In this document: piece by piece, positions 1-46,554 of the stretch
How the letters are laid out: each line of letters opens with the position of its first letter
How positions within the stretch are numbered: the first letter of the stretch is position 1
Virus record (IMG/VR): IMGVR_UViG_3300035698_003554
Coordinates: 1-46,554 of that record
DNA: 46,554 bases
Origin: a virus
Reading direction: 5' to 3' (one strand)
The notes under the pieces: model-generated
What the model was told of the DNA's origin: nothing
What the model saw: only the letters and a program-made list of their open reading frames with translations
Database searches by the model: none
Position numbers and translations under genes: made by a program

Positions 1-127
1 AAACATCGTCAGGACATTTATTAAAGTGTTTCAAGTAGTTGACTATGTGCTTTTTCATGTGTTTACTATTTAGCGTTTGTAATAAATAGTGGATTCACTG
101 TGAACTAAGAACTATGCACATTGCATT
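1..127. repeat. 127-bp terminal direct repeat, left copy
   Basis: Bases 1-127 are identical to 46428-46554. The repeat covers the 3' end of the leftward gene at 95-352 and the 5' end of the HNH gene, whose start codon lies at 56-58 here and at 46483-46485 on the right. An exact overlap of 127 bases is also the largest odd k-mer used by common short-read assemblers, so it most simply marks a circular assembly of a circularly permuted or circular genome. A packaged terminal repeat cannot be excluded from sequence alone. Confidence 0.95.
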
Positions 128-352
128 TATGCATTTTTCAAAGAACCCGTGAGCGATTGGGGACACCCCAGTCCAAAACACGAGTTCATTGAGTTCAAAA
201 CCAATCATCTGATCATTCTCGATCAGAAAACCATCTACCGTCTTCGCCTTTTTATAGTAGCTACTTGGCGGGTCAGGGTTGTTTGTTGTACATTTATTGG
301 GTACGCACCAGTTCCCTTCAGTAGACAGATTTCTGACAAAGAGCGCCCTCAT
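95..352 (-). CDS. Hypothetical 85-aa phage protein
   Basis: I do not recognise a family. The 85-residue product is soluble, with two N-terminal cysteines (C16, C21) and a hydrophobic, aromatic C-terminal half. It is the first gene of the leftward transcript that continues, across the circular junction, into the HNH gene at 46219-46485 about 36 bases downstream. A strong minus-strand promoter (TTGACT at 438-443, TATAAT at 415-420, spacer 17) lies upstream and would give a leader of roughly 55 bases. The opposite-strand frame at 149-490 is judged a shadow because it has no promoter or coupled neighbour. Confidence 0.6.
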   Translation of the reverse strand: MRALFVRNLSTEGNWCVPNKCTTNNPDPPSSYYKKAKTVDGFLIENDQMIGFELNELVFWTGVSPIAHGFFEKCINAMCIVLSSQ

Positions 353-414
353 TGTTCCCGATTCCTTGCTAGTAGGTACGGTGATAGGGATGACTCCCCA
401 ACGAGGACAAAAGA

Positions 415-443
415 ATTATATAGGAAGAATTTAAAAAAGTCAA
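415..443 (-). promoter_or_regulatory. Sigma70-like promoter for the leftward 95-352 gene
   Basis: Read on the minus strand, TTGACT (443-438), a 17-base spacer and a perfect TATAAT (420-415) form a strong promoter. It lies immediately after the terminator hairpin of the small RNA at 445-596, so it starts a separate transcript. Confidence 0.75.
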
Positions 444-468
444 GCAAAAAGCTCCCGAAGGAGCTTTT
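441..468 (-). terminator. Intrinsic terminator with UUCG tetraloop
   Basis: On the minus strand a perfect 9-bp stem (468-460 with 455-447) closes a UUCG tetraloop and runs into a U tract. It is preceded by a second perfect 7-bp hairpin between about 489 and 471 (CUUACCC/GGGUAAG). This is a textbook intrinsic terminator for minus-strand RNA. Because the stem begins with A residues it could also stop plus-strand transcripts weakly. Confidence 0.85.
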
Positions 469-596
469 ATATCTTACCCATAAAGGGTAAGGAAGATGAG
501 AACGTTCCCCTGTGCAGAGTCTTTCATCTGTAGTGGGCGGGGAGGTTCTATAGGGTCGACCGAGTTACCCCCGCTCTTTCGTCAAAGGTGCGGGAC
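445..596 (-). ncRNA. Candidate small structured RNA (about 150 nt)
   Basis: A promoter (TTGACT 630-625, CATAAT 608-603) predicts a start near 596, and the UUCG terminator ends near 445. The span has no good reading frame. Visible helices are CCCGC/GCGGG enclosing CUUU-GACG-AAAG at the 5' end, GCGGGG/CCCCGC as an alternative partner for the same strand, AGAUGA/UCAUCU in the middle, and CUUACCC/GGGUAAG before the terminator. The competition of two 5' helices for one GCGGGG strand hints at a switchable fold. I do not recognise it as tmRNA, RNase P RNA, 6S RNA or tRNA. A long untranslated leader is less likely because the terminator lies upstream of the next promoter. Confidence 0.55.
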
Positions 597-602
597 AACG
601 GA

Positions 603-630
603 ATTATGACAGAACGAATTTCAAAGTCAA
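603..630 (-). promoter_or_regulatory. Promoter of the candidate small RNA
   Basis: On the minus strand, TTGACT at 630-625 is followed after 16 bases by CATAAT at 608-603 (five of six consensus bases). The only thing downstream before a terminator is the structured RNA. Confidence 0.65.
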
Positions 631-806
631 CCCCAAAAAACCCACTATGGGAATTTCGGGGAAAATAAGCTTTCCAACCCCCAACTTAAATACACAATCT
701 TTCACAATGGAATCATTTATTGAGGGCTGATCGAATACTAGCACTACAGCCACCGAATGTCAAATGTTTTACAACACAAACGCTGGATTCGCGCAATAGA
801 ATTATA

Positions 807-835
807 TTGACAGGTGAACAAATCAAGAGTACGCT
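807..835 (+). promoter_or_regulatory. Probable early rightward promoter
   Basis: A perfect TTGACA (807-812), 17-base spacer and TACGCT (830-835) lie 22 bases before ATG 858, the first gene of the rightward block. The predicted leader is about 15 bases. The -10 box is weak, so a phage or host activator may be needed. Confidence 0.5.
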
Positions 836-857
836 TGGCTCAGTTAATCTTTCACCA

Positions 858-986
858 ATGGAAAACACAGAACGTAATCGGCAGTTAGAAGAAGCAAATA
901 AAAGAATCCTTAGAGAAGCAGAAGAAATTAGTCAAATGTATTTAGAGAGAATCTACGAAGAAAAATTTATCCTAACCATAGCATGA
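858..986 (+). CDS. Small hypothetical protein, first rightward gene
   Basis: A 42-residue, highly charged, helical peptide rich in Glu and Arg. ATG 858 is preferred to the upstream TTG 720 because it follows the promoter at 807-835. The gene ends in an ATGA overlap with the next gene, implying translational coupling. No family is recognised. Confidence 0.55.
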   Translation: MENTERNRQLEEANKRILREAEEISQMYLERIYEEKFILTIA

Positions 987-1228
987 AAACAATTAAATAT
1001 GATCCCGAAAAAATACCTGATGATGTTATGGAAGAAATATTTGAAGCCGCATATAACTGGAAGCGATCAGACGAATTGTTTTGGAGTGATAATCCAAGTT
1101 GCCTAGATGATATGTTTCCAGATGCATGGAACGAGTGGCTTTGTGGGAACTTCAAAGATTATATGGTGAATGGAGAGTTCGACAAAGAATTAGACGAGTT
1201 TTATAACACAAAAACAATAGATGATTAA
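983..1228 (+). CDS. Hypothetical 81-aa acidic protein
   Basis: An acidic soluble protein of 81 residues with many Asp and Glu and several Trp. It is coupled to the preceding gene by a 4-base ATGA overlap and overlaps the next gene by 8 bases. Acidic small proteins of this kind are common among early phage genes that bind host proteins, but nothing here proves that role. No family is recognised. Confidence 0.65.
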   Translation: MKTIKYDPEKIPDDVMEEIFEAAYNWKRSDELFWSDNPSCLDDMFPDAWNEWLCGNFKDYMVNGEFDKELDEFYNTKTIDD

Positions 1229-1555
1229 ATCACCAGAACAGTATCGTGCCGAACCAGATAAAAAACAAAAGGATTGGCAAGAAATAGTTAATATGACAGA
1301 CGCTTCCTTTGAGTCGTTTGACGGACTCTGTAGAGACAGATGGGAAGACGGAATAGAGGTCTGTTTATCAGAGTTCAAGAAGAAGAAAAAACTACATGGA
1401 TTATCTCTTGTTCACAATTACAAATAGGTTACCATTTAGACGATCTCGACACGCTTCAGGATATGGAGCAAGACACAAAATCTGCTATAGAAGCAGAACA
1501 AGAAGAGATGTGGGGGAGATATTATAAAGAAGAATTTAACACCCAACCAGAATGA
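1221..1555 (+). CDS. Hypothetical protein split by an apparent -1 frameshift
   Basis: The frame starting at 1221 stops at 1427, while the -1 frame is open from before 1340 to 1555 and looks coding (acidic helical, ending in ATGA overlap with the next gene at 1552). The frames join at six A residues, 1386-1391, followed by CTA. A -1 slip there, or one extra A, gives a 111-residue protein: 57 residues from the first frame and 54 from the second. The same AAAAAACTA context recurs at the gene at 35667-35920. Either an assembly indel, polymerase slippage or programmed frameshifting would explain it. If not fused, the second part may start at ATG 1463 (30 residues). Confidence 0.5.
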
Positions 1556-1734
1556 AGACACTAAACATCGTTAAACAAATAATCGTTCTTCCGTTTATGT
1601 TAATTATAACACCACTAGCGGCTATCTCTGGATATTTTATGACAGACTGGGAAAAGAAATGGGACAGAGACTTTTACAAAAAAGCAGTTTGCGGATATTG
1701 GATCAATCTTTTTAAAACTATGAAATCAATATGA
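1552..1734 (+). CDS. Small inner-membrane protein
   Basis: A 60-residue protein with one strong transmembrane segment (about residues 8-30) followed by a charged aromatic tail. It starts in an ATGA overlap with the preceding gene, and the next small gene begins at 1731, overlapping its last bases. No function is recognised; early phage membrane peptides often act on the host envelope or exclude other phages, but that is only possible here. Confidence 0.6.
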   Translation: MKTLNIVKQIIVLPFMLIITPLAAISGYFMTDWEKKWDRDFYKKAVCGYWINLFKTMKSI

Positions 1735-1859
1735 AACCAGAATATAGAGCGGTTCCACCTTCTTATACTTTAATAAAAGGAAGGGTAGTAGAAACACTTG
1801 GATATTTAGTAGATATTAACTCAGAAGAGCTTAGAAAAAATAACCAAAACACAGCATGA
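1731..1859 (+). CDS. Small hypothetical protein (42 aa)
   Basis: ATG 1731 opens a 42-codon frame that ends in an ATGA overlap with the next gene at 1856. The overlap at both ends supports it as a real coupled gene despite its size. The product is soluble with a basic first half. No family is recognised. Confidence 0.55.
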   Translation: MKPEYRAVPPSYTLIKGRVVETLGYLVDINSEELRKNNQNTA

Positions 1860-2350
1860 ACACTAATGAAAAAACCCACTGGCTACAGAGTCCAAATAAA
1901 AACTATCTCGGACACTGGGATTTGCCAAATGGTGACGATATTATTCTAACGATCAAATCCGCGAAATGGGAAAAGGTCAAGAACCCCATTACAAACACGG
2001 AGGAAGCCAAAAGGGTAATAAGGTTCGAGGAGGACGTAAAACCGTTTATATGTAACCAGACGAACGCACAGACCATATTAAAAGTAATAGGTATTAAGTT
2101 CATGGAAGATAGTGACGGTGGTAAGATACAATTATTTGTAGATAATATCCGAGACAAGCGAACAAAAGAGGATATAGATTGTATTCGAGTCAGACCAACG
2201 GTTGAAAGTGTTTCTTGGAAACAGGCACTTGATAAAATAAATACAGTAGAAGAACTCAAGAATTATTACCAAAAAAACAAAGGGAAAGGAAAAGGAAAAG
2301 AGTTTGATAAAGCTGTTTCTATTCGTAAAGCACAACTAACAGATGACTAG
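1856..2350 (+). CDS. Conserved phage protein of the recombination module
   Basis: A 164-residue protein with an N-terminal sequence of the form NYLGHWDLPNG followed by beta-rich segments, FEEDVKPFICNQTNA near residues 57-71 and a C-terminal Lys-rich tail. I recognise this as a widespread phage family usually encoded beside YqaJ exonucleases or single-strand annealing proteins; its biochemical role is not established. The gene is coupled at both ends (ATGA at 1856, 8-base overlap with the gene at 2343). Its place directly before the exonuclease supports a role in DNA recombination or replication. Confidence 0.7.
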   Translation: MNTNEKTHWLQSPNKNYLGHWDLPNGDDIILTIKSAKWEKVKNPITNTEEAKRVIRFEEDVKPFICNQTNAQTILKVIGIKFMEDSDGGKIQLFVDNIRDKRTKEDIDCIRVRPTVESVSWKQALDKINTVEELKNYYQKNKGKGKGKEFDKAVSIRKAQLTDD

Positions 2351-2573
2351 GCTTGACATTGAACGGCAAAACGAACTAGAGCCATTGCGAATAAGCCACG
2401 CAAAAGAAGGGCTTGAGAAATTGGGGATTGACATTGTCCACGAGGACAACACAAAAATTCAATTCGTATATAAGAGAAGCCTAATTACCCTGTTTCCTTA
2501 TTCTGGATGGCATTCTGGAAAAGGAATAAAAGACGGAAGAGGTGTTCAGAATCTTTTAAAACAACTACAATGA
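2343..2573 (+). CDS. Conserved small phage protein
   Basis: A 76-residue protein whose C-terminal half has a conserved pattern, FPYSGWHSGKGIKDGRG followed by NLLKQLQ. I recall this pattern from many small proteins of phage replication modules; no activity is known. It overlaps the preceding gene by 8 bases and the exonuclease start by 4 (ATGA), so the three are probably translated together. Confidence 0.7.
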   Translation: MTRLDIERQNELEPLRISHAKEGLEKLGIDIVHEDNTKIQFVYKRSLITLFPYSGWHSGKGIKDGRGVQNLLKQLQ

Positions 2574-3166
2574 AAGTTCATAATTGCGAGCAACAGTCTC
2601 CTGAGTGGTTTGAAATCCGCAAAGGTAAAATGACCGCCTCACACGCCCAAGCAATAGGGAATTGTGGGAAGGGGCTTGGTACATATATTCTTGACCTAAT
2701 GTCTAGCTACTATTCAAGCGGAGAGAACGACAATTACACAAACAAGCACATGGAGCGCGGAAACGAATTAGAGCCAATCGCTCGTGATATGTACGAACTC
2801 GAAACTGGGAATACGGTTGTTGAGGTCGGGTTTGTGGAGATTGACGAATATACTGGATATTCCCCTGACGGACTTGTTGAAAAAGAAGGGGGGAACGAAT
2901 ATAAATCAGAGGACGACAAAGCACACTTTGAGATGATACTAAACGGAGAGAACGCTATAAACTCTAAATATATATGGCAAGTACAAATGTGTCTCTTTTT
3001 ATCAAAGCGGAAATGGTGGGATCTTTCTTTCTATAATCCAAACTTTGAATGTTCTCTAATAACCTTTAGAATATACCCAGACAAAGAGAAGTTTGAGAAG
3101 CTAAAAGAGGGGCTAAAAAAAGGAAAGGAAATGATAAAAGAAATACACAAATCTATTAATTACTAA
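2570..3166 (+). CDS. YqaJ/lambda-type 5'-3' exonuclease
   Basis: A 198-residue PD-(D/E)XK nuclease. Visible motifs are SPEWFEIRKGKMTAS (residues 10-24), the helix ERGNELEPIARDMYE (62-76), GYSPDGLV with catalytic D100, the E110-x-K112 pair, and WQVQ (136-139). The family degrades one strand of double-stranded DNA to give 3' tails for a single-strand annealing partner. ATG 2570 is chosen over an upstream ATG at 2507 because the motif-bearing protein starts there and it makes an ATGA overlap with the preceding gene. No classical RecT or Erf annealase was seen, so the partner may be a neighbour or a host protein. Confidence 0.88.
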   Translation: MKVHNCEQQSPEWFEIRKGKMTASHAQAIGNCGKGLGTYILDLMSSYYSSGENDNYTNKHMERGNELEPIARDMYELETGNTVVEVGFVEIDEYTGYSPDGLVEKEGGNEYKSEDDKAHFEMILNGENAINSKYIWQVQMCLFLSKRKWWDLSFYNPNFECSLITFRIYPDKEKFEKLKEGLKKGKEMIKEIHKSINY

Positions 3167-3177
3167 CTTTTATAATA

Positions 3178-3420
3178 ATGGACACGAAGATTTATTGCGG
3201 TAACGGTAGAGTAGTAGAAACCAAGTTTGGTAACATGATGAAGCTGTCTCTTACAGAAGAAGATGTTAAAAGGCTACAGGAGAACCTAAAAGATGGTTGG
3301 GTTAATATAGATGTCAAGAAACGAAAAGAACCATCAAAAGGAGGAACGACACACTATTTAGAAGTTAATACGTTTCAGAAGGAGGAGAAGAAAGAAGAAC
3401 CTAGTTCATCACCATTTTAA
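3178..3420 (+). CDS. SSB-like small protein
   Basis: An 80-residue protein with a beta-rich core and a disordered Lys/Glu-rich tail ending PSSSPF. A final Pro-Phe after a charged tail resembles the C-terminal tip by which SSB proteins recruit partners. The position right after the exonuclease fits a single-strand DNA binding role. The core is shorter than a standard OB-fold SSB, so the assignment is an inference. Upstream sequence is AT-rich with no Shine-Dalgarno. Confidence 0.5.
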   Translation: MDTKIYCGNGRVVETKFGNMMKLSLTEEDVKRLQENLKDGWVNIDVKKRKEPSKGGTTHYLEVNTFQKEEKKEEPSSSPF

Positions 3421-3421
3421 A

Positions 3422-3706
3422 ATGAAAATCTCTAAACAAAAGAAACAGCTACTTAGTGTAATTGCCAACCACACAGAGGTTGAATCTAATTACTTCTACT
3501 CAATGTGTATTGGCAGATTCCCCGCCAGACTCTCAGAAATGAGAAAGCAATGGCAAATCAACTATACATATAAAAACGGAATATATTACTTTGACTACGA
3601 CTCCAGAAAAATAGCAATGACGCTTTTAATGGAATACTACAATAACAACACCCCACCCCTAGAAGATTTTAATTTATCTCGTATGCACCAATCATCTTTA
3701 ATATGA
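3422..3706 (+). CDS. Winged-helix-type DNA-binding protein
   Basis: A 94-residue basic protein. The N-terminal KKQLLSVIANH helix and the later ARLSEMRKQW helix followed by a Tyr-rich beta hairpin (NYTYKNGIYYFDY) match the layout of small winged helix-turn-helix proteins of phages. It may regulate transcription or aid replication. It is separated from the SSB-like gene by one base and overlaps the next gene by ATGA. Confidence 0.6.
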   Translation: MKISKQKKQLLSVIANHTEVESNYFYSMCIGRFPARLSEMRKQWQINYTYKNGIYYFDYDSRKIAMTLLMEYYNNNTPPLEDFNLSRMHQSSLI

Positions 3707-3897
3707 ACGCACTTGAAATTGCTGTTGACGGACTTGCAAAAGAGAAAATGTTTCTTCTACAAGAAAGACTAGGAAGTAATTTTTATAAATATCACAGCGA
3801 TCTAGTTTCAGACGCTAAGAAACGAATTTCCGAGATAGACAAAGAGATAGAACGACTTTTAGCATTTGACTTTTATCCAGAACCGAGACACAAATGA
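3703..3897 (+). CDS. Small coiled-coil protein (64 aa)
   Basis: Almost entirely helical, with heptad-like spacing of Leu, Ile and Ala (for example KKRISEIDKEIERLL). It is linked to both neighbours by ATGA overlaps. No family is recognised. Confidence 0.6.
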   Translation: MNALEIAVDGLAKEKMFLLQERLGSNFYKYHSDLVSDAKKRISEIDKEIERLLAFDFYPEPRHK

Positions 3898-4157
3898 ACA
3901 TTGATGATGAATACAGATCAGCAGTTGAGAACTATGGAAAGGCAGAAAAGAAACTTGCTGAAGCTGAGGCAGATTTCCGCGCCATAGATTCCCAAGTAAA
4001 AACAGAACTCGCCAAGGCTTACGCTAAAACAGATAGTAAAGGAGAAGACGGAAAAAGAGCTTCTGCTACCACAAGAGAAATGATGTCGTACTTTGACCCT
4101 GATTATATGATATTCCAAGAAGCAGTAGAGACAGCTAGGCGAGAATTTCTTCGATAG
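3894..4157 (+). CDS. Hypothetical helical protein (87 aa)
   Basis: An 87-residue protein that begins with a long Ala/Glu/Lys helix (residues 5-45) and ends in a second helix after a GEDGKRASATT linker. The layout resembles small phage recombination accessory proteins but shows no diagnostic residues. ATGA overlap with the preceding gene. It is the last gene of this tightly coupled group; an intergenic hairpin follows at 4184-4217. Confidence 0.6.
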   Translation: MNIDDEYRSAVENYGKAEKKLAEAEADFRAIDSQVKTELAKAYAKTDSKGEDGKRASATTREMMSYFDPDYMIFQEAVETARREFLR

Positions 4158-4183
4158 AAGGCACAAAAAAACATAGGACTTGA

Positions 4184-4217
4184 GAACGTGAGTATGTGTA
4201 GGTCACTCACCTCGTTC
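4184..4217 (+). other. Intergenic stem-loop
   Basis: GAACG-TGAGT at 4184-4193 pairs with ACTCA at 4205-4209 and CGTTC at 4213-4217, leaving a 3-base bulge and an 11-base loop. No U tract follows, so it is not an intrinsic terminator. It sits between two translationally coupled gene groups and may be an RNA processing or stability element. Confidence 0.45.
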
Positions 4218-4240
4218 GAGAAAGCCAAAACAAACATCTT

Positions 4241-4309
4241 ATGATTGAAAAGCACTTCATCACCACCCCAGACAAAATAGATTTCCATAAAAAAAGGTTT
4301 GAAGGGTAG
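4241..4309 (+). CDS. Possible 22-aa peptide
   Basis: ATG 4241 opens a 22-codon frame ending TAG at 4307-4309, just before another 22-codon frame. Support is only its place in a closely packed series of start and stop codons. It could be a non-functional leader. Confidence 0.3.
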   Translation: MIEKHFITTPDKIDFHKKRFEG

Positions 4310-4312
4310 AAA

Positions 4313-4381
4313 ATGAAAGAACCAGAAATAATCTTAGACGCTAAAGTGGAACTCGTAAAACTAACCTTTACTAAAGAATGA
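4313..4381 (+). CDS. Possible 22-aa peptide coupled to the next gene
   Basis: ATG 4313 opens a 22-codon frame that ends in an ATGA overlap with the gene at 4378. This type of coupling is the rule in this operon, so translation of the peptide may deliver ribosomes to the next gene, which has no Shine-Dalgarno of its own. Confidence 0.4.
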   Translation: MKEPEIILDAKVELVKLTFTKE

Positions 4382-4788
4382 CTAAAAAAAAACCGGAAAC
4401 ATTGAGGGAGAAAGCTCTAATGAAATCTAAAGTAGCCACTTGGCTTCGAGCCAGAGGGTGTGACGATTATGACACTTTAAATATGGAAGAAGTACAAGAA
4501 ATAGTTGAAGACGCAATATGTGAGTTTTTTAGTGACTACCTACCCAAAACAGAGGCAACCAAGGCTAACGAGTTTATAAAAGATATTGCTAAAGAATTAT
4601 TTGGGAATGATGACATAGGGAATGATGGAATAACATGGTCGATAGATGATTTTAAAAATGCGCTTAAAGTTGGCTTTATCAGAATTGAGGAGGTAGAGAA
4701 GACGATTGAAGAAACAAGCACTGGTGTTTTTGATGCAAACTCAATACTCAAAACCCTCCTCACCAAACAAGTAGATAAAACCCTTTAA
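4378..4788 (+). CDS. Hypothetical 136-aa acidic protein
   Basis: A 136-residue acidic protein with a basic N-terminus and several amphipathic helices. No motif is recognised. It starts at ATGA with the small frame at 4313. The downstream gap to 4812 holds the repeated pattern ACTAATTACTAATTATTACT before the next ATG, similar to A/T-rich leaders elsewhere in this genome. Confidence 0.65.
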   Translation: MTKKKPETLREKALMKSKVATWLRARGCDDYDTLNMEEVQEIVEDAICEFFSDYLPKTEATKANEFIKDIAKELFGNDDIGNDGITWSIDDFKNALKVGFIRIEEVEKTIEETSTGVFDANSILKTLLTKQVDKTL

Positions 4789-4811
4789 ACTAATTACTAA
4801 TTATTACTACT

Positions 4812-5312
4812 ATGAAAGTCTATAAATCACAATCGGCAGTAGAAAAGGACATCAAAGATGGTGTTCTGAATATAAAAGAATCCGTTACTTTTGAATGTTC
4901 AATTTCCATAAAAGCAAAAATAATTGTTGCTGGGGACATCAACGCTAGGAACATCAACGCTTGGAACATCAACGCTAGGAACATCAACGCTAGGAACATC
5001 AACGCTTGGAACATCAACGCTAGGAACATCAACGCTTGGAACATCAACGCTAGGAACATCAACGCTGGGGACATCAACGCTGGGGACATCAACGCTGGGG
5101 ACATCAACGCCGGGAACATCCTTTATTATGCGTTTTGTTGTGTGTATAATTCAATACTTTGTGTTTCGATTGAAGCAAAAAGAGAGAAGCACCAAGAACC
5201 AGTTTGTTTAGACGGAGAATTAAAATTCAAAGAAAAAGAGGATGTTTCAGAAGAACTAACAATGGACGAAGTGTGCAAAGAACTCGGAAGAACGATTAAA
5301 ATTAAAAAATAA
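4812..5312 (+). CDS. Protein with 12 tandem INA pentapeptide repeats
   Basis: A 166-residue protein. Residues 1-40 form a small N-terminal domain, residues 41-101 are tandem pentads of the form (G/R/W)(D/N)INA, and residues 102-166 are a hydrophobic then charged C-terminal domain. The repeat pattern predicts a narrow right-handed beta helix. The array is encoded by near-identical 15-bp units (about 4932-5119), so copy number can change by slippage. Similar repeat proteins occur in many phages without a known role. Confidence 0.7.
   Translation: MKVYKSQSAVEKDIKDGVLNIKESVTFECSISIKAKIIVAGDINARNINAWNINARNINARNINAWNINARNINAWNINARNINAGDINAGDINAGDINAGNILYYAFCCVYNSILCVSIEAKREKHQEPVCLDGELKFKEKEDVSEELTMDEVCKELGRTIKIKK
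4932..5119 (+). repeat. Array of 15-bp tandem repeats inside the INA-repeat gene
   Basis: Twelve units of the form RACATCAACGCTNGG, with variation almost confined to the codon that alternates Arg, Trp and Gly. Near identity at DNA level suggests recent expansion or contraction. It is coding and not a CRISPR array because there are no spacers. Confidence 0.9.
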
Positions 5313-5317
5313 TTCCT

Positions 5318-5339
5318 AACCCCGTATCACGGGATACAA
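5318..5339 (+). promoter_or_regulatory. Repeated hairpin leader, copy 1
   Basis: A 22-base sequence containing CCCGT-ATC-ACGGG, directly before ATG 5341, is repeated exactly at 5604-5625 before ATG 5627. The small hairpin ends about 7 bases before each start codon. It could be a translational operator or a duplicated initiation site. Confidence 0.6.
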
Positions 5340-5340
5340 T

Positions 5341-5553
5341 ATGAAAAACAAAATAACTATAATCAATAAATGCTGTTGTTGTGGTGGCGATGTAAAAGCA
5401 AGCTACCAAGATGGCGAGGAAATGAACAAGTGTATGGCAGAGTCCTGTGATGTATGCGTGAAGTGTTACAAAGCTGGTTGCCTCACAATGTCTGGAGAAA
5501 TCTGTAATGTTACAGGAAAAACACAGGTACAACTAATCACAAAAACATCATGA
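5341..5553 (+). CDS. Cysteine-rich small protein
   Basis: A 70-residue protein with ten cysteines, including CCCCGG (residues 11-16) and CDVCVKC (36-42). The spacing fits one or two zinc-binding knuckles. No family is recognised. Its start follows the hairpin leader at 5318-5339. It overlaps the next small frame by ATGA. Confidence 0.6.
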   Translation: MKNKITIINKCCCCGGDVKASYQDGEEMNKCMAESCDVCVKCYKAGCLTMSGEICNVTGKTQVQLITKTS

Positions 5554-5630
5554 AAAAAATATTACTAATAGCACTTTCGGCAATATCAGGCGCACTATTT
5601 AACAACCCCGTATCACGGGATACAACATGA
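5550..5630 (+). CDS. Possible 26-aa membrane or signal-like peptide
   Basis: A basic start (MKK) and a hydrophobic stretch (ILLIALSAISGALF) give a signal-like or membrane peptide. Its end is encoded by the hairpin leader at 5604-5625 and overlaps the next ATG. The frame may be a relic left when the leader was duplicated. Confidence 0.4.
   Translation: MKKILLIALSAISGALFNNPVSRDTT
5604..5625 (+). promoter_or_regulatory. Repeated hairpin leader, copy 2
   Basis: Exact copy of 5318-5339, placed immediately before ATG 5627 of the lipoprotein gene. In both copies the sequence after the hairpin is ATACAAYATGAAAA, so the duplicated unit includes the start codon. Confidence 0.6.
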
Positions 5631-5818
5631 AAACAATAATAATTATCGGCATCGGATTAGTTTTAACGGGATGTACAATAGAGACACAAATATCCCCAAA
5701 AGGAATGTGTATAGAAAAAGGTGGTATTCCTATTATGAATTGGAACAATAGCAAACTAAAAAGATGTGACTTTCCACCATCTAATCTAATTTTTAAGAAC
5801 CTTCCAGCTCAGAAGTAA
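5627..5818 (+). CDS. Small lipoprotein
   Basis: A 63-residue product with a bacterial lipoprotein signal: basic MK, hydrophobic IIIIGIGLV, and lipobox LTGC with C16 as the lipidation site. The mature part of about 48 residues has no recognised fold. Phage lipoproteins of this size can be o-spanins or superinfection-blocking proteins; its distance from the lysis genes makes the latter somewhat more likely. Confidence 0.65.
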   Translation: MKTIIIIGIGLVLTGCTIETQISPKGMCIEKGGIPIMNWNNSKLKRCDFPPSNLIFKNLPAQK

Positions 5819-5832
5819 AATGAGTAGATAAA

Positions 5833-6258
5833 ATGGCAGAAGAAAAAATCGGCAACAAGGAAATAAGGTATCGCGCTGTTTATAAAGGAAAGATGTGTCC
5901 TGTTGTAGAAATAGGATGGAAGTATGGTAAGATTTTTGATTGTACCGTTGAACTTACAAAACCAAATGGAAAAACCGTTTTAGTGGTGGTTGGAAACGCG
6001 CTTATTGAAGAGCTTTTAATCATGCAATACACAGGACTCAAAGACAAAAACGGAAAAGAGATTTATGAGGGTGATGTTATTTTCCACGAAAGACTGAATT
6101 TGGACGGAGAACCAATTAAGTGCTACAAGCCAGTTAGATGGGATAACGAGTTTGCTGGTTGGTGGGCGGTGAACGACGATTTGCCGTCCTTGTTATCAGA
6201 AGAAGTAGGGGGGTTCGTGCTTGGTAACATATTTGAAAATCCTGAACTTAATAACTAA
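5833..6258 (+). CDS. YopX family protein
   Basis: A 141-residue protein with the diagnostic YopX sequence QYTGLKDKNGKEIYEGD (residues 65-81) and the C-terminal LGNIFENPEL (130-139). YopX proteins are common in phages and prophages of many bacteria; no activity is known. The stop codon lies inside the repeated ACTAACCCACCCAATA leader of the next gene. Confidence 0.88.
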   Translation: MAEEKIGNKEIRYRAVYKGKMCPVVEIGWKYGKIFDCTVELTKPNGKTVLVVVGNALIEELLIMQYTGLKDKNGKEIYEGDVIFHERLNLDGEPIKCYKPVRWDNEFAGWWAVNDDLPSLLSEEVGGFVLGNIFENPELNN

Positions 6259-6269
6259 CCCACCCAATA
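6254..6269 (+). promoter_or_regulatory. Repeated ACTAACCCACCCAATA leader, copy 1
   Basis: This 16-base core occurs three times, each just before a start codon (6279, 6523, 7142). Here it is extended by GGGACAACC, and CCC-AATA-GGG can form a tiny hairpin. It replaces a Shine-Dalgarno sequence, which none of the three genes has. Confidence 0.6.
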
Positions 6270-6278
6270 GGGACAACC

Positions 6279-6497
6279 ATGAAAATAACAGCAAGCCGTT
6301 CAATTCTCCCTTGGGGAACTCCGAATGTAAAAGTAGATATGTCAGAGCACATTGGAGAAATAGTTATCTCTGGGGCTCTTCACAAATCCGTAACTTTTGG
6401 ATGGAGTCCAATAAAAGAACATATAAAATATTGGAATGATATGCAACAAAACACTATTACAACAAAAAAAGCTAATAAGAATAAAACCAGAGTTTAG
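6279..6497 (+). CDS. Hypothetical 72-aa protein
   Basis: A basic 72-residue protein with no recognised motif. The frame starting at 6279 is preferred to the overlapping frame at 6221 because it follows the repeated leader at 6254-6269. Confidence 0.55.
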   Translation: MKITASRSILPWGTPNVKVDMSEHIGEIVISGALHKSVTFGWSPIKEHIKYWNDMQQNTITTKKANKNKTRV

Positions 6498-6506
6498 ACA
6501 TTAATA

Positions 6507-6522
6507 ACTAACCCACCCAATA
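6507..6522 (+). promoter_or_regulatory. Repeated ACTAACCCACCCAATA leader, copy 2
   Basis: Here the 16-base core directly abuts ATG 6523 of the DNA methylase-like gene. The GGGAC extension of the other copies is replaced by the start codon. Confidence 0.55.
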
Positions 6523-7140
6523 ATGAGTAATGATAAAATGAAGATATTAGTTGCCTGTGAAGAAAGCCAAGCGGTAACGATTGAGCTAAGGAAGCTTGGA
6601 CACGAGGCATATTCGTGCGACTTACTTCCGTGTAGCGGCGGACACCCAGAATGGCATATTCAGGGCGATGTTCTAGAACACCTAGACGATGGTTGGGACA
6701 TGATGATTGCACACCCTCCGTGTACTTATTTGTCAAATGCAGGAGCAAGATTTCTATACCCAAAAGGGGTGTTGGATCAGGAGAGACTTGGGAAAGGGAT
6801 GGAGTCAAAAGTGTTATTTATGAAACTACTCAATGCTCCAATCGAGAAGATAGCAGTAGAAAACCCAGTTCAAAGTCGAGCATTCGGGATTAGGAAATAT
6901 GACCAAACCATAGAACCATATCACTTCGGACATCCATTTAAAAAGAAAACATGCCTATGGCTTAAAAACTTACCGCCCCTCGTCCCAACCAATGTTTTAG
7001 AAAAACCAGAAAGTACAAAAATTGCAGGGAATTGGTTCAACAAAGGGGGAAAAGAGAGACAGAAGAATAGAAGTAAAACATTCCTAGGCATTGCGAAAGC
7101 TATAGCAGAACAATGGACTAACCCACCCAATAGGGACTAA
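6523..7140 (+). CDS. DNA cytosine methylase-like protein
   Basis: A 205-residue member of a phage family related to C5-cytosine methyltransferases. The N-terminal ILVACEESQAV (8-18) stands where the cofactor loop lies, SCDLLP (31-36) gives the acidic residue after beta 2, and AHPPCTYLSNAG (63-74) carries the catalytic-type Pro-Pro-Cys; VENPVQ follows near residue 111. It lacks a target-recognition domain and is half the size of a complete enzyme, so activity is uncertain. It could protect phage DNA from host restriction. The last residues (TNPPNRD) are encoded by copy 3 of the leader repeat. Confidence 0.75.
   Translation: MSNDKMKILVACEESQAVTIELRKLGHEAYSCDLLPCSGGHPEWHIQGDVLEHLDDGWDMMIAHPPCTYLSNAGARFLYPKGVLDQERLGKGMESKVLFMKLLNAPIEKIAVENPVQSRAFGIRKYDQTIEPYHFGHPFKKKTCLWLKNLPPLVPTNVLEKPESTKIAGNWFNKGGKERQKNRSKTFLGIAKAIAEQWTNPPNRD
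7117..7132 (+). promoter_or_regulatory. Repeated ACTAACCCACCCAATA leader, copy 3
   Basis: Third copy of the 16-base core, followed by GGGACTAAC and ATG 7142. It overlaps the end of the methylase-like gene and encodes its final residues, showing that the repeat can insert into coding sequence ends. Confidence 0.55.
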
Positions 7141-7141
7141 C

Positions 7142-7279
7142 ATGAAATGCGAAATTTGCGGACTCGATAGCACAGAGGGGTCGGAGAAGGTAGAATCCGA
7201 CCATCTATATTGTTATCCGAGAAAGAATTGTAGTTTCACTTGGGAAACACTAGAAAGAAAACGTAACCCCAAACAATAA
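7142..7279 (+). CDS. Small zinc-ribbon-like protein (45 aa)
   Basis: CEIC near the N-terminus, H21 and CYPRKNC in the middle provide a CxxC...H...C...C set that could bind zinc. The start follows leader copy 3. No family is assigned. Confidence 0.5.
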   Translation: MKCEICGLDSTEGSEKVESDHLYCYPRKNCSFTWETLERKRNPKQ

Positions 7280-7330
7280 ACATGGATAAAACCATTACTT
7301 ATTTGTAAAATTCCTAGAAATCAATAGAAT

Positions 7331-7684
7331 ATGAAGGATATGACAACTATTGACGTTAAAGCCCTGTCTTCCAATAGAGCATGGCAAGGAAGGCGATTTA
7401 AGACCCCAGAATACAAGGCGTATGAGGAGGAGTTTCTATATAAGTTACCACCACTTAAAATCCCAGAAGGGAGGATAGAGATGCATTATCTTTTTGGGTT
7501 ATCGAGTAAGTTAAACGATGTTGATAACTGTATTAAGAGCTTTCAAGACGTTTTGCAAAAGAAATATGGGTTTGATGATCGTAGAATTTTTCGTATAATA
7601 GCAGAGAAAATTGAAGTAAATAAAGGACAAGAATTCATCACGTTTTCATTCCTACCTTATTCCTCAACAATAACAGATGATTGA
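7331..7684 (+). CDS. rusA: RusA-like Holliday junction resolvase
   Basis: A 117-residue RusA-fold endonuclease. The N-terminal LSSNRAWQGRRFKTPEY (12-28) is typical of the family, and the acidic centre is D63-x-D65-N66 with K69, D73 and the D82-D83 pair before RRI. RusA enzymes are dimers that cut branched DNA, resolving junctions before packaging. The gene overlaps the peptidase gene by 8 bases. E. coli RusA is about 120 residues, so this looks complete. Confidence 0.88.
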   Translation: MKDMTTIDVKALSSNRAWQGRRFKTPEYKAYEEEFLYKLPPLKIPEGRIEMHYLFGLSSKLNDVDNCIKSFQDVLQKKYGFDDRRIFRIIAEKIEVNKGQEFITFSFLPYSSTITDD

Positions 7685-8450
7685 ATATTTCCGCGAACTC
7701 TGGCATCTTATAATTGGTCATAGAAAACCAGGGGCTTTTGACGAGCCAGACGAGAGAGACTATACGACAGACAAAATTAAAGTGTCTCAAATACTATTCC
7801 CTAAAGGAGACGGGAGAATGGATTTATCTGCTAACCCAGCTAAAGACCAAGGACAAACTAATTTTTGTACTTCTTATGCTATGGCTTCTCTTATAGAGTC
7901 TATGCTTGTTAGGAAACTTCATAGGTTTATAGATGTTGATCCACAACAACTAATCAACTTCCAACAGAATAGGAGAAACGGAATGGTTGATTCAAACGAT
8001 GTCTGGGATATAGCTGAGAAAGGGGACACGCTCCAAAACGCACTACAGGCGGTTATTGATAATAGGACTAAATTTAAAGACTACGACCCAGATGGGAAAT
8101 CTATTACTGGGTATGTTACATTTCATGGATACTCTAAAATAGATAAAGACCTTAAAACAATGTCTGAGTGGTTGGCTAAAGGACATCCAACGTACACAGG
8201 AAGTACCTGCTTTGATAACTACATTGATTCGGCTGGATACTGGCAAGTATCTGGAAAGAAAAGAAGGGGGGGACACGCCTTCCACATTCCTAAAATCTGG
8301 TGGTACAAAACACTTGTCTGGCTACTGACTCCGTTTATGGAAAATACTTGGGGGCAAAAATGGAACGGTAATGGCGAAGCACCGCTTAACCCAAACACTA
8401 TTAGAAAGTTAATGAGCACATATATACTTTATGGACTGGAGGTGAAGTAA
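7677..8450 (+). CDS. Papain-like (C1) cysteine peptidase
   Basis: A 257-residue protein with the C1 catalytic set in order: DQGQTNFCTSYA with nucleophile C64 and oxyanion glutamine Q58 or Q60, RGGHAFHI with H200, and ENTWGQKW with N223. The DERDY sequence near residue 25 is common just before phage C1 domains. No signal peptide is clear. Processing of virion proteins or cleavage of cell-wall peptides are both possible. No ordinary endolysin is found and membrane-protein genes follow, so a lytic role deserves testing. Confidence 0.8.
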   Translation: MIEYFRELWHLIIGHRKPGAFDEPDERDYTTDKIKVSQILFPKGDGRMDLSANPAKDQGQTNFCTSYAMASLIESMLVRKLHRFIDVDPQQLINFQQNRRNGMVDSNDVWDIAEKGDTLQNALQAVIDNRTKFKDYDPDGKSITGYVTFHGYSKIDKDLKTMSEWLAKGHPTYTGSTCFDNYIDSAGYWQVSGKKRRGGHAFHIPKIWWYKTLVWLLTPFMENTWGQKWNGNGEAPLNPNTIRKLMSTYILYGLEVK

Positions 8451-8457
8451 TTTCCCC

Positions 8458-8503
8458 TTGACAAACACTTGACTTTAGTTTTGTTCTGTGGTATGATTTA
8501 GGC
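8458..8503 (+). promoter_or_regulatory. Leaderless promoter with extended TTGACAAACACTTGAC element
   Basis: TTGACT (8469-8474), a 17-base spacer and TATGAT (8492-8497) are followed by TTAGGC and ATG 8504. The expected start of transcription is the A of ATG. An additional TTGACA at 8458 is 11 bases upstream of the -35, one helical turn away; the same 14- to 16-base element recurs at 41021-41036 and 43331-43344 on the minus strand. Confidence 0.75.
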
Positions 8504-8629
8504 ATGAGTTACCAAAAAGAAAAACAAAAAGACCTTAAACTATCTAACAAACTTCAACCACACGAATGGGTTGCAATTATGGTTGTTATTGGAATGCTTC
8601 TCTTTTCTTTATATCATATTGTGTCATGA
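8504..8629 (+). CDS. Small membrane protein, predicted leaderless
   Basis: A 41-residue protein with a charged N-terminal half and one transmembrane segment (about 22-39). Its ATG coincides with the predicted transcription start. It overlaps the next gene by ATGA. A single-span charged peptide of this kind could be a holin or antiholin, but no family match is claimed. Confidence 0.65.
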   Translation: MSYQKEKQKDLKLSNKLQPHEWVAIMVVIGMLLFSLYHIVS

Positions 8630-9009
8630 AAAAATACTTAACAATCACCGTCTTCGTTATAATTACTGGTCTTATTGGGCTTGCTATGGCAAACAATACA
8701 CAAAGCAAGAGATTAGAACGTGCCTACGCTTCGGCTAGTGAGGTTAGAAACGAACTAATGGTAGATTATGATGTTTTGTATCAAAAACTGTTAGAAGCGA
8801 ATACAGAGCTAAATAGGGTTGAATGTAAATTAGCAGATAATAAACACAAAAAAGCAGAAGATAAAGAGGAATTAGATCGGTTGGCTTTTAAGATTTGTGA
8901 TATTTGCGAAGAAGTTCCTGTTAGGTTACAGGAGTTTTGCGCGATGGATGATTATTCGTTTGTCGGAGATATTTTGGGGGGACTTTCTACTAGAGATTAT
9001 CCACAATAA
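8626..9009 (+). CDS. Membrane-anchored coiled-coil protein, possible i-spanin
   Basis: Residues 4-22 are a transmembrane or uncleaved signal segment; residues 28-90 form a charged coiled coil; the C-terminal part has five cysteines. This architecture, following a small membrane protein, resembles Rz-type inner-membrane spanins. No partner o-spanin lies inside the gene. ATG 8626 is chosen over 8566 because of the ATGA overlap with the 8504 gene. The stop codon at 9009 touches the end of the opposing gene at 9010. Confidence 0.55.
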   Translation: MKKYLTITVFVIITGLIGLAMANNTQSKRLERAYASASEVRNELMVDYDVLYQKLLEANTELNRVECKLADNKHKKAEDKEELDRLAFKICDICEEVPVRLQEFCAMDDYSFVGDILGGLSTRDYPQ

Positions 9010-9186
9010 TCACTCCTTCATGTTCCATTTATAAATTAAAAACTCATAGACCTTTGTCATAAGTTCTTCAAATTCTTTTTCGTCTTCTAGTGGTACTGGT
9101 ACAATAGTCCAATAAGTACTAGATTCTACTCCGTCCTTCCCTTTTAGGGCTTTACAGAGTCGTTCTTCGTGTTCTCCTAGATTCAT
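9010..9186 (-). CDS. Small acidic protein (58 aa)
   Basis: The frame starts ATG at 9186, in an ATGA overlap with the upstream gene, and ends at 9010, one base from the stop of the opposing gene. The product is acidic with a central VPVPLEDEKEF segment. No family is recognised. It is the last gene of the leftward lysis-like operon. Confidence 0.6.
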   Translation of the reverse strand: MNLGEHEERLCKALKGKDGVESSTYWTIVPVPLEDEKEFEELMTKVYEFLIYKWNMKE

Positions 9187-9437
9187 GCCATAAAACTTAT
9201 TCTTGCAACCCTAATAAGCATTTCTGCTACTTGTGGTACATTTGCGAGTAAGGCAAAGACTACAAGGAAAAGTCCTATTTTGTTTATCCAAGTTTGAGAT
9301 ACCCACTTCTTATCGTGTTTACCTACTGTTGAGAATACTTTACTAGCTGTTTCTGTAAGACTATCAATTTTCCCTCCTAATGTTGTTTCTAGGTTTTTTA
9401 TTCTTTCACTAAGAACATTGTTTGAGGGAGTAGACAT
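9183..9437 (-). CDS. Holin-like / XhlA-like membrane protein
   Basis: An 84-residue protein: an N-terminal amphipathic coiled coil (residues 8-45) with SERIKNLETTLGGKIDSL, then one transmembrane segment (about 53-75). This layout matches XhlA-type hemolysin or holin accessory proteins that anchor lysis components to the membrane. It overlaps the upstream gene by one base (TAATG) and the downstream gene by ATGA. Confidence 0.6.
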   Translation of the reverse strand: MSTPSNNVLSERIKNLETTLGGKIDSLTETASKVFSTVGKHDKKWVSQTWINKIGLFLVVFALLANVPQVAEMLIRVARISFMA

Positions 9438-9691
9438 TATCTTTTGAATTGTCCCATTGTTTTCTTTATACCAATAGAACGGTTAGTAAACATTTGTCGA
9501 TGTCGTAATCTATAAAACGCAAAATACTTCTTATCCTTTATTCCTCTACACATAGTATGTGATTGGTAGCTTATTTTTTGTGGAGATACACCGCACCAAG
9601 CGTTTGTTTTCTTTGCACCGATAAATAGCAATCCTAATATAATGATTGACGCAACAAGGCAGATTATAATTCCTCTTATGAGTGGGTTCAT
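9437..9691 (-). CDS. Small membrane protein
   Basis: An 84-residue protein with a transmembrane segment at residues 5-25 and a basic C-terminal domain containing two cysteines. No family is recognised. It begins in an ATGA overlap with the two-span protein upstream, and belongs to the same cluster of membrane genes. Confidence 0.6.
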   Translation of the reverse strand: MNPLIRGIIICLVASIIILGLLFIGAKKTNAWCGVSPQKISYQSHTMCRGIKDKKYFAFYRLRHRQMFTNRSIGIKKTMGQFKR

Positions 9692-9948
9692 TTTTTGTCT
9701 GTTCTAATAAACGAAATAATAAAAGGCATTGCAACAACTAACACAAATTGATAGATTGAAGCTATACCGAGCTTAGTAGAAGAAATTAATATTTCTTTTG
9801 TAATAAGGAATGGGTCTGTTGGAAGTGCTGGTAGAAACACACTTAGAAAGATCGCTAAAGCGAAGAGAATAGCGTATAAAAGAGTCTTGAGTCCCAGTCT
9901 CCAAGTGATCTGACCTAAGTAACCGAAGATTTGTTCAAATTTATTCAT
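9688..9948 (-). CDS. Two-span membrane protein, holin candidate
   Basis: An 86-residue protein with hydrophobic segments at about 20-45 and 55-80 separated by a short polar loop, and a basic end (RTDKK). Length, two spans and charged tail are those of class II holins. Its position in a cluster of four small membrane or coiled-coil genes supports lysis, though no sequence signature proves it. Confidence 0.55.
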   Translation of the reverse strand: MNKFEQIFGYLGQITWRLGLKTLLYAILFALAIFLSVFLPALPTDPFLITKEILISSTKLGIASIYQFVLVVAMPFIISFIRTDKK

Positions 9949-10133
9949 ACATCTATTTTAGCACATCCGTTTTCAACACCCAAACTTTTATCTGTTTTAT
10001 TTTTTGTTTCAGCTCGTATTTTCATAGCTTCTCTTTTAAATACAAGCGCTAGTTCCACGAAATAGGGGTTCTTATGGTCTTTGTTTAGATCATATACCTT
10101 GTCATACAGTTCTGCTTTATATTCGTTATTCAT
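9945..10133 (-). CDS. Hypothetical 62-aa protein
   Basis: A charged helical protein of 62 residues, linked by ATGA to the holin candidate downstream and overlapping the upstream gene by 8 bases. No family is recognised. Confidence 0.6.
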   Translation of the reverse strand: MNNEYKAELYDKVYDLNKDHKNPYFVELALVFKREAMKIRAETKNKTDKSLGVENGCAKIDV

Positions 10134-10266
10134 CTTTTTCTTTTCTTCCTTCGATTAATCCAGCTATAAACTGGCGTATATTTTCAGAATACTTGTGCGT
10201 TTCAGTCTTTAGCTCATCTGTCTTCATCTTCCCTAGTTTTTCATAGAGTTCTGGTGTGAGTTCCAT
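10126..10266 (-). CDS. Small helical protein, first gene of lysis-like operon
   Basis: ATG at 10266 opens a 46-residue, Lys/Glu-rich helical protein ending at 10126. A TATAAT on the minus strand (10280-10275) lies eight bases before the ATG, so the mRNA would have almost no leader. The overlap with the next gene supports it as real. Confidence 0.6.
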   Translation of the reverse strand: MELTPELYEKLGKMKTDELKTETHKYSENIRQFIAGLIEGRKEKDE

Positions 10267-10274
10267 CTAGCGAC

Positions 10275-10304
10275 ATTATACGCTTTTAATTTGACTAACG
10301 CGAA
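10275..10304 (-). promoter_or_regulatory. Probable near-leaderless promoter of the lysis-like operon
   Basis: A perfect TATAAT on the minus strand (10280-10275) is eight bases before ATG 10266. The -35 is weak (TTCGCG at 10304-10299, spacer 18). It overlaps the divergent small-RNA promoter at 10291-10320, so the two could compete. Confidence 0.5.
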
Positions 10305-10320
10305 AAAATTCGTCTATAAT
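10291..10320 (+). promoter_or_regulatory. Promoter of the plus-strand candidate small RNA
   Basis: TTGACT (10291-10296), spacer 18, TATAAT (10315-10320). It faces right, against all surrounding genes, and the only downstream element before a terminator is a 130-base non-coding span. Confidence 0.7.
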
Positions 10321-10326
10321 AAAGTG

Positions 10327-10460
10327 AATCGCTGGATACAAATATACACTCAAAGAGGCACCAGACAACTCGTCAACGAATCTAAAGAAGTGTGTGTATC
10401 TGGTCGATCTCGCCCAGTCAGCAAAATGACTCGCCTACACACTAGATTGTTCTAGTTTTT
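10327..10460 (+). ncRNA. Candidate small structured RNA (about 130 nt)
   Basis: The promoter at 10291-10320 predicts a start near 10327 and an intrinsic terminator ends at 10460. No reading frame of note is present. Possible helices are ACCAGA (10360-10365) with UCUGGU (10399-10404), GAUACA (10335-10340) with UGUAUC (10395-10400), AGUCA-GCAAAA-UGACU (10416-10431), and the terminator stem. The first two are mutually exclusive in part, and GUGUGUA near 10395 can also pair with UACACAC near 10435. I do not recognise a known RNA class. Confidence 0.55.
10441..10460 (+). terminator. Intrinsic terminator of the plus-strand small RNA
   Basis: ACTAGA (10441-10446), loop TTGT, TCTAGT (10451-10456) and a T run to 10460. 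On the minus strand there is no T run after the hairpin, so it is directional and would not stop the virion operon. Confidence 0.75.
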
Positions 10461-10468
10461 AGGTGTGT

Positions 10469-11629
10469 TTAAAACATTAAAAAGAATCCTGTGTCGGTTG
10501 CTGCTGGTGCTGGTACATCTACTGTGAAAATTTGAGCGAATCCATCATTATCTACGCCTGTCCAGAAGTTGATGTAGTGACTTGTGTCAATTGTGGAACA
10601 GGAATTGTTTACCCCATATTGTGTATCAAATTCCAGCCAACTAGAAGTTGTTGTTACCGCCCATGTTGAAGTATCAACTTCAAATACTTGTGTATATCCA
10701 TCATTATCTAACCCAGCCCAGAAACTTATGAAGTGATTAGAATCCACCGGATAACATGAGTTTCTAAGAGAATTTTGTGTGTCAAATTCTAATCTAGTGG
10801 CAGCAGTTGTAACAGTCCAATTTGAAGTGTTTATCGTAAATACTTGAGTGAACCCATCTCCACCATCTCCTCTCCAAAAGTTGATAACATGATTATCATC
10901 AATCTGGAAACAACTATTCCCAGAGGCTAATACTGTATCAAATTCAAGACTAGCTGCTGCTGTGGTTACTGCCCATGTAGTGGTATTAATCTCAAATATC
11001 TGCGTAAATCCATCATTATCTGCTCCATTCCAGAAACTTATAACATGGTTTGCATCTACTAAAGAACAAGTACCTCCTTCAACATTATTTGACTCAAATT
11101 CTAATGAAGAATTAGCGGTTGTTACCGCCCATGTTGAAGTATCAACTTCAAATACTTGTGTGAAACTTGGGAATGGACTAGCAGAACCAGCCCAAAAGTT
11201 TATAAAATGATTGGTGTCTATTTTACAACAGTAATTATATGCGTTACTCTCGGTGTCAAATTCTAATCTAGTGGCAGCAGTGGTTACCGCCCATGTTGAG
11301 GTGTCTACTTCTAATATTTGTGCAAGACCAGAGTGGCCAGGAAGTGCAAACGGCCCCCCTTGCCAGAAATTTATGAAATGATTTGTGTCTACTTGCCAAC
11401 ACGAATTTTGCTGATTAAATTGTGTATCAAATTCAAATTTAGAATTAGCAGTAGTTATAGCCCAGGTTGAGGTGTCTACGGCAAACGCTTGTGCGAATCC
11501 ATGAGTGGTTACTCCAGTATAGAAGTTAATAAAATGGTTTTCATCTATTGTGAAACAATTATTCCATGTTGCATATTGTGTATCAAACTCTAATGCTGTT
11601 CCCGCTGTTGTTACTGCATAATTTGCCAT
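10469..11629 (-). CDS. Seven-repeat beta-propeller-like virion protein
   Basis: A 386-residue protein made of seven repeats of about 52 residues, each with a motif like (S/T/D)NHFINFW-x-G, then GF(T/A)Q(V/I)FEVDTSTWAVTTA and LEFDTQ. Seven such blades would form a propeller. It is the last gene of the virion module, next to fibre-type genes, and could be an appendage tip or receptor-binding protein. Gln/Asn/Ser/Thr richness and repeat divergence fit an exposed structural protein. Function is inferred from architecture and position only. Confidence 0.65.
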   Translation of the reverse strand: MANYAVTTAGTALEFDTQYATWNNCFTIDENHFINFYTGVTTHGFAQAFAVDTSTWAITTANSKFEFDTQFNQQNSCWQVDTNHFINFWQGGPFALPGHSGLAQILEVDTSTWAVTTAATRLEFDTESNAYNYCCKIDTNHFINFWAGSASPFPSFTQVFEVDTSTWAVTTANSSLEFESNNVEGGTCSLVDANHVISFWNGADNDGFTQIFEINTTTWAVTTAAASLEFDTVLASGNSCFQIDDNHVINFWRGDGGDGFTQVFTINTSNWTVTTAATRLEFDTQNSLRNSCYPVDSNHFISFWAGLDNDGYTQVFEVDTSTWAVTTTSSWLEFDTQYGVNNSCSTIDTSHYINFWTGVDNDGFAQIFTVDVPAPAATDTGFFLMF

Positions 11630-11630
11630 G

Positions 11631-12323
11631 TTATTCTATGTGTGAATCATTAAATTGAAATACTTTTGCTCTGCCGATATGTGGAGCACGAACTCTCGTG
11701 TCGCACCATACCTCAAAACCTTCTTCTGTTGCCCTTTCGATAAACTCCATATCCTCTGACATTGTTCGTCTTTGAACATTGAGTTTCTTTGGGTCTTTTG
11801 TAAATGTAGTGTCACCGTACTCAAACGGTTTTCCTTCGTACTTAGCAAATAGTTTTGCCAATACTTCTGCTTTAATCAATGTACATCCCATGCCACATCC
11901 GTCTACTTTGACGAGGTGGCTTCCTGATGTATTCAGTTTGTTCATATTCTTGTAAATCGTCATTCCTTTTCCGTTTCCTTCTTTAACTTCTTCTGCTGTA
12001 AACAGGCATAAATCATGCGCCCCTTGTTCGTTAGGGTTTCGTGTTGGGATTGGAGAACAGACAATATCCTTATCGTCCTGTAAGAACTTCTCGATAGTAT
12101 CTTCTGGCGGTGGGTTGTCATCATCTACAAAGAGTACATGACTTGCTCCACCTTCTAGTGCCATCTTAACGATAGCGTTACGAGCTACATCTGTCCGCTG
12201 TCTTTCAACGATAGATACCATGCATGGTACTGTCTTCTTCATTTTAAGTAATGCTTCAACAGTCATTGCTGGAAACAGACCGCTTCCATTTGGGATACCG
12301 ATAACGATTTTTGTGTCTTTCAT
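11631..12323 (-). CDS. GT-A fold glycosyltransferase-like protein
   Basis: A 230-residue protein with a nucleotide-sugar-binding layout: N-terminal KIVIGIPNGSG, RTDVARNAIV (43-52), the DxD-type FVDDDNPPP (65-73), and a later CGMGCTLIK segment plus SEDMEFIERA, typical of family 2-like glycosyltransferases. It may decorate phage structural proteins or host surface. It has its own leaderless promoter and is the only enzyme among the fibre genes. Confidence 0.75.
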   Translation of the reverse strand: MKDTKIVIGIPNGSGLFPAMTVEALLKMKKTVPCMVSIVERQRTDVARNAIVKMALEGGASHVLFVDDDNPPPEDTIEKFLQDDKDIVCSPIPTRNPNEQGAHDLCLFTAEEVKEGNGKGMTIYKNMNKLNTSGSHLVKVDGCGMGCTLIKAEVLAKLFAKYEGKPFEYGDTTFTKDPKKLNVQRRTMSEDMEFIERATEEGFEVWCDTRVRAPHIGRAKVFQFNDSHIE

Positions 12324-12358
12324 GTCGTTACACTAGCATAAACTAGCACTTTTATCAA
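12324..12358 (-). promoter_or_regulatory. Leaderless promoter of the glycosyltransferase gene
   Basis: On the minus strand TTGATA (12358-12353), spacer 17, TAGTGT (12335-12330), then AACGAC and ATG 12323. The TGA inside the -35 box is the stop codon of the long fibre gene ending at 12355. Transcription should begin at the A of ATG. Confidence 0.7.
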
Positions 12359-15300
12359 GTTTCGTTAGCCACTGCCACACATCCGAATTTCGCTGTTACG
12401 GTGTTGTAAATAAATCCGACTGTCAGTAATTTTCCAGCTACTGTAATTATTGGAAGTGCCTTGCCTGCATCTTCAAAGTCATCACCCCAAGTAATTGCAT
12501 ATCCACCAGCATCGGCATCATCTTTAATTCTAAATACTATCTTCTGGAAATTTGTTGGTGTTCCAGACATATTCACATCTGTGATTGCTGCCGTGAGAGC
12601 TGTTATTGTAACCGCATCGTAGTCGTCTGCGTCTACATCAGGGGTGGCATCATCAGCCGATGTCCACACTCTATCTGTAATTCGTTTATTCGTAAGCGTG
12701 TTCGTTGAGCTGATTGAAGGAATTACTACATCCTCAACCGTTAGAACACCTGCCGCACTTCTCGCTAAAGTAGTATCAGAAGCGTGTCCAAGTTCTACTG
12801 TTCCACAAGAAACAGCGTTAGAAGTCCCAATATTAATTGTTCCAAAGCCGCTTGCTATACTTCCTGAAGCCAAAGCTCCAACTGTTGTTAAAACTGAAGT
12901 TGTTGACGTAGAATCAAGTATTGCATTACTTCCAATTGTTGTTATTGCGTTCAAGTCTGCTGTTACTGTGTCGGCAGAGGTGATTGTTAGAATATCTACA
13001 TAAGCTGAACCATCTACATCTCTACCCCTTAATTTAAGAGTATCAGCTGCTGTTAATCCAGAGCTTAGTGTTGCCATCCAAGCGTCTTTCCATCGTACAT
13101 CACCAGTTCCCAAGTCGTCTGTTATATCAGTGTCAGATACAAGTGTTTCGTTAATCGAAACGCCAGAAAGATTATCAAGAGCCAAATTTGCTTTTCCTGA
13201 TATATCAGTTGCGCCTGTCCAGCTTTCATCGTTATTTATTTCAGAACCAAGCAGTTCTCTCCATGTTGTTGTTGTGGCATCATCTGCTGCCAACACATAA
13301 CCAGCGGTAAGTCCAGCCAAGTCTAGTAAGTTTAATTCTGTGAAGGTAGCTGTTACATCACTTACTCCAGCAGCCAATGTTTGTGAATCTCCTGTATTAG
13401 AACCTCCTATTGAAGAAGCTCCTGCTGCAAGAGTTAATACTGAAGTGTTTGCTCCTGCTCCTACTAATCCAACTGTTCCAGTATTAACCGTCAAAGCTGT
13501 TGTTAGTGTTGCGTTAGTGACCGTTCCTGCACTTCCAGTACAGTCTCCTGTTATATTTCCCGTTAACCCTCCCGTAGCAGTTGCGGTTCCCAATGCCACT
13601 GTACCGCCAGCAAAGGTAAGAACTTCTGCTGAATGAGTAAGTGTCATGTCTGATGTAGAAGCCGCACTTGACCAATCTATAACAGAGGTATTTCCCAAGA
13701 ACAAGTCAGAAAAACCGAGTGCCGAACTACCTAGAGCGATTGTGTTATATGCCCCAGGAATCAATGCTGTGTTTATTGCTACTGAAGCTAGGTTTGAAAG
13801 CGCTGCATCAGCGCCCGCTCCAGAAGAAGACCAACTTAATGTTCCATCACCTGCTGCGTCTGTTAGTTGTGTACCCGCCGCTCCAAAGTTTAAAGGCAAG
13901 GTGTAAACCACACTAGCAGCCGAAACCCCTGGCTGGATAGTTACTGTATTTGCGTTTGTTGAATTTGATAAGATAATTTGTCCTGTTGCTGACGAAGCAG
14001 TACCAAGGTTTAATGAACCCGTGCTTCCTGCCGTAAGAGTTGTAAATGTACCAACTGCTGGTGTTGTTCCACCAATAGTTGCGTCAACCGTACCAGCATT
14101 AATATCTGCTGTTGTGGCTACTAATGAGGCAAGAGTACCTACGCTTGTGAGCGAAGAAGCCAATACAGCACCTCCTAATGTTGTTGCGTTTAATACAGAT
14201 ACATTATTAATCTGATAATCATTTCCATCGTCTATATCCATACCATCGGCTCCTAGCGTTCCTCCACCAGTTACGGTTAAAGCTGTACTAACAACTACGC
14301 TTGGTGTATTTAAATCAATACTCACATCAGCATCTAAATCTAAATGCCCGTCTGTAGCACTGTTAATAAACACAGCAACATCTCTGAATTGTAGTTTTGT
14401 GGTTCCTGCCGTTGCTCCAAGCAACATATCAGTATCATCGAAGGTTACATCAACATCTCCTTTAATTGTTCCATCTCCTGTCCAAACCCCAATCTGTCCC
14501 GAAGCTGGTGTTCCTACTTTAGAAACATCTCCTGATCCTGCTGGAACACTCCATGTTGGAGCCGCCGAAGCTCCATTACTTCCTAAAAATGATCCAGAAT
14601 CGCCAAATGCCAATTCAGTTACATCTCCGTCTGTGTCTGAGTAAAACACCCTCCACGCCGTTTGATCTACGAAGCTCGTTAGGTTTGTATATCCTCCTAC
14701 TGGGGCTTCGCTAATCCAATCTGTTCCGTTTGATGTTAAAACATTTCCGTCCGTGCTTGGTACTACGCTAGGAACATTGTGTGAATCTTTAATAGCTTTA
14801 GCTGATGCATATTTGACATCATCTGTTCCTGTATCAAGTTCTGCACCAGTAGCTACAACCTCATCCCCCGTGTTCGTTCCTGAGTTTGTCCCCGTAATGT
14901 CTGCTGTATAAGCTAGGGTTCCATCGGCTGCTTGTAGTGTGGCTGTGTAATCAGTAGCTCCAGCATTTGCTGAGGCAACGGCTGTTGTTCCCGTACTACC
15001 ACCTTTAACTGCTAGTTTTGTTGTATCGAAAGTTTTTAACCCTGTTACTGATTGTACGCTGGCTAGAATCATATCTCCTAGTCCGTCTCCATCTGCCCAA
15101 ACAAGTGCTCCTGGATCATCGTCCCATTTAAGAAATTTGTCTGCTCCTGGGTCGGCTGGAAATATTGTGTCAGCACCACTTACGGCGTGTGAAGCCGCGT
15201 GAGCTGTTGGGGCATCGCCATCAAAGGTAAAGTTTCCATCTGAACAAGCTGTATCAAAGTTTGCTTTTGTATCTGAGATTGCTTGTATATTTGTCTGGTC

Positions 15301-17631
15301 TCCAGTATTTGTACCAGAATTAGTACCTGTAATGTCTGCGGTGTAGGCAAGAGTCCCTGTTGCTGCTTGCAATGTAGCGGTATAGTCTGTGGCACTTGCA
15401 TTTGCCGAAGCAATAGCCGTTGTTCCTGTATCAGAACCCTTCATTGCTAACTTTGTCGTGTCAAAGGTTTTTAGCCCCGTTACTGATTGTACGCTTGCGA
15501 GAACCATGTCTCCAGACGCATTTGCTGTCCAGCTTGCGTTTGTTCCATCTGTTGTTAAAACAGTCCCTGCACCACCATTCGTAGCATCTGTTATAGCGTC
15601 TAACGCTGCTTGTTGAGTTGTTTGCCCTGTACCACCATTTGCTATAGCAATGGTTGTGCCTTGCCAAGTCCCAGACGCAATAGTTCCTACTGATGTAAGA
15701 TTTACACAAGTTGTAATATTTGCCTGCGTGGCTTCTGTAGTAGCGGTGTTTGGTGCTAAACCAGCGATTGTTGCCACCGTAGCACTCTCACCAGTACAAC
15801 TTCCAGAACTTCCCGTTACGTCTCCAGTTACGTTTCCTGCGAATCCTGCTGTTGCAGTAATTGTTCCATCAGTTTCTAAGTTTGTAACATACGCTCCATT
15901 TGTATTTCCAAGATTGATTCCAATATTTGCGGCTCCTAAATCTGCTGCGGCGTTTTGTAATATCTTTGCCGTGACTGTTCCCGTATCAGTTGTATAAACT
16001 CCATTTGAAACTGTCCCAGCGTTTCCACTTACACTTCCTGTTGCTACTCCAATATTAGGAGTTGTAAATACTGGACTTGACACCCTCGCAATTACCCCTG
16101 TTCCACTTCCTACATAGTCGGCAGAAGTTAAGTGGTAATACTCATCTGATGCTCCACCTTGTATTGCTGGCAAATCGTTATGATTTGTAAGCAACGGTGC
16201 TGTGAAACTTGAATAATGCGCTGTCCCATTGTGAACGAAATTTACTGTTGTTGTTTTGTCAGATGTTCCAAAGATTATCCCAGCAATTTTATCTGTCGCC
16301 GCAATTGTAATTTCTGGCTGAACACTTTTTAAAGCATATAAACCATAGTCGGTTGTCAAATTTGTTATTTCTGGCGTATCTGCACCAAATTTATATTTCC
16401 ATGTAGAAAAAGCAGCACCAGATTCATTTCCATATCCAGTTGGTGTTGCAATGGTCACTACAGTTGCGGAAGTATATCCTGTGATTTGATAAAGCCCTTG
16501 TGGAGTTTGAACATAACCAGAAGCAGTTATGTCTGCATCAGCATCTCCTGATGCAAATATTGTCCCACCAGAAGCTGTTGCTGTTCGTGAAGTTCCAGTT
16601 CCAGTTGTCGTAATCGTGTCTGTTTCCACAACAACGTGATAAATGTTCCCTGTTATGTAAGACTCCCTTCCTCCTAATACAGATGAAACAGAGGCATAAA
16701 TATTAAATGACCATTCTCCTGCGTCTATTTTCGTTGTTCCTAGAGCCGTGTTGAAAAGATACCCTTCTCCAAATACTGTATTGGTGGCACAAGAAATTGG
16801 ATCTACCACCTCTGCACCACCAGATGGTGTTTTTAATAATGAATCGACATTGTATAAATTCTCTGAATCTATCGGCAAAATGTTAACATTATCATCTGGA
16901 TAAAACGTAATTCCAGCCGAACCAGATACCGCCGTTCCAACACCATTCACCCACTCAGTACCATTATATTTTAATACATCATCAGTTGTAGGACTTGAAG
17001 TGATTGTTACATCGGCTAAATCTGTAAGTCTTGATGTTCTAAATAAATCAACATAAAGAACTCCAGTAGAAGCATCGACTGTTATGACCCTTGCTACCCT
17101 AGCTTCTATAGACGTACTTGTTGGGACTACGTTTGTTAGTCCCCCTGCTACCGTAGATGATAAATATAAAACTTCTCCCGTTGCCCAAAGCTCTGCTCCA
17201 CCAATTGTATTTAGATCATTTACTCGTCCCCTCCTTGTTACCAACCCAGTGCTTCCGCTTGTTATATCCTGCGTAGCGACTGCCGTGACAACCGAGGTGG
17301 AGAAAGCGTCAGCTTGAGCAAGTTCAATAGTTGGAAAACCAGAATCAGCTCCTGCCATATAAACCACGTCCCCATTGGATATGTCTCCTGCTGAGAGTTT
17401 CTTACAAATCATAAGGTCTTCTTGCCCTATTTGCAAGGTAACATCTGTATCAATCATTGCTGATACTGTTTTATTCGTTGAATCGTAATACATTTTCCCT
17501 TCTTCAAACCCTCCGATCGTTGGGGTTGTTCCGAGTTTTAATCCTTCATCGAAGGTCGGTTGACCATCTATAACCGTTTGTGGCACTGTCTGATTAAGCC
17601 GTAATCCATTCCCGCCAGTTGAATATCCCAT
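12355..17631 (-). CDS. Giant repeat-rich tail fibre-like protein (1758 aa)
   Basis: The largest gene. Low-complexity beta-structured sequence rich in Thr, Ala, Gly, Ser and Asp, with many short motifs typical of phage fibres: TGTNSGTNTGD, IANGGTGQTT, GNVTGDVTGSSG and GLKTFDTTKL. An approximately 140-residue module is duplicated (genomic about 14851-15075 and 15290-15510). The N-terminal 250 residues are less repetitive and may join the virion; the C-terminal region ends in a compact domain with a DDADAGGYAITWGDDFED pattern. Probably a trimeric side fibre used in host recognition. Confidence 0.7.
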   Translation of the reverse strand: MGYSTGGNGLRLNQTVPQTVIDGQPTFDEGLKLGTTPTIGGFEEGKMYYDSTNKTVSAMIDTDVTLQIGQEDLMICKKLSAGDISNGDVVYMAGADSGFPTIELAQADAFSTSVVTAVATQDITSGSTGLVTRRGRVNDLNTIGGAELWATGEVLYLSSTVAGGLTNVVPTSTSIEARVARVITVDASTGVLYVDLFRTSRLTDLADVTITSSPTTDDVLKYNGTEWVNGVGTAVSGSAGITFYPDDNVNILPIDSENLYNVDSLLKTPSGGAEVVDPISCATNTVFGEGYLFNTALGTTKIDAGEWSFNIYASVSSVLGGRESYITGNIYHVVVETDTITTTGTGTSRTATASGGTIFASGDADADITASGYVQTPQGLYQITGYTSATVVTIATPTGYGNESGAAFSTWKYKFGADTPEITNLTTDYGLYALKSVQPEITIAATDKIAGIIFGTSDKTTTVNFVHNGTAHYSSFTAPLLTNHNDLPAIQGGASDEYYHLTSADYVGSGTGVIARVSSPVFTTPNIGVATGSVSGNAGTVSNGVYTTDTGTVTAKILQNAAADLGAANIGINLGNTNGAYVTNLETDGTITATAGFAGNVTGDVTGSSGSCTGESATVATIAGLAPNTATTEATQANITTCVNLTSVGTIASGTWQGTTIAIANGGTGQTTQQAALDAITDATNGGAGTVLTTDGTNASWTANASGDMVLASVQSVTGLKTFDTTKLAMKGSDTGTTAIASANASATDYTATLQAATGTLAYTADITGTNSGTNTGDQTNIQAISDTKANFDTACSDGNFTFDGDAPTAHAASHAVSGADTIFPADPGADKFLKWDDDPGALVWADGDGLGDMILASVQSVTGLKTFDTTKLAVKGGSTGTTAVASANAGATDYTATLQAADGTLAYTADITGTNSGTNTGDEVVATGAELDTGTDDVKYASAKAIKDSHNVPSVVPSTDGNVLTSNGTDWISEAPVGGYTNLTSFVDQTAWRVFYSDTDGDVTELAFGDSGSFLGSNGASAAPTWSVPAGSGDVSKVGTPASGQIGVWTGDGTIKGDVDVTFDDTDMLLGATAGTTKLQFRDVAVFINSATDGHLDLDADVSIDLNTPSVVVSTALTVTGGGTLGADGMDIDDGNDYQINNVSVLNATTLGGAVLASSLTSVGTLASLVATTADINAGTVDATIGGTTPAVGTFTTLTAGSTGSLNLGTASSATGQIILSNSTNANTVTIQPGVSAASVVYTLPLNFGAAGTQLTDAAGDGTLSWSSSGAGADAALSNLASVAINTALIPGAYNTIALGSSALGFSDLFLGNTSVIDWSSAASTSDMTLTHSAEVLTFAGGTVALGTATATGGLTGNITGDCTGSAGTVTNATLTTALTVNTGTVGLVGAGANTSVLTLAAGASSIGGSNTGDSQTLAAGVSDVTATFTELNLLDLAGLTAGYVLAADDATTTTWRELLGSEINNDESWTGATDISGKANLALDNLSGVSINETLVSDTDITDDLGTGDVRWKDAWMATLSSGLTAADTLKLRGRDVDGSAYVDILTITSADTVTADLNAITTIGSNAILDSTSTTSVLTTVGALASGSIASGFGTINIGTSNAVSCGTVELGHASDTTLARSAAGVLTVEDVVIPSISSTNTLTNKRITDRVWTSADDATPDVDADDYDAVTITALTAAITDVNMSGTPTNFQKIVFRIKDDADAGGYAITWGDDFEDAGKALPIITVAGKLLTVGFIYNTVTAKFGCVAVANET

Positions 17632-17642
17632 TTTTTAAAAAA

Positions 17643-19949
17643 TTATTTGTAATAAACTTGAGCGAATACATCACTCGCTATTGCTGTAGTGTCACTATCT
17701 GCTACCAGTTGCGTAGCCGCTATTGTAATTGCTGTTGCAAACGCGTGAATTGGTGCGTCTTGTTTAATAACAACCGAACCAAGAGAAGGTACTTGTACTG
17801 TTTCAACCACTGCTGTTGTGCCAACCGTTGTACTTCCCTGCGCTGTATCGTAGAATTTAACGAACACATCGTAAGCATTTGGATTGTAAAAGTTCCAACC
17901 ATAAACATCGCCCGATGCGGCTTTAACTGCCTGTGCGGGTGTTTCGTCTAGGTCTGTTGCCCTAAATACCGTGGGAGCTACCACCTCTATATCCATTTGG
18001 ATTGCTCCCCCAGCATCTGTTTTAATTATTGTCTTTGTTGTACCACCATCATCTGAACCATAAATCGAAACACTGTCTGTCGCATTTGCTAGGCTTCTAA
18101 TATCTAAATCCGTAGCTGTTACAACGGTTGATGGTGCAGAAGTTACTACCACATTATGTCCATCTGCTAACTGTTTTGCTGATGTAGCAAACCCAGTTAT
18201 CGGGGTAGTTTCTGTTACTGCTATCGTTCCTTCTTGTTTTACAATTACATTACCTTCTTTAGTAACTGCGATTGGAGTATAGTCTTTATCTCCTGTACTT
18301 AAATCTGCTTGGTCTTCGTTCTCAACGGCTAAAGCCATAACACCTACATCGCCACTTGCGTGAGCCGCGTCTTCTACTTTTCCTAGATTGGTTGCTCCAA
18401 CACCTGGAATAACACTTGTAACATCTACACTGGCAACTTCTAGGTCAACTTGTATAGCTCCACCTGCGTCTGTTTTAATTATTCTATTTGTAGTCCCTCC
18501 ATCGTCCGACCCATAAATTGCAACACTATCTGCTGTATTTACTAGGTCTCGCGTATCTAGGTCTGTAGCAGAAACGGTAATTGCTCCACTGTCGATTACA
18601 GCATGAAGATTTGTTCCTGTAGCTTGTAATACTTCGACACTATCACTGACAGATGTTAGGTCTCTAATATCTAAATCAATTGCATCAACCGTAACAGTTG
18701 GCATTGTAATAACATCTACCTGCATCTTGCCAGTAGTTATGGCTCCTGCAAGGGTGCTTGTGTCTCCATCTATTGTTCCAAGTAATGCGTCTGCCGTTGA
18801 AGAAACAACAAGCAGTTTACCATTTACATCCATATGTACTGGTGAAGCGTCATTATCTGCATAAGTGTCGAGTGTTGCTTTGTAAATACCACCAGTAAGA
18901 GCTACTGTTGGTGTAGCTGTTGCTGTCGCGTTATCTACCCTAACTGTTTGTCGTGCGTCAGTAGTTCCATCTTTAATCTCTACTGCACCTATTTCTATAT
19001 CTGCGTCCATAGCGCATTTTAATTTTCCATTTACATCTGTTTGTAGAACTGTTGCGTCACCATCTGTATAACTAGTGTCAGAAGCTCGATATTCTCCCCC
19101 TACTGGTAAAAATGGTGGAGTTGCTGCCATTGCGCTATCGTCAACGGCTGTAGCTGTTCCACCTACCTTTTCTATGTTTACGTCTGCTGTTAGTAGTGCC
19201 ACGGTACTAGCCGCACCAGTTGTATAATTACAAGTATCACTTGCTCCTGCTGAAGCTCGTTTATATAAAATTCGTGAGTTTCCATAATCAATAGCATATT
19301 GACCATTAGAAAGGTTTTTGAGTGTATCAATGTCTTCTATTTGATTATTATACCCTTTTTCTTCTGTCAATATTGTTCCCGTAATCCACGCAAAAGAAGA
19401 TTCATAAGAATAAATCTCTGCTACTGCTGGGGTTCCATTAAAACTAGCGAGCGTTCCTACCCAGCTTTGTACTGAGAGTGCGGAACTATTATAAACATCA
19501 AAAGTATAACTATCACTAGATTCTGCTATTCCTCCTATCCATCCATAAAGACTTCCTCCTGCCGAGTCAAAAACACGAATCACGAATCGCCCCGTCCCAC
19601 TTGATTCAAATAATTCCTCTAAATCATGTCCTGATGTTCTAATTACAACATCTGCTGATAGAGCTGTTTCAGTGACTGATACTGCTTTTCCGAGCTTTGT
19701 ATCGCTACCATCTGTTCTCCATACTTTATTTTGTCCCCAATAAGAACCAACCTTATCTTTAATAAGGTTTAAAATAGGTTTCTTATCTAAAGAAATAATA
19801 CCAGTCCCACCTGCTGCATTTTTTCCTACAAATGTAGCGGTTTCTGCTGATACTGCTGTTGTATCTGATGCTTGTGCAACATCGTTTACTGGTAATGGAT
19901 TGGATGGTTGGACAGGTTTGCCCCTGTGGCTAATTTCTTGCGAAGTCAT
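17643..19949 (-). CDS. Repeat-rich virion fibre-like protein (768 aa)
   Basis: A 768-residue beta-rich protein. A SIYGSDDGGTT-(N/K)-IIKTDAGG module occurs twice (genomic about 18000-18125 and 18440-18560), and DVNGKL segments recur. N-terminal 200 residues contain aromatic, more globular sequence; the C-terminal 110 residues have a distinct composition ending FAQVYYK. It lies 11 bases upstream of the giant fibre gene and probably belongs to the same appendage. No enzyme motif is seen. Confidence 0.65.
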   Translation of the reverse strand: MTSQEISHRGKPVQPSNPLPVNDVAQASDTTAVSAETATFVGKNAAGGTGIISLDKKPILNLIKDKVGSYWGQNKVWRTDGSDTKLGKAVSVTETALSADVVIRTSGHDLEELFESSGTGRFVIRVFDSAGGSLYGWIGGIAESSDSYTFDVYNSSALSVQSWVGTLASFNGTPAVAEIYSYESSFAWITGTILTEEKGYNNQIEDIDTLKNLSNGQYAIDYGNSRILYKRASAGASDTCNYTTGAASTVALLTADVNIEKVGGTATAVDDSAMAATPPFLPVGGEYRASDTSYTDGDATVLQTDVNGKLKCAMDADIEIGAVEIKDGTTDARQTVRVDNATATATPTVALTGGIYKATLDTYADNDASPVHMDVNGKLLVVSSTADALLGTIDGDTSTLAGAITTGKMQVDVITMPTVTVDAIDLDIRDLTSVSDSVEVLQATGTNLHAVIDSGAITVSATDLDTRDLVNTADSVAIYGSDDGGTTNRIIKTDAGGAIQVDLEVASVDVTSVIPGVGATNLGKVEDAAHASGDVGVMALAVENEDQADLSTGDKDYTPIAVTKEGNVIVKQEGTIAVTETTPITGFATSAKQLADGHNVVVTSAPSTVVTATDLDIRSLANATDSVSIYGSDDGGTTKTIIKTDAGGAIQMDIEVVAPTVFRATDLDETPAQAVKAASGDVYGWNFYNPNAYDVFVKFYDTAQGSTTVGTTAVVETVQVPSLGSVVIKQDAPIHAFATAITIAATQLVADSDTTAIASDVFAQVYYK

Positions 19950-20077
19950 TTTAGAATGAGTTAAAAGGTATGCAGATTACGAAAAACAACCACATTCCCC
20001 GTAAAAGGCGATGTGATTGTATGATATATTAAATAACAGAGGTATTATACTACTTTTAGAAAAATAAAAAAGTTTTT

Positions 20078-20344
20078 TTAGTTTCTTTTTCTCCTCGCAA
20101 TTCCCCTCCTATATAATTGTCTATAACCGCTTCCATTTTTAAATCTGTATCGTGAATCATCTCGCCTTCGTTCTCTCGCTATTTGTAGCGCTTTCATGTT
20201 AACACTAACTACTGGTTTGAGCGTGTCTGCGTTTTCATAGCATTGATATTTTCTACCCTCTACACGACATCCCCACCGATTTAGGCGACCATACCCAAAA
20301 CAAGTAATTGGAATAATAATGAGAGCGAATAGTAGTTTCTTCAT
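20078..20344 (-). CDS. Small secreted basic protein, predicted leaderless
   Basis: An 88-residue protein with an N-terminal signal peptide (KKLLFALIIIPITCFGYG) and a strongly basic mature part (many Arg, ending RRGIARRKRN), with two cysteines in the early mature region. No family is recognised. Its own promoter with a leaderless start separates it from the virion genes on either side, which suggests a late addition (moron). Confidence 0.6.
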   Translation of the reverse strand: MKKLLFALIIIPITCFGYGRLNRWGCRVEGRKYQCYENADTLKPVVSVNMKALQIARERRRDDSRYRFKNGSGYRQLYRRGIARRKRN

Positions 20345-20378
20345 GCCACAATAATAATCTTTCGTTTGCGTTTGTCAA
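20345..20378 (-). promoter_or_regulatory. Leaderless promoter of the secreted protein gene
   Basis: TTGACA (20378-20373), spacer 16, TATTAT (20356-20351), then TGTGGC and ATG 20344. A perfect -35 and the six-base gap to C-ATG match the pattern seen at five other genes. Confidence 0.7.
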
Positions 20379-20445
20379 CTATTTTTTGAGTTCTACCCTG
20401 CCTCGTGTGGGGGTCAGAAGGCGGAATAGATACACGTGTTTTTGC

Positions 20446-20480
20446 TTGCAATTCTTTCGGTTTTTTGTATGATAAAATAA
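20446..20480 (+). promoter_or_regulatory. Rightward promoter inside the leftward virion module
   Basis: TTGCAA (20446-20451), spacer 16, TATGAT (20468-20473) and seven bases before ATG 20481. It is opposite in direction to all neighbours. Confidence 0.5.
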
Positions 20481-20558
20481 ATGGATTTAGTAATAGCTTG
20501 TATTATCGGAATTCCGCTCTACTTTATCTTAGAGTCTATTTGGTCTCACTTTGACTAG
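20481..20558 (+). CDS. Possible 25-aa membrane peptide on the plus strand
   Basis: MDLVIACIIGIPLYFILESI followed by WSHFD is an almost complete transmembrane helix with an amphipathic end. It starts seven bases after a TATGAT box and ends 22 bases inside the opposing gene at 20536. Size, hydrophobicity and promoter support it, but a chance frame cannot be excluded. Confidence 0.45.
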   Translation: MDLVIACIIGIPLYFILESIWSHFD

Positions 20559-22098
20559 ATTTTTGTATCTGTCTCATAATATCTAGTATGAGAGCTTTAT
20601 TTCCATTTGATAGTGCGCCAGCGAGTTTAACCTTGAGTGCAGACGTTACCGTCCTCCATGCTGTAGATTCGATTGTTTTAACAAATGACGAGAGAGCTGT
20701 TGCGTTTACCAGTTTTCCAATAACTCCTTGACCAGTAGCGAGACCACCGACAAATGCAAGTTTCTTTCCTAATCCACCAGCTTGTCCTTTTTGTCGTCCA
20801 ATAGTTGCTTCTAGTACGTCGTCCACATTCTTATAGAAAGCGAATTTCTTATTTATTACCGCGAGTTTTGGATTTGCTTTGGCTAGCTCGTCTCTCATTG
20901 AGTCAGTTAGCATTTTCTTCAAATCGAGTTCGTCTAATACTTCGCTTGTTTTGGCTACGTCAAATCTTTTCCCTTTTGCAATTGTTTTATCCCATATCTG
21001 TCTTAGTCTTCGTAGGTCTGTGTTTGGGAGTTCGTCACCAAATTGCTTAATGGTGTCTTGGAGCCCTTCAATGATTTTAATTGATTTTGGTTCTACTACC
21101 ACCCCTTTTACTCGGAAATTATCTTTTGCGTCTTCTAACAGGTCAATAAGTGGTTGTATTTTTGTGTTTCCTTTAATTCCAGTTGTTTCAAAGAAATCGT
21201 CAAACTCTTTCCCAACCTCAATTAGCTTCCGTTTAATTTGTTTTTGTAATTCTTCTTTCGAGATAGCCACGAGTTTTTCTTGTGTGAGTTCTTTAATAAC
21301 TTTTGCTGTTTTAGCTTTTGTTACTTCTTTGGTCGGTGCGAGAACCTTCTCAATCCCTTTCTCTGCGCTTTTCACGAGTCCTTTAGCGATAGGTTTTCCA
21401 ATCTTAGCTACTCCAATTAATGGGTCGATGGCTGCACCAGTTTTAGCAACCGCACCACCTAATTTTGAGAGCGTTTTTAGTTTCGTTACTGCGCCAACTC
21501 CTTTAATAGCACCACCACCAGCCAAAAGAAGTCCTGCTGTATCAGCCAAGAACCCCACTGGGTCGTTTACAAATGTTTCTTTTGCTTTTTCAACACTTCC
21601 GAATCTGTCTGCATAATTTTGAACGAGAGCGTCAACGTATTTTTCTGATTCCTGCTCCCCTGGAATTATTTTCTGTACAAGTCCCAGTGCGAGACCGCCA
21701 AGAGATTTAGCGGTTTCTATTGGACTAATTACTGCTGTCCCAATATCAGTTACGAGTTTCTTTGCGCTCGATGGAACATTTTTTACCGCATCTAAAAGCG
21801 TTTGTCCTGTCTCTTTAATAGCACCCCTAATTGTTGGTTCCACCACGCCTTCTTGTCGCTCATTAAGAGCTTGTTTAAACCCTGCGCCACCAGTTTTTAC
21901 TTCTGTAGGTTTAAGCCCCAGAAGGTTACCTGTGGAGTTCTTGAGAGATTGCGTTGCAAAATCTCTTTCTGCTTCAACTACTTGTTCTGGTGCTTGGGAA
22001 GCACTTGGAAGCCCTAGAATATTCCAAGTAGCTTTATCAGGAAGTCCATCAAGAATACTCGTTTTTGGTTTGTCTGGAAGCAAAGAAGGGTTGACCAT
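20536..22098 (-). CDS. Internal virion-type protein (520 aa)
   Basis: A 520-residue, mostly helical, Lys/Ala-rich protein with Gly-rich hydrophobic stretches near residues 180-210 (FLADTAGLLLAGGG) and 455-480. Such features are found in podovirus ejection proteins that leave the capsid and insert in the host envelope. Its ATG overlaps the stop of the transglycosylase protein upstream by one base. No enzymatic motif is visible. Confidence 0.55.
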   Translation of the reverse strand: MVNPSLLPDKPKTSILDGLPDKATWNILGLPSASQAPEQVVEAERDFATQSLKNSTGNLLGLKPTEVKTGGAGFKQALNERQEGVVEPTIRGAIKETGQTLLDAVKNVPSSAKKLVTDIGTAVISPIETAKSLGGLALGLVQKIIPGEQESEKYVDALVQNYADRFGSVEKAKETFVNDPVGFLADTAGLLLAGGGAIKGVGAVTKLKTLSKLGGAVAKTGAAIDPLIGVAKIGKPIAKGLVKSAEKGIEKVLAPTKEVTKAKTAKVIKELTQEKLVAISKEELQKQIKRKLIEVGKEFDDFFETTGIKGNTKIQPLIDLLEDAKDNFRVKGVVVEPKSIKIIEGLQDTIKQFGDELPNTDLRRLRQIWDKTIAKGKRFDVAKTSEVLDELDLKKMLTDSMRDELAKANPKLAVINKKFAFYKNVDDVLEATIGRQKGQAGGLGKKLAFVGGLATGQGVIGKLVNATALSSFVKTIESTAWRTVTSALKVKLAGALSNGNKALILDIMRQIQKSSQSETK

Positions 22099-24743
22099 TA
22101 TGATAAATTCCGAGTTATGCGAGCAACATAGTTTTTTGTTTCTTCTGGGAGGAACTCTGCTATTTCCTCAAATGTTGTCGCGCCTTTTTGTGTGAGTAGT
22201 TTGTTGACGTTCCCTTGTCCGTGATTATATGAGGCGAGAGCGAGTTTTGTGTCTCCAAACCTTTTCACTAATGCTACAAATTCTTCAACCGTTCCTCTTA
22301 TGTTTTGGTCTGGATCAAATGGATTTGTTACCCCCCTTGCTTTTGCCGTGTCTGGCATTAATTGTCCTAATCCCAAAGCTCCTACTGGGCTAACAGCCCT
22401 TGTAAACATAGTCCCTGTTCCTGTTGGGCTAGATTCTTGCTGTGTTATTGCGGCAACCGCTTTAATTATATCAGGGTCTTGTGTGTGTTTTTGAATAAGA
22501 GTTAAAACATCTGCTGGCTCTATTGGATCGCCATTAAACCCAATCTCTATAGATTCTTTAAGATCTGGAAAATCAACGTCTATGGTTTTAGCGTTTTTTT
22601 TTTCATTACCTTGTTCCAATAAAAAATTAATATTTGCTTCTGTTACTGGTGCGTTCTTGTCTCGCAAGTATTGTTCTGCGCTTGTAGCGTCTGTTCCAGT
22701 AAATTCTATTTCAGCTTCTTGTGGTTTTGCTTTAAATATTGCTTCGTATGGTGTTTTTCCAATAGTAAGTGAGTAGAAATTTTCTAATTGTAATGCCATA
22801 ACTTCATTAAGTGCTGATAGGTTCGCTAGGTTTAAATCAAGGTTGCTTTGAATATCAGGGAACATAGCTTTATATTCCTCTGATTCTGGGACACTAAAGG
22901 CAACCCCAGACATTGACCGTCTGTAGTTCTGAATAGCTGCTGCGATCTTTGTCGCAATTTTTCTTCGTTCTGGGTCTAAAACAACACCAACCCTCTTGGC
23001 TATTTCTTCTTTTGTACCAGAGAAGATTCCAATTTTACCACCAGCAGCTTCGTATTCTCTCAAGTCTTCTTCTATGTCATTGAGGAAGTCCATTGTGAAC
23101 TCAGCACCAACGATTTTGTTTCTTTGGTCTACACCACCACTATTCCGAGCGTTGAGTTTAATGAACTCTTTTGTTCCAGTTATGTCTCCCTTTTGGAATC
23201 GTCTATCTGCCGCATCAATAAACGTCTTTTTATTATCCTTCCCTGTTATAATTGAAGCAACGTTTTCAAATGACTGTCGATACATTTCTGCGTTTTGTGT
23301 AGCCACAGAAACCTGTCTCGCTCGGAAATCATCCCCAATGTCGTCTAGTGTTTTTCCAAGCTCCATTTCGTCTAAGAACTCAACAAGCGTGTCTGGGTTT
23401 TGCGATAAATACCTTGTTCCAAATTCGTCTTTAATGAACTTTTTTGCAGAAATTACATCACTTCTTTCAAAGTTTGGATAATCTGTACCAGCCCCAACGT
23501 CTGCGGAAAATCCTGCTATTGGTTTTCTTCCTGCTGCTGCCAATTGTCCTTTTCGTGTCAGATATTGGTTTCGTTCTTCTTCGTTCATTCCTCCTTGGTC
23601 TTCTGGAATAAAGTATCTTTTATCTTGTGCGTCTGCCGATATTGCTTTTGGCGCAATACCCGTTTCTACGTCAGAATAGAAATCTTGTGCAAACGCGCTT
23701 GCTTGTCGTTTTGCGTCATCTGTTGCGTTGCTTGCTAGTATTTTATTGATTCCATCGGGTACATATTCTACCCCAATATCAAACAGGGTCTTTAGGTATG
23801 CGTTAGCTTCCCTTGCTCCACCCTTTCCACTAGCAACGCTATTCCCTAGTTTTCGTGCGTCAATTAGTTTTCTATCTCCTTGTACAATTTCAGGTGATAT
23901 TTTCCTTACATTAGTAAGATATTCATCTGACATTTCATCAGCGAAGTTAGCTCCATATCGACTTTTCACAGCGTCATGCGCCTTAGTCATATCGTCAGCG
24001 TCTATTCCGTCTTTTTCATATTCCGCAATGGCTACGTTGTATGCTTCTTTCTGATCAAATCCCTCTGTATCATATCGTGAAATAATCCGACCATAAGATT
24101 CTTTATCTGCTGGGTCTAATTTAGCTGCTGCTGTTACTTGGTTATTATAAATACCTTCTGCCACGTTCATGTCCACATTTTGTTTTTCTGCTATATCTCG
24201 AATAGCCGTACTACTCGCCACAAATTTATCATAAGTAAAATCCTCTTTTTCTGCTGTACGCATTTTCTTTTCAAGGTCTTTCTCAAAATTAATAGCGTCA
24301 ATCTCTTGTTTTCCTTGCGCCCGAACTTGTGCTATTTCTTGAACAACATCAGCCGTAGTTCTTCCTGTTTCAGCTTGAATATCTGAAATCTGTTTATCTG
24401 TTTTTCTTGTGATCTCGGCAATATCTTCTTCTGGTGTAATCGTTTTTGGTGCTTCAACTGGCGTGGGTGGTGGTGCTGGTTGACCAACCACAGGAACCTT
24501 TTGGGTTTTTTCTGTCTCTATTTTTTGTTGAGCATTGGCAATATCGCTAATCTCTTGAACCGTTTGAGCTTCCATTATATTTGTTGGAGAACCCGCTTCG
24601 CCTCCAAGCCCCGTACCCCCTCGTCTTCGAGGATCAAATACAACAGTTCTTCCCCCTATTTTCCGAGTGGGAAGCGTTGGTCTTTGAGCAGTTTCCTGCT
24701 TCTTTTTTTCCTCTAGCGATGTGTTTTTGGGTACTATTGGCAT
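22098..24743 (-). CDS. Internal virion protein with C-terminal lytic transglycosylase domain
   Basis: An 881-residue protein. Residues 1-110 are Pro/Lys-rich, 110-720 are helical and charged, and the last about 130 residues are an SLT domain: catalytic glutamate in QQES (E770), GLGQLMP (791-797) and ASYNHGQG (837-844). The family cleaves peptidoglycan between MurNAc and GlcNAc. In a virion protein this serves local wall digestion during DNA ejection, as in T7 gp16-like proteins, though here the domain is C-terminal. Confidence 0.8.
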   Translation of the reverse strand: MPIVPKNTSLEEKKKQETAQRPTLPTRKIGGRTVVFDPRRRGGTGLGGEAGSPTNIMEAQTVQEISDIANAQQKIETEKTQKVPVVGQPAPPPTPVEAPKTITPEEDIAEITRKTDKQISDIQAETGRTTADVVQEIAQVRAQGKQEIDAINFEKDLEKKMRTAEKEDFTYDKFVASSTAIRDIAEKQNVDMNVAEGIYNNQVTAAAKLDPADKESYGRIISRYDTEGFDQKEAYNVAIAEYEKDGIDADDMTKAHDAVKSRYGANFADEMSDEYLTNVRKISPEIVQGDRKLIDARKLGNSVASGKGGAREANAYLKTLFDIGVEYVPDGINKILASNATDDAKRQASAFAQDFYSDVETGIAPKAISADAQDKRYFIPEDQGGMNEEERNQYLTRKGQLAAAGRKPIAGFSADVGAGTDYPNFERSDVISAKKFIKDEFGTRYLSQNPDTLVEFLDEMELGKTLDDIGDDFRARQVSVATQNAEMYRQSFENVASIITGKDNKKTFIDAADRRFQKGDITGTKEFIKLNARNSGGVDQRNKIVGAEFTMDFLNDIEEDLREYEAAGGKIGIFSGTKEEIAKRVGVVLDPERRKIATKIAAAIQNYRRSMSGVAFSVPESEEYKAMFPDIQSNLDLNLANLSALNEVMALQLENFYSLTIGKTPYEAIFKAKPQEAEIEFTGTDATSAEQYLRDKNAPVTEANINFLLEQGNEKKNAKTIDVDFPDLKESIEIGFNGDPIEPADVLTLIQKHTQDPDIIKAVAAITQQESSPTGTGTMFTRAVSPVGALGLGQLMPDTAKARGVTNPFDPDQNIRGTVEEFVALVKRFGDTKLALASYNHGQGNVNKLLTQKGATTFEEIAEFLPEETKNYVARITRNLS

Positions 24744-24766
24744 TGTTGTTTGTATTATATCATATT

Positions 24767-25105
24767 TTAAACATTATTCCATTCTGTTCCATTGAACACT
24801 AATGTTGACCAGTAATATTGAGTAGCCATGTCATATGTTGCTGCTCCGTCAATATTATAATCTCCACCATCTACGGAGACAGTTCCTGCTGCTGCTGTAT
24901 TTTTAACAGTAATAATCTTCCCTCTATTTATTACGGGCAAGGTGACCGTGCAAGCCGTATCAGCTATAATGTATCTATCGTTAGGTAGGGCTTGATAATC
25001 CGCAGAAATATTTACAAGATTTTCAACTATTCCCTCGAATTCATCAATCCTTACCGCCACAAAGTCGATTTTTTGTTCTGGTACTCGAATTATTTTATCA
25101 TCCAT
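24767..25105 (-). CDS. Small virion protein with fibre-type beta domain
   Basis: A 112-residue protein. The C-terminal 70 residues (VTLPVINRGKIITVKNTAA and GTVSVDG) resemble the short beta-helix modules found in many phage fibre tips. Overlaps the 529-residue tail gene upstream by 8 bases. Probably a tail accessory protein. Confidence 0.55.
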   Translation of the reverse strand: MDDKIIRVPEQKIDFVAVRIDEFEGIVENLVNISADYQALPNDRYIIADTACTVTLPVINRGKIITVKNTAAAGTVSVDGGDYNIDGAATYDMATQYYWSTLVFNGTEWNNV

Positions 25106-26687
25106 AGTATTCTATTTCGGGGGTATTTGTTCCGTTTGGAGTAAGTATGAGTTTATATTGTATCTCTCTCGCGTTCAAAACGTTTCTGCTTGTAAGAACG
25201 TTTTCTACTGTTTTATCTAAATCTAATTCTACATAAGCCCCTCCATTAACAGACGCATATAATTGCACATCTGTACTAGCAGGATAGCTTGAATATTGAA
25301 CAATTGGGCTTGTTACCACTTTATTACCTTTTTTATCTAAAACGCTTTGTATCATCCCCTCGGTTTCAGCAGTAGCAAGCGTTGTTGATAGTTTTTGGAT
25401 TTTCTTTGCAGTAGCTATTTTATATGTAAATATTAAATCAGCTCCAATCCATTCTATTGCGTTAATTGTTGGTGTGATTATAGAAAAAGGCAAATTAAAC
25501 ACATCTGCATATTTTGAATCATACGATCCAAGCGAGTGAACACCACCAGTTCCCGCTGTTTGCGTTACCCCAAGTAATGTTATTCCCTTCCAAGAACTCC
25601 ATGCGTTAGCTTTAACATAAGTATCTTCATCGAGACTATTTGGAATTCGTTTGAATTCCTGTGCAAAACTACCATCCCAACTGTATAACATTCCGTTTTT
25701 TCCAGCATTTAAAATTAATGCTCCTCCATATTCTATGAAAGCACTAATCCCAAACTCCTTTATTTCTCGTTCAACAGATGGTTGGTTGCTTTGTTTATCC
25801 CACTTGAAAATCTTTGAATAACCAGTGAAGATCGTGAGCGCAGTAGTATTTGCTGTTGGTTGTTGTTTCCGTGTCCCTATCATTAAATATCTTCCATCTC
25901 GTCCCAACGATTCTATTGTATAATCAGACTGCAACGTCAAAGCGTCAGCAGTAAACACCATTTTTTCTATTCTAAAACTAGCACCGCTTGCTGGGGTCAA
26001 AAGACCAGCATTTATAACAAGTGCTGTATCATTTGTTACGCTTGTTACGACTCGTGTTTCTTCGTCTGATTCACCAGCTCTAAAAATTATCTTATCACCA
26101 GCAGCCACTTCTGTATTAAAAGCTGTTGTGGTTCCTGTTACGTTTGTACCAGTACTAGCAACTGTTCCAGTACCATCGCTTATTGTTTGTGATACTTTCG
26201 CTACTTGGTTTGCGTGCCCAACATATAAATCATTCTCAATTTCAATCATTGGGTGAAAACTTGAAAAATTCAAATCTCCAAAATCATCATCTTTAGCTGA
26301 AAATAAAAAAGAAGTTTCAATTGGTAGTTTTCCTAAGCTCTCCTCCATTGAATAAAATCCATACCCACCAAACTTTTTAGCATCGTGTACTATCGCGCTT
26401 CCTTCTGTCGGATGAAACACGGGAGATTGTAGTGCGTAAACACCATCAGCGTTTCTTCTCCAACACTTAGCTCCACCAAATTCATACGAATAATTCCCAA
26501 CGTTTGGAAGAATGGCAACAATGTCTTCTGTTGGTATATCGCCACTGTCAACATCGTCTTCTAGTCCTGCATGACATTTTAAAACACCCAAATCAGAATG
26601 AATATCACAATTTTTAAGAGTATAGCTAGAGTTCTCTACTCCGCTTCTTTTACTGTCTGCGATACCGCCGAGCTGCCAATTCCTCAT
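25098..26687 (-). CDS. Tail nozzle-like structural protein (529 aa)
   Basis: A 529-residue beta-rich protein. An early GGIADSKRSGVENSSYTL segment, repeated short strands with GRDGRYLMIGT, and an internal Ig-like SDGTGTVASTGTNVTGTT segment suggest a propeller with an inserted domain. Length and place fit the nozzle proteins of short-tailed phages. No direct motif; the call rests on architecture and the neighbouring virion genes. Confidence 0.5.
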   Translation of the reverse strand: MRNWQLGGIADSKRSGVENSSYTLKNCDIHSDLGVLKCHAGLEDDVDSGDIPTEDIVAILPNVGNYSYEFGGAKCWRRNADGVYALQSPVFHPTEGSAIVHDAKKFGGYGFYSMEESLGKLPIETSFLFSAKDDDFGDLNFSSFHPMIEIENDLYVGHANQVAKVSQTISDGTGTVASTGTNVTGTTTAFNTEVAAGDKIIFRAGESDEETRVVTSVTNDTALVINAGLLTPASGASFRIEKMVFTADALTLQSDYTIESLGRDGRYLMIGTRKQQPTANTTALTIFTGYSKIFKWDKQSNQPSVEREIKEFGISAFIEYGGALILNAGKNGMLYSWDGSFAQEFKRIPNSLDEDTYVKANAWSSWKGITLLGVTQTAGTGGVHSLGSYDSKYADVFNLPFSIITPTINAIEWIGADLIFTYKIATAKKIQKLSTTLATAETEGMIQSVLDKKGNKVVTSPIVQYSSYPASTDVQLYASVNGGAYVELDLDKTVENVLTSRNVLNAREIQYKLILTPNGTNTPEIEYYG

Positions 26688-26741
26688 AGTTGGTTATACG
26701 TTTATAATCTTCATTATTATACCTTTTTTGAGTGATTTCTC

Positions 26742-27956
26742 CTATTCGTTCTTGGGGGTCTTTGTCCACGTTGCCGTCTTTTTAGCAATTATCGTCCACG
26801 CTGTTGTGAGTTTTTCAGAAGCTGTCCACGAAGCTGCTATTTTTGCGATCTTTGTCCATGTCACAGATTCTTTTGCTGTAGCCGTCCAAGTTGCGGTCTT
26901 TTTGGCTATTTTTGTCCATATTCCAATAGGGAATCCATTGATATATTTTTTTATGGTTTCTGTTACTTGTATTGATTCCAAAACATCCTGATCGTGTATA
27001 AAACTCGTAAACACTGTTTGGGTTACTTTAATGGCTTCGTTTATGGTTTTTACGAACTTAGTAGCAACTGTTTGTGTTATTTTAACGGCTTCTGTAACCA
27101 TTTTATTTGTAACCCTTGATATTGTGTCTGCTACTGTTGCATTTTCTGATATACTTCTAAGATAAAACTGTGCAGAAACGGTGGATTCTGTTATATCAAC
27201 TGGCTCGCTTATTGTTTTTTTCGCTAGATGTTGCGTTGTCGCTGATTCTGTTATATTCACTGCTTCAGAAACGCCCTGTTGAAAAGCACTGTCTGTTGCT
27301 CTTAATTCAAAAGCAACTATTCCACCAGTACAGGTCTGATTAAAAGAGTGCGTTGCCGTATCTGTTCCTGCTCCACCCAAAGAACTATTATAAGAACCAG
27401 CAATTGACTGTTTAAACGTAGCACTTGCAGAATAGGCGTAATTATAAACGCTCGATCCATCAACGGTTGTCGCAACAGCTGTATTGTTTTTCGCAACACC
27501 ACTACCACCAAACACCCACGAATTTGTAGATAAATCAGTGAGGATCACTTCTAGGTCGTCAGAACTAGCCACCGAGCGAGAGTCAGTACCAACTTCACCT
27601 ATTGGTGTTACTTGGTGAATACCACTAAATATCATCGCATCTCCAGCGAAATCATAAACAGGGGCGGCGTATGTGAACGTTATAACGCCAGCACCAGTCG
27701 GATTTATTAAGTAATAAAACGATGTTCCACCACCCCCAGCAACTCCCCCAGAAGCTACCCCTATATGTGTTAACTCTGTTGAATCAAACGTAATAGATGA
27801 TGGGGTTCTGTATACGTTCACGCCAGCCCGAAGGGCGTGCGCCTGTACAATTAATATATCATTAGTCCCTAGTGTTGGTCGTCCAAGCGTGAACACGGTT
27901 CCAACAGCTCCATAGGCGCTTTGTGTGTGGGCTGTTCCTACATAGGTTATTGCCAT
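26742..27956 (-). CDS. Repeat-containing virion or fibre protein with tryptophan repeats
   Basis: A 404-residue protein in three parts: a beta-rich N-terminal domain (1-215) with a FSGIHQVTPIG-type segment; an array of about 20-residue units of the form ISEAVNITES (215-340); and a C-terminal array of about 10-residue units WTKIAKKTATWT (345-404). Periodic Trp-Thr tails of this type are seen in other phage structural proteins. It is likely surface-exposed. Confidence 0.6.
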   Translation of the reverse strand: MAITYVGTAHTQSAYGAVGTVFTLGRPTLGTNDILIVQAHALRAGVNVYRTPSSITFDSTELTHIGVASGGVAGGGGTSFYYLINPTGAGVITFTYAAPVYDFAGDAMIFSGIHQVTPIGEVGTDSRSVASSDDLEVILTDLSTNSWVFGGSGVAKNNTAVATTVDGSSVYNYAYSASATFKQSIAGSYNSSLGGAGTDTATHSFNQTCTGGIVAFELRATDSAFQQGVSEAVNITESATTQHLAKKTISEPVDITESTVSAQFYLRSISENATVADTISRVTNKMVTEAVKITQTVATKFVKTINEAIKVTQTVFTSFIHDQDVLESIQVTETIKKYINGFPIGIWTKIAKKTATWTATAKESVTWTKIAKIAASWTASEKLTTAWTIIAKKTATWTKTPKNE

Positions 27957-27958
27957 TT

Positions 27959-28444
27959 TTACGCATTGGCGAAGGCTAGGTCAACTGTTACTTGCATTTG
28001 GTCTGTAGAAACAACGTTGATTGCCGCAAAGACCGAACGATTGAGTATTGTTCCTGTTGTGCCATCATTAAACGCCCCTGTTTCGGTGACAGCAAACCCT
28101 CCTGTAAACGTCCATGTTTTTATAAGTGTCGCCGTGTCATTTGCAACCGTTGTCGTTGTTCTTGATACTGCCGCAGCAGCTCTTTCTCCACCATTTGTTG
28201 TAATCTCAGATTCCAGTGTTGTATTTCCAGCAGCCGCGGCTGTTGTTCCAATTCCAATAGCAAGATATGTAAATGCCGCCTCGGCTCCACTTCCGTTTAT
28301 CCGCGAAGCAATACCAGCAAGTCCAGCGGTTGGGACAAGGTTCGATATTCTACGAGTATCCTTGATAACACTATCTTTATCCATGTGGACAATAGTGATG
28401 TTCTCTTTTAATACCCCTTTCGGTGCCGATTTTAATGTTTCCAT
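27959..28444 (-). CDS. Virion protein (161 aa), tail-associated
   Basis: Beta-rich, Ala/Thr-rich protein with LAIGIGTTAAAAGNTTLESE and GFAVTETGAFND segments, a pattern I associate with a broad family of phage tail or fibre-attachment proteins of unknown structure. ATG 28444 is preferred to a start at 28492, which would overlap the upstream gene by 44 bases. Two bases separate it from the next gene. Confidence 0.55.
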   Translation of the reverse strand: METLKSAPKGVLKENITIVHMDKDSVIKDTRRISNLVPTAGLAGIASRINGSGAEAAFTYLAIGIGTTAAAAGNTTLESEITTNGGERAAAAVSRTTTTVANDTATLIKTWTFTGGFAVTETGAFNDGTTGTILNRSVFAAINVVSTDQMQVTVDLAFANA

Positions 28445-28448
28445 ATTA

Positions 28449-28682
28449 TTATGTAAGAAGTTCTGTAATTGTTTCTGTAACCTTTGAATCAAGAGCGTCT
28501 TGGACTGCGTTTGCCTTCCATTGTTCTTTTTCTAGTTTTATTGTTTTTTCGCACTTTTCTAGTTCCACTTTTATATCGTTTGCTGTTTTGTCTAGTGCGA
28601 AATGATAATTTCTAGTTTCTCCATCCACTTCGGCTGAAATGAATATTTTATCTCTTTGCTGTTTTGCTTCTAATATTTTCAT
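28449..28682 (-). CDS. Small hypothetical virion-module protein (77 aa)
   Basis: A charged 77-residue protein: a short beta N-terminus (KIFISAEVDGETRNYHF) and a long C-terminal helix. Its start is preceded by TAATTACTAAC, one of several ACTAAC-containing leaders lacking a Shine-Dalgarno. Function unknown. Confidence 0.6.
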   Translation of the reverse strand: MKILEAKQQRDKIFISAEVDGETRNYHFALDKTANDIKVELEKCEKTIKLEKEQWKANAVQDALDSKVTETITELLT

Positions 28683-28683
28683 G

Positions 28684-29460
28684 TTAGTAATTATTAGTGT
28701 CTCTTTCGACGGTAGCTACTATCGATTCATCTTCGTTTGTATCACTTAATGAAGTAAGCATATCTGCTAATTGCTGATTATAAGTAAGCTCGTATTGTGT
28801 TAAAGGAATCTTTTTTACCTCTTTGTAGTCTATGACCGCCTTCATAAGCATTACATCATGGGATTGTAGTGGCATAGCGGCTGTTGTTGTGTCTGGTCTG
28901 ACCTGCATTTCTACAGTTGTTATCCAGTCAGCGTCTACATAATCCTTTGGCAGAATCGAACCTCTTAGCTTTAGTCCGTCTGTTACCGTGTCAATAGATT
29001 CTGAATAAATAACAATCGCTCGACCATCTGAGTCATATTTCGGATAAGTGTCTGAGAAATTATCCTCTATTGTGTCAGTATCAGTTGTAGCACCAGAAAA
29101 GTTTTCTTCTGGGGCGCTTGATGTCCAAGGTTTATCTCCACCACTCCCAGAGAGTCTATAAGAGCTTAAATCCATTGGGTAGAGTCTGCGCCAATCACTC
29201 CCAATATACGCTTCCACAATCTTTGTGTTTTTGAGTACATCGTTGGGAAAAGGGTATTCTCTTTGGTCTGCCACAAGGTCAGCGTCTTGTGTCATAGAAA
29301 AATAATCTACAGTGCTGTTTACTTTGTTTACAATAGCTCTTGCTACTATGGATTTCGCCAAATTAGCATATAAAGTAATGGTGGCAGTAGGGACAGCCGT
29401 TGAATCGTTCTGCCCTACTGCTTTTTCTCTGAATAATTGTGCAAATGCATCGTATTTCAT
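28684..29460 (-). CDS. Head-tail adaptor-like protein (258 aa)
   Basis: A 258-residue protein with a helical N-terminal half (FAQLFREKAVG, LYANLAKSIVARAI), a central REYPFPNDVL segment and late helices ending in an acidic tail. Proteins of this size between capsid and nozzle genes in short-tailed phages are usually adaptor or gatekeeper proteins beneath the portal. ATG 29460 makes an ATGA overlap with the upstream gene and is preferred to 29520. Confidence 0.5.
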   Translation of the reverse strand: MKYDAFAQLFREKAVGQNDSTAVPTATITLYANLAKSIVARAIVNKVNSTVDYFSMTQDADLVADQREYPFPNDVLKNTKIVEAYIGSDWRRLYPMDLSSYRLSGSGGDKPWTSSAPEENFSGATTDTDTIEDNFSDTYPKYDSDGRAIVIYSESIDTVTDGLKLRGSILPKDYVDADWITTVEMQVRPDTTTAAMPLQSHDVMLMKAVIDYKEVKKIPLTQYELTYNQQLADMLTSLSDTNEDESIVATVERDTNNY

Positions 29461-29789
29461 AGTAAGTCCATTATTTGTCCGACAACCCAAACTTCCCAAC
29501 GATATGGCAGAAGTGAACACAAGAGTTCTTTTTCTTCTTTTGATAGTTCAACTGCTTCTGGTTTCTCGTTAATCTTGTTCCAGAGTTTGTACCTTTTGTA
29601 CATTGTCTGTGGACTATTAAGTTCGTTTTCCATTCCATCTGTTGTTTTTGCAAGGTCTAAAAGTGAGAATTTAGCACAACGAAGGATAGTAATTTTTTGT
29701 TGTATTACTTTATTGTCTTCCTGTTGTATCTCGCCTTGCTCAGATGGTTTTCCATTGAGGTCGTGAAGTTGGTGATTAAAGTTTGTCAT
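29457..29789 (-). CDS. Small virion-module protein (110 aa)
   Basis: A 110-residue helical protein ending in a hydrophobic aromatic segment (LLPYRWEVWVVGQIMDLL). No family is assigned. It is coupled by ATGA to the adaptor-like gene. Position suggests a head-completion or assembly role. Confidence 0.55.
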   Translation of the reverse strand: MTNFNHQLHDLNGKPSEQGEIQQEDNKVIQQKITILRCAKFSLLDLAKTTDGMENELNSPQTMYKRYKLWNKINEKPEAVELSKEEKELLCSLLPYRWEVWVVGQIMDLL

Positions 29790-29798
29790 TTTGTGTGA

Positions 29799-30095
29799 TT
29801 AAATAAATAGTTTATAAAGTGAGAATGAAGCGTCTTTAAGCGTTCCTTTCTCGTCTAGCTCCTTGAGTTGTTTTTTAATCAACTCTGTTTCTACTTCAGA
29901 AAATTCAATTTCTGTTTCTTTTGTGTTTTCCCATGTAATTTGTCCATCTTTCTCGACAATTTCACACTCCTTTATTTCTTCTTGTGTGATTTGAATTTTA
30001 TCGAGAATTTCTTTCTTTACAGAAAGCGTAATGAAGTTTCCTTGTTCAGGAAGAATCATTGGAATGTGAAGCCGATTTTCAATAGATAATTTCAT
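29799..30095 (-). CDS. Small virion-module protein (98 aa)
   Basis: A 98-residue acidic protein with alternating beta and helix and a hydrophobic C-terminus. No motif is recognised. It is separated by one base from the upstream structural gene and shares its orientation, so it is probably co-transcribed. Confidence 0.55.
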   Translation of the reverse strand: MKLSIENRLHIPMILPEQGNFITLSVKKEILDKIQITQEEIKECEIVEKDGQITWENTKETEIEFSEVETELIKKQLKELDEKGTLKDASFSLYKLFI

Positions 30096-30096
30096 G

Positions 30097-30786
30097 TTAT
30101 GAGCCAGTAGTAATAGGAATATATCGAGTTGTTCCGTCTGGACAAAGAACCTTCATAGAACCATATCCAGTTAGGGCGGTAATATCAGTGTCGATAAGCC
30201 CAGAAGCAGAAGCTGTTACATCAGTTAAGTCTAGGAAGAAAGCGTTTGCGTTGATGTCTGCAACAGCGGTGCTATCGCCATTAATTACTCCTCGAATCAT
30301 ACTTGTACGACCAGTAACGGTTGCACTAGCGTTTCCGTAAATATTGACGTTTAATGCTGAGATATTATCTGCATATGCAGCTCCACCAAGCATAAGTTGT
30401 GCGTCTACAGCAGAACCCTGTCCTGAGACTGTTCCTGCGGCTGCCATATCCAATGAGATATGTGCGCCTCGACAAGTTGCTGCGGCAACAGAAACTTTAG
30501 CAAAAGCCCTAATAGCTTCGCCTCCACCATTTATTCCTTTAATTTCGTGTCTCAAATAAAGATTACGAGAGTCCCCCGTTGTAGCGGTAGACTGTGTTCT
30601 AAATTCTGAAAATATTGAACCCGCAACAGATGTCGTAGCAGGACTTGCAGAAGTACCAACTCCCATAATTAGTCCTGATGCAGAAGCGGCTCCTCCGTTT
30701 CTAGCTAAATTCAACACTCCAGTTGATGTGATTACCGTTAATGGACTTCCACCATTATATATTTTATATTCTTTTTTCGTTGCCAT
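30097..30786 (-). CDS. Virion structural protein downstream of capsid (229 aa)
   Basis: A 229-residue Ala/Gly/Thr-rich beta protein with the segments NLYLRHEIKGINGGGEAIRA and CRGAHISLDM, seen in a family of phage structural proteins near capsid genes. It may be a second head or head-tail protein. The leader AAACTATACAAAATGGC closely matches that of the capsid gene. Confidence 0.6.
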   Translation of the reverse strand: MATKKEYKIYNGGSPLTVITSTGVLNLARNGGAASASGLIMGVGTSASPATTSVAGSIFSEFRTQSTATTGDSRNLYLRHEIKGINGGGEAIRAFAKVSVAAATCRGAHISLDMAAAGTVSGQGSAVDAQLMLGGAAYADNISALNVNIYGNASATVTGRTSMIRGVINGDSTAVADINANAFFLDLTDVTASASGLIDTDITALTGYGSMKVLCPDGTTRYIPITTGS

Positions 30787-30812
30787 TTTGTATAGTTTTT
30801 AAGAATTAATCT

Positions 30813-30837
30813 CTAGGGGGGAATTACACCCCCCAGT
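30813..30837 (-). other. GC-rich hairpin after the capsid gene
   Basis: A run of seven G (30816-30822) and a run of six C (30830-30835) form a very stable stem with a 7-base loop, extended by a CT/AG pair. No T run follows on the minus strand, so it is more likely an mRNA-stabilising or processing structure than a terminator. It lies 13 bases after the capsid stop codon in the transcript. Confidence 0.6.
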
Positions 30838-30849
30838 GAATAGTGATTA

Positions 30850-31779
30850 TTAAGTTGTTCCGTTTGAACCCCAAATCATATAAGGCATATTTACAATACC
30901 TTGATCCCAGAATCCTGTGATGTTTTGGCGTACTGCCTCGTTATCACCGACTTTAGGGGCGGTATATGATGGGAATTTATCCATTCCTGCATAGAGAGGG
31001 TTCTCACTAGGCATAGAAGTATCAAACAAGAACCAGTAAGCACTGTTTGCGAGTTTAATGTAAGGTGTTTCGATAACTGTTACAGATCCTTTATAGATAT
31101 TTATATCTCCTACTGATGTAGGCGTCATACCTTCTGTAAACTGTTGTTTAGCTTTCTTTGCTGCTGGTGATGCGTAACGAACTACAATTGTGTCCGGCAT
31201 AACTTGCATTTCTTCTCCTACTCCATCTTCGATTGCAGAAATTGCTACAAGTGCGTCATCAAATGCTTCTTCATCAAAAGCTGCTGTTCCAACATTTGAA
31301 AAAGTTTCTCCTGATTTCCATGTATGAGTTCCACAAAGTTCTACATCATCTGGTGCTGCGTAACAAGTAGTATCAAATGCGTAATTCAAAAACTTATGGA
31401 TTTCTCGTGCGAAGAATAGACTCGCTTGTTTCAATGCCTTATCTCGTTGTCGAGTAAGAAACACATCAATCTTAGTAGTACTATCTCCCATCTTCTGCAT
31501 ATCTGACTCAGTTGTCTCGTATGCATTAGTAAATCGTTTTTGGTTAATAGTTACATTGTAACCATCTCCAAGCGTGTTTATTTCTGGTGTTCCATGTTCA
31601 GAAGTTTCTTTCATTCCAGTGAATCCTTCAGTGGTTGTAAAGATCTCTGTCCATTCGTTTGTTGCTTGAACATTAAAGTAAGGTACATTTACCCATTTCA
31701 TAATGTCGTTAGTTGCGCCTGTATCAAAGGATTTTTTAATCCCCTTGGTCGCTTGTATAATGCTGTCTGCTGTAGCCAT
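30850..31779 (-). CDS. Major capsid protein
   Basis: A 309-residue protein of the HK97-fold capsid type, close in size to Mu gpT. An N-terminal helical arm is followed by an EGFTGMKETSEHG segment, the long spine-helix region (residues about 95-135), CGTHTWKSGETFSN, a VMPDTIVVRYASPAAKK strand-helix unit and the C-terminal IVNMPYMIWGSNGTT. It is followed downstream by a stable hairpin and preceded by two decoration genes and a scaffold gene, the usual head-gene order. A truncated paralogue is at 36367-36915. Confidence 0.82.
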   Translation of the reverse strand: MATADSIIQATKGIKKSFDTGATNDIMKWVNVPYFNVQATNEWTEIFTTTEGFTGMKETSEHGTPEINTLGDGYNVTINQKRFTNAYETTESDMQKMGDSTTKIDVFLTRQRDKALKQASLFFAREIHKFLNYAFDTTCYAAPDDVELCGTHTWKSGETFSNVGTAAFDEEAFDDALVAISAIEDGVGEEMQVMPDTIVVRYASPAAKKAKQQFTEGMTPTSVGDINIYKGSVTVIETPYIKLANSAYWFLFDTSMPSENPLYAGMDKFPSYTAPKVGDNEAVRQNITGFWDQGIVNMPYMIWGSNGTT

Positions 31780-31791
31780 TTTGTTTAGTTT

Positions 31792-32193
31792 TTAAAAAGT
31801 AATGGGTTTGTTGATGAATACTTTGACATCGTCTGTTGAACCATCTGTTCCCGCGTCTTTATCAGATGCTACTTGGAATACGTCTGTCGTAGATGTTCCA
31901 AGGTCAATAAGTTGTGTCGTAGTTCCTTTCAAGTCTTGATATAGTCCTTTATCAGTTACTGCAAAGTTTGCATCTGCTGTTCCGATAAGTGCTACATAAC
32001 CCTTCGTGATTTCAATTTCTGTTTCTCCATCTGCTGACCCTTGTGGCGCAAATGCTATTGCTGTATGTCCTGCTACTGCTTTAACCACTATACCGCTAGT
32101 AAGACCAACACAATCTCCTGCTTCAACAACAGTGGCTGTATCAATGGTCGCTAGGACGGTTTCATAGTCTCCAATAGCTCTAAAATCTGCCAT
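31792..32193 (-). CDS. Capsid decoration-type protein, copy B
   Basis: A 133-residue beta-rich protein, about 70% identical over its whole length to its upstream neighbour (32206-32607), with identical termini (MADF and VKVFINKPITF versus IKVFINKPITF). Size, position just before the capsid gene and beta content fit head decoration proteins. Divergence is concentrated in the loops near residues 30-50 and 75-90. Confidence 0.7.
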   Translation of the reverse strand: MADFRAIGDYETVLATIDTATVVEAGDCVGLTSGIVVKAVAGHTAIAFAPQGSADGETEIEITKGYVALIGTADANFAVTDKGLYQDLKGTTTQLIDLGTSTTDVFQVASDKDAGTDGSTDDVKVFINKPITF

Positions 32194-32205
32194 CTTGTTT
32201 TGTGT

Positions 32206-32607
32206 TTAGAAAGTAATTGGTTTATTGATAAATACTTTAATATCATCTGTTGAAGCGGCAGTGCCAGCGTTTACGTCTGCTGCTACCTTGAGAACATCTG
32301 TCGATGAAGTTCCAATATCAATAAGTTGTGTGGTTGTTCCTACAAGGTCGCACAGAACTGCTTTGTCGGTTACAGCAAAAGCCAAGTTTGATGTTCCAAC
32401 AAGTTCCACATTACCTTTTGTGATTTCTATTTCTGTCTCGCCACTAGCCGAACCTTGCGGTGCATACGCTAATGCTGCCCCAGTCGCGGTTGCTTTCACA
32501 ATGATACCCGTGTCTACTTCAACAAGGTCTCCTGCTTCTACAACAGTTCCTGTAGCAATTGTTGCGAGTACTGTTTCGTAATCGCCAATAGCTTTAAAGT
32601 CTGCCAT
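32206..32607 (-). CDS. Capsid decoration-type protein, copy A
   Basis: First of the tandem pair, 133 residues, same fold as 31792-32193. Both lie between the scaffold and major capsid genes, where lambda-type phages encode the cement protein. Two diverged copies may occupy different capsid sites or be alternatively used. Confidence 0.7.
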   Translation of the reverse strand: MADFKAIGDYETVLATIATGTVVEAGDLVEVDTGIIVKATATGAALAYAPQGSASGETEIEITKGNVELVGTSNLAFAVTDKAVLCDLVGTTTQLIDIGTSSTDVLKVAADVNAGTAASTDDIKVFINKPITF

Positions 32608-32625
32608 TTTGTTTGTAGTTATAAA

Positions 32626-33207
32626 TTAGGTTTTGTACTGTTCAGGTAGTGAGTCCATGTGCCTTTGCTCATCTTTCTCCTCCTGTGTTTTCAGTACGAT
32701 TGTGGCGTTCCCACCGCCAGATTTAGAGGCTTCTGCTTGGGCTAGTGCTTCGCTGCCGATCTCTGCACCCAATTTGATAAGTGCGTCAACTCCTACGGCT
32801 CCTGCAACTACTTCGTCTGCTGGAATACCTTTTCTACTATCATCGCTAAGATATTGTTCGATTTTATCTTTTTTGTCTGCGAGTTGTGGGTATTTCTTCA
32901 AGACTTCGTTTACCTTTGCGTCTTTCTCTGCGTCCATTTTGATCTTTTCGGTGATTTCACTCACAATCTGATCTTTATTGAACTGTTCAGGATTCTCTTT
33001 CTTAGCAAGCTCGTCAGCTTTGGCTTTTTCCTCTGCTGCCTTCGCTTCTTCTGCCTCCTTTTCTTTCGCTTTAAACTCTTCGTTCTCTTTAGAGAGGCGC
33101 TTAAGAGCTTCGTCCTGATTTTGATTTTTTTGCTCTTGTTCTTGAGCGGCTATTTCCTCTGGGGAGAGGTCGTTACCAGTAGTTGCAGCTTTTTTGATTG
33201 TATCCAT
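32626..33207 (-). CDS. Capsid scaffold protein
   Basis: A 193-residue, highly charged coiled-coil protein (long Glu/Lys/Ala stretch, residues 20-75), with a second helical region and a short basic, Gly-rich C-terminus. Composition and place directly before decoration and capsid genes are those of phage scaffolds. No protease domain is visible. The 5' region contains a terminator and pseudoknot-like leader (33262-33370). Confidence 0.72.
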   Translation of the reverse strand: MDTIKKAATTGNDLSPEEIAAQEQEQKNQNQDEALKRLSKENEEFKAKEKEAEEAKAAEEKAKADELAKKENPEQFNKDQIVSEITEKIKMDAEKDAKVNEVLKKYPQLADKKDKIEQYLSDDSRKGIPADEVVAGAVGVDALIKLGAEIGSEALAQAEASKSGGGNATIVLKTQEEKDEQRHMDSLPEQYKT

Positions 33208-33261
33208 GTTATATATGGGTTAAAAAATATCCTAGGAGCGACCCTAGCTTGATCTTTTCTC

Positions 33262-33370
33262 TACTTAAAAAGACCCGATTGAGTATAAGAACTCAGTCAG
33301 GTCTTCAAGGGTGTTTCCAATCACAAAAAAACTCTCTAAAGACCTGATAAAGCCCTCATTTGTGATTGGA
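33262..33370 (-). promoter_or_regulatory. Candidate attenuator or pseudoknot leader before the scaffold gene
   Basis: Read leftward, a perfect 12-bp stem (33370-33359 with 33327-33316) holds a 31-base loop. The loop contains UCAGGUCUU (within 33350-33338), which is complementary to AAGACCUGA (within 33305-33294). That second strand also forms the 5' arm of a terminator hairpin (33303-33272) followed by UUUUU. Loop pairing and terminator formation are mutually exclusive. This is the layout of a terminator-antiterminator switch. Confidence 0.55.
33267..33303 (-). terminator. Intrinsic terminator between portal and scaffold genes
   Basis: A 13-position stem with one mismatch and one G-U pair (33303-33291 with 33284-33272), a 6-base loop and five U. 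It would split the portal transcript from the capsid genes unless read-through is controlled by the upstream loop. Confidence 0.75.
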
Positions 33371-33388
33371 CGAACTGTCAAATAGCTA

Positions 33389-33688
33389 TTACTTCGGTAA
33401 ATCGAAGACTTCTCCTGTTTCTACCTCTTTCATTATATCACTATCTTCTAGATATGACAAAAATTGTTTTAAATCTATTAATTCTGTTTGTATTGCTTTG
33501 TACTTGATAATAGATTTTTTATTGAAGCTTCCATCTTCGTCTAACTTCCAGTCGAAGTTTACAAGTGCTGCTTGTTTTGTTTCAATCCCTACCGTGATCG
33601 GGTCAACAACGTGTTGCCACCCAACCATTCCTCGAAGCTCTTGTACTTCATCGTATTGTTCTTGTGTAAGCTGTGGAATATCTATCAT
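33389..33688 (-). CDS. Small head-module protein (99 aa)
   Basis: A 99-residue acidic protein with helices at both ends. No motif is recognised. It overlaps the end of the portal gene by ATGA, so it is translationally coupled to it. It is the last gene before the terminator at 33267-33303. Confidence 0.6.
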   Translation of the reverse strand: MIDIPQLTQEQYDEVQELRGMVGWQHVVDPITVGIETKQAALVNFDWKLDEDGSFNKKSIIKYKAIQTELIDLKQFLSYLEDSDIMKEVETGEVFDLPK

Positions 33689-35604
33689 TTTACTGATTGT
33701 AAAGACCTTGGTGCTGAATAATCTATCTGACCAATTTGTTCTTGTGGTACTTGTTGCTCAATCGGCTGCATTGCTTGTACCTCTTCTTGTACATTAGGAT
33801 TCTTTGCTTTCCCCGTAAGATTTACGAGATGTGCCTTGATGTGTTCAACAGCTTTTTCTTCTTTCTGGTGTTCGTCAATATGAACATAATCATCGTCTGT
33901 CGGACTTACTTTTACTTCCTCACCCTTAACAAGTTTCAGGTTTTCATCTCTTGCAATGATTCTATCAGGACTTTCCTTAAACATCATACTTATTTGTACG
34001 CTGTCGTAGCCATTTAAAGTTGCCCATTCTCGGCTCAAGAACTCTTTATTAGTCGTTGGGTCGTTTGCGAATATCGGATAAGCATTGGTGAAGTTCTGTA
34101 GCTTCGTAAGTCTTCGTGCCTCACTTACCATCTTACTCTCAACCTTAATGTCTGGGTCAGCAGTTGTAATAATATCTTCTCGCTTGAGTGGTTTCCATGT
34201 GAACCCAATCAATCCATTAACTCGCATTACTTTTTCGTCAATAGCTTTCGTGTAGTACATCTTGTACATCTTGTACCAGTATCGAGCAAAAGCTTTCTCG
34301 CTCCAACCAAAGATTTTAGCCGAAAGAGAGAACCTTGTGTCTGCCCCCTCTGAAACAATAGCGTTTTCTGTTGCTGTTCGTTTCGTGTCAGATAAAGCCC
34401 CTTGTTGAATCTCTGTTGCCCCCGTAGCCCTTTGTGCAAGGTCTTGTAGTTTATCCATAATGTAACTCACCTCGTTTCCAACCTGATTTCTTTGAATTGG
34501 TGCTACAGCCCCCGTAATATCTCCCGAAATTGGAATGTGTTTGTTGAATCCGTAGTTTAAGTGTGAAGATTTCTTAATCTTTGTTGAATCATACACATAC
34601 ATTTGATGTGAATTTGATTCTACGTTGAACAATGAAGCGTTCAACATTCGAGCATTTGCTCGTTGTTTATCCTCAATAAGCGCTGGCACACAAGCACCGT
34701 CCCAACTCATAGAGTCTGGGTAAATGCTTCGGTCTATAATCCCCCACTCGTCTTGATCTTTCAGTTCGGTGAATCTCACAATCAATCCGTTCTGAAACCC
34801 AACGAGAAGTCGTTTCATCGTTAAAACATCATCACCATTTTCGTCAGGTTCATACATGAACATCTTTGTGTACCACTCCATAATCGTATAGTTCTTATTG
34901 TCTCCTGTTACATCGTCCATAGAACTAAATCCTTGTGCCTCGTCTATTTGTCGTTGTGCTTCTTCTTGTTGTGAGTTTTCTGAATCAGTAAGTTCGGCAG
35001 TGTTTTTATATGCACTGTTTTTATTAAAATCATCTTTCGTCATTGAAATGGGTCTTCCTCCAAACCGCATTGCCCCTCTCCCCTGTGAGTCTCCGTTGAC
35101 GCTTGTAGCGTTTGGGTCACGATACCAAGTCAACATATTTACTACTTCTGGGATTGGACAAAGTTTTTTTCTATCCCACTGGTTCATAATACAGAGACTT
35201 CTCCCAAAAAATAAAGCGTTCCAATCTAGTTTATAATCAACTATTGCTTTATCCATATCAATAGCATCAAATTCATATAATGGATTAAGGTTTTCTGCTC
35301 GTTCAACATCCCCTTTTTCTCGTGGTGAGAAATTTACTTTGAGCTTGTCTTCGTAAAGAGAAGCTAAAACTGTTTGAAAATGCGTAAAAAGCATTGGGTC
35401 AGAGACTGCCGATGTGTCTTTTTTTTGGTTATTAAAAACTTTGAGCCACGAAGTCAAAATCTTCCATTTGGGTTGCATAAAAGTAAAAGAAGTACCGATC
35501 TCGCTTTCTGTTTGTTCGGCAGCTCTCTCATAGAGCTTAACATCAATACCTAAATTCTTTGCCCTAACTTTATCATCAATTGTTTGCGATGACTTTTTTG
35601 CCAT
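33685..35604 (-). CDS. Portal protein
   Basis: A 639-residue protein. Residues 1-180 have the portal clip and wing-type mixture, a QQGALSDTKRTATENAI segment and a following RFSLSAKIFGWSEKAFARYW helix near residues 390-440 are typical of portal crowns and stems, and the C-terminal part is charged and Gln-rich. Length is closest to portals of short-tailed phages. The order portal, scaffold, decoration, capsid supports the call. Confidence 0.82.
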   Translation of the reverse strand: MAKKSSQTIDDKVRAKNLGIDVKLYERAAEQTESEIGTSFTFMQPKWKILTSWLKVFNNQKKDTSAVSDPMLFTHFQTVLASLYEDKLKVNFSPREKGDVERAENLNPLYEFDAIDMDKAIVDYKLDWNALFFGRSLCIMNQWDRKKLCPIPEVVNMLTWYRDPNATSVNGDSQGRGAMRFGGRPISMTKDDFNKNSAYKNTAELTDSENSQQEEAQRQIDEAQGFSSMDDVTGDNKNYTIMEWYTKMFMYEPDENGDDVLTMKRLLVGFQNGLIVRFTELKDQDEWGIIDRSIYPDSMSWDGACVPALIEDKQRANARMLNASLFNVESNSHQMYVYDSTKIKKSSHLNYGFNKHIPISGDITGAVAPIQRNQVGNEVSYIMDKLQDLAQRATGATEIQQGALSDTKRTATENAIVSEGADTRFSLSAKIFGWSEKAFARYWYKMYKMYYTKAIDEKVMRVNGLIGFTWKPLKREDIITTADPDIKVESKMVSEARRLTKLQNFTNAYPIFANDPTTNKEFLSREWATLNGYDSVQISMMFKESPDRIIARDENLKLVKGEEVKVSPTDDDYVHIDEHQKEEKAVEHIKAHLVNLTGKAKNPNVQEEVQAMQPIEQQVPQEQIGQIDYSAPRSLQSVK

Positions 35605-35666
35605 GTATCAAAAAAAAGTTGCGTGATTATAAGAGTATTATACATGAATTAACGAAAACAAGAAAA

Positions 35667-35920
35667 TTATTTTAAAATAAACAACAGCAGCAAAACAATA
35701 TTAATTGACAAAAGGAGCAAGAATAACTGTTTATAAATCTTTAATCCCCTTATTCTTTCGTCTAACTTTACACACTCTGTTTCTAGGTAGTCGCTTACAT
35801 CTTCGCGTTGTGATTGTGTGAGTCTTTCGCCTGCTAATTGATTAAGAAAGAACGTCTCCAACCATTTCTTGATTGCTTGGTTGTTAGTTCCCCCTTCGTT
35901 GTGTTTAATAGTTTTTTCAT
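35667..35920 (-). CDS. Small membrane protein with apparent -1 frameshift
   Basis: ATG 35920 overlaps the preceding stop as ATGA, the usual coupling, but its own frame stops after 28 codons. The -1 frame is open from upstream of that point to 35667 and encodes a charged helix followed by a transmembrane C-terminus. Joining at six A residues (35917-35912) followed by CTA gives an 84-residue protein beginning MKKTIKHNEGG. The alternative start TTG 35861 gives 64 residues without the N-terminus. Same site as at 1386-1394. Confidence 0.5.
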
Positions 35921-36219
35921 AAGAATTGTTCTAAATATTTAATAGGGTCTTCTTCGAGAACCATTTGTTGTAAGTGGAATCTCCAAAGAGAGATATATAG
36001 TCCTTTGTACCTACAGGGTTGGATGTGTTCTTCAAAATGACTTTTAACACCACAGCTACAACCAGAATCACCCCAAAACGCTTTGGCGAAGTCGTGTGAG
36101 AAGATGATGGCATATTGTAGGCAATCTGAGGCAGGAATGAATGTACCATATACGATTCCCTCATAGCCATTCTTCTCTGCCTTTTCAATGGCTGCTTTCA
36201 GTATTTGTTCAGTAGTCAT
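35917..36219 (-). CDS. Hypothetical protein (100 aa)
   Basis: A 100-residue protein with a GDSGCSCGVKSHFEEHIQPC segment containing four Cys or His residues that could bind a metal. No family is recognised. It overlaps the next gene by ATGA and the previous one by 11 bases. Confidence 0.6.
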   Translation of the reverse strand: MTTEQILKAAIEKAEKNGYEGIVYGTFIPASDCLQYAIIFSHDFAKAFWGDSGCSCGVKSHFEEHIQPCRYKGLYISLWRFHLQQMVLEEDPIKYLEQFL

Positions 36220-36370
36220 TGTGTATTAATTTAACACAAGAAAATAAAATAGCCATTGCGCCGAATAAACAGATAAAAAGAGAGATTGGAATATAATCAA
36301 TATAATGTGATAAAGCACAAGAAGAACAACCAATAATAAATAATGAAACCAGTATTTGTTTGTCGGTCAT
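36209..36370 (-). CDS. Two-span membrane protein (53 aa)
   Basis: ATG 36370 overlaps the stop of the capsid-paralogue gene by ATGA; the frame ends at 36209. Two hydrophobic segments (about 6-22 and 26-46) fill almost the whole protein. No family is recognised. Confidence 0.6.
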   Translation of the reverse strand: MTDKQILVSLFIIGCSSCALSHYIDYIPISLFICLFGAMAILFSCVKLIHNDY

Positions 36371-36915
36371 TTTGTTCCAGTTGAGCCAAACATCATAAAC
36401 GGAGGGTTCACTATTCCCAACCGATTGTTTTCACAATAAATAGCGTTGCAGTCGGTTGTTTGTAAAAACCAAGCTGTTTCGCTCTCAATCCTGTCTGTTC
36501 GTATTGTGTTTATTTTTTTGTTATTTATCTGTTTTATTCTCCTATCTGCTTCTCCGCCAGTTTTAACGATTATTGTGTCAAATGTCTGTGGGAATGGGTG
36601 CCCACAAGCGTCAACGAAATCCAGCCCAATTTTAAGTGCGACTTTGAGTGCTGTTTGAGTGAGTTTCAGATTAAATGAGTTGTTGTATGTTCTAGTTGAA
36701 CTCGCCCAATTATGTACCCCAAATAGTGGCATTGCGTCTGGGGCTACATATTCCTTGCCTTGAAATCCATCATTGTATATTTCATAAACATCGTCTGGGA
36801 CTATCTTACGATCTTGCACACCAAGCGTTATTGAGTATCCTTCTATAAACTCCCCCTCGGCGAGTTGCTCGGTAGATGTGAACCCTTCTATTGTTTCTGA
36901 TGTTTGTTTAATCAT
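36367..36915 (-). CDS. Truncated paralogue of the major capsid protein
   Basis: A 182-residue protein that aligns by eye with the major capsid protein: EGFT near residue 10 with EGFT near residue 52 of the capsid protein, HNWASSTRTYNN with HTWKSGETFSN, FDTIIVKTGGEADRR with PDTIVVRYASPAAKK, and the end IVNPPFMMFGSTGTK with IVNMPYMIWGSNGTT. It lacks the N-terminal arm, about 38 residues at the spine helix, and part of the segment before the C-terminus. The frame is intact. ATG 36915 is chosen over 36969. It may be a minor head protein or a relic. Confidence 0.6.
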   Translation of the reverse strand: MIKQTSETIEGFTSTEQLAEGEFIEGYSITLGVQDRKIVPDDVYEIYNDGFQGKEYVAPDAMPLFGVHNWASSTRTYNNSFNLKLTQTALKVALKIGLDFVDACGHPFPQTFDTIIVKTGGEADRRIKQINNKKINTIRTDRIESETAWFLQTTDCNAIYCENNRLGIVNPPFMMFGSTGTK

Positions 36916-37255
36916 TTTTAGACTGTGCAGTTTTTTGAAACATTGGTGTTTTATAAATACACGCCACATCTCCTAAAACACGATGGCGATATAACAACTC
37001 CCTTATTGTTGCCGCGATAAGGAGCTTTCTAATTCTAATTTGTTTGTCTTTCGCTATACTCCTTATGTCTTCGTCTCCAAAAACATTTAGCGACTCAAGA
37101 AACTCACCTGTGTTCATGTCGTTGATTATTCTACTAACAATCAATCTTTTGGGGTGAAAAAACACAATAACACCCTTAATAATCACCTTAAAGAAAAAAT
37201 ATATTCTCTTATGGAGGATTGGTCTTTGGCGTTTACGCATTTCAAAGAATTTCAT
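36908..37255 (-). CDS. Basic protein (115 aa)
   Basis: A 115-residue, strongly basic protein with a hydrophobic segment near residues 18-35, and helices after it. No family is recognised. Its stop overlaps the start of the capsid-paralogue gene by 8 bases. Confidence 0.55.
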   Translation of the reverse strand: MKFFEMRKRQRPILHKRIYFFFKVIIKGVIVFFHPKRLIVSRIINDMNTGEFLESLNVFGDEDIRSIAKDKQIRIRKLLIAATIRELLYRHRVLGDVACIYKTPMFQKTAQSKND

Positions 37256-37271
37256 GTGATTGTCTTAGAAA

Positions 37272-37442
37272 CTATTTCTTCTTGACTTCTTTTTGCACTT
37301 CTGGTGCTTCGGGAGCAATAATTTCGTTCTGTGCTGTTACCCTGATCCCGTTGATAATCTTCTCTACTTCTGCGTATGGTCTTGTTAGTAAATAATTAAA
37401 GACCTCCATCATTGTCTCCTCGGTGATTTTAAATGTTTTCAT
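37272..37442 (-). CDS. Small protein (56 aa)
   Basis: ATG 37442 opens a 56-residue frame with a helical N-terminal half and a Glu/Pro/Lys-rich tail. It follows its own promoter at 37470-37498 with a leader of about 20 bases. No family is recognised. Confidence 0.55.
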   Translation of the reverse strand: MKTFKITEETMMEVFNYLLTRPYAEVEKIINGIRVTAQNEIIAPEAPEVQKEVKKK

Positions 37443-37469
37443 TTAAATGTGATTAAAGAATATATAAAA

Positions 37470-37498
37470 AGTGTAGCACCTCATAAATCTAAAGTCAA
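37470..37498 (-). promoter_or_regulatory. Promoter of the 37442 gene
   Basis: TTGACT (37498-37493), spacer 17 and TACACT (37475-37470) on the minus strand, 27 bases before ATG 37442. Unlike several others in this genome it leaves a short leader. Confidence 0.55.
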
Positions 37499-37518
37499 GG
37501 AAACCAAGCGGATAATTA

Positions 37519-37860
37519 CTACTTAATCTTTTTAAGGGTGTTTAGGTTCATTCTGCCGCCTTTCCCAATAAGATATACTTTAAACTTGCTACCAACTAGC
37601 TCAATGTGTACTTCTGTTGCCAGAAAGTGTTTCCTTAGCTCGGTAGTCGACCGATGCCTCTCTTCTGAGTGGCTTAGTGTGTTGTCGCGTAAATCTATGT
37701 CACAAGTATTAATCAATGTTATGTCTAGGCAATCTCCCTTTCCCAACTGATATTTTTGATATTCAACCCTAGGATAGGCAAGATATTTTCCCTTGTGTTC
37801 TAATTGTATTCGTTTGGTTTTCTTAAACAACTTACAAATGCGATTGTATAATTTTTTCAT
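37519..37860 (-). CDS. Hypothetical basic protein, predicted leaderless
   Basis: A 113-residue basic protein with a Lys/Arg-rich start and a later beta-rich part (CLDITLINTCDIDLRDN, VHIELVGSKFKVYLIGKGG). No family is recognised. The ATG is six bases after a -10 box, and the promoter overlaps the end of the terminase gene. Confidence 0.6.
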   Translation of the reverse strand: MKKLYNRICKLFKKTKRIQLEHKGKYLAYPRVEYQKYQLGKGDCLDITLINTCDIDLRDNTLSHSEERHRSTTELRKHFLATEVHIELVGSKFKVYLIGKGGRMNLNTLKKIK

Positions 37861-37895
37861 GTCTAAATACTAGCTCTTGTTGCCCCTAAAGTCAA
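37861..37895 (-). promoter_or_regulatory. Leaderless promoter at the end of the terminase gene
   Basis: TTGACT (37895-37890), spacer 17, TAGTAT (37872-37867), TTAGAC, then ATG 37860. The TGA in TTGACT is the stop codon of the terminase gene. Confidence 0.75.
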
Positions 37896-39484
37896 GAAGG
37901 AAATTGATCAAACGGGTTATCTGATTCTGTTACTTGTTCTTCTTGTTTGTCAATAACTGTCGCCCAATCTTTCATTTGCCACGCAATAGCACAAGCCATT
38001 AATAGGTCAAAGTGTCGCGTTGTAAGTCGTGAATCAACCTCGTTATCCATCAGGTCATCACGAGTATATGATTTTAGTTCGGCGATAAGGTCTGCGTCAA
38101 TGAGTTCAAGTAGCCCGTCTTCTACTGCTTTCTTGAGATCAAATAACATCTTTGGTTTTGTGAGTTTGTTTGTGTTCCAACCATACGTTGCTGCTGTTCT
38201 GTCTGTCTTTTCTCCCGTGTTCGCCGAGTCTTTGGGTTGGGTGTAGTAAATCTTATTGTAAATCTGTTTCAGTCGCCCTATACACATATCAAATTTATTG
38301 TTCTCTGGGGCTACAATGGGTTCTCCGAACAATCGAGCGTGTCGCTCTAGCTCATCTCCGTATACATCGGGTTTGATTTTGTTGCTCTGATAAGTGGCTA
38401 CTACTCTTGCAGGAATAGTTGAAAAATCAATCGTTACATCAGCCGAACTATCAAGCCCAACTCCTCCCGCTATATCCGCGCCCATTCCATATCTATGTCC
38501 TGCGTTATATTCCCAAAACATCTTAAATCCTGCCAACGTCTTAATTGGTTCTCTTATGGTGAGTTCTTTGAGTGTTTGTCTGTCAAATAGAATATCAGAC
38601 CCAGCCGAGGGCTCACACATTCGTTCTCCTGCAAAATCATCATCAGTGTTCCTCATTACTTCAATGTCTGCCATTGAGAACCTATCCCATGCTGGTTTTC
38701 CGTCTTGAAGGATTGGCTGAATCAATAAATGATGTGTTGGGTTCTTCCTTGCTCTTGTTACGAGTTTATGTACATTTCCTCGTTCTGAGATGTAATTGCA
38801 ATTATAAACACATGACCCATTCTTGCTTAATCCTGTTCTCGCTTCTTCCATATTTCCCCAGATCGCACTTGTTTCTACTGCGCTTCTCAGTGTCTTTCGT
38901 GTCTCGAAATCGTCAAAGAGTATCAAGTCAGGTCGTGAACTTTCTTCATCTCCCTGTACTGCTCCCCTTTGGTCAGTCCCAACAGTGTCAGCAAGAAATT
39001 TAATACCCGTTGTGGTCGTGAACGCTCCCATTGATTCCTCTCGTTTTGCGTCTGTCTTAGCAAATGTGTTCGGGTAAAGGTTTTTTGTTTTCCTGTTCAC
39101 TAAAATATTATAAACATCAGTAACGAACTGCTTGCTATTAGCAGCGTCTTTCGTCAATACCTTAATAAACTTCCTATAATGTCCTTGATCGCATAACACA
39201 CAAAAAGCCATGAACATCTTTGTTCGAGTCGTTTTAGCTCCATCTCTGAATACTATGTCTGTAAATGAATCAATCTCGCCACGATAAGCAAGTAGGTTCT
39301 CATGGTCTATTGTGTCATGAAATGGTGCGTCTTTATCGGGGAACTGTTTTGGGAACTCATGACGTACCCAAATGTTAAACTTAAAAACTATTTCATCGTC
39401 TGTATTTTCACTTAAATCAAAAGCGAACATAGCCCTTACTTGTTCCTTGCCATCTGCAATAAGTATTTTTTGGAGATCACTCAT
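37892..39484 (-). CDS. terL: Terminase large subunit
   Basis: A 530-residue packaging ATPase-nuclease. The ATPase half has a Walker A-like FRDGAKTTRTK (79-89) and Walker B DLILFDDFE (186-194). The nuclease half has GADIAGGVGLDSSA (335-348) with the first metal-binding aspartate and HFDLLMACAIAW near 491-502 with a late catalytic aspartate. It docks at the portal and cuts and moves DNA. The previous gene stops one base before its ATG. Confidence 0.85.
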   Translation of the reverse strand: MSDLQKILIADGKEQVRAMFAFDLSENTDDEIVFKFNIWVRHEFPKQFPDKDAPFHDTIDHENLLAYRGEIDSFTDIVFRDGAKTTRTKMFMAFCVLCDQGHYRKFIKVLTKDAANSKQFVTDVYNILVNRKTKNLYPNTFAKTDAKREESMGAFTTTTGIKFLADTVGTDQRGAVQGDEESSRPDLILFDDFETRKTLRSAVETSAIWGNMEEARTGLSKNGSCVYNCNYISERGNVHKLVTRARKNPTHHLLIQPILQDGKPAWDRFSMADIEVMRNTDDDFAGERMCEPSAGSDILFDRQTLKELTIREPIKTLAGFKMFWEYNAGHRYGMGADIAGGVGLDSSADVTIDFSTIPARVVATYQSNKIKPDVYGDELERHARLFGEPIVAPENNKFDMCIGRLKQIYNKIYYTQPKDSANTGEKTDRTAATYGWNTNKLTKPKMLFDLKKAVEDGLLELIDADLIAELKSYTRDDLMDNEVDSRLTTRHFDLLMACAIAWQMKDWATVIDKQEEQVTESDNPFDQFPS

Positions 39485-39730
39485 TTAGAATACGTTAGTC
39501 GCTTTTGGTGTTTTTTTAATAACATATTCAAATCCTTTTTTATCACTTTTTTCTATTCGCCAGTTATTGTCTTTGATTTGATTGTTTATAAATTTTACAA
39601 CACTTTCCCACGCTTCAGTTGGGGCAACGCGTTCTGCTTTTGCGTGGGTTTTTACTGCGTCTGATAGTGCGTTTACAGTAAGTTCTAATACTTCCAGCGA
39701 AGACAATTCTTCGCTCCACAGTAATTCCAT
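39485..39730 (-). CDS. Hypothetical protein before terL (81 aa)
   Basis: An 81-residue protein with helical N-terminal half (LELTVNALSDAVKTHAKAE) and a basic C-terminal half. It directly abuts the terminase start. No family is recognised; a role in packaging is suggested by position only. Confidence 0.6.
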   Translation of the reverse strand: MELLWSEELSSLEVLELTVNALSDAVKTHAKAERVAPTEAWESVVKFINNQIKDNNWRIEKSDKKGFEYVIKKTPKATNVF

Positions 39731-39765
39731 GTGGTTTTCTGTTTCGGTGTAGATTATTCTTTTTT

Positions 39766-40011
39766 TTATTTTAAGGGTTCGTAAGTTAATTTAAAAATAT
39801 CTGGTTTGCAGGGATAAAGCTCGTCTTTTACTCCCTTGATAATAAAGTCGTTAACCCTTGCTTCGTGGACACCCTCCATTGTAGCAATAAAAACAGATCC
39901 AGTACTGTTGTCCATTTCAAACTTATCAGACCTTCCTTTCCACCAACTAGGGACTTCATCTATTCTCCACTGAAACGCTTCTATCACAACTGGTTTTTTT
40001 CTATATTCCAT
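39766..40011 (-). CDS. Conserved phage protein, predicted leaderless
   Basis: An 81-residue protein of a widespread phage type, with RKKPVVIEAFQW at the N-terminus, VFIATMEGVHEARVNDFIIK in the middle and KDELYPCKPDIF near the end. The function is unknown. The ATG is predicted to be the first transcribed codon. Confidence 0.75.
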   Translation of the reverse strand: MEYRKKPVVIEAFQWRIDEVPSWWKGRSDKFEMDNSTGSVFIATMEGVHEARVNDFIIKGVKDELYPCKPDIFKLTYEPLK

Positions 40012-40046
40012 GCCCTAATACTAGCTTTTTCGCTCTCGAAAGTCAA
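40012..40046 (-). promoter_or_regulatory. Leaderless promoter of the 40011 gene
   Basis: TTGACT (40046-40041), spacer 17, TAGTAT (40023-40018), then TAGGGC and ATG 40011. The layout is the same as at 37861-37895 to within a few bases. Confidence 0.75.
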
Positions 40047-40159
40047 GCATTTCGTAAATAGTAGTACTTTTTACCATTTTTCAAGTCACACTCATACACT
40101 CAAAAAGGCAACCTTGCTCACGGGGCAGATCAAAAGACTGTACATTGTTTCTGTAAATG

Positions 40160-40414
40160 TCAATCCTCCTTCTCTAAATCACTAAGCGTTAGGAATTCTT
40201 TAGTTCTAGACCCCTTGCTACAATGACTACAAATAGCTGCGCCAATATCACCAATAGTCTTGTTGTAGAAATCGCAATGAGGGCATTTGTGCCACACCAT
40301 TTCATGCTTTGCGCACCACCCAGAGCATAGATTCGCTCCCTTGCCACAGTTGGGACATATCCAACAACTAGCCATGGCTAGTGCGGCCGAAAGTGATTGT
40401 TGGTCTAGTTTCAT
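40160..40414 (-). CDS. Zinc-ribbon protein (84 aa)
   Basis: An 84-residue protein with three or four CxxC-type knuckles (CWICPNCGKG, CSGWC, CPHC, CSHC), enough for two zinc ribbons. It overlaps the small terminase gene by ATGA. A DNA- or protein-binding accessory role is possible. Confidence 0.65.
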   Translation of the reverse strand: MKLDQQSLSAALAMASCWICPNCGKGANLCSGWCAKHEMVWHKCPHCDFYNKTIGDIGAAICSHCSKGSRTKEFLTLSDLEKED

Positions 40415-40719
40415 TGTTCGTCTAGATATTTAGCTATCGCCTCCTTTGCTTCTTTCTTGTGTTCAGCAGAGATAAAGACCGTTGTACCAGTATCAGCGTT
40501 TCCTTTCCCATCTTCCCTTGCTCTTTTGGGTTTGAAGTATTCTAGTATATCCTTATAAGCACCGAGATAGTCTTTCCCGTCCAACGCTCCTAGTTCTTCT
40601 AGGAATTTAACACTCCCTTCGGACGTTAGATACTCGCCTATTTGTTCCCATTGCTGGTTCTTTAGGTCTCTAACCCCTGCTCCTTTGTGTCCGTGTTTGT
40701 TGCCTTTTTGAAATCCCAT
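40411..40719 (-). CDS. terS: Terminase small subunit-like protein
   Basis: A 102-residue protein with a basic GFQKGNKHGHKGAG start, helical segments (NQQWEQIGEYLTSEG, FLEELGALDGKDYLGAYKDI) and FKPKRAR, typical of short small terminases that recognise packaging DNA. The large subunit lies three genes downstream on the same strand. It has its own promoter at 40740-40768. Confidence 0.7.
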   Translation of the reverse strand: MGFQKGNKHGHKGAGVRDLKNQQWEQIGEYLTSEGSVKFLEELGALDGKDYLGAYKDILEYFKPKRAREDGKGNADTGTTVFISAEHKKEAKEAIAKYLDEQ

Positions 40720-40739
40720 GAGAATACATATACGATATA

Positions 40740-40768
40740 ATTATAAAGCTATTTAATCATGGTTGCAA
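40740..40768 (-). promoter_or_regulatory. Promoter of the small terminase gene
   Basis: TTGCAA (40768-40763), spacer 17 and a perfect TATAAT (40745-40740) on the minus strand, about 20 bases before ATG 40719. This one leaves a leader of about 13-15 bases. Confidence 0.65.
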
Positions 40769-40775
40769 GTTTTCT

Positions 40776-40850
40776 TTATATTATATATTTTTTCTCTTTA
40801 GCTACACGCAAAAAGAATTCTCCGAGTGGTTCGTCTTTGTTTTTACTCAT
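40776..40850 (-). CDS. Possible 24-aa peptide or 3' part of a broken gene
   Basis: A short frame that begins ATG 40850 and is open further upstream in the same frame, with coding-like sequence, to about 40915. It could be the second half of a frameshifted gene beginning at 40989, which lies in a different frame. Confidence 0.3.
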   Translation of the reverse strand: MSKNKDEPLGEFFLRVAKEKKYII

Positions 40851-40887
40851 AGATACCTCTATTGTGCTTACTCCGATTATCCCAACA

Positions 40888-40989
40888 TCAACACAATCTT
40901 CCCGTTCCTTTTGCTGTTTTTATTAGTGTGCCAAAGCTCAGAGTCTTATCCGCTAGTGAGTCTATTATTCTTTCTATATCTTTTTTCAT
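40888..40989 (-). CDS. Small protein, predicted leaderless, possibly truncated
   Basis: ATG 40989 opens a 33-residue frame with a helical start and an ADKTLSFGTLI sequence, a pattern I recall near the N-terminus of longer small phage proteins. Here the frame stops early (TGA at 40888), so it may be a truncated member. Its promoter is one of the best in the window. Confidence 0.45.
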   Translation of the reverse strand: MKKDIERIIDSLADKTLSFGTLIKTAKGTGRLC

Positions 40990-41036
40990 GCTCTTATCAT
41001 ATCACAACTCACTATGCTTTGTCAAGTGTTTGTCAA
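40990..41036 (-). promoter_or_regulatory. Leaderless promoter with extended TTGACAAACACTTGAC element
   Basis: TTGACA (41025-41020), spacer 18, TATGAT (41001-40996), then AAGAGC and ATG 40989. A second TTGACA lies 11 bases upstream (41036-41031), as at 8458 on the other strand. Confidence 0.75.
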
Positions 41037-41045
41037 GCTAAATTT

Positions 41046-41147
41046 TCACCTCCTTGCTTCCTCGAAAAAATCCACAGATATTTGTACCGCTTCTGTATCA
41101 TCATAGGTTATTGTTGGTTGAACTGTTACTATTGTTTCGCTTGGCAT
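41046..41147 (-). CDS. Small acidic protein (33 aa)
   Basis: ATG 41147 opens a 33-residue acidic frame (TITYDDTEAVQISVDFFEEA). It lies between two genes of the same strand. Codon composition matches neighbours. No family is recognised. Confidence 0.45.
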   Translation of the reverse strand: MPSETIVTVQPTITYDDTEAVQISVDFFEEARR

Positions 41148-41168
41148 TTTAAAGGTGTTTTTTACAAC

Positions 41169-41540
41169 TTAATCCCATAAATTATAATAGTATTCTTTGA
41201 ATAAATCCATCCCTCTTTCAAACTTCTTGGCTTGTTGGGCTGATTTTTTCTTGTCGTATTTCATTTCCATATATCCTTCTTTTGCTTTATCCCAATACAT
41301 ACAATCTGGGTTCTTAGTAGCTTCAAACCCTTGTGCTATCTCCTCTAATATTTCGTTCCACTTATGAAACTCATCGTTTACTTTCTTTTCGTCATATAGA
41401 TCACTGAGACAGCTACTGTTCATTTCTTTAAGTCTTCTAAGGGCACTTGGTATCATTACTGATAGATAGTCCTGAAATCCCCATAGGTCTTCATCTGAGT
41501 ATCCTCTTGTTGCCCGTTGCCAGTAATGTTTTATTCTCAT
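41169..41540 (-). CDS. Conserved phage protein of unknown function (123 aa)
   Basis: A 123-residue helical protein with RATRGYSDEDLWGFQDYL near the N-terminus, SALRRLK, and EEIAQGFEATKN in the second half. This pattern belongs to a family I know from many phages without assigned activity. It overlaps the dNMP kinase gene by ATGA. Confidence 0.68.
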   Translation of the reverse strand: MRIKHYWQRATRGYSDEDLWGFQDYLSVMIPSALRRLKEMNSSCLSDLYDEKKVNDEFHKWNEILEEIAQGFEATKNPDCMYWDKAKEGYMEMKYDKKKSAQQAKKFERGMDLFKEYYYNLWD

Positions 41541-42133
41541 TTTTTAAGACAATAATCTTTAATAATCTGTTCTGGTTCTCGGCTAGGGAGTATCATATCT
41601 AGCTTCTCGTAGAGTTCTTCAATAGTTCCATTGTTCTCTATTTTGACATCATATCCAAGTTTTCCTACTTCTGATTCTGTTCGGTGTGTAGAATCTTCGT
41701 TAGTTTCTGTATCGCGCACAATTTTTATAAAAATTGGGTTGGTGTGTGCTGTGAGCCAATCTTGTTCTTCTTTTAGTCGTACATCAGATATTACAGCGTA
41801 GCTGTTATCTTCTTCTAATAGCTTTAAATGGAGTTTCCGCATAAAACAGTCAAGACCGAAGAATTCCTTCAGTTCGTCCCCACATAATTGCAACATTTTC
41901 CGAAATGACATTGTTTTCGCTTCACTGTTGTCATCTTTATATGCCCTGAAGTCCCAGTTCTCGTTCTTGAACCTGTCGAGCTGATCAATGGTTGTGTCTG
42001 TGAGGTTAGCTACCATCTTTTTGAGTGGTTCTGCTATAGCGTATTTTCTACATTCTAGTTTGTCACATAGATAGTTCGCGGCAGTATCTTTACCACTTCT
42101 CATTTCTCCGCTAATACAATAAGTAGTTTTCAT
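41537..42133 (-). CDS. Deoxynucleoside monophosphate kinase-like protein
   Basis: A 198-residue P-loop kinase. The Walker A sequence GEMRSGKDT spans residues 9-17; the product has the lid-type DSTHRTESEVGKLG segment and a final helical region, similar to phage dNMP kinases (T4 gp1 type) and dephospho-CoA kinase folds. It likely raises dNTP supply for phage DNA. It is coupled to genes on both sides. Confidence 0.75.
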   Translation of the reverse strand: MKTTYCISGEMRSGKDTAANYLCDKLECRKYAIAEPLKKMVANLTDTTIDQLDRFKNENWDFRAYKDDNSEAKTMSFRKMLQLCGDELKEFFGLDCFMRKLHLKLLEEDNSYAVISDVRLKEEQDWLTAHTNPIFIKIVRDTETNEDSTHRTESEVGKLGYDVKIENNGTIEELYEKLDMILPSREPEQIIKDYCLKK

Positions 42134-42327
42134 TTTGCTTTATTGATTAAGTTTTCTGCCTCGTTATTTAGAAAGTCTATGTCTCTTTTTATTCCTCTTT
42201 TTCTTTCTTCTATTAATTCGTTTTGGTTTTCTATTAGTTGGTTTATTATTGTTGCTAGGTCTCTGCCATATAGGTTGAAATGAACTGAGTTTTCGTCTGG
42301 CGCTGTTATCGGTTCTATCTTCTTCAT
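42130..42327 (-). CDS. Coiled-coil protein (65 aa)
   Basis: A 65-residue charged helical protein (INQLIENQNELIEERKRGI). It is linked by ATGA to the kinase gene. Its leader, AACTAATAACATG, is one of the ACTAAY types. No family is recognised. Confidence 0.6.
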   Translation of the reverse strand: MKKIEPITAPDENSVHFNLYGRDLATIINQLIENQNELIEERKRGIKRDIDFLNNEAENLINKAK

Positions 42328-42391
42328 GTTATTAGTTATTTAGGGGTTTTATTTTCTTTTCCATCTTATTTAGATTGTTAAGTGGTTCTAT

Positions 42392-42553
42392 TTATAATCC
42401 ATTAAAAAATGATTCCCTCTTGTGGTCATCTAACTCTGCAACACGCTTTCCGTCTTTCGTCCATAACTGAGGACACAATCTAATTGGGTCGTCTTCCCTT
42501 TGACCAAGACCTCGGCGATCTTCTGTGTAAATGAGTTCTACGATTTTTGCCAT
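42392..42553 (-). CDS. Small hypothetical protein (53 aa)
   Basis: ATG 42553 opens a 53-residue frame with an N-terminal beta strand, a RRGLGQREDDPIRLCPQLW segment and a basic tail. The 18-base leader before its start is repeated at the 43151 gene. Confidence 0.55.
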   Translation of the reverse strand: MAKIVELIYTEDRRGLGQREDDPIRLCPQLWTKDGKRVAELDDHKRESFFNGL

Positions 42554-42568
42554 GATATAGGTTGGTTA
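42554..42568 (-). promoter_or_regulatory. Repeated TAACCAACCTATATC leader, copy 1
   Basis: Together with the start codon, 19 bases (42550-42568) are identical to 43148-43166. Both sit directly before an ATG that has no Shine-Dalgarno. Confidence 0.55.
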
Positions 42569-42572
42569 GTGA

Positions 42573-43151
42573 TTATTTAACATATTCTTTTAGTGCTTCT
42601 TTGATAGTAGATTTAGAGTATTTCTTTCCGTCTAGTTCTACCATTTCTTCTTTCTCATCTATTTGAATTCCTGTAATTTCCTCGAATATTTTAGCGTCAA
42701 AGTTTGGTGTTTTCTTAATCTTTTTAATCATGTCGTCTGATTTATTCTCTTCCCACCAAACGTTCCACGCTTCTTTGTATTCTAATGTAATAAGTGCGCC
42801 ACCAGTTGTTTTTGCGTAATCGTGTTCTTTTTTCTGTTCTTTTGATAGGTCTCTATATAATTTCCATTTATTAATAGGAATATCGAAATAAACATAGTCT
42901 TCGCTGTTTCTCCAGTCAGACATTTTAATATTAGTTTCTTTGTTAAACGCCCGCATGTTTGGTTCGTCTGTATTGAATATCCCAGAGTTCCAGTACCCAG
43001 AGTTACTGTTCCCAGAGTTCCTGTCCCCAGAGTTCCAGTTCCCAGAGTTACTGTTCCCAGAGTTACTGTTCCCAGAGTTCCAGTACCCAGAGTTCCAGTT
43101 CCCAGAGTTACTGTGCCCAGAGTTATCCGATCCCGTATTAGCATCCACCAT
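42573..43151 (-). CDS. Pentapeptide-repeat protein with conserved C-terminal domain
   Basis: A 192-residue protein. Residues 5-57 are eleven tandem units ending NSG, such as GNSNSGNWNSGYWNSG, predicted to form a narrow beta helix. Residues 58-192 form a helical domain with a WRNSEDYVYFDIP-type segment, TTGGALITLEYKEAWNVWW and a FEEITGIQI pattern. I recognise this two-part family from many phages; no function is known. The array is encoded by 15-bp units. Confidence 0.75.
   Translation of the reverse strand: MVDANTGSDNSGHSNSGNWNSGYWNSGNSNSGNSNSGNWNSGDRNSGNSNSGYWNSGIFNTDEPNMRAFNKETNIKMSDWRNSEDYVYFDIPINKWKLYRDLSKEQKKEHDYAKTTGGALITLEYKEAWNVWWEENKSDDMIKKIKKTPNFDAKIFEEITGIQIDEKEEMVELDGKKYSKSTIKEALKEYVK
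42981..43122 (-). repeat. 15-bp tandem repeat array inside the pentapeptide gene
   Basis: About ten units of AACTCTGGG-plus-six bases in minus sense. Variation is in the two codons encoding the exposed residues. Unit length equals that of the INA array at 4932-5119, but sequence and residues are unrelated. Confidence 0.85.
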
Positions 43152-43166
43152 GATATAGGTTGGTTA
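43152..43166 (-). promoter_or_regulatory. Repeated TAACCAACCTATATC leader, copy 2
   Basis: Second copy of the leader of 42554-42568, here before the pentapeptide-repeat gene. Confidence 0.55.
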
Positions 43167-43171
43167 TGTAT

Positions 43172-43298
43172 GTTCTCTCTGGTTTTGGGTAAGAATTTGC
43201 AACTTGTTTCCGCAGACGGTCTGTTTCTTGTTGCTGTTTATATTGGAGTGTCTATCTCAGCCATAATGCCATTAGACTTACCCAAAACCAGAGAGAAC
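43172..43298. repeat. 22-bp perfect inverted repeat flanking 83 bases
   Basis: 43172-43193 and 43277-43298 are perfect reverse complements over 22 bases, in the untranslated region between the phosphoesterase and pentapeptide-repeat genes. In RNA this is a 22-bp helix with an 83-base loop. No target-site duplication is seen. It could be a miniature mobile element, an invertible segment, or a leader structure. Confidence 0.85.
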
Positions 43299-43320
43299 GA
43301 TTTAACTGTAGCACAATCTT

Positions 43321-43349
43321 TTCATAATAGCAAGTGTTTGTCAAGTCAA
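43321..43349 (-). promoter_or_regulatory. Promoter upstream of the pentapeptide gene, overlapping a stop codon
   Basis: TTGACT (43349-43344), spacer 17, TATGAA (43326-43321). The TGA in the -35 box is the phosphoesterase stop codon. The TTGACAAACACTTG element follows at 43344-43331. The predicted leader of about 165 bases contains the 22-bp inverted repeat. Confidence 0.55.
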
Positions 43350-44194
43350 TTTGCTCTCCTGATTTCATAGGATGTATTAAATGTGTTATCTGCCTTGCTT
43401 GCTGTGAATTCTAGCCAAGCTCCACCGAGGTCTGAGAGCATTTCCCCCTGCATATCCCATGAGTTCATGTTTCTTGTTGGGTCTTTATATCCTGCAAGTT
43501 GTACATGAGTTTGTTCACCTCTTTTGAACTTTCCAGTCTGATCTATTCCGAGAGTAGCTACGGGGAAGTTCCAGTATTTATGTAGATGTCCAGAGATTAT
43601 AATATCAGCGTTACTTACCCATGCCGCCCTACGTTTAGCGTTTAGCACTCCTCCAGTGACAGGACTATTCCCCCCCTTTCCGTGAGTGTAGAACATGAGT
43701 GTATCCCTTCTGGTGTTACCTAGATTACACCGAGCGTTGAACCTTATAAACCCTAGATACTTACCATACTGACACCCTATTGATTTAGCAGTGTAAGAAA
43801 GGATATTTATTTCTTGGTGGTTTATGTTAGAGAGTTCGTGATTTCCAGGGGATAGAAATAAAACATTATCCTTGTACGGAGTAATGAATTGTTCAAAATC
43901 TCTTTGTATCTCTCCGAAATGGTCTGCTTTAATATATTCTGGTCTGACATCTCCTTTGGTAGACCTTCTATCCGTGTTGGCACTCATTACATCAAAAATG
44001 TCTCCGAACATTAGAATGCCCGCTCCTTGCTCTTTGGCTTGCTCTAGGTGTTTCTTGAGTAGCTTCCTATCACACAAAGGTGAATCGAAATGTAGGTCTG
44101 AGATCAATAGAAACTTTTGCTTCTCTTTGACCGTCTTGAATTTAAACTTAACTAGAAAACTGTCTCCATGTTTCTCGATTGTTGGTAAATTCAT
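43346..44194 (-). CDS. Calcineurin-type metallophosphoesterase
   Basis: A 282-residue enzyme with the five metal-binding blocks in order: SDLHFD (D33, H35), GD (64-65), GNHE (117-120), TH (170-171) and GHLH (202-205). Members cleave phosphodiesters of nucleic acids or nucleotides. No Mre11-type partner (Rad50) is present, so the substrate is open. Upstream sequence is AT-rich without a Shine-Dalgarno. Confidence 0.85.
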   Translation of the reverse strand: MNLPTIEKHGDSFLVKFKFKTVKEKQKFLLISDLHFDSPLCDRKLLKKHLEQAKEQGAGILMFGDIFDVMSANTDRRSTKGDVRPEYIKADHFGEIQRDFEQFITPYKDNVLFLSPGNHELSNINHQEINILSYTAKSIGCQYGKYLGFIRFNARCNLGNTRRDTLMFYTHGKGGNSPVTGGVLNAKRRAAWVSNADIIISGHLHKYWNFPVATLGIDQTGKFKRGEQTHVQLAGYKDPTRNMNSWDMQGEMLSDLGGAWLEFTASKADNTFNTSYEIRRAN

Positions 44195-44246
44195 GATTTA
44201 AGGTTAGCATACTTTTATTGTTCACGCAACCACTCTCGCTTGACGA

Positions 44247-44537
44247 CTAATCCTCTTTCTTAAATAGCATATTAACTACCGTTCTATTTGGAGTGACAAA
44301 TACTGGGTCTTTCTCATCCCATTTTTCGTGATCACTTCCTTTACTCTCCCAACACAAAATCCAGTCGTTCTTGTTCTTTTTATCTATTGTCTTGTTGATT
44401 TGGTCTTGTGTTACTTTTTGACCTGCTGGGGCAGTGATTTTTACCTTTGTGTTTACTGGTGGTTTTCTACGCATAGAGTTTCTGAAAGTTTTTAAATAAT
44501 TAGGGTTGTCTCTTGGTGCTGTTCTGGGGTCATTCAT
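44247..44537 (-). CDS. Basic protein of unknown function (96 aa)
   Basis: A 96-residue basic protein with Pro-rich N-terminal third and a later KNDWILCWESKG segment. ATG 44537 is preferred to an upstream TTG at 44573. A TATAAT box about 35 bases earlier suggests it can be transcribed on its own. No family is recognised. Confidence 0.55.
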   Translation of the reverse strand: MNDPRTAPRDNPNYLKTFRNSMRRKPPVNTKVKITAPAGQKVTQDQINKTIDKKNKNDWILCWESKGSDHEKWDEKDPVFVTPNRTVVNMLFKKED

Positions 44538-44578
44538 TGCTCTAACCCTACTCCTATTATTAAATTTAAGCAAGTGTA

Positions 44579-45253
44579 TTATATTGACGTTTTTTCTTTT
44601 TCTTTTTTTTCAACCTTCTTTTCTTGTGCCACTAAGAACTCACACTTCTCGCCAAACTTTGAACAAGTTGTACACATCGAGTCTTTGAGCGCGGCAGATA
44701 TTATTTCCTCTGGGTACATTTTCCAATAAAAGTGAGTAAGTCCAATAGGGCTTTTTGTGCTTTCCATTCCTTCTAGCCATTTCTTTAGTTTTTTAAAAAT
44801 AAGATTTTCCTCCACGTCCATTTTTGGTTTAGGTGTAGGTTGTTCTGTTAAGTCTAAGTTAATACCATTAGGTATAAGTATAGGTGTAGTATCCTTTGAA
44901 AGGGTTTCAAACCGTTCCAGAACGTCAGTTGGGATAAGGTCTTGTGATCGTTTTATCCCTTTTTGAATATTTGGGTTTACTTTTAAATGTTTTTGAAAGT
45001 TTTTAATACAAACCCACCCGACATCGTGGAATATTTTGTCATCTTTTTTAAATCGTTCCAAAGCCTTTGAAAGGGTTTCAATGCCTATGCCACTCTCAAA
45101 GCACATCGTCTTCTTTGTGATTTCATAAACACCACACAGATCAATGTGAGAGTTTGTAAATAAATAAATATACAAGAGCTTCTCCATTGTTGATAGTTCT
45201 TGAATATAAGAGTCAACCCAAAAATCGGAACTGATATATCTTTGTTTAGCCAT
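44579..45253 (-). CDS. Replication initiator / replisome-organiser-like protein
   Basis: A 224-residue protein. The N-terminal half has the pattern RYISSDFWVDSYIQEL, EKLLYIYLFTN and GVYEITKKTM typical of phage winged-helix replication proteins; WVCIKNFQKHLKVNPNIQKG follows. The C-terminal half has a CTTCSKFGEKC cluster that may bind zinc and a charged tail. It probably recruits host helicase or binds the origin. It overlaps the HNH gene by one base. Confidence 0.65.
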   Translation of the reverse strand: MAKQRYISSDFWVDSYIQELSTMEKLLYIYLFTNSHIDLCGVYEITKKTMCFESGIGIETLSKALERFKKDDKIFHDVGWVCIKNFQKHLKVNPNIQKGIKRSQDLIPTDVLERFETLSKDTTPILIPNGINLDLTEQPTPKPKMDVEENLIFKKLKKWLEGMESTKSPIGLTHFYWKMYPEEIISAALKDSMCTTCSKFGEKCEFLVAQEKKVEKKEKEKTSI

Positions 45254-46056
45254 TATTCAGATGGGTTAAGAGCATCTTCGCACAACTCTCGAAACTCAGA
45301 CCAGTTTCGTGACGAAGAGATAAACGATTCTAGTGTTGGAACCCCAAGTTCTTCTATAAAAAAGAAAAACATAGTCCTATTAACATAATTAAACTCATTA
45401 CACGCTTTATAATAGGCGCCAACTTGTTGTCTTTTTATTTCAGCCCCAACTGGGTCTTCTTTCTCAAGCGACTTAGTTCTAATAACAGCACTCAGATATT
45501 TTACAACATCTGTTGTTCTTATTTCGTCTTCCTCGCCGAATTTATTAAACGTCACCTCTACTGAATCACAAAGTATCTCAAGCGAGACACCCCCCTTTCT
45601 TCTTTTCTTTAGTAGAGAGAGAATGGCTGATGATGTTGTATTATAGCCGTCATCGTTTGAGAAAATATCAAAACAAGAAACAAAGTCATATTCAAGCCTC
45701 TCTATTTCCACCTCTGCCTCTTTCAGCCGTGATTTGCTTTTTATCATAGCCTTGATTTGCGAAAGCCTTTCATCTGCCTTTCTCAGCTCATCCTCAACGT
45801 CCCTTTTCCCCTCCTTTCTTACAACGCTTGTTGCCCCCTTCCCTATATTACAGTCCCAGCACGAAGTAATAAGGTTGTCTTCGCTGTTGTCGCCACCATC
45901 TTTTACAGACACAGCGTGATCGAGATTTAAAATAATGTCGTGGTCTTTGGGGTTCTTCCCACAATACTGACAAGTGAAATCATCTCTCTCAAATACAGAG
46001 AACCGTAGCTTCTTTCCGATTGCGACTCTTGACGTAGCCTTTATAGCCTTTGTCAT
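45253..46056 (-). CDS. HNH endonuclease with additional C-terminal domain
   Basis: A 267-residue protein. The HNH finger has CQYC (29-32), LDH (45-47), N61 and CWDC (66-69), so both zinc-binding pairs and the catalytic histidine are present. A coiled coil follows (90-130) and then about 130 residues of helical domain without a recognised family. It may be a free-standing nuclease or a nuclease-linked replication factor, since the initiator gene overlaps its end. It is preceded by a complex leader at 46087-46155. Confidence 0.78.
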   Translation of the reverse strand: MTKAIKATSRVAIGKKLRFSVFERDDFTCQYCGKNPKDHDIILNLDHAVSVKDGGDNSEDNLITSCWDCNIGKGATSVVRKEGKRDVEDELRKADERLSQIKAMIKSKSRLKEAEVEIERLEYDFVSCFDIFSNDDGYNTTSSAILSLLKKRRKGGVSLEILCDSVEVTFNKFGEEDEIRTTDVVKYLSAVIRTKSLEKEDPVGAEIKRQQVGAYYKACNEFNYVNRTMFFFFIEELGVPTLESFISSSRNWSEFRELCEDALNPSE

Positions 46057-46086
46057 GGTGTATGGTGTTAAAAAATATTCTCAAAT

Positions 46087-46155
46087 CCCCCACACCAAAA
46101 GACACTACTCCTTGATAGTGGGGGGGAACTGAGAACAATAGTGTGGAGTAGTGTC
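46087..46155 (-). promoter_or_regulatory. Candidate pseudoknot leader before the HNH gene
   Basis: On the minus strand GACACTACTCC (46155-46145) pairs with GGAGTAGTGTC (46111-46101). The 33-base loop includes TTCTCA and CCCCCAC, complementary to TGAGAA and GTGGGGG just after the stem (near 46093-46079). The order is that of an H-type pseudoknot. The stem is followed by TTTT, so it may also act as a weak terminator. The final leader ATATTTTTTAACACCATA resembles that of the scaffold gene. Confidence 0.5.
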
Positions 46156-46218
46156 ATCGGTTGTATTCTATCATAGTTAGAAATTATTTAAAAGTTTTAA
46201 TTCCGTTAGGATATTCTC

Positions 46219-46485
46219 TCAATTCTTACTCTTGTTCTCCATGAAAGTCAAGTGAATAGACCTTAGTTCGTCTTGCGTTAGATGTGGTTTTGTTTTGAAG
46301 TGTGCCATGTCGTGACAACTCCCACACAAACACAGGACGTTTTCTACTTCATCTCCCCCTTGGTGACTCTTATATATAATATGGTGGAATGAGATCATTG
46401 TGTTTCCTCCGCACGCTTCGCAAAGGAAAACATCGTCAGGACATTTATTAAAGTGTTTCAAGTAGTTGACTATGTGCTTTTTCAT
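46219..46485 (-). CDS. Small HNH nuclease
   Basis: An 88-residue HNH protein: CEAC (22-25), FHHI with catalytic H34-H35, N49, and CGSC (54-57) with H58 and H62. Small stand-alone HNH proteins often assist terminase-dependent DNA cleavage in phages, though this one lies away from the terminase genes. Its start codon lies within the terminal repeat. Confidence 0.8.
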   Translation of the reverse strand: MKKHIVNYLKHFNKCPDDVFLCEACGGNTMISFHHIIYKSHQGGDEVENVLCLCGSCHDMAHFKTKPHLTQDELRSIHLTFMENKSKN

Positions 46486-46554
46486 GTGTTTACTATTTAG
46501 CGTTTGTAATAAATAGTGGATTCACTGTGAACTAAGAACTATGCACATTGCATT
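46428..46554. repeat. 127-bp terminal direct repeat, right copy
   Basis: Identical to 1-127. It holds the start of the small HNH gene and, at its right end, the end of the gene annotated at 95-352. Joining 46427 to 1 yields continuous leftward genes. Confidence 0.95.

Follow-up and report, generated by a model that had tools for sequence, protein, structure and literature searches.

The genome and its six promoter–start codon sites

The window, by which we mean the whole analysed stretch of 46,554 nucleotides (IMG/VR record IMGVR_UViG_3300035698_003554), carries a perfect 127-bp direct terminal repeat at 1-127 and 46428-46554, a feature from which we judge the record of this uncultured phage to be probably complete, with a genome size of about 46.4 kb. 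Genes occupy the plus strand in the first 9 kb and the minus strand in nearly all of the remainder; they encode a terminase, a portal, a capsid protein, tail proteins, a YqaJ recombinase, a RusA resolvase, a DnaD-like loader and HNH nucleases. The window yielded no RNA families or tRNAs, and the proteins scanned, a subset of the open reading frames (ORFs), included no sigma factor or RNA polymerase.

Read directly from the letters, a TAnnnT -10 box ends exactly 6 bases before ATG at six gene starts (8504+, 12323-, 20344-, 37860-, 40011- and 40989-). All six also have a sigma70-type -35 box at a spacer of 16-18 bases and a C at -1, and none has a Shine-Dalgarno (SD) sequence upstream of the AUG, so that the layout described in the earlier note is present at each of the starts it listed. 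On the plus strand, the candidate leaderless promoter at 8469-8506 consists of TTGACT (8469-8474), a spacer of 17 and TATGAT (8492-8497), followed by ATG at 8504; a second TTGACA lies directly upstream of its -35 box. It precedes a 41-aa ORF (8504-8629, plus strand) with one hydrophobic segment, whose stop is coupled through ATGA to the start of a 127-aa ORF at 8626-9009. The remaining five sites are on the minus strand. At 12321-12358, TTGATA (12353-12358) and TAGTGT (12330-12335), 17 bases apart, precede ATG 12323 of a glycosyltransferase-like gene (11631-12323, minus strand), the 230-aa product of which matches PHROG 1574 and, weakly, an Anp1 glycosyltransferase; this start codon agrees with those of homologues at 93% and 77% identity. 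The site at 20342-20378 has TTGACA (20373-20378), a spacer of 16 and TATTAT (20351-20356) before ATG 20344, the start of an ORF of 88 aa whose N-terminus resembles a signal peptide. At 37858-37895, TTGACT (37890-37895), a spacer of 17 and TAGTAT (37867-37872) stand before ATG 37860 of a 113-aa ORF, for which no homologues were confirmed. The same two hexamers at the same spacing recur at 40009-40046 (TTGACT 40041-40046, TAGTAT 40018-40023) before ATG 40011, which begins an 81-aa protein of PHROG 419 and agrees with the starts of its homologues. Finally, at 40987-41025, TTGACA (41020-41025), a spacer of 18 and TATGAT (40996-41001) lead to ATG 40989 of a 33-aa ORF.

The six candidate promoters sit in intergenic gaps of 31-191 bp, and two of them extend over the end of the previous gene: in gaps of only 31 nt, the -35 box of 12323 overlaps the end of the upstream gene and that of 37860 the end of the terminase gene. 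Some sites share longer sequences. A duplicated cassette, TTGACAAACACTTGAC, with two TTGAC boxes stands at 8438-8473 and 41021-41053, before the 8504 and 40989 starts, and may hold an operator. TTGACTTT is common to the sites at 8504, 37860, 40011 and 37442, and GCTAGTAT to those at 37860, 40011 and 734-.

The arrangement occurs far more often than expected by chance. The pattern TTGAC-N17-19-TAnnnT-N6-ATG is matched 5 times in the window, whereas 300 dinucleotide shuffles averaged 0.11 matches and never exceeded 2; with the ATG moved to any other distance between 0 and 40, there is one match at most. Requiring C at -1 and tightening the spacer range leaves 4 matches against 0.01 expected. The 12323 site escapes the TTGAC pattern because its -35 box is TTGATA; it is recovered at distance 6 when up to one mismatch to TTGACA and TAnnnT is allowed, a scan that returned 31 sites on both strands, six of them with ATG at distance 6 and at most 2 at any other distance. 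An E. coli sigma70 matrix, built independently of the phage, places 40989, 20344, 8504, 40011 and 37860 among the 8 best intergenic sites, so that five of the eight best intergenic promoters lie exactly 6 bases from a gene start. The uniform C at -1 is only moderately surprising, since 27 of the 70 genes overall have it.

Beyond these six starts the pattern thins out. The earlier note had added two starts with -10 boxes at 8 and 7 bases; both boxes exist, but neither makes a convincing promoter-start. At 10266-, TATAAT lies 8 bases before ATG and lacks an acceptable -35 box, and at 20481+, TTGCAA and TATGAT stand 7 bases before an ORF of only 25 codons, antisense within the minus-strand gene block. 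At 414-, 40739- and 37469- a leader of roughly 20-60 bases separates promoter and start, and these promoters are thus not leaderless. The genome has about 70 genes and six of the promoters described, so that calling the pattern genome-wide was an overstatement; as a regular strategy it is apparent for promoter-proximal genes, to judge from the best-scoring intergenic promoters, but most genes are operon-internal or leadered.

The genome as a whole makes little use of SD sequences. An SD-like tetramer precedes 2 of 70 gene starts (3.4 in shuffles) and A occupies -3 in 49 of 70, counts that carry some error because the starts were hand-called from the ORF list; an automatic gene call gave the same picture (SD 4%, A at -3 69%). 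The start context strongly favours A at -3, -2 and -5.

Related viruses and the probable host

No close DNA relatives were found among GenBank phages, and relatives were located via the terminase, portal and glycosyltransferase genes. They too are SD-less and share the start context of the window. Four of them (G424, G423, G425 and L013) have promoter sites of their own at 6 or 7 bases from a start, mostly before other genes; the genes behind such sites are putative HNH- and LAGLIDADG-like endonucleases, an ERF-like protein and small proteins, with families assigned by sequence reading. Three further relatives (L015, L016 and L017) show no promoter site of this kind. The 12323 promoter is absent in the 4 homologues with readable upstream sequence (L021, L023, L024 and L025; 49-93% aa identity). 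In a single orthologous pair, L047:13038 and L021:49 (63% aa identity), a 7-base spacing has persisted despite divergence of the DNA. Of the homologues of gene 40011 examined in other phages, 79 in all, an SD-like motif precedes 55 and a leaderless promoter none; the leaderless start is therefore a property of the phage's setting rather than of the gene. Conservation applies to the architecture and not to the individual gene. On whether relatives preserve the six-base spacing the comparison points both ways: sites at 6-7 bases recur and one ortholog pair keeps 7, but the spacing is missing at the homologues of 12323 and 40011.

The leaderless-looking starts at L047 9554, L013 2625, L009 2191 and L050 4762 belong to homing-endonuclease-like genes, as if mobile genes in the relatives carried their own leaderless promoter.

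The architecture also turns up in other viruses. Scanning viral contigs with the long motif picked out four, in all of which the ATG opens an ORF of 114 codons or more; two of them, the unrelated large contigs G430 and G431, have a 6-7 base peak of their own. In a large, SD-poor virus, IMGVR_UViG_3300031965_000001 (105,910 bp; L058-L063), 22 of 159 ORF starts have TAnnnT at a distance of exactly 6 bases, other distances giving about 1-9; the case for leaderless usage is stronger there than in the window.

The portal protein matched nothing in 50,697 GenBank phage records but aligned over its full length with sequences in two Paceibacteria genomes (E 3e-42 and 8e-41), at an identity of only about 25-27%; the best hit in a control of 378 Bacillota genomes was 3e-5. 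Paceibacteria genome G748 has a terminase (31% over 512 aa) next to a portal, and the terminase search of 380 Patescibacteria genomes gave weak matches only. Because the portal has its full-length relatives in Paceibacteria genomes and none in GenBank phages, we regard a host in the Paceibacteria (Patescibacteria) as reasonably probable. A genome named Candidatus Nomurabacteria led to this class; we take it to belong to class Paceibacteria in GTDB.

Translation signals in these bacteria resemble those of the phage. SD motifs are at or near the shuffled level in the Paceibacteria ORFs sampled, A at -3 ranges from 30 to 67% among the samples, and the phage start context (SD at background, A at -3) matches. 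In two Nomurabacteria genomes SD is near the shuffled level and TAnnnT peaks at 6 bases in 14 of 67 ORFs. A pooled, mostly Patescibacteria set has 9 sites with a -35 box at distance 6 against 0-2 elsewhere, and Paceibacteria motif matches number 427 at distance 6 against 278 at the distance-9 control, a modest excess only. The Paceibacteria 16S 3' ends that were found keep CCTCC (anti-SD) in all or nearly all places, a result biased towards intact copies because the search limited mismatches. Saccharimonadia also show a leaderless 6-7 peak, but SD motifs are used in 23-35% of their ORFs, which makes them a less likely host.

The long motif was also matched in single genomes of Verrucomicrobia, Planctomycetota, Bacillota and Deltaproteobacteria and therefore extends beyond Patescibacteria. 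Several of the matches in bacterial genomes have no real ORF after them, including both in Nomurabacteria (L036 1564-1640 and L039 6087-6124, minus strand). In these two the long promoter motif is followed by a short conserved element, approximately TAGGCGTAAGCCTTATAAA...GGGTTTTT, which may be a small RNA.

Proposed leaderless initiation and alternative readings

Transcription by sigma70 polymerase begins some seven bases downstream of the -10 box, with a preference for a pyrimidine/purine pair at -1/+1, and a 5'-terminal AUG is a known substrate of leaderless initiation. On this basis, host sigma70-class promoters would place +1 at the A of ATG and give rise to six leaderless mRNAs, on which the ribosome would start at the 5'-terminal AUG, needing no SD sequence. 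The whole genome would be adapted to initiation independent of SD, with a member of the Paceibacteria class of Patescibacteria as the most likely host, and the leaderless promoter would serve as a compact, self-contained start module of about 38 bp, able to overlap the end of the preceding gene. We hold this account, from host sigma70 promoters through six leaderless mRNAs and an SD-independent genome to a most likely Paceibacteria host, with considerable confidence; the start sites, the AUG-first translation and the host are the parts that we infer from sequence. The earlier prediction that the six mRNAs begin with AUG is well supported by the geometry, the statistics and the comparisons. Most likely, about six promoter-proximal genes are leaderless via host sigma70, and the others are leadered or operonic without SD. 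Leaderless promoters suit this phage, in which genes almost never use SD and which probably infects an ultra-small member of the Patescibacteria.

One alternative explanation is coincidence in AT-rich sequence, with the true promoters elsewhere and the genes read through from upstream. The lack of such a promoter before gene 12323 in relatives and the 31-nt gaps at 12323 and 37860 would suit it; given the excess over shuffled sequence and the independent recurrence in other viruses, we find it scarcely credible. It is also quite improbable that the promoters are real but start transcription a few bases up- or downstream, which would leave very short leaders or else remove the AUG and shift translation further in. 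Sigma70 start-site choice does vary over several bases, and some sites in relatives are at 7 rather than 6; against this, none of the six sites departs from a distance of exactly 6, the C before the A gives the favoured -1/+1 pair, and the 12323 and 40011 starts agree with homologues. The +1 may lie a base or two away from the A of ATG, and an mRNA with only 1-2 nt of leader would still function as a leaderless one.

A third reading, rather unlikely in our estimate and compatible with leaderless translation, takes the sites as a dedicated class of phage promoters, marked by TTGACTTT and GCTAGTAT, that a phage factor places under temporal control, leaderlessness being a side effect. The sharing of these two sequences among several sites and of the TTGACAAACACTTGAC cassette by 8504 and 40989 speaks for such a class. 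The protein scan described above returned no sigma factor or polymerase to act on it, however; moreover, the boxes are ordinary sigma70 consensus and the long motif also precedes starts in unrelated bacteria and viruses.

Comparison with known leaderless systems

Leaderless starts are already known, and the compact gene-start arrangement is in itself no novelty. The lambda cI mRNA from PRM is a leaderless phage transcript, and the transcripts predicted here would likewise start at AUG from a sigma70 promoter; lambda cI is one repressor gene, whereas the window has six unrelated genes, none a recognised repressor. Flavobacterium has SD-less, A-rich 'Kozak-like' start contexts, which the non-leaderless genes of the window resemble in lacking SD and favouring A at -3, but the TTGACA/TAnnnT promoters of the window differ from the TTTG/TAnnTTTG promoters of Bacteroidota. 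A TAnnnT box at about -12 has been tied to leaderless genes in Actinobacteria and Deinococcus-Thermus (Zheng et al. 2011, PMC3160421; PMC12340547), the -35 box being an optional enhancer of leaderless genes in Deinococcus (PMC12340547), and lambda phage has been named as the first leaderless case (PMC3160421). The phage sites share with these bacterial genes (PMC3160421; PMC12340547) their geometry, computational signature and SD-independent start; they differ in belonging to a phage genome that is SD-poor throughout and in having good -35 boxes.

In the literature searched, full-text searching found no paper on leaderless genes in Patescibacteria or the candidate phyla radiation, nor any description of an SD-less phage with leaderless promoters, probably of Patescibacteria. 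As a tentative joint reading, which we think somewhat less likely to be right than wrong, a phage lineage of ultra-small Patescibacteria may have dropped SD initiation, using portable leaderless modules for accessory genes (homing-endonuclease-like genes, the glycosyltransferase and small membrane proteins) together with SD-less operon coupling. If the leaderless account is true, the rule of a -10 box six bases from the start would improve start-codon calls in such phages and their hosts, and the six sites would provide a concrete test of translation start in SD-poor minimal bacteria and their phages.

Near-identical sequences also lie directly before different starts elsewhere in the window, at 5341 and 5627, at 6279, 6523 and 7142, and at 42553- and 43151- (ACCCCGTATCACGGGATACAA; CTAACCCACCCAATAGGGAC; ACCAACCTATATC). 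In an SD-less genome, such repeated 5' elements are possibly translation or processing signals.
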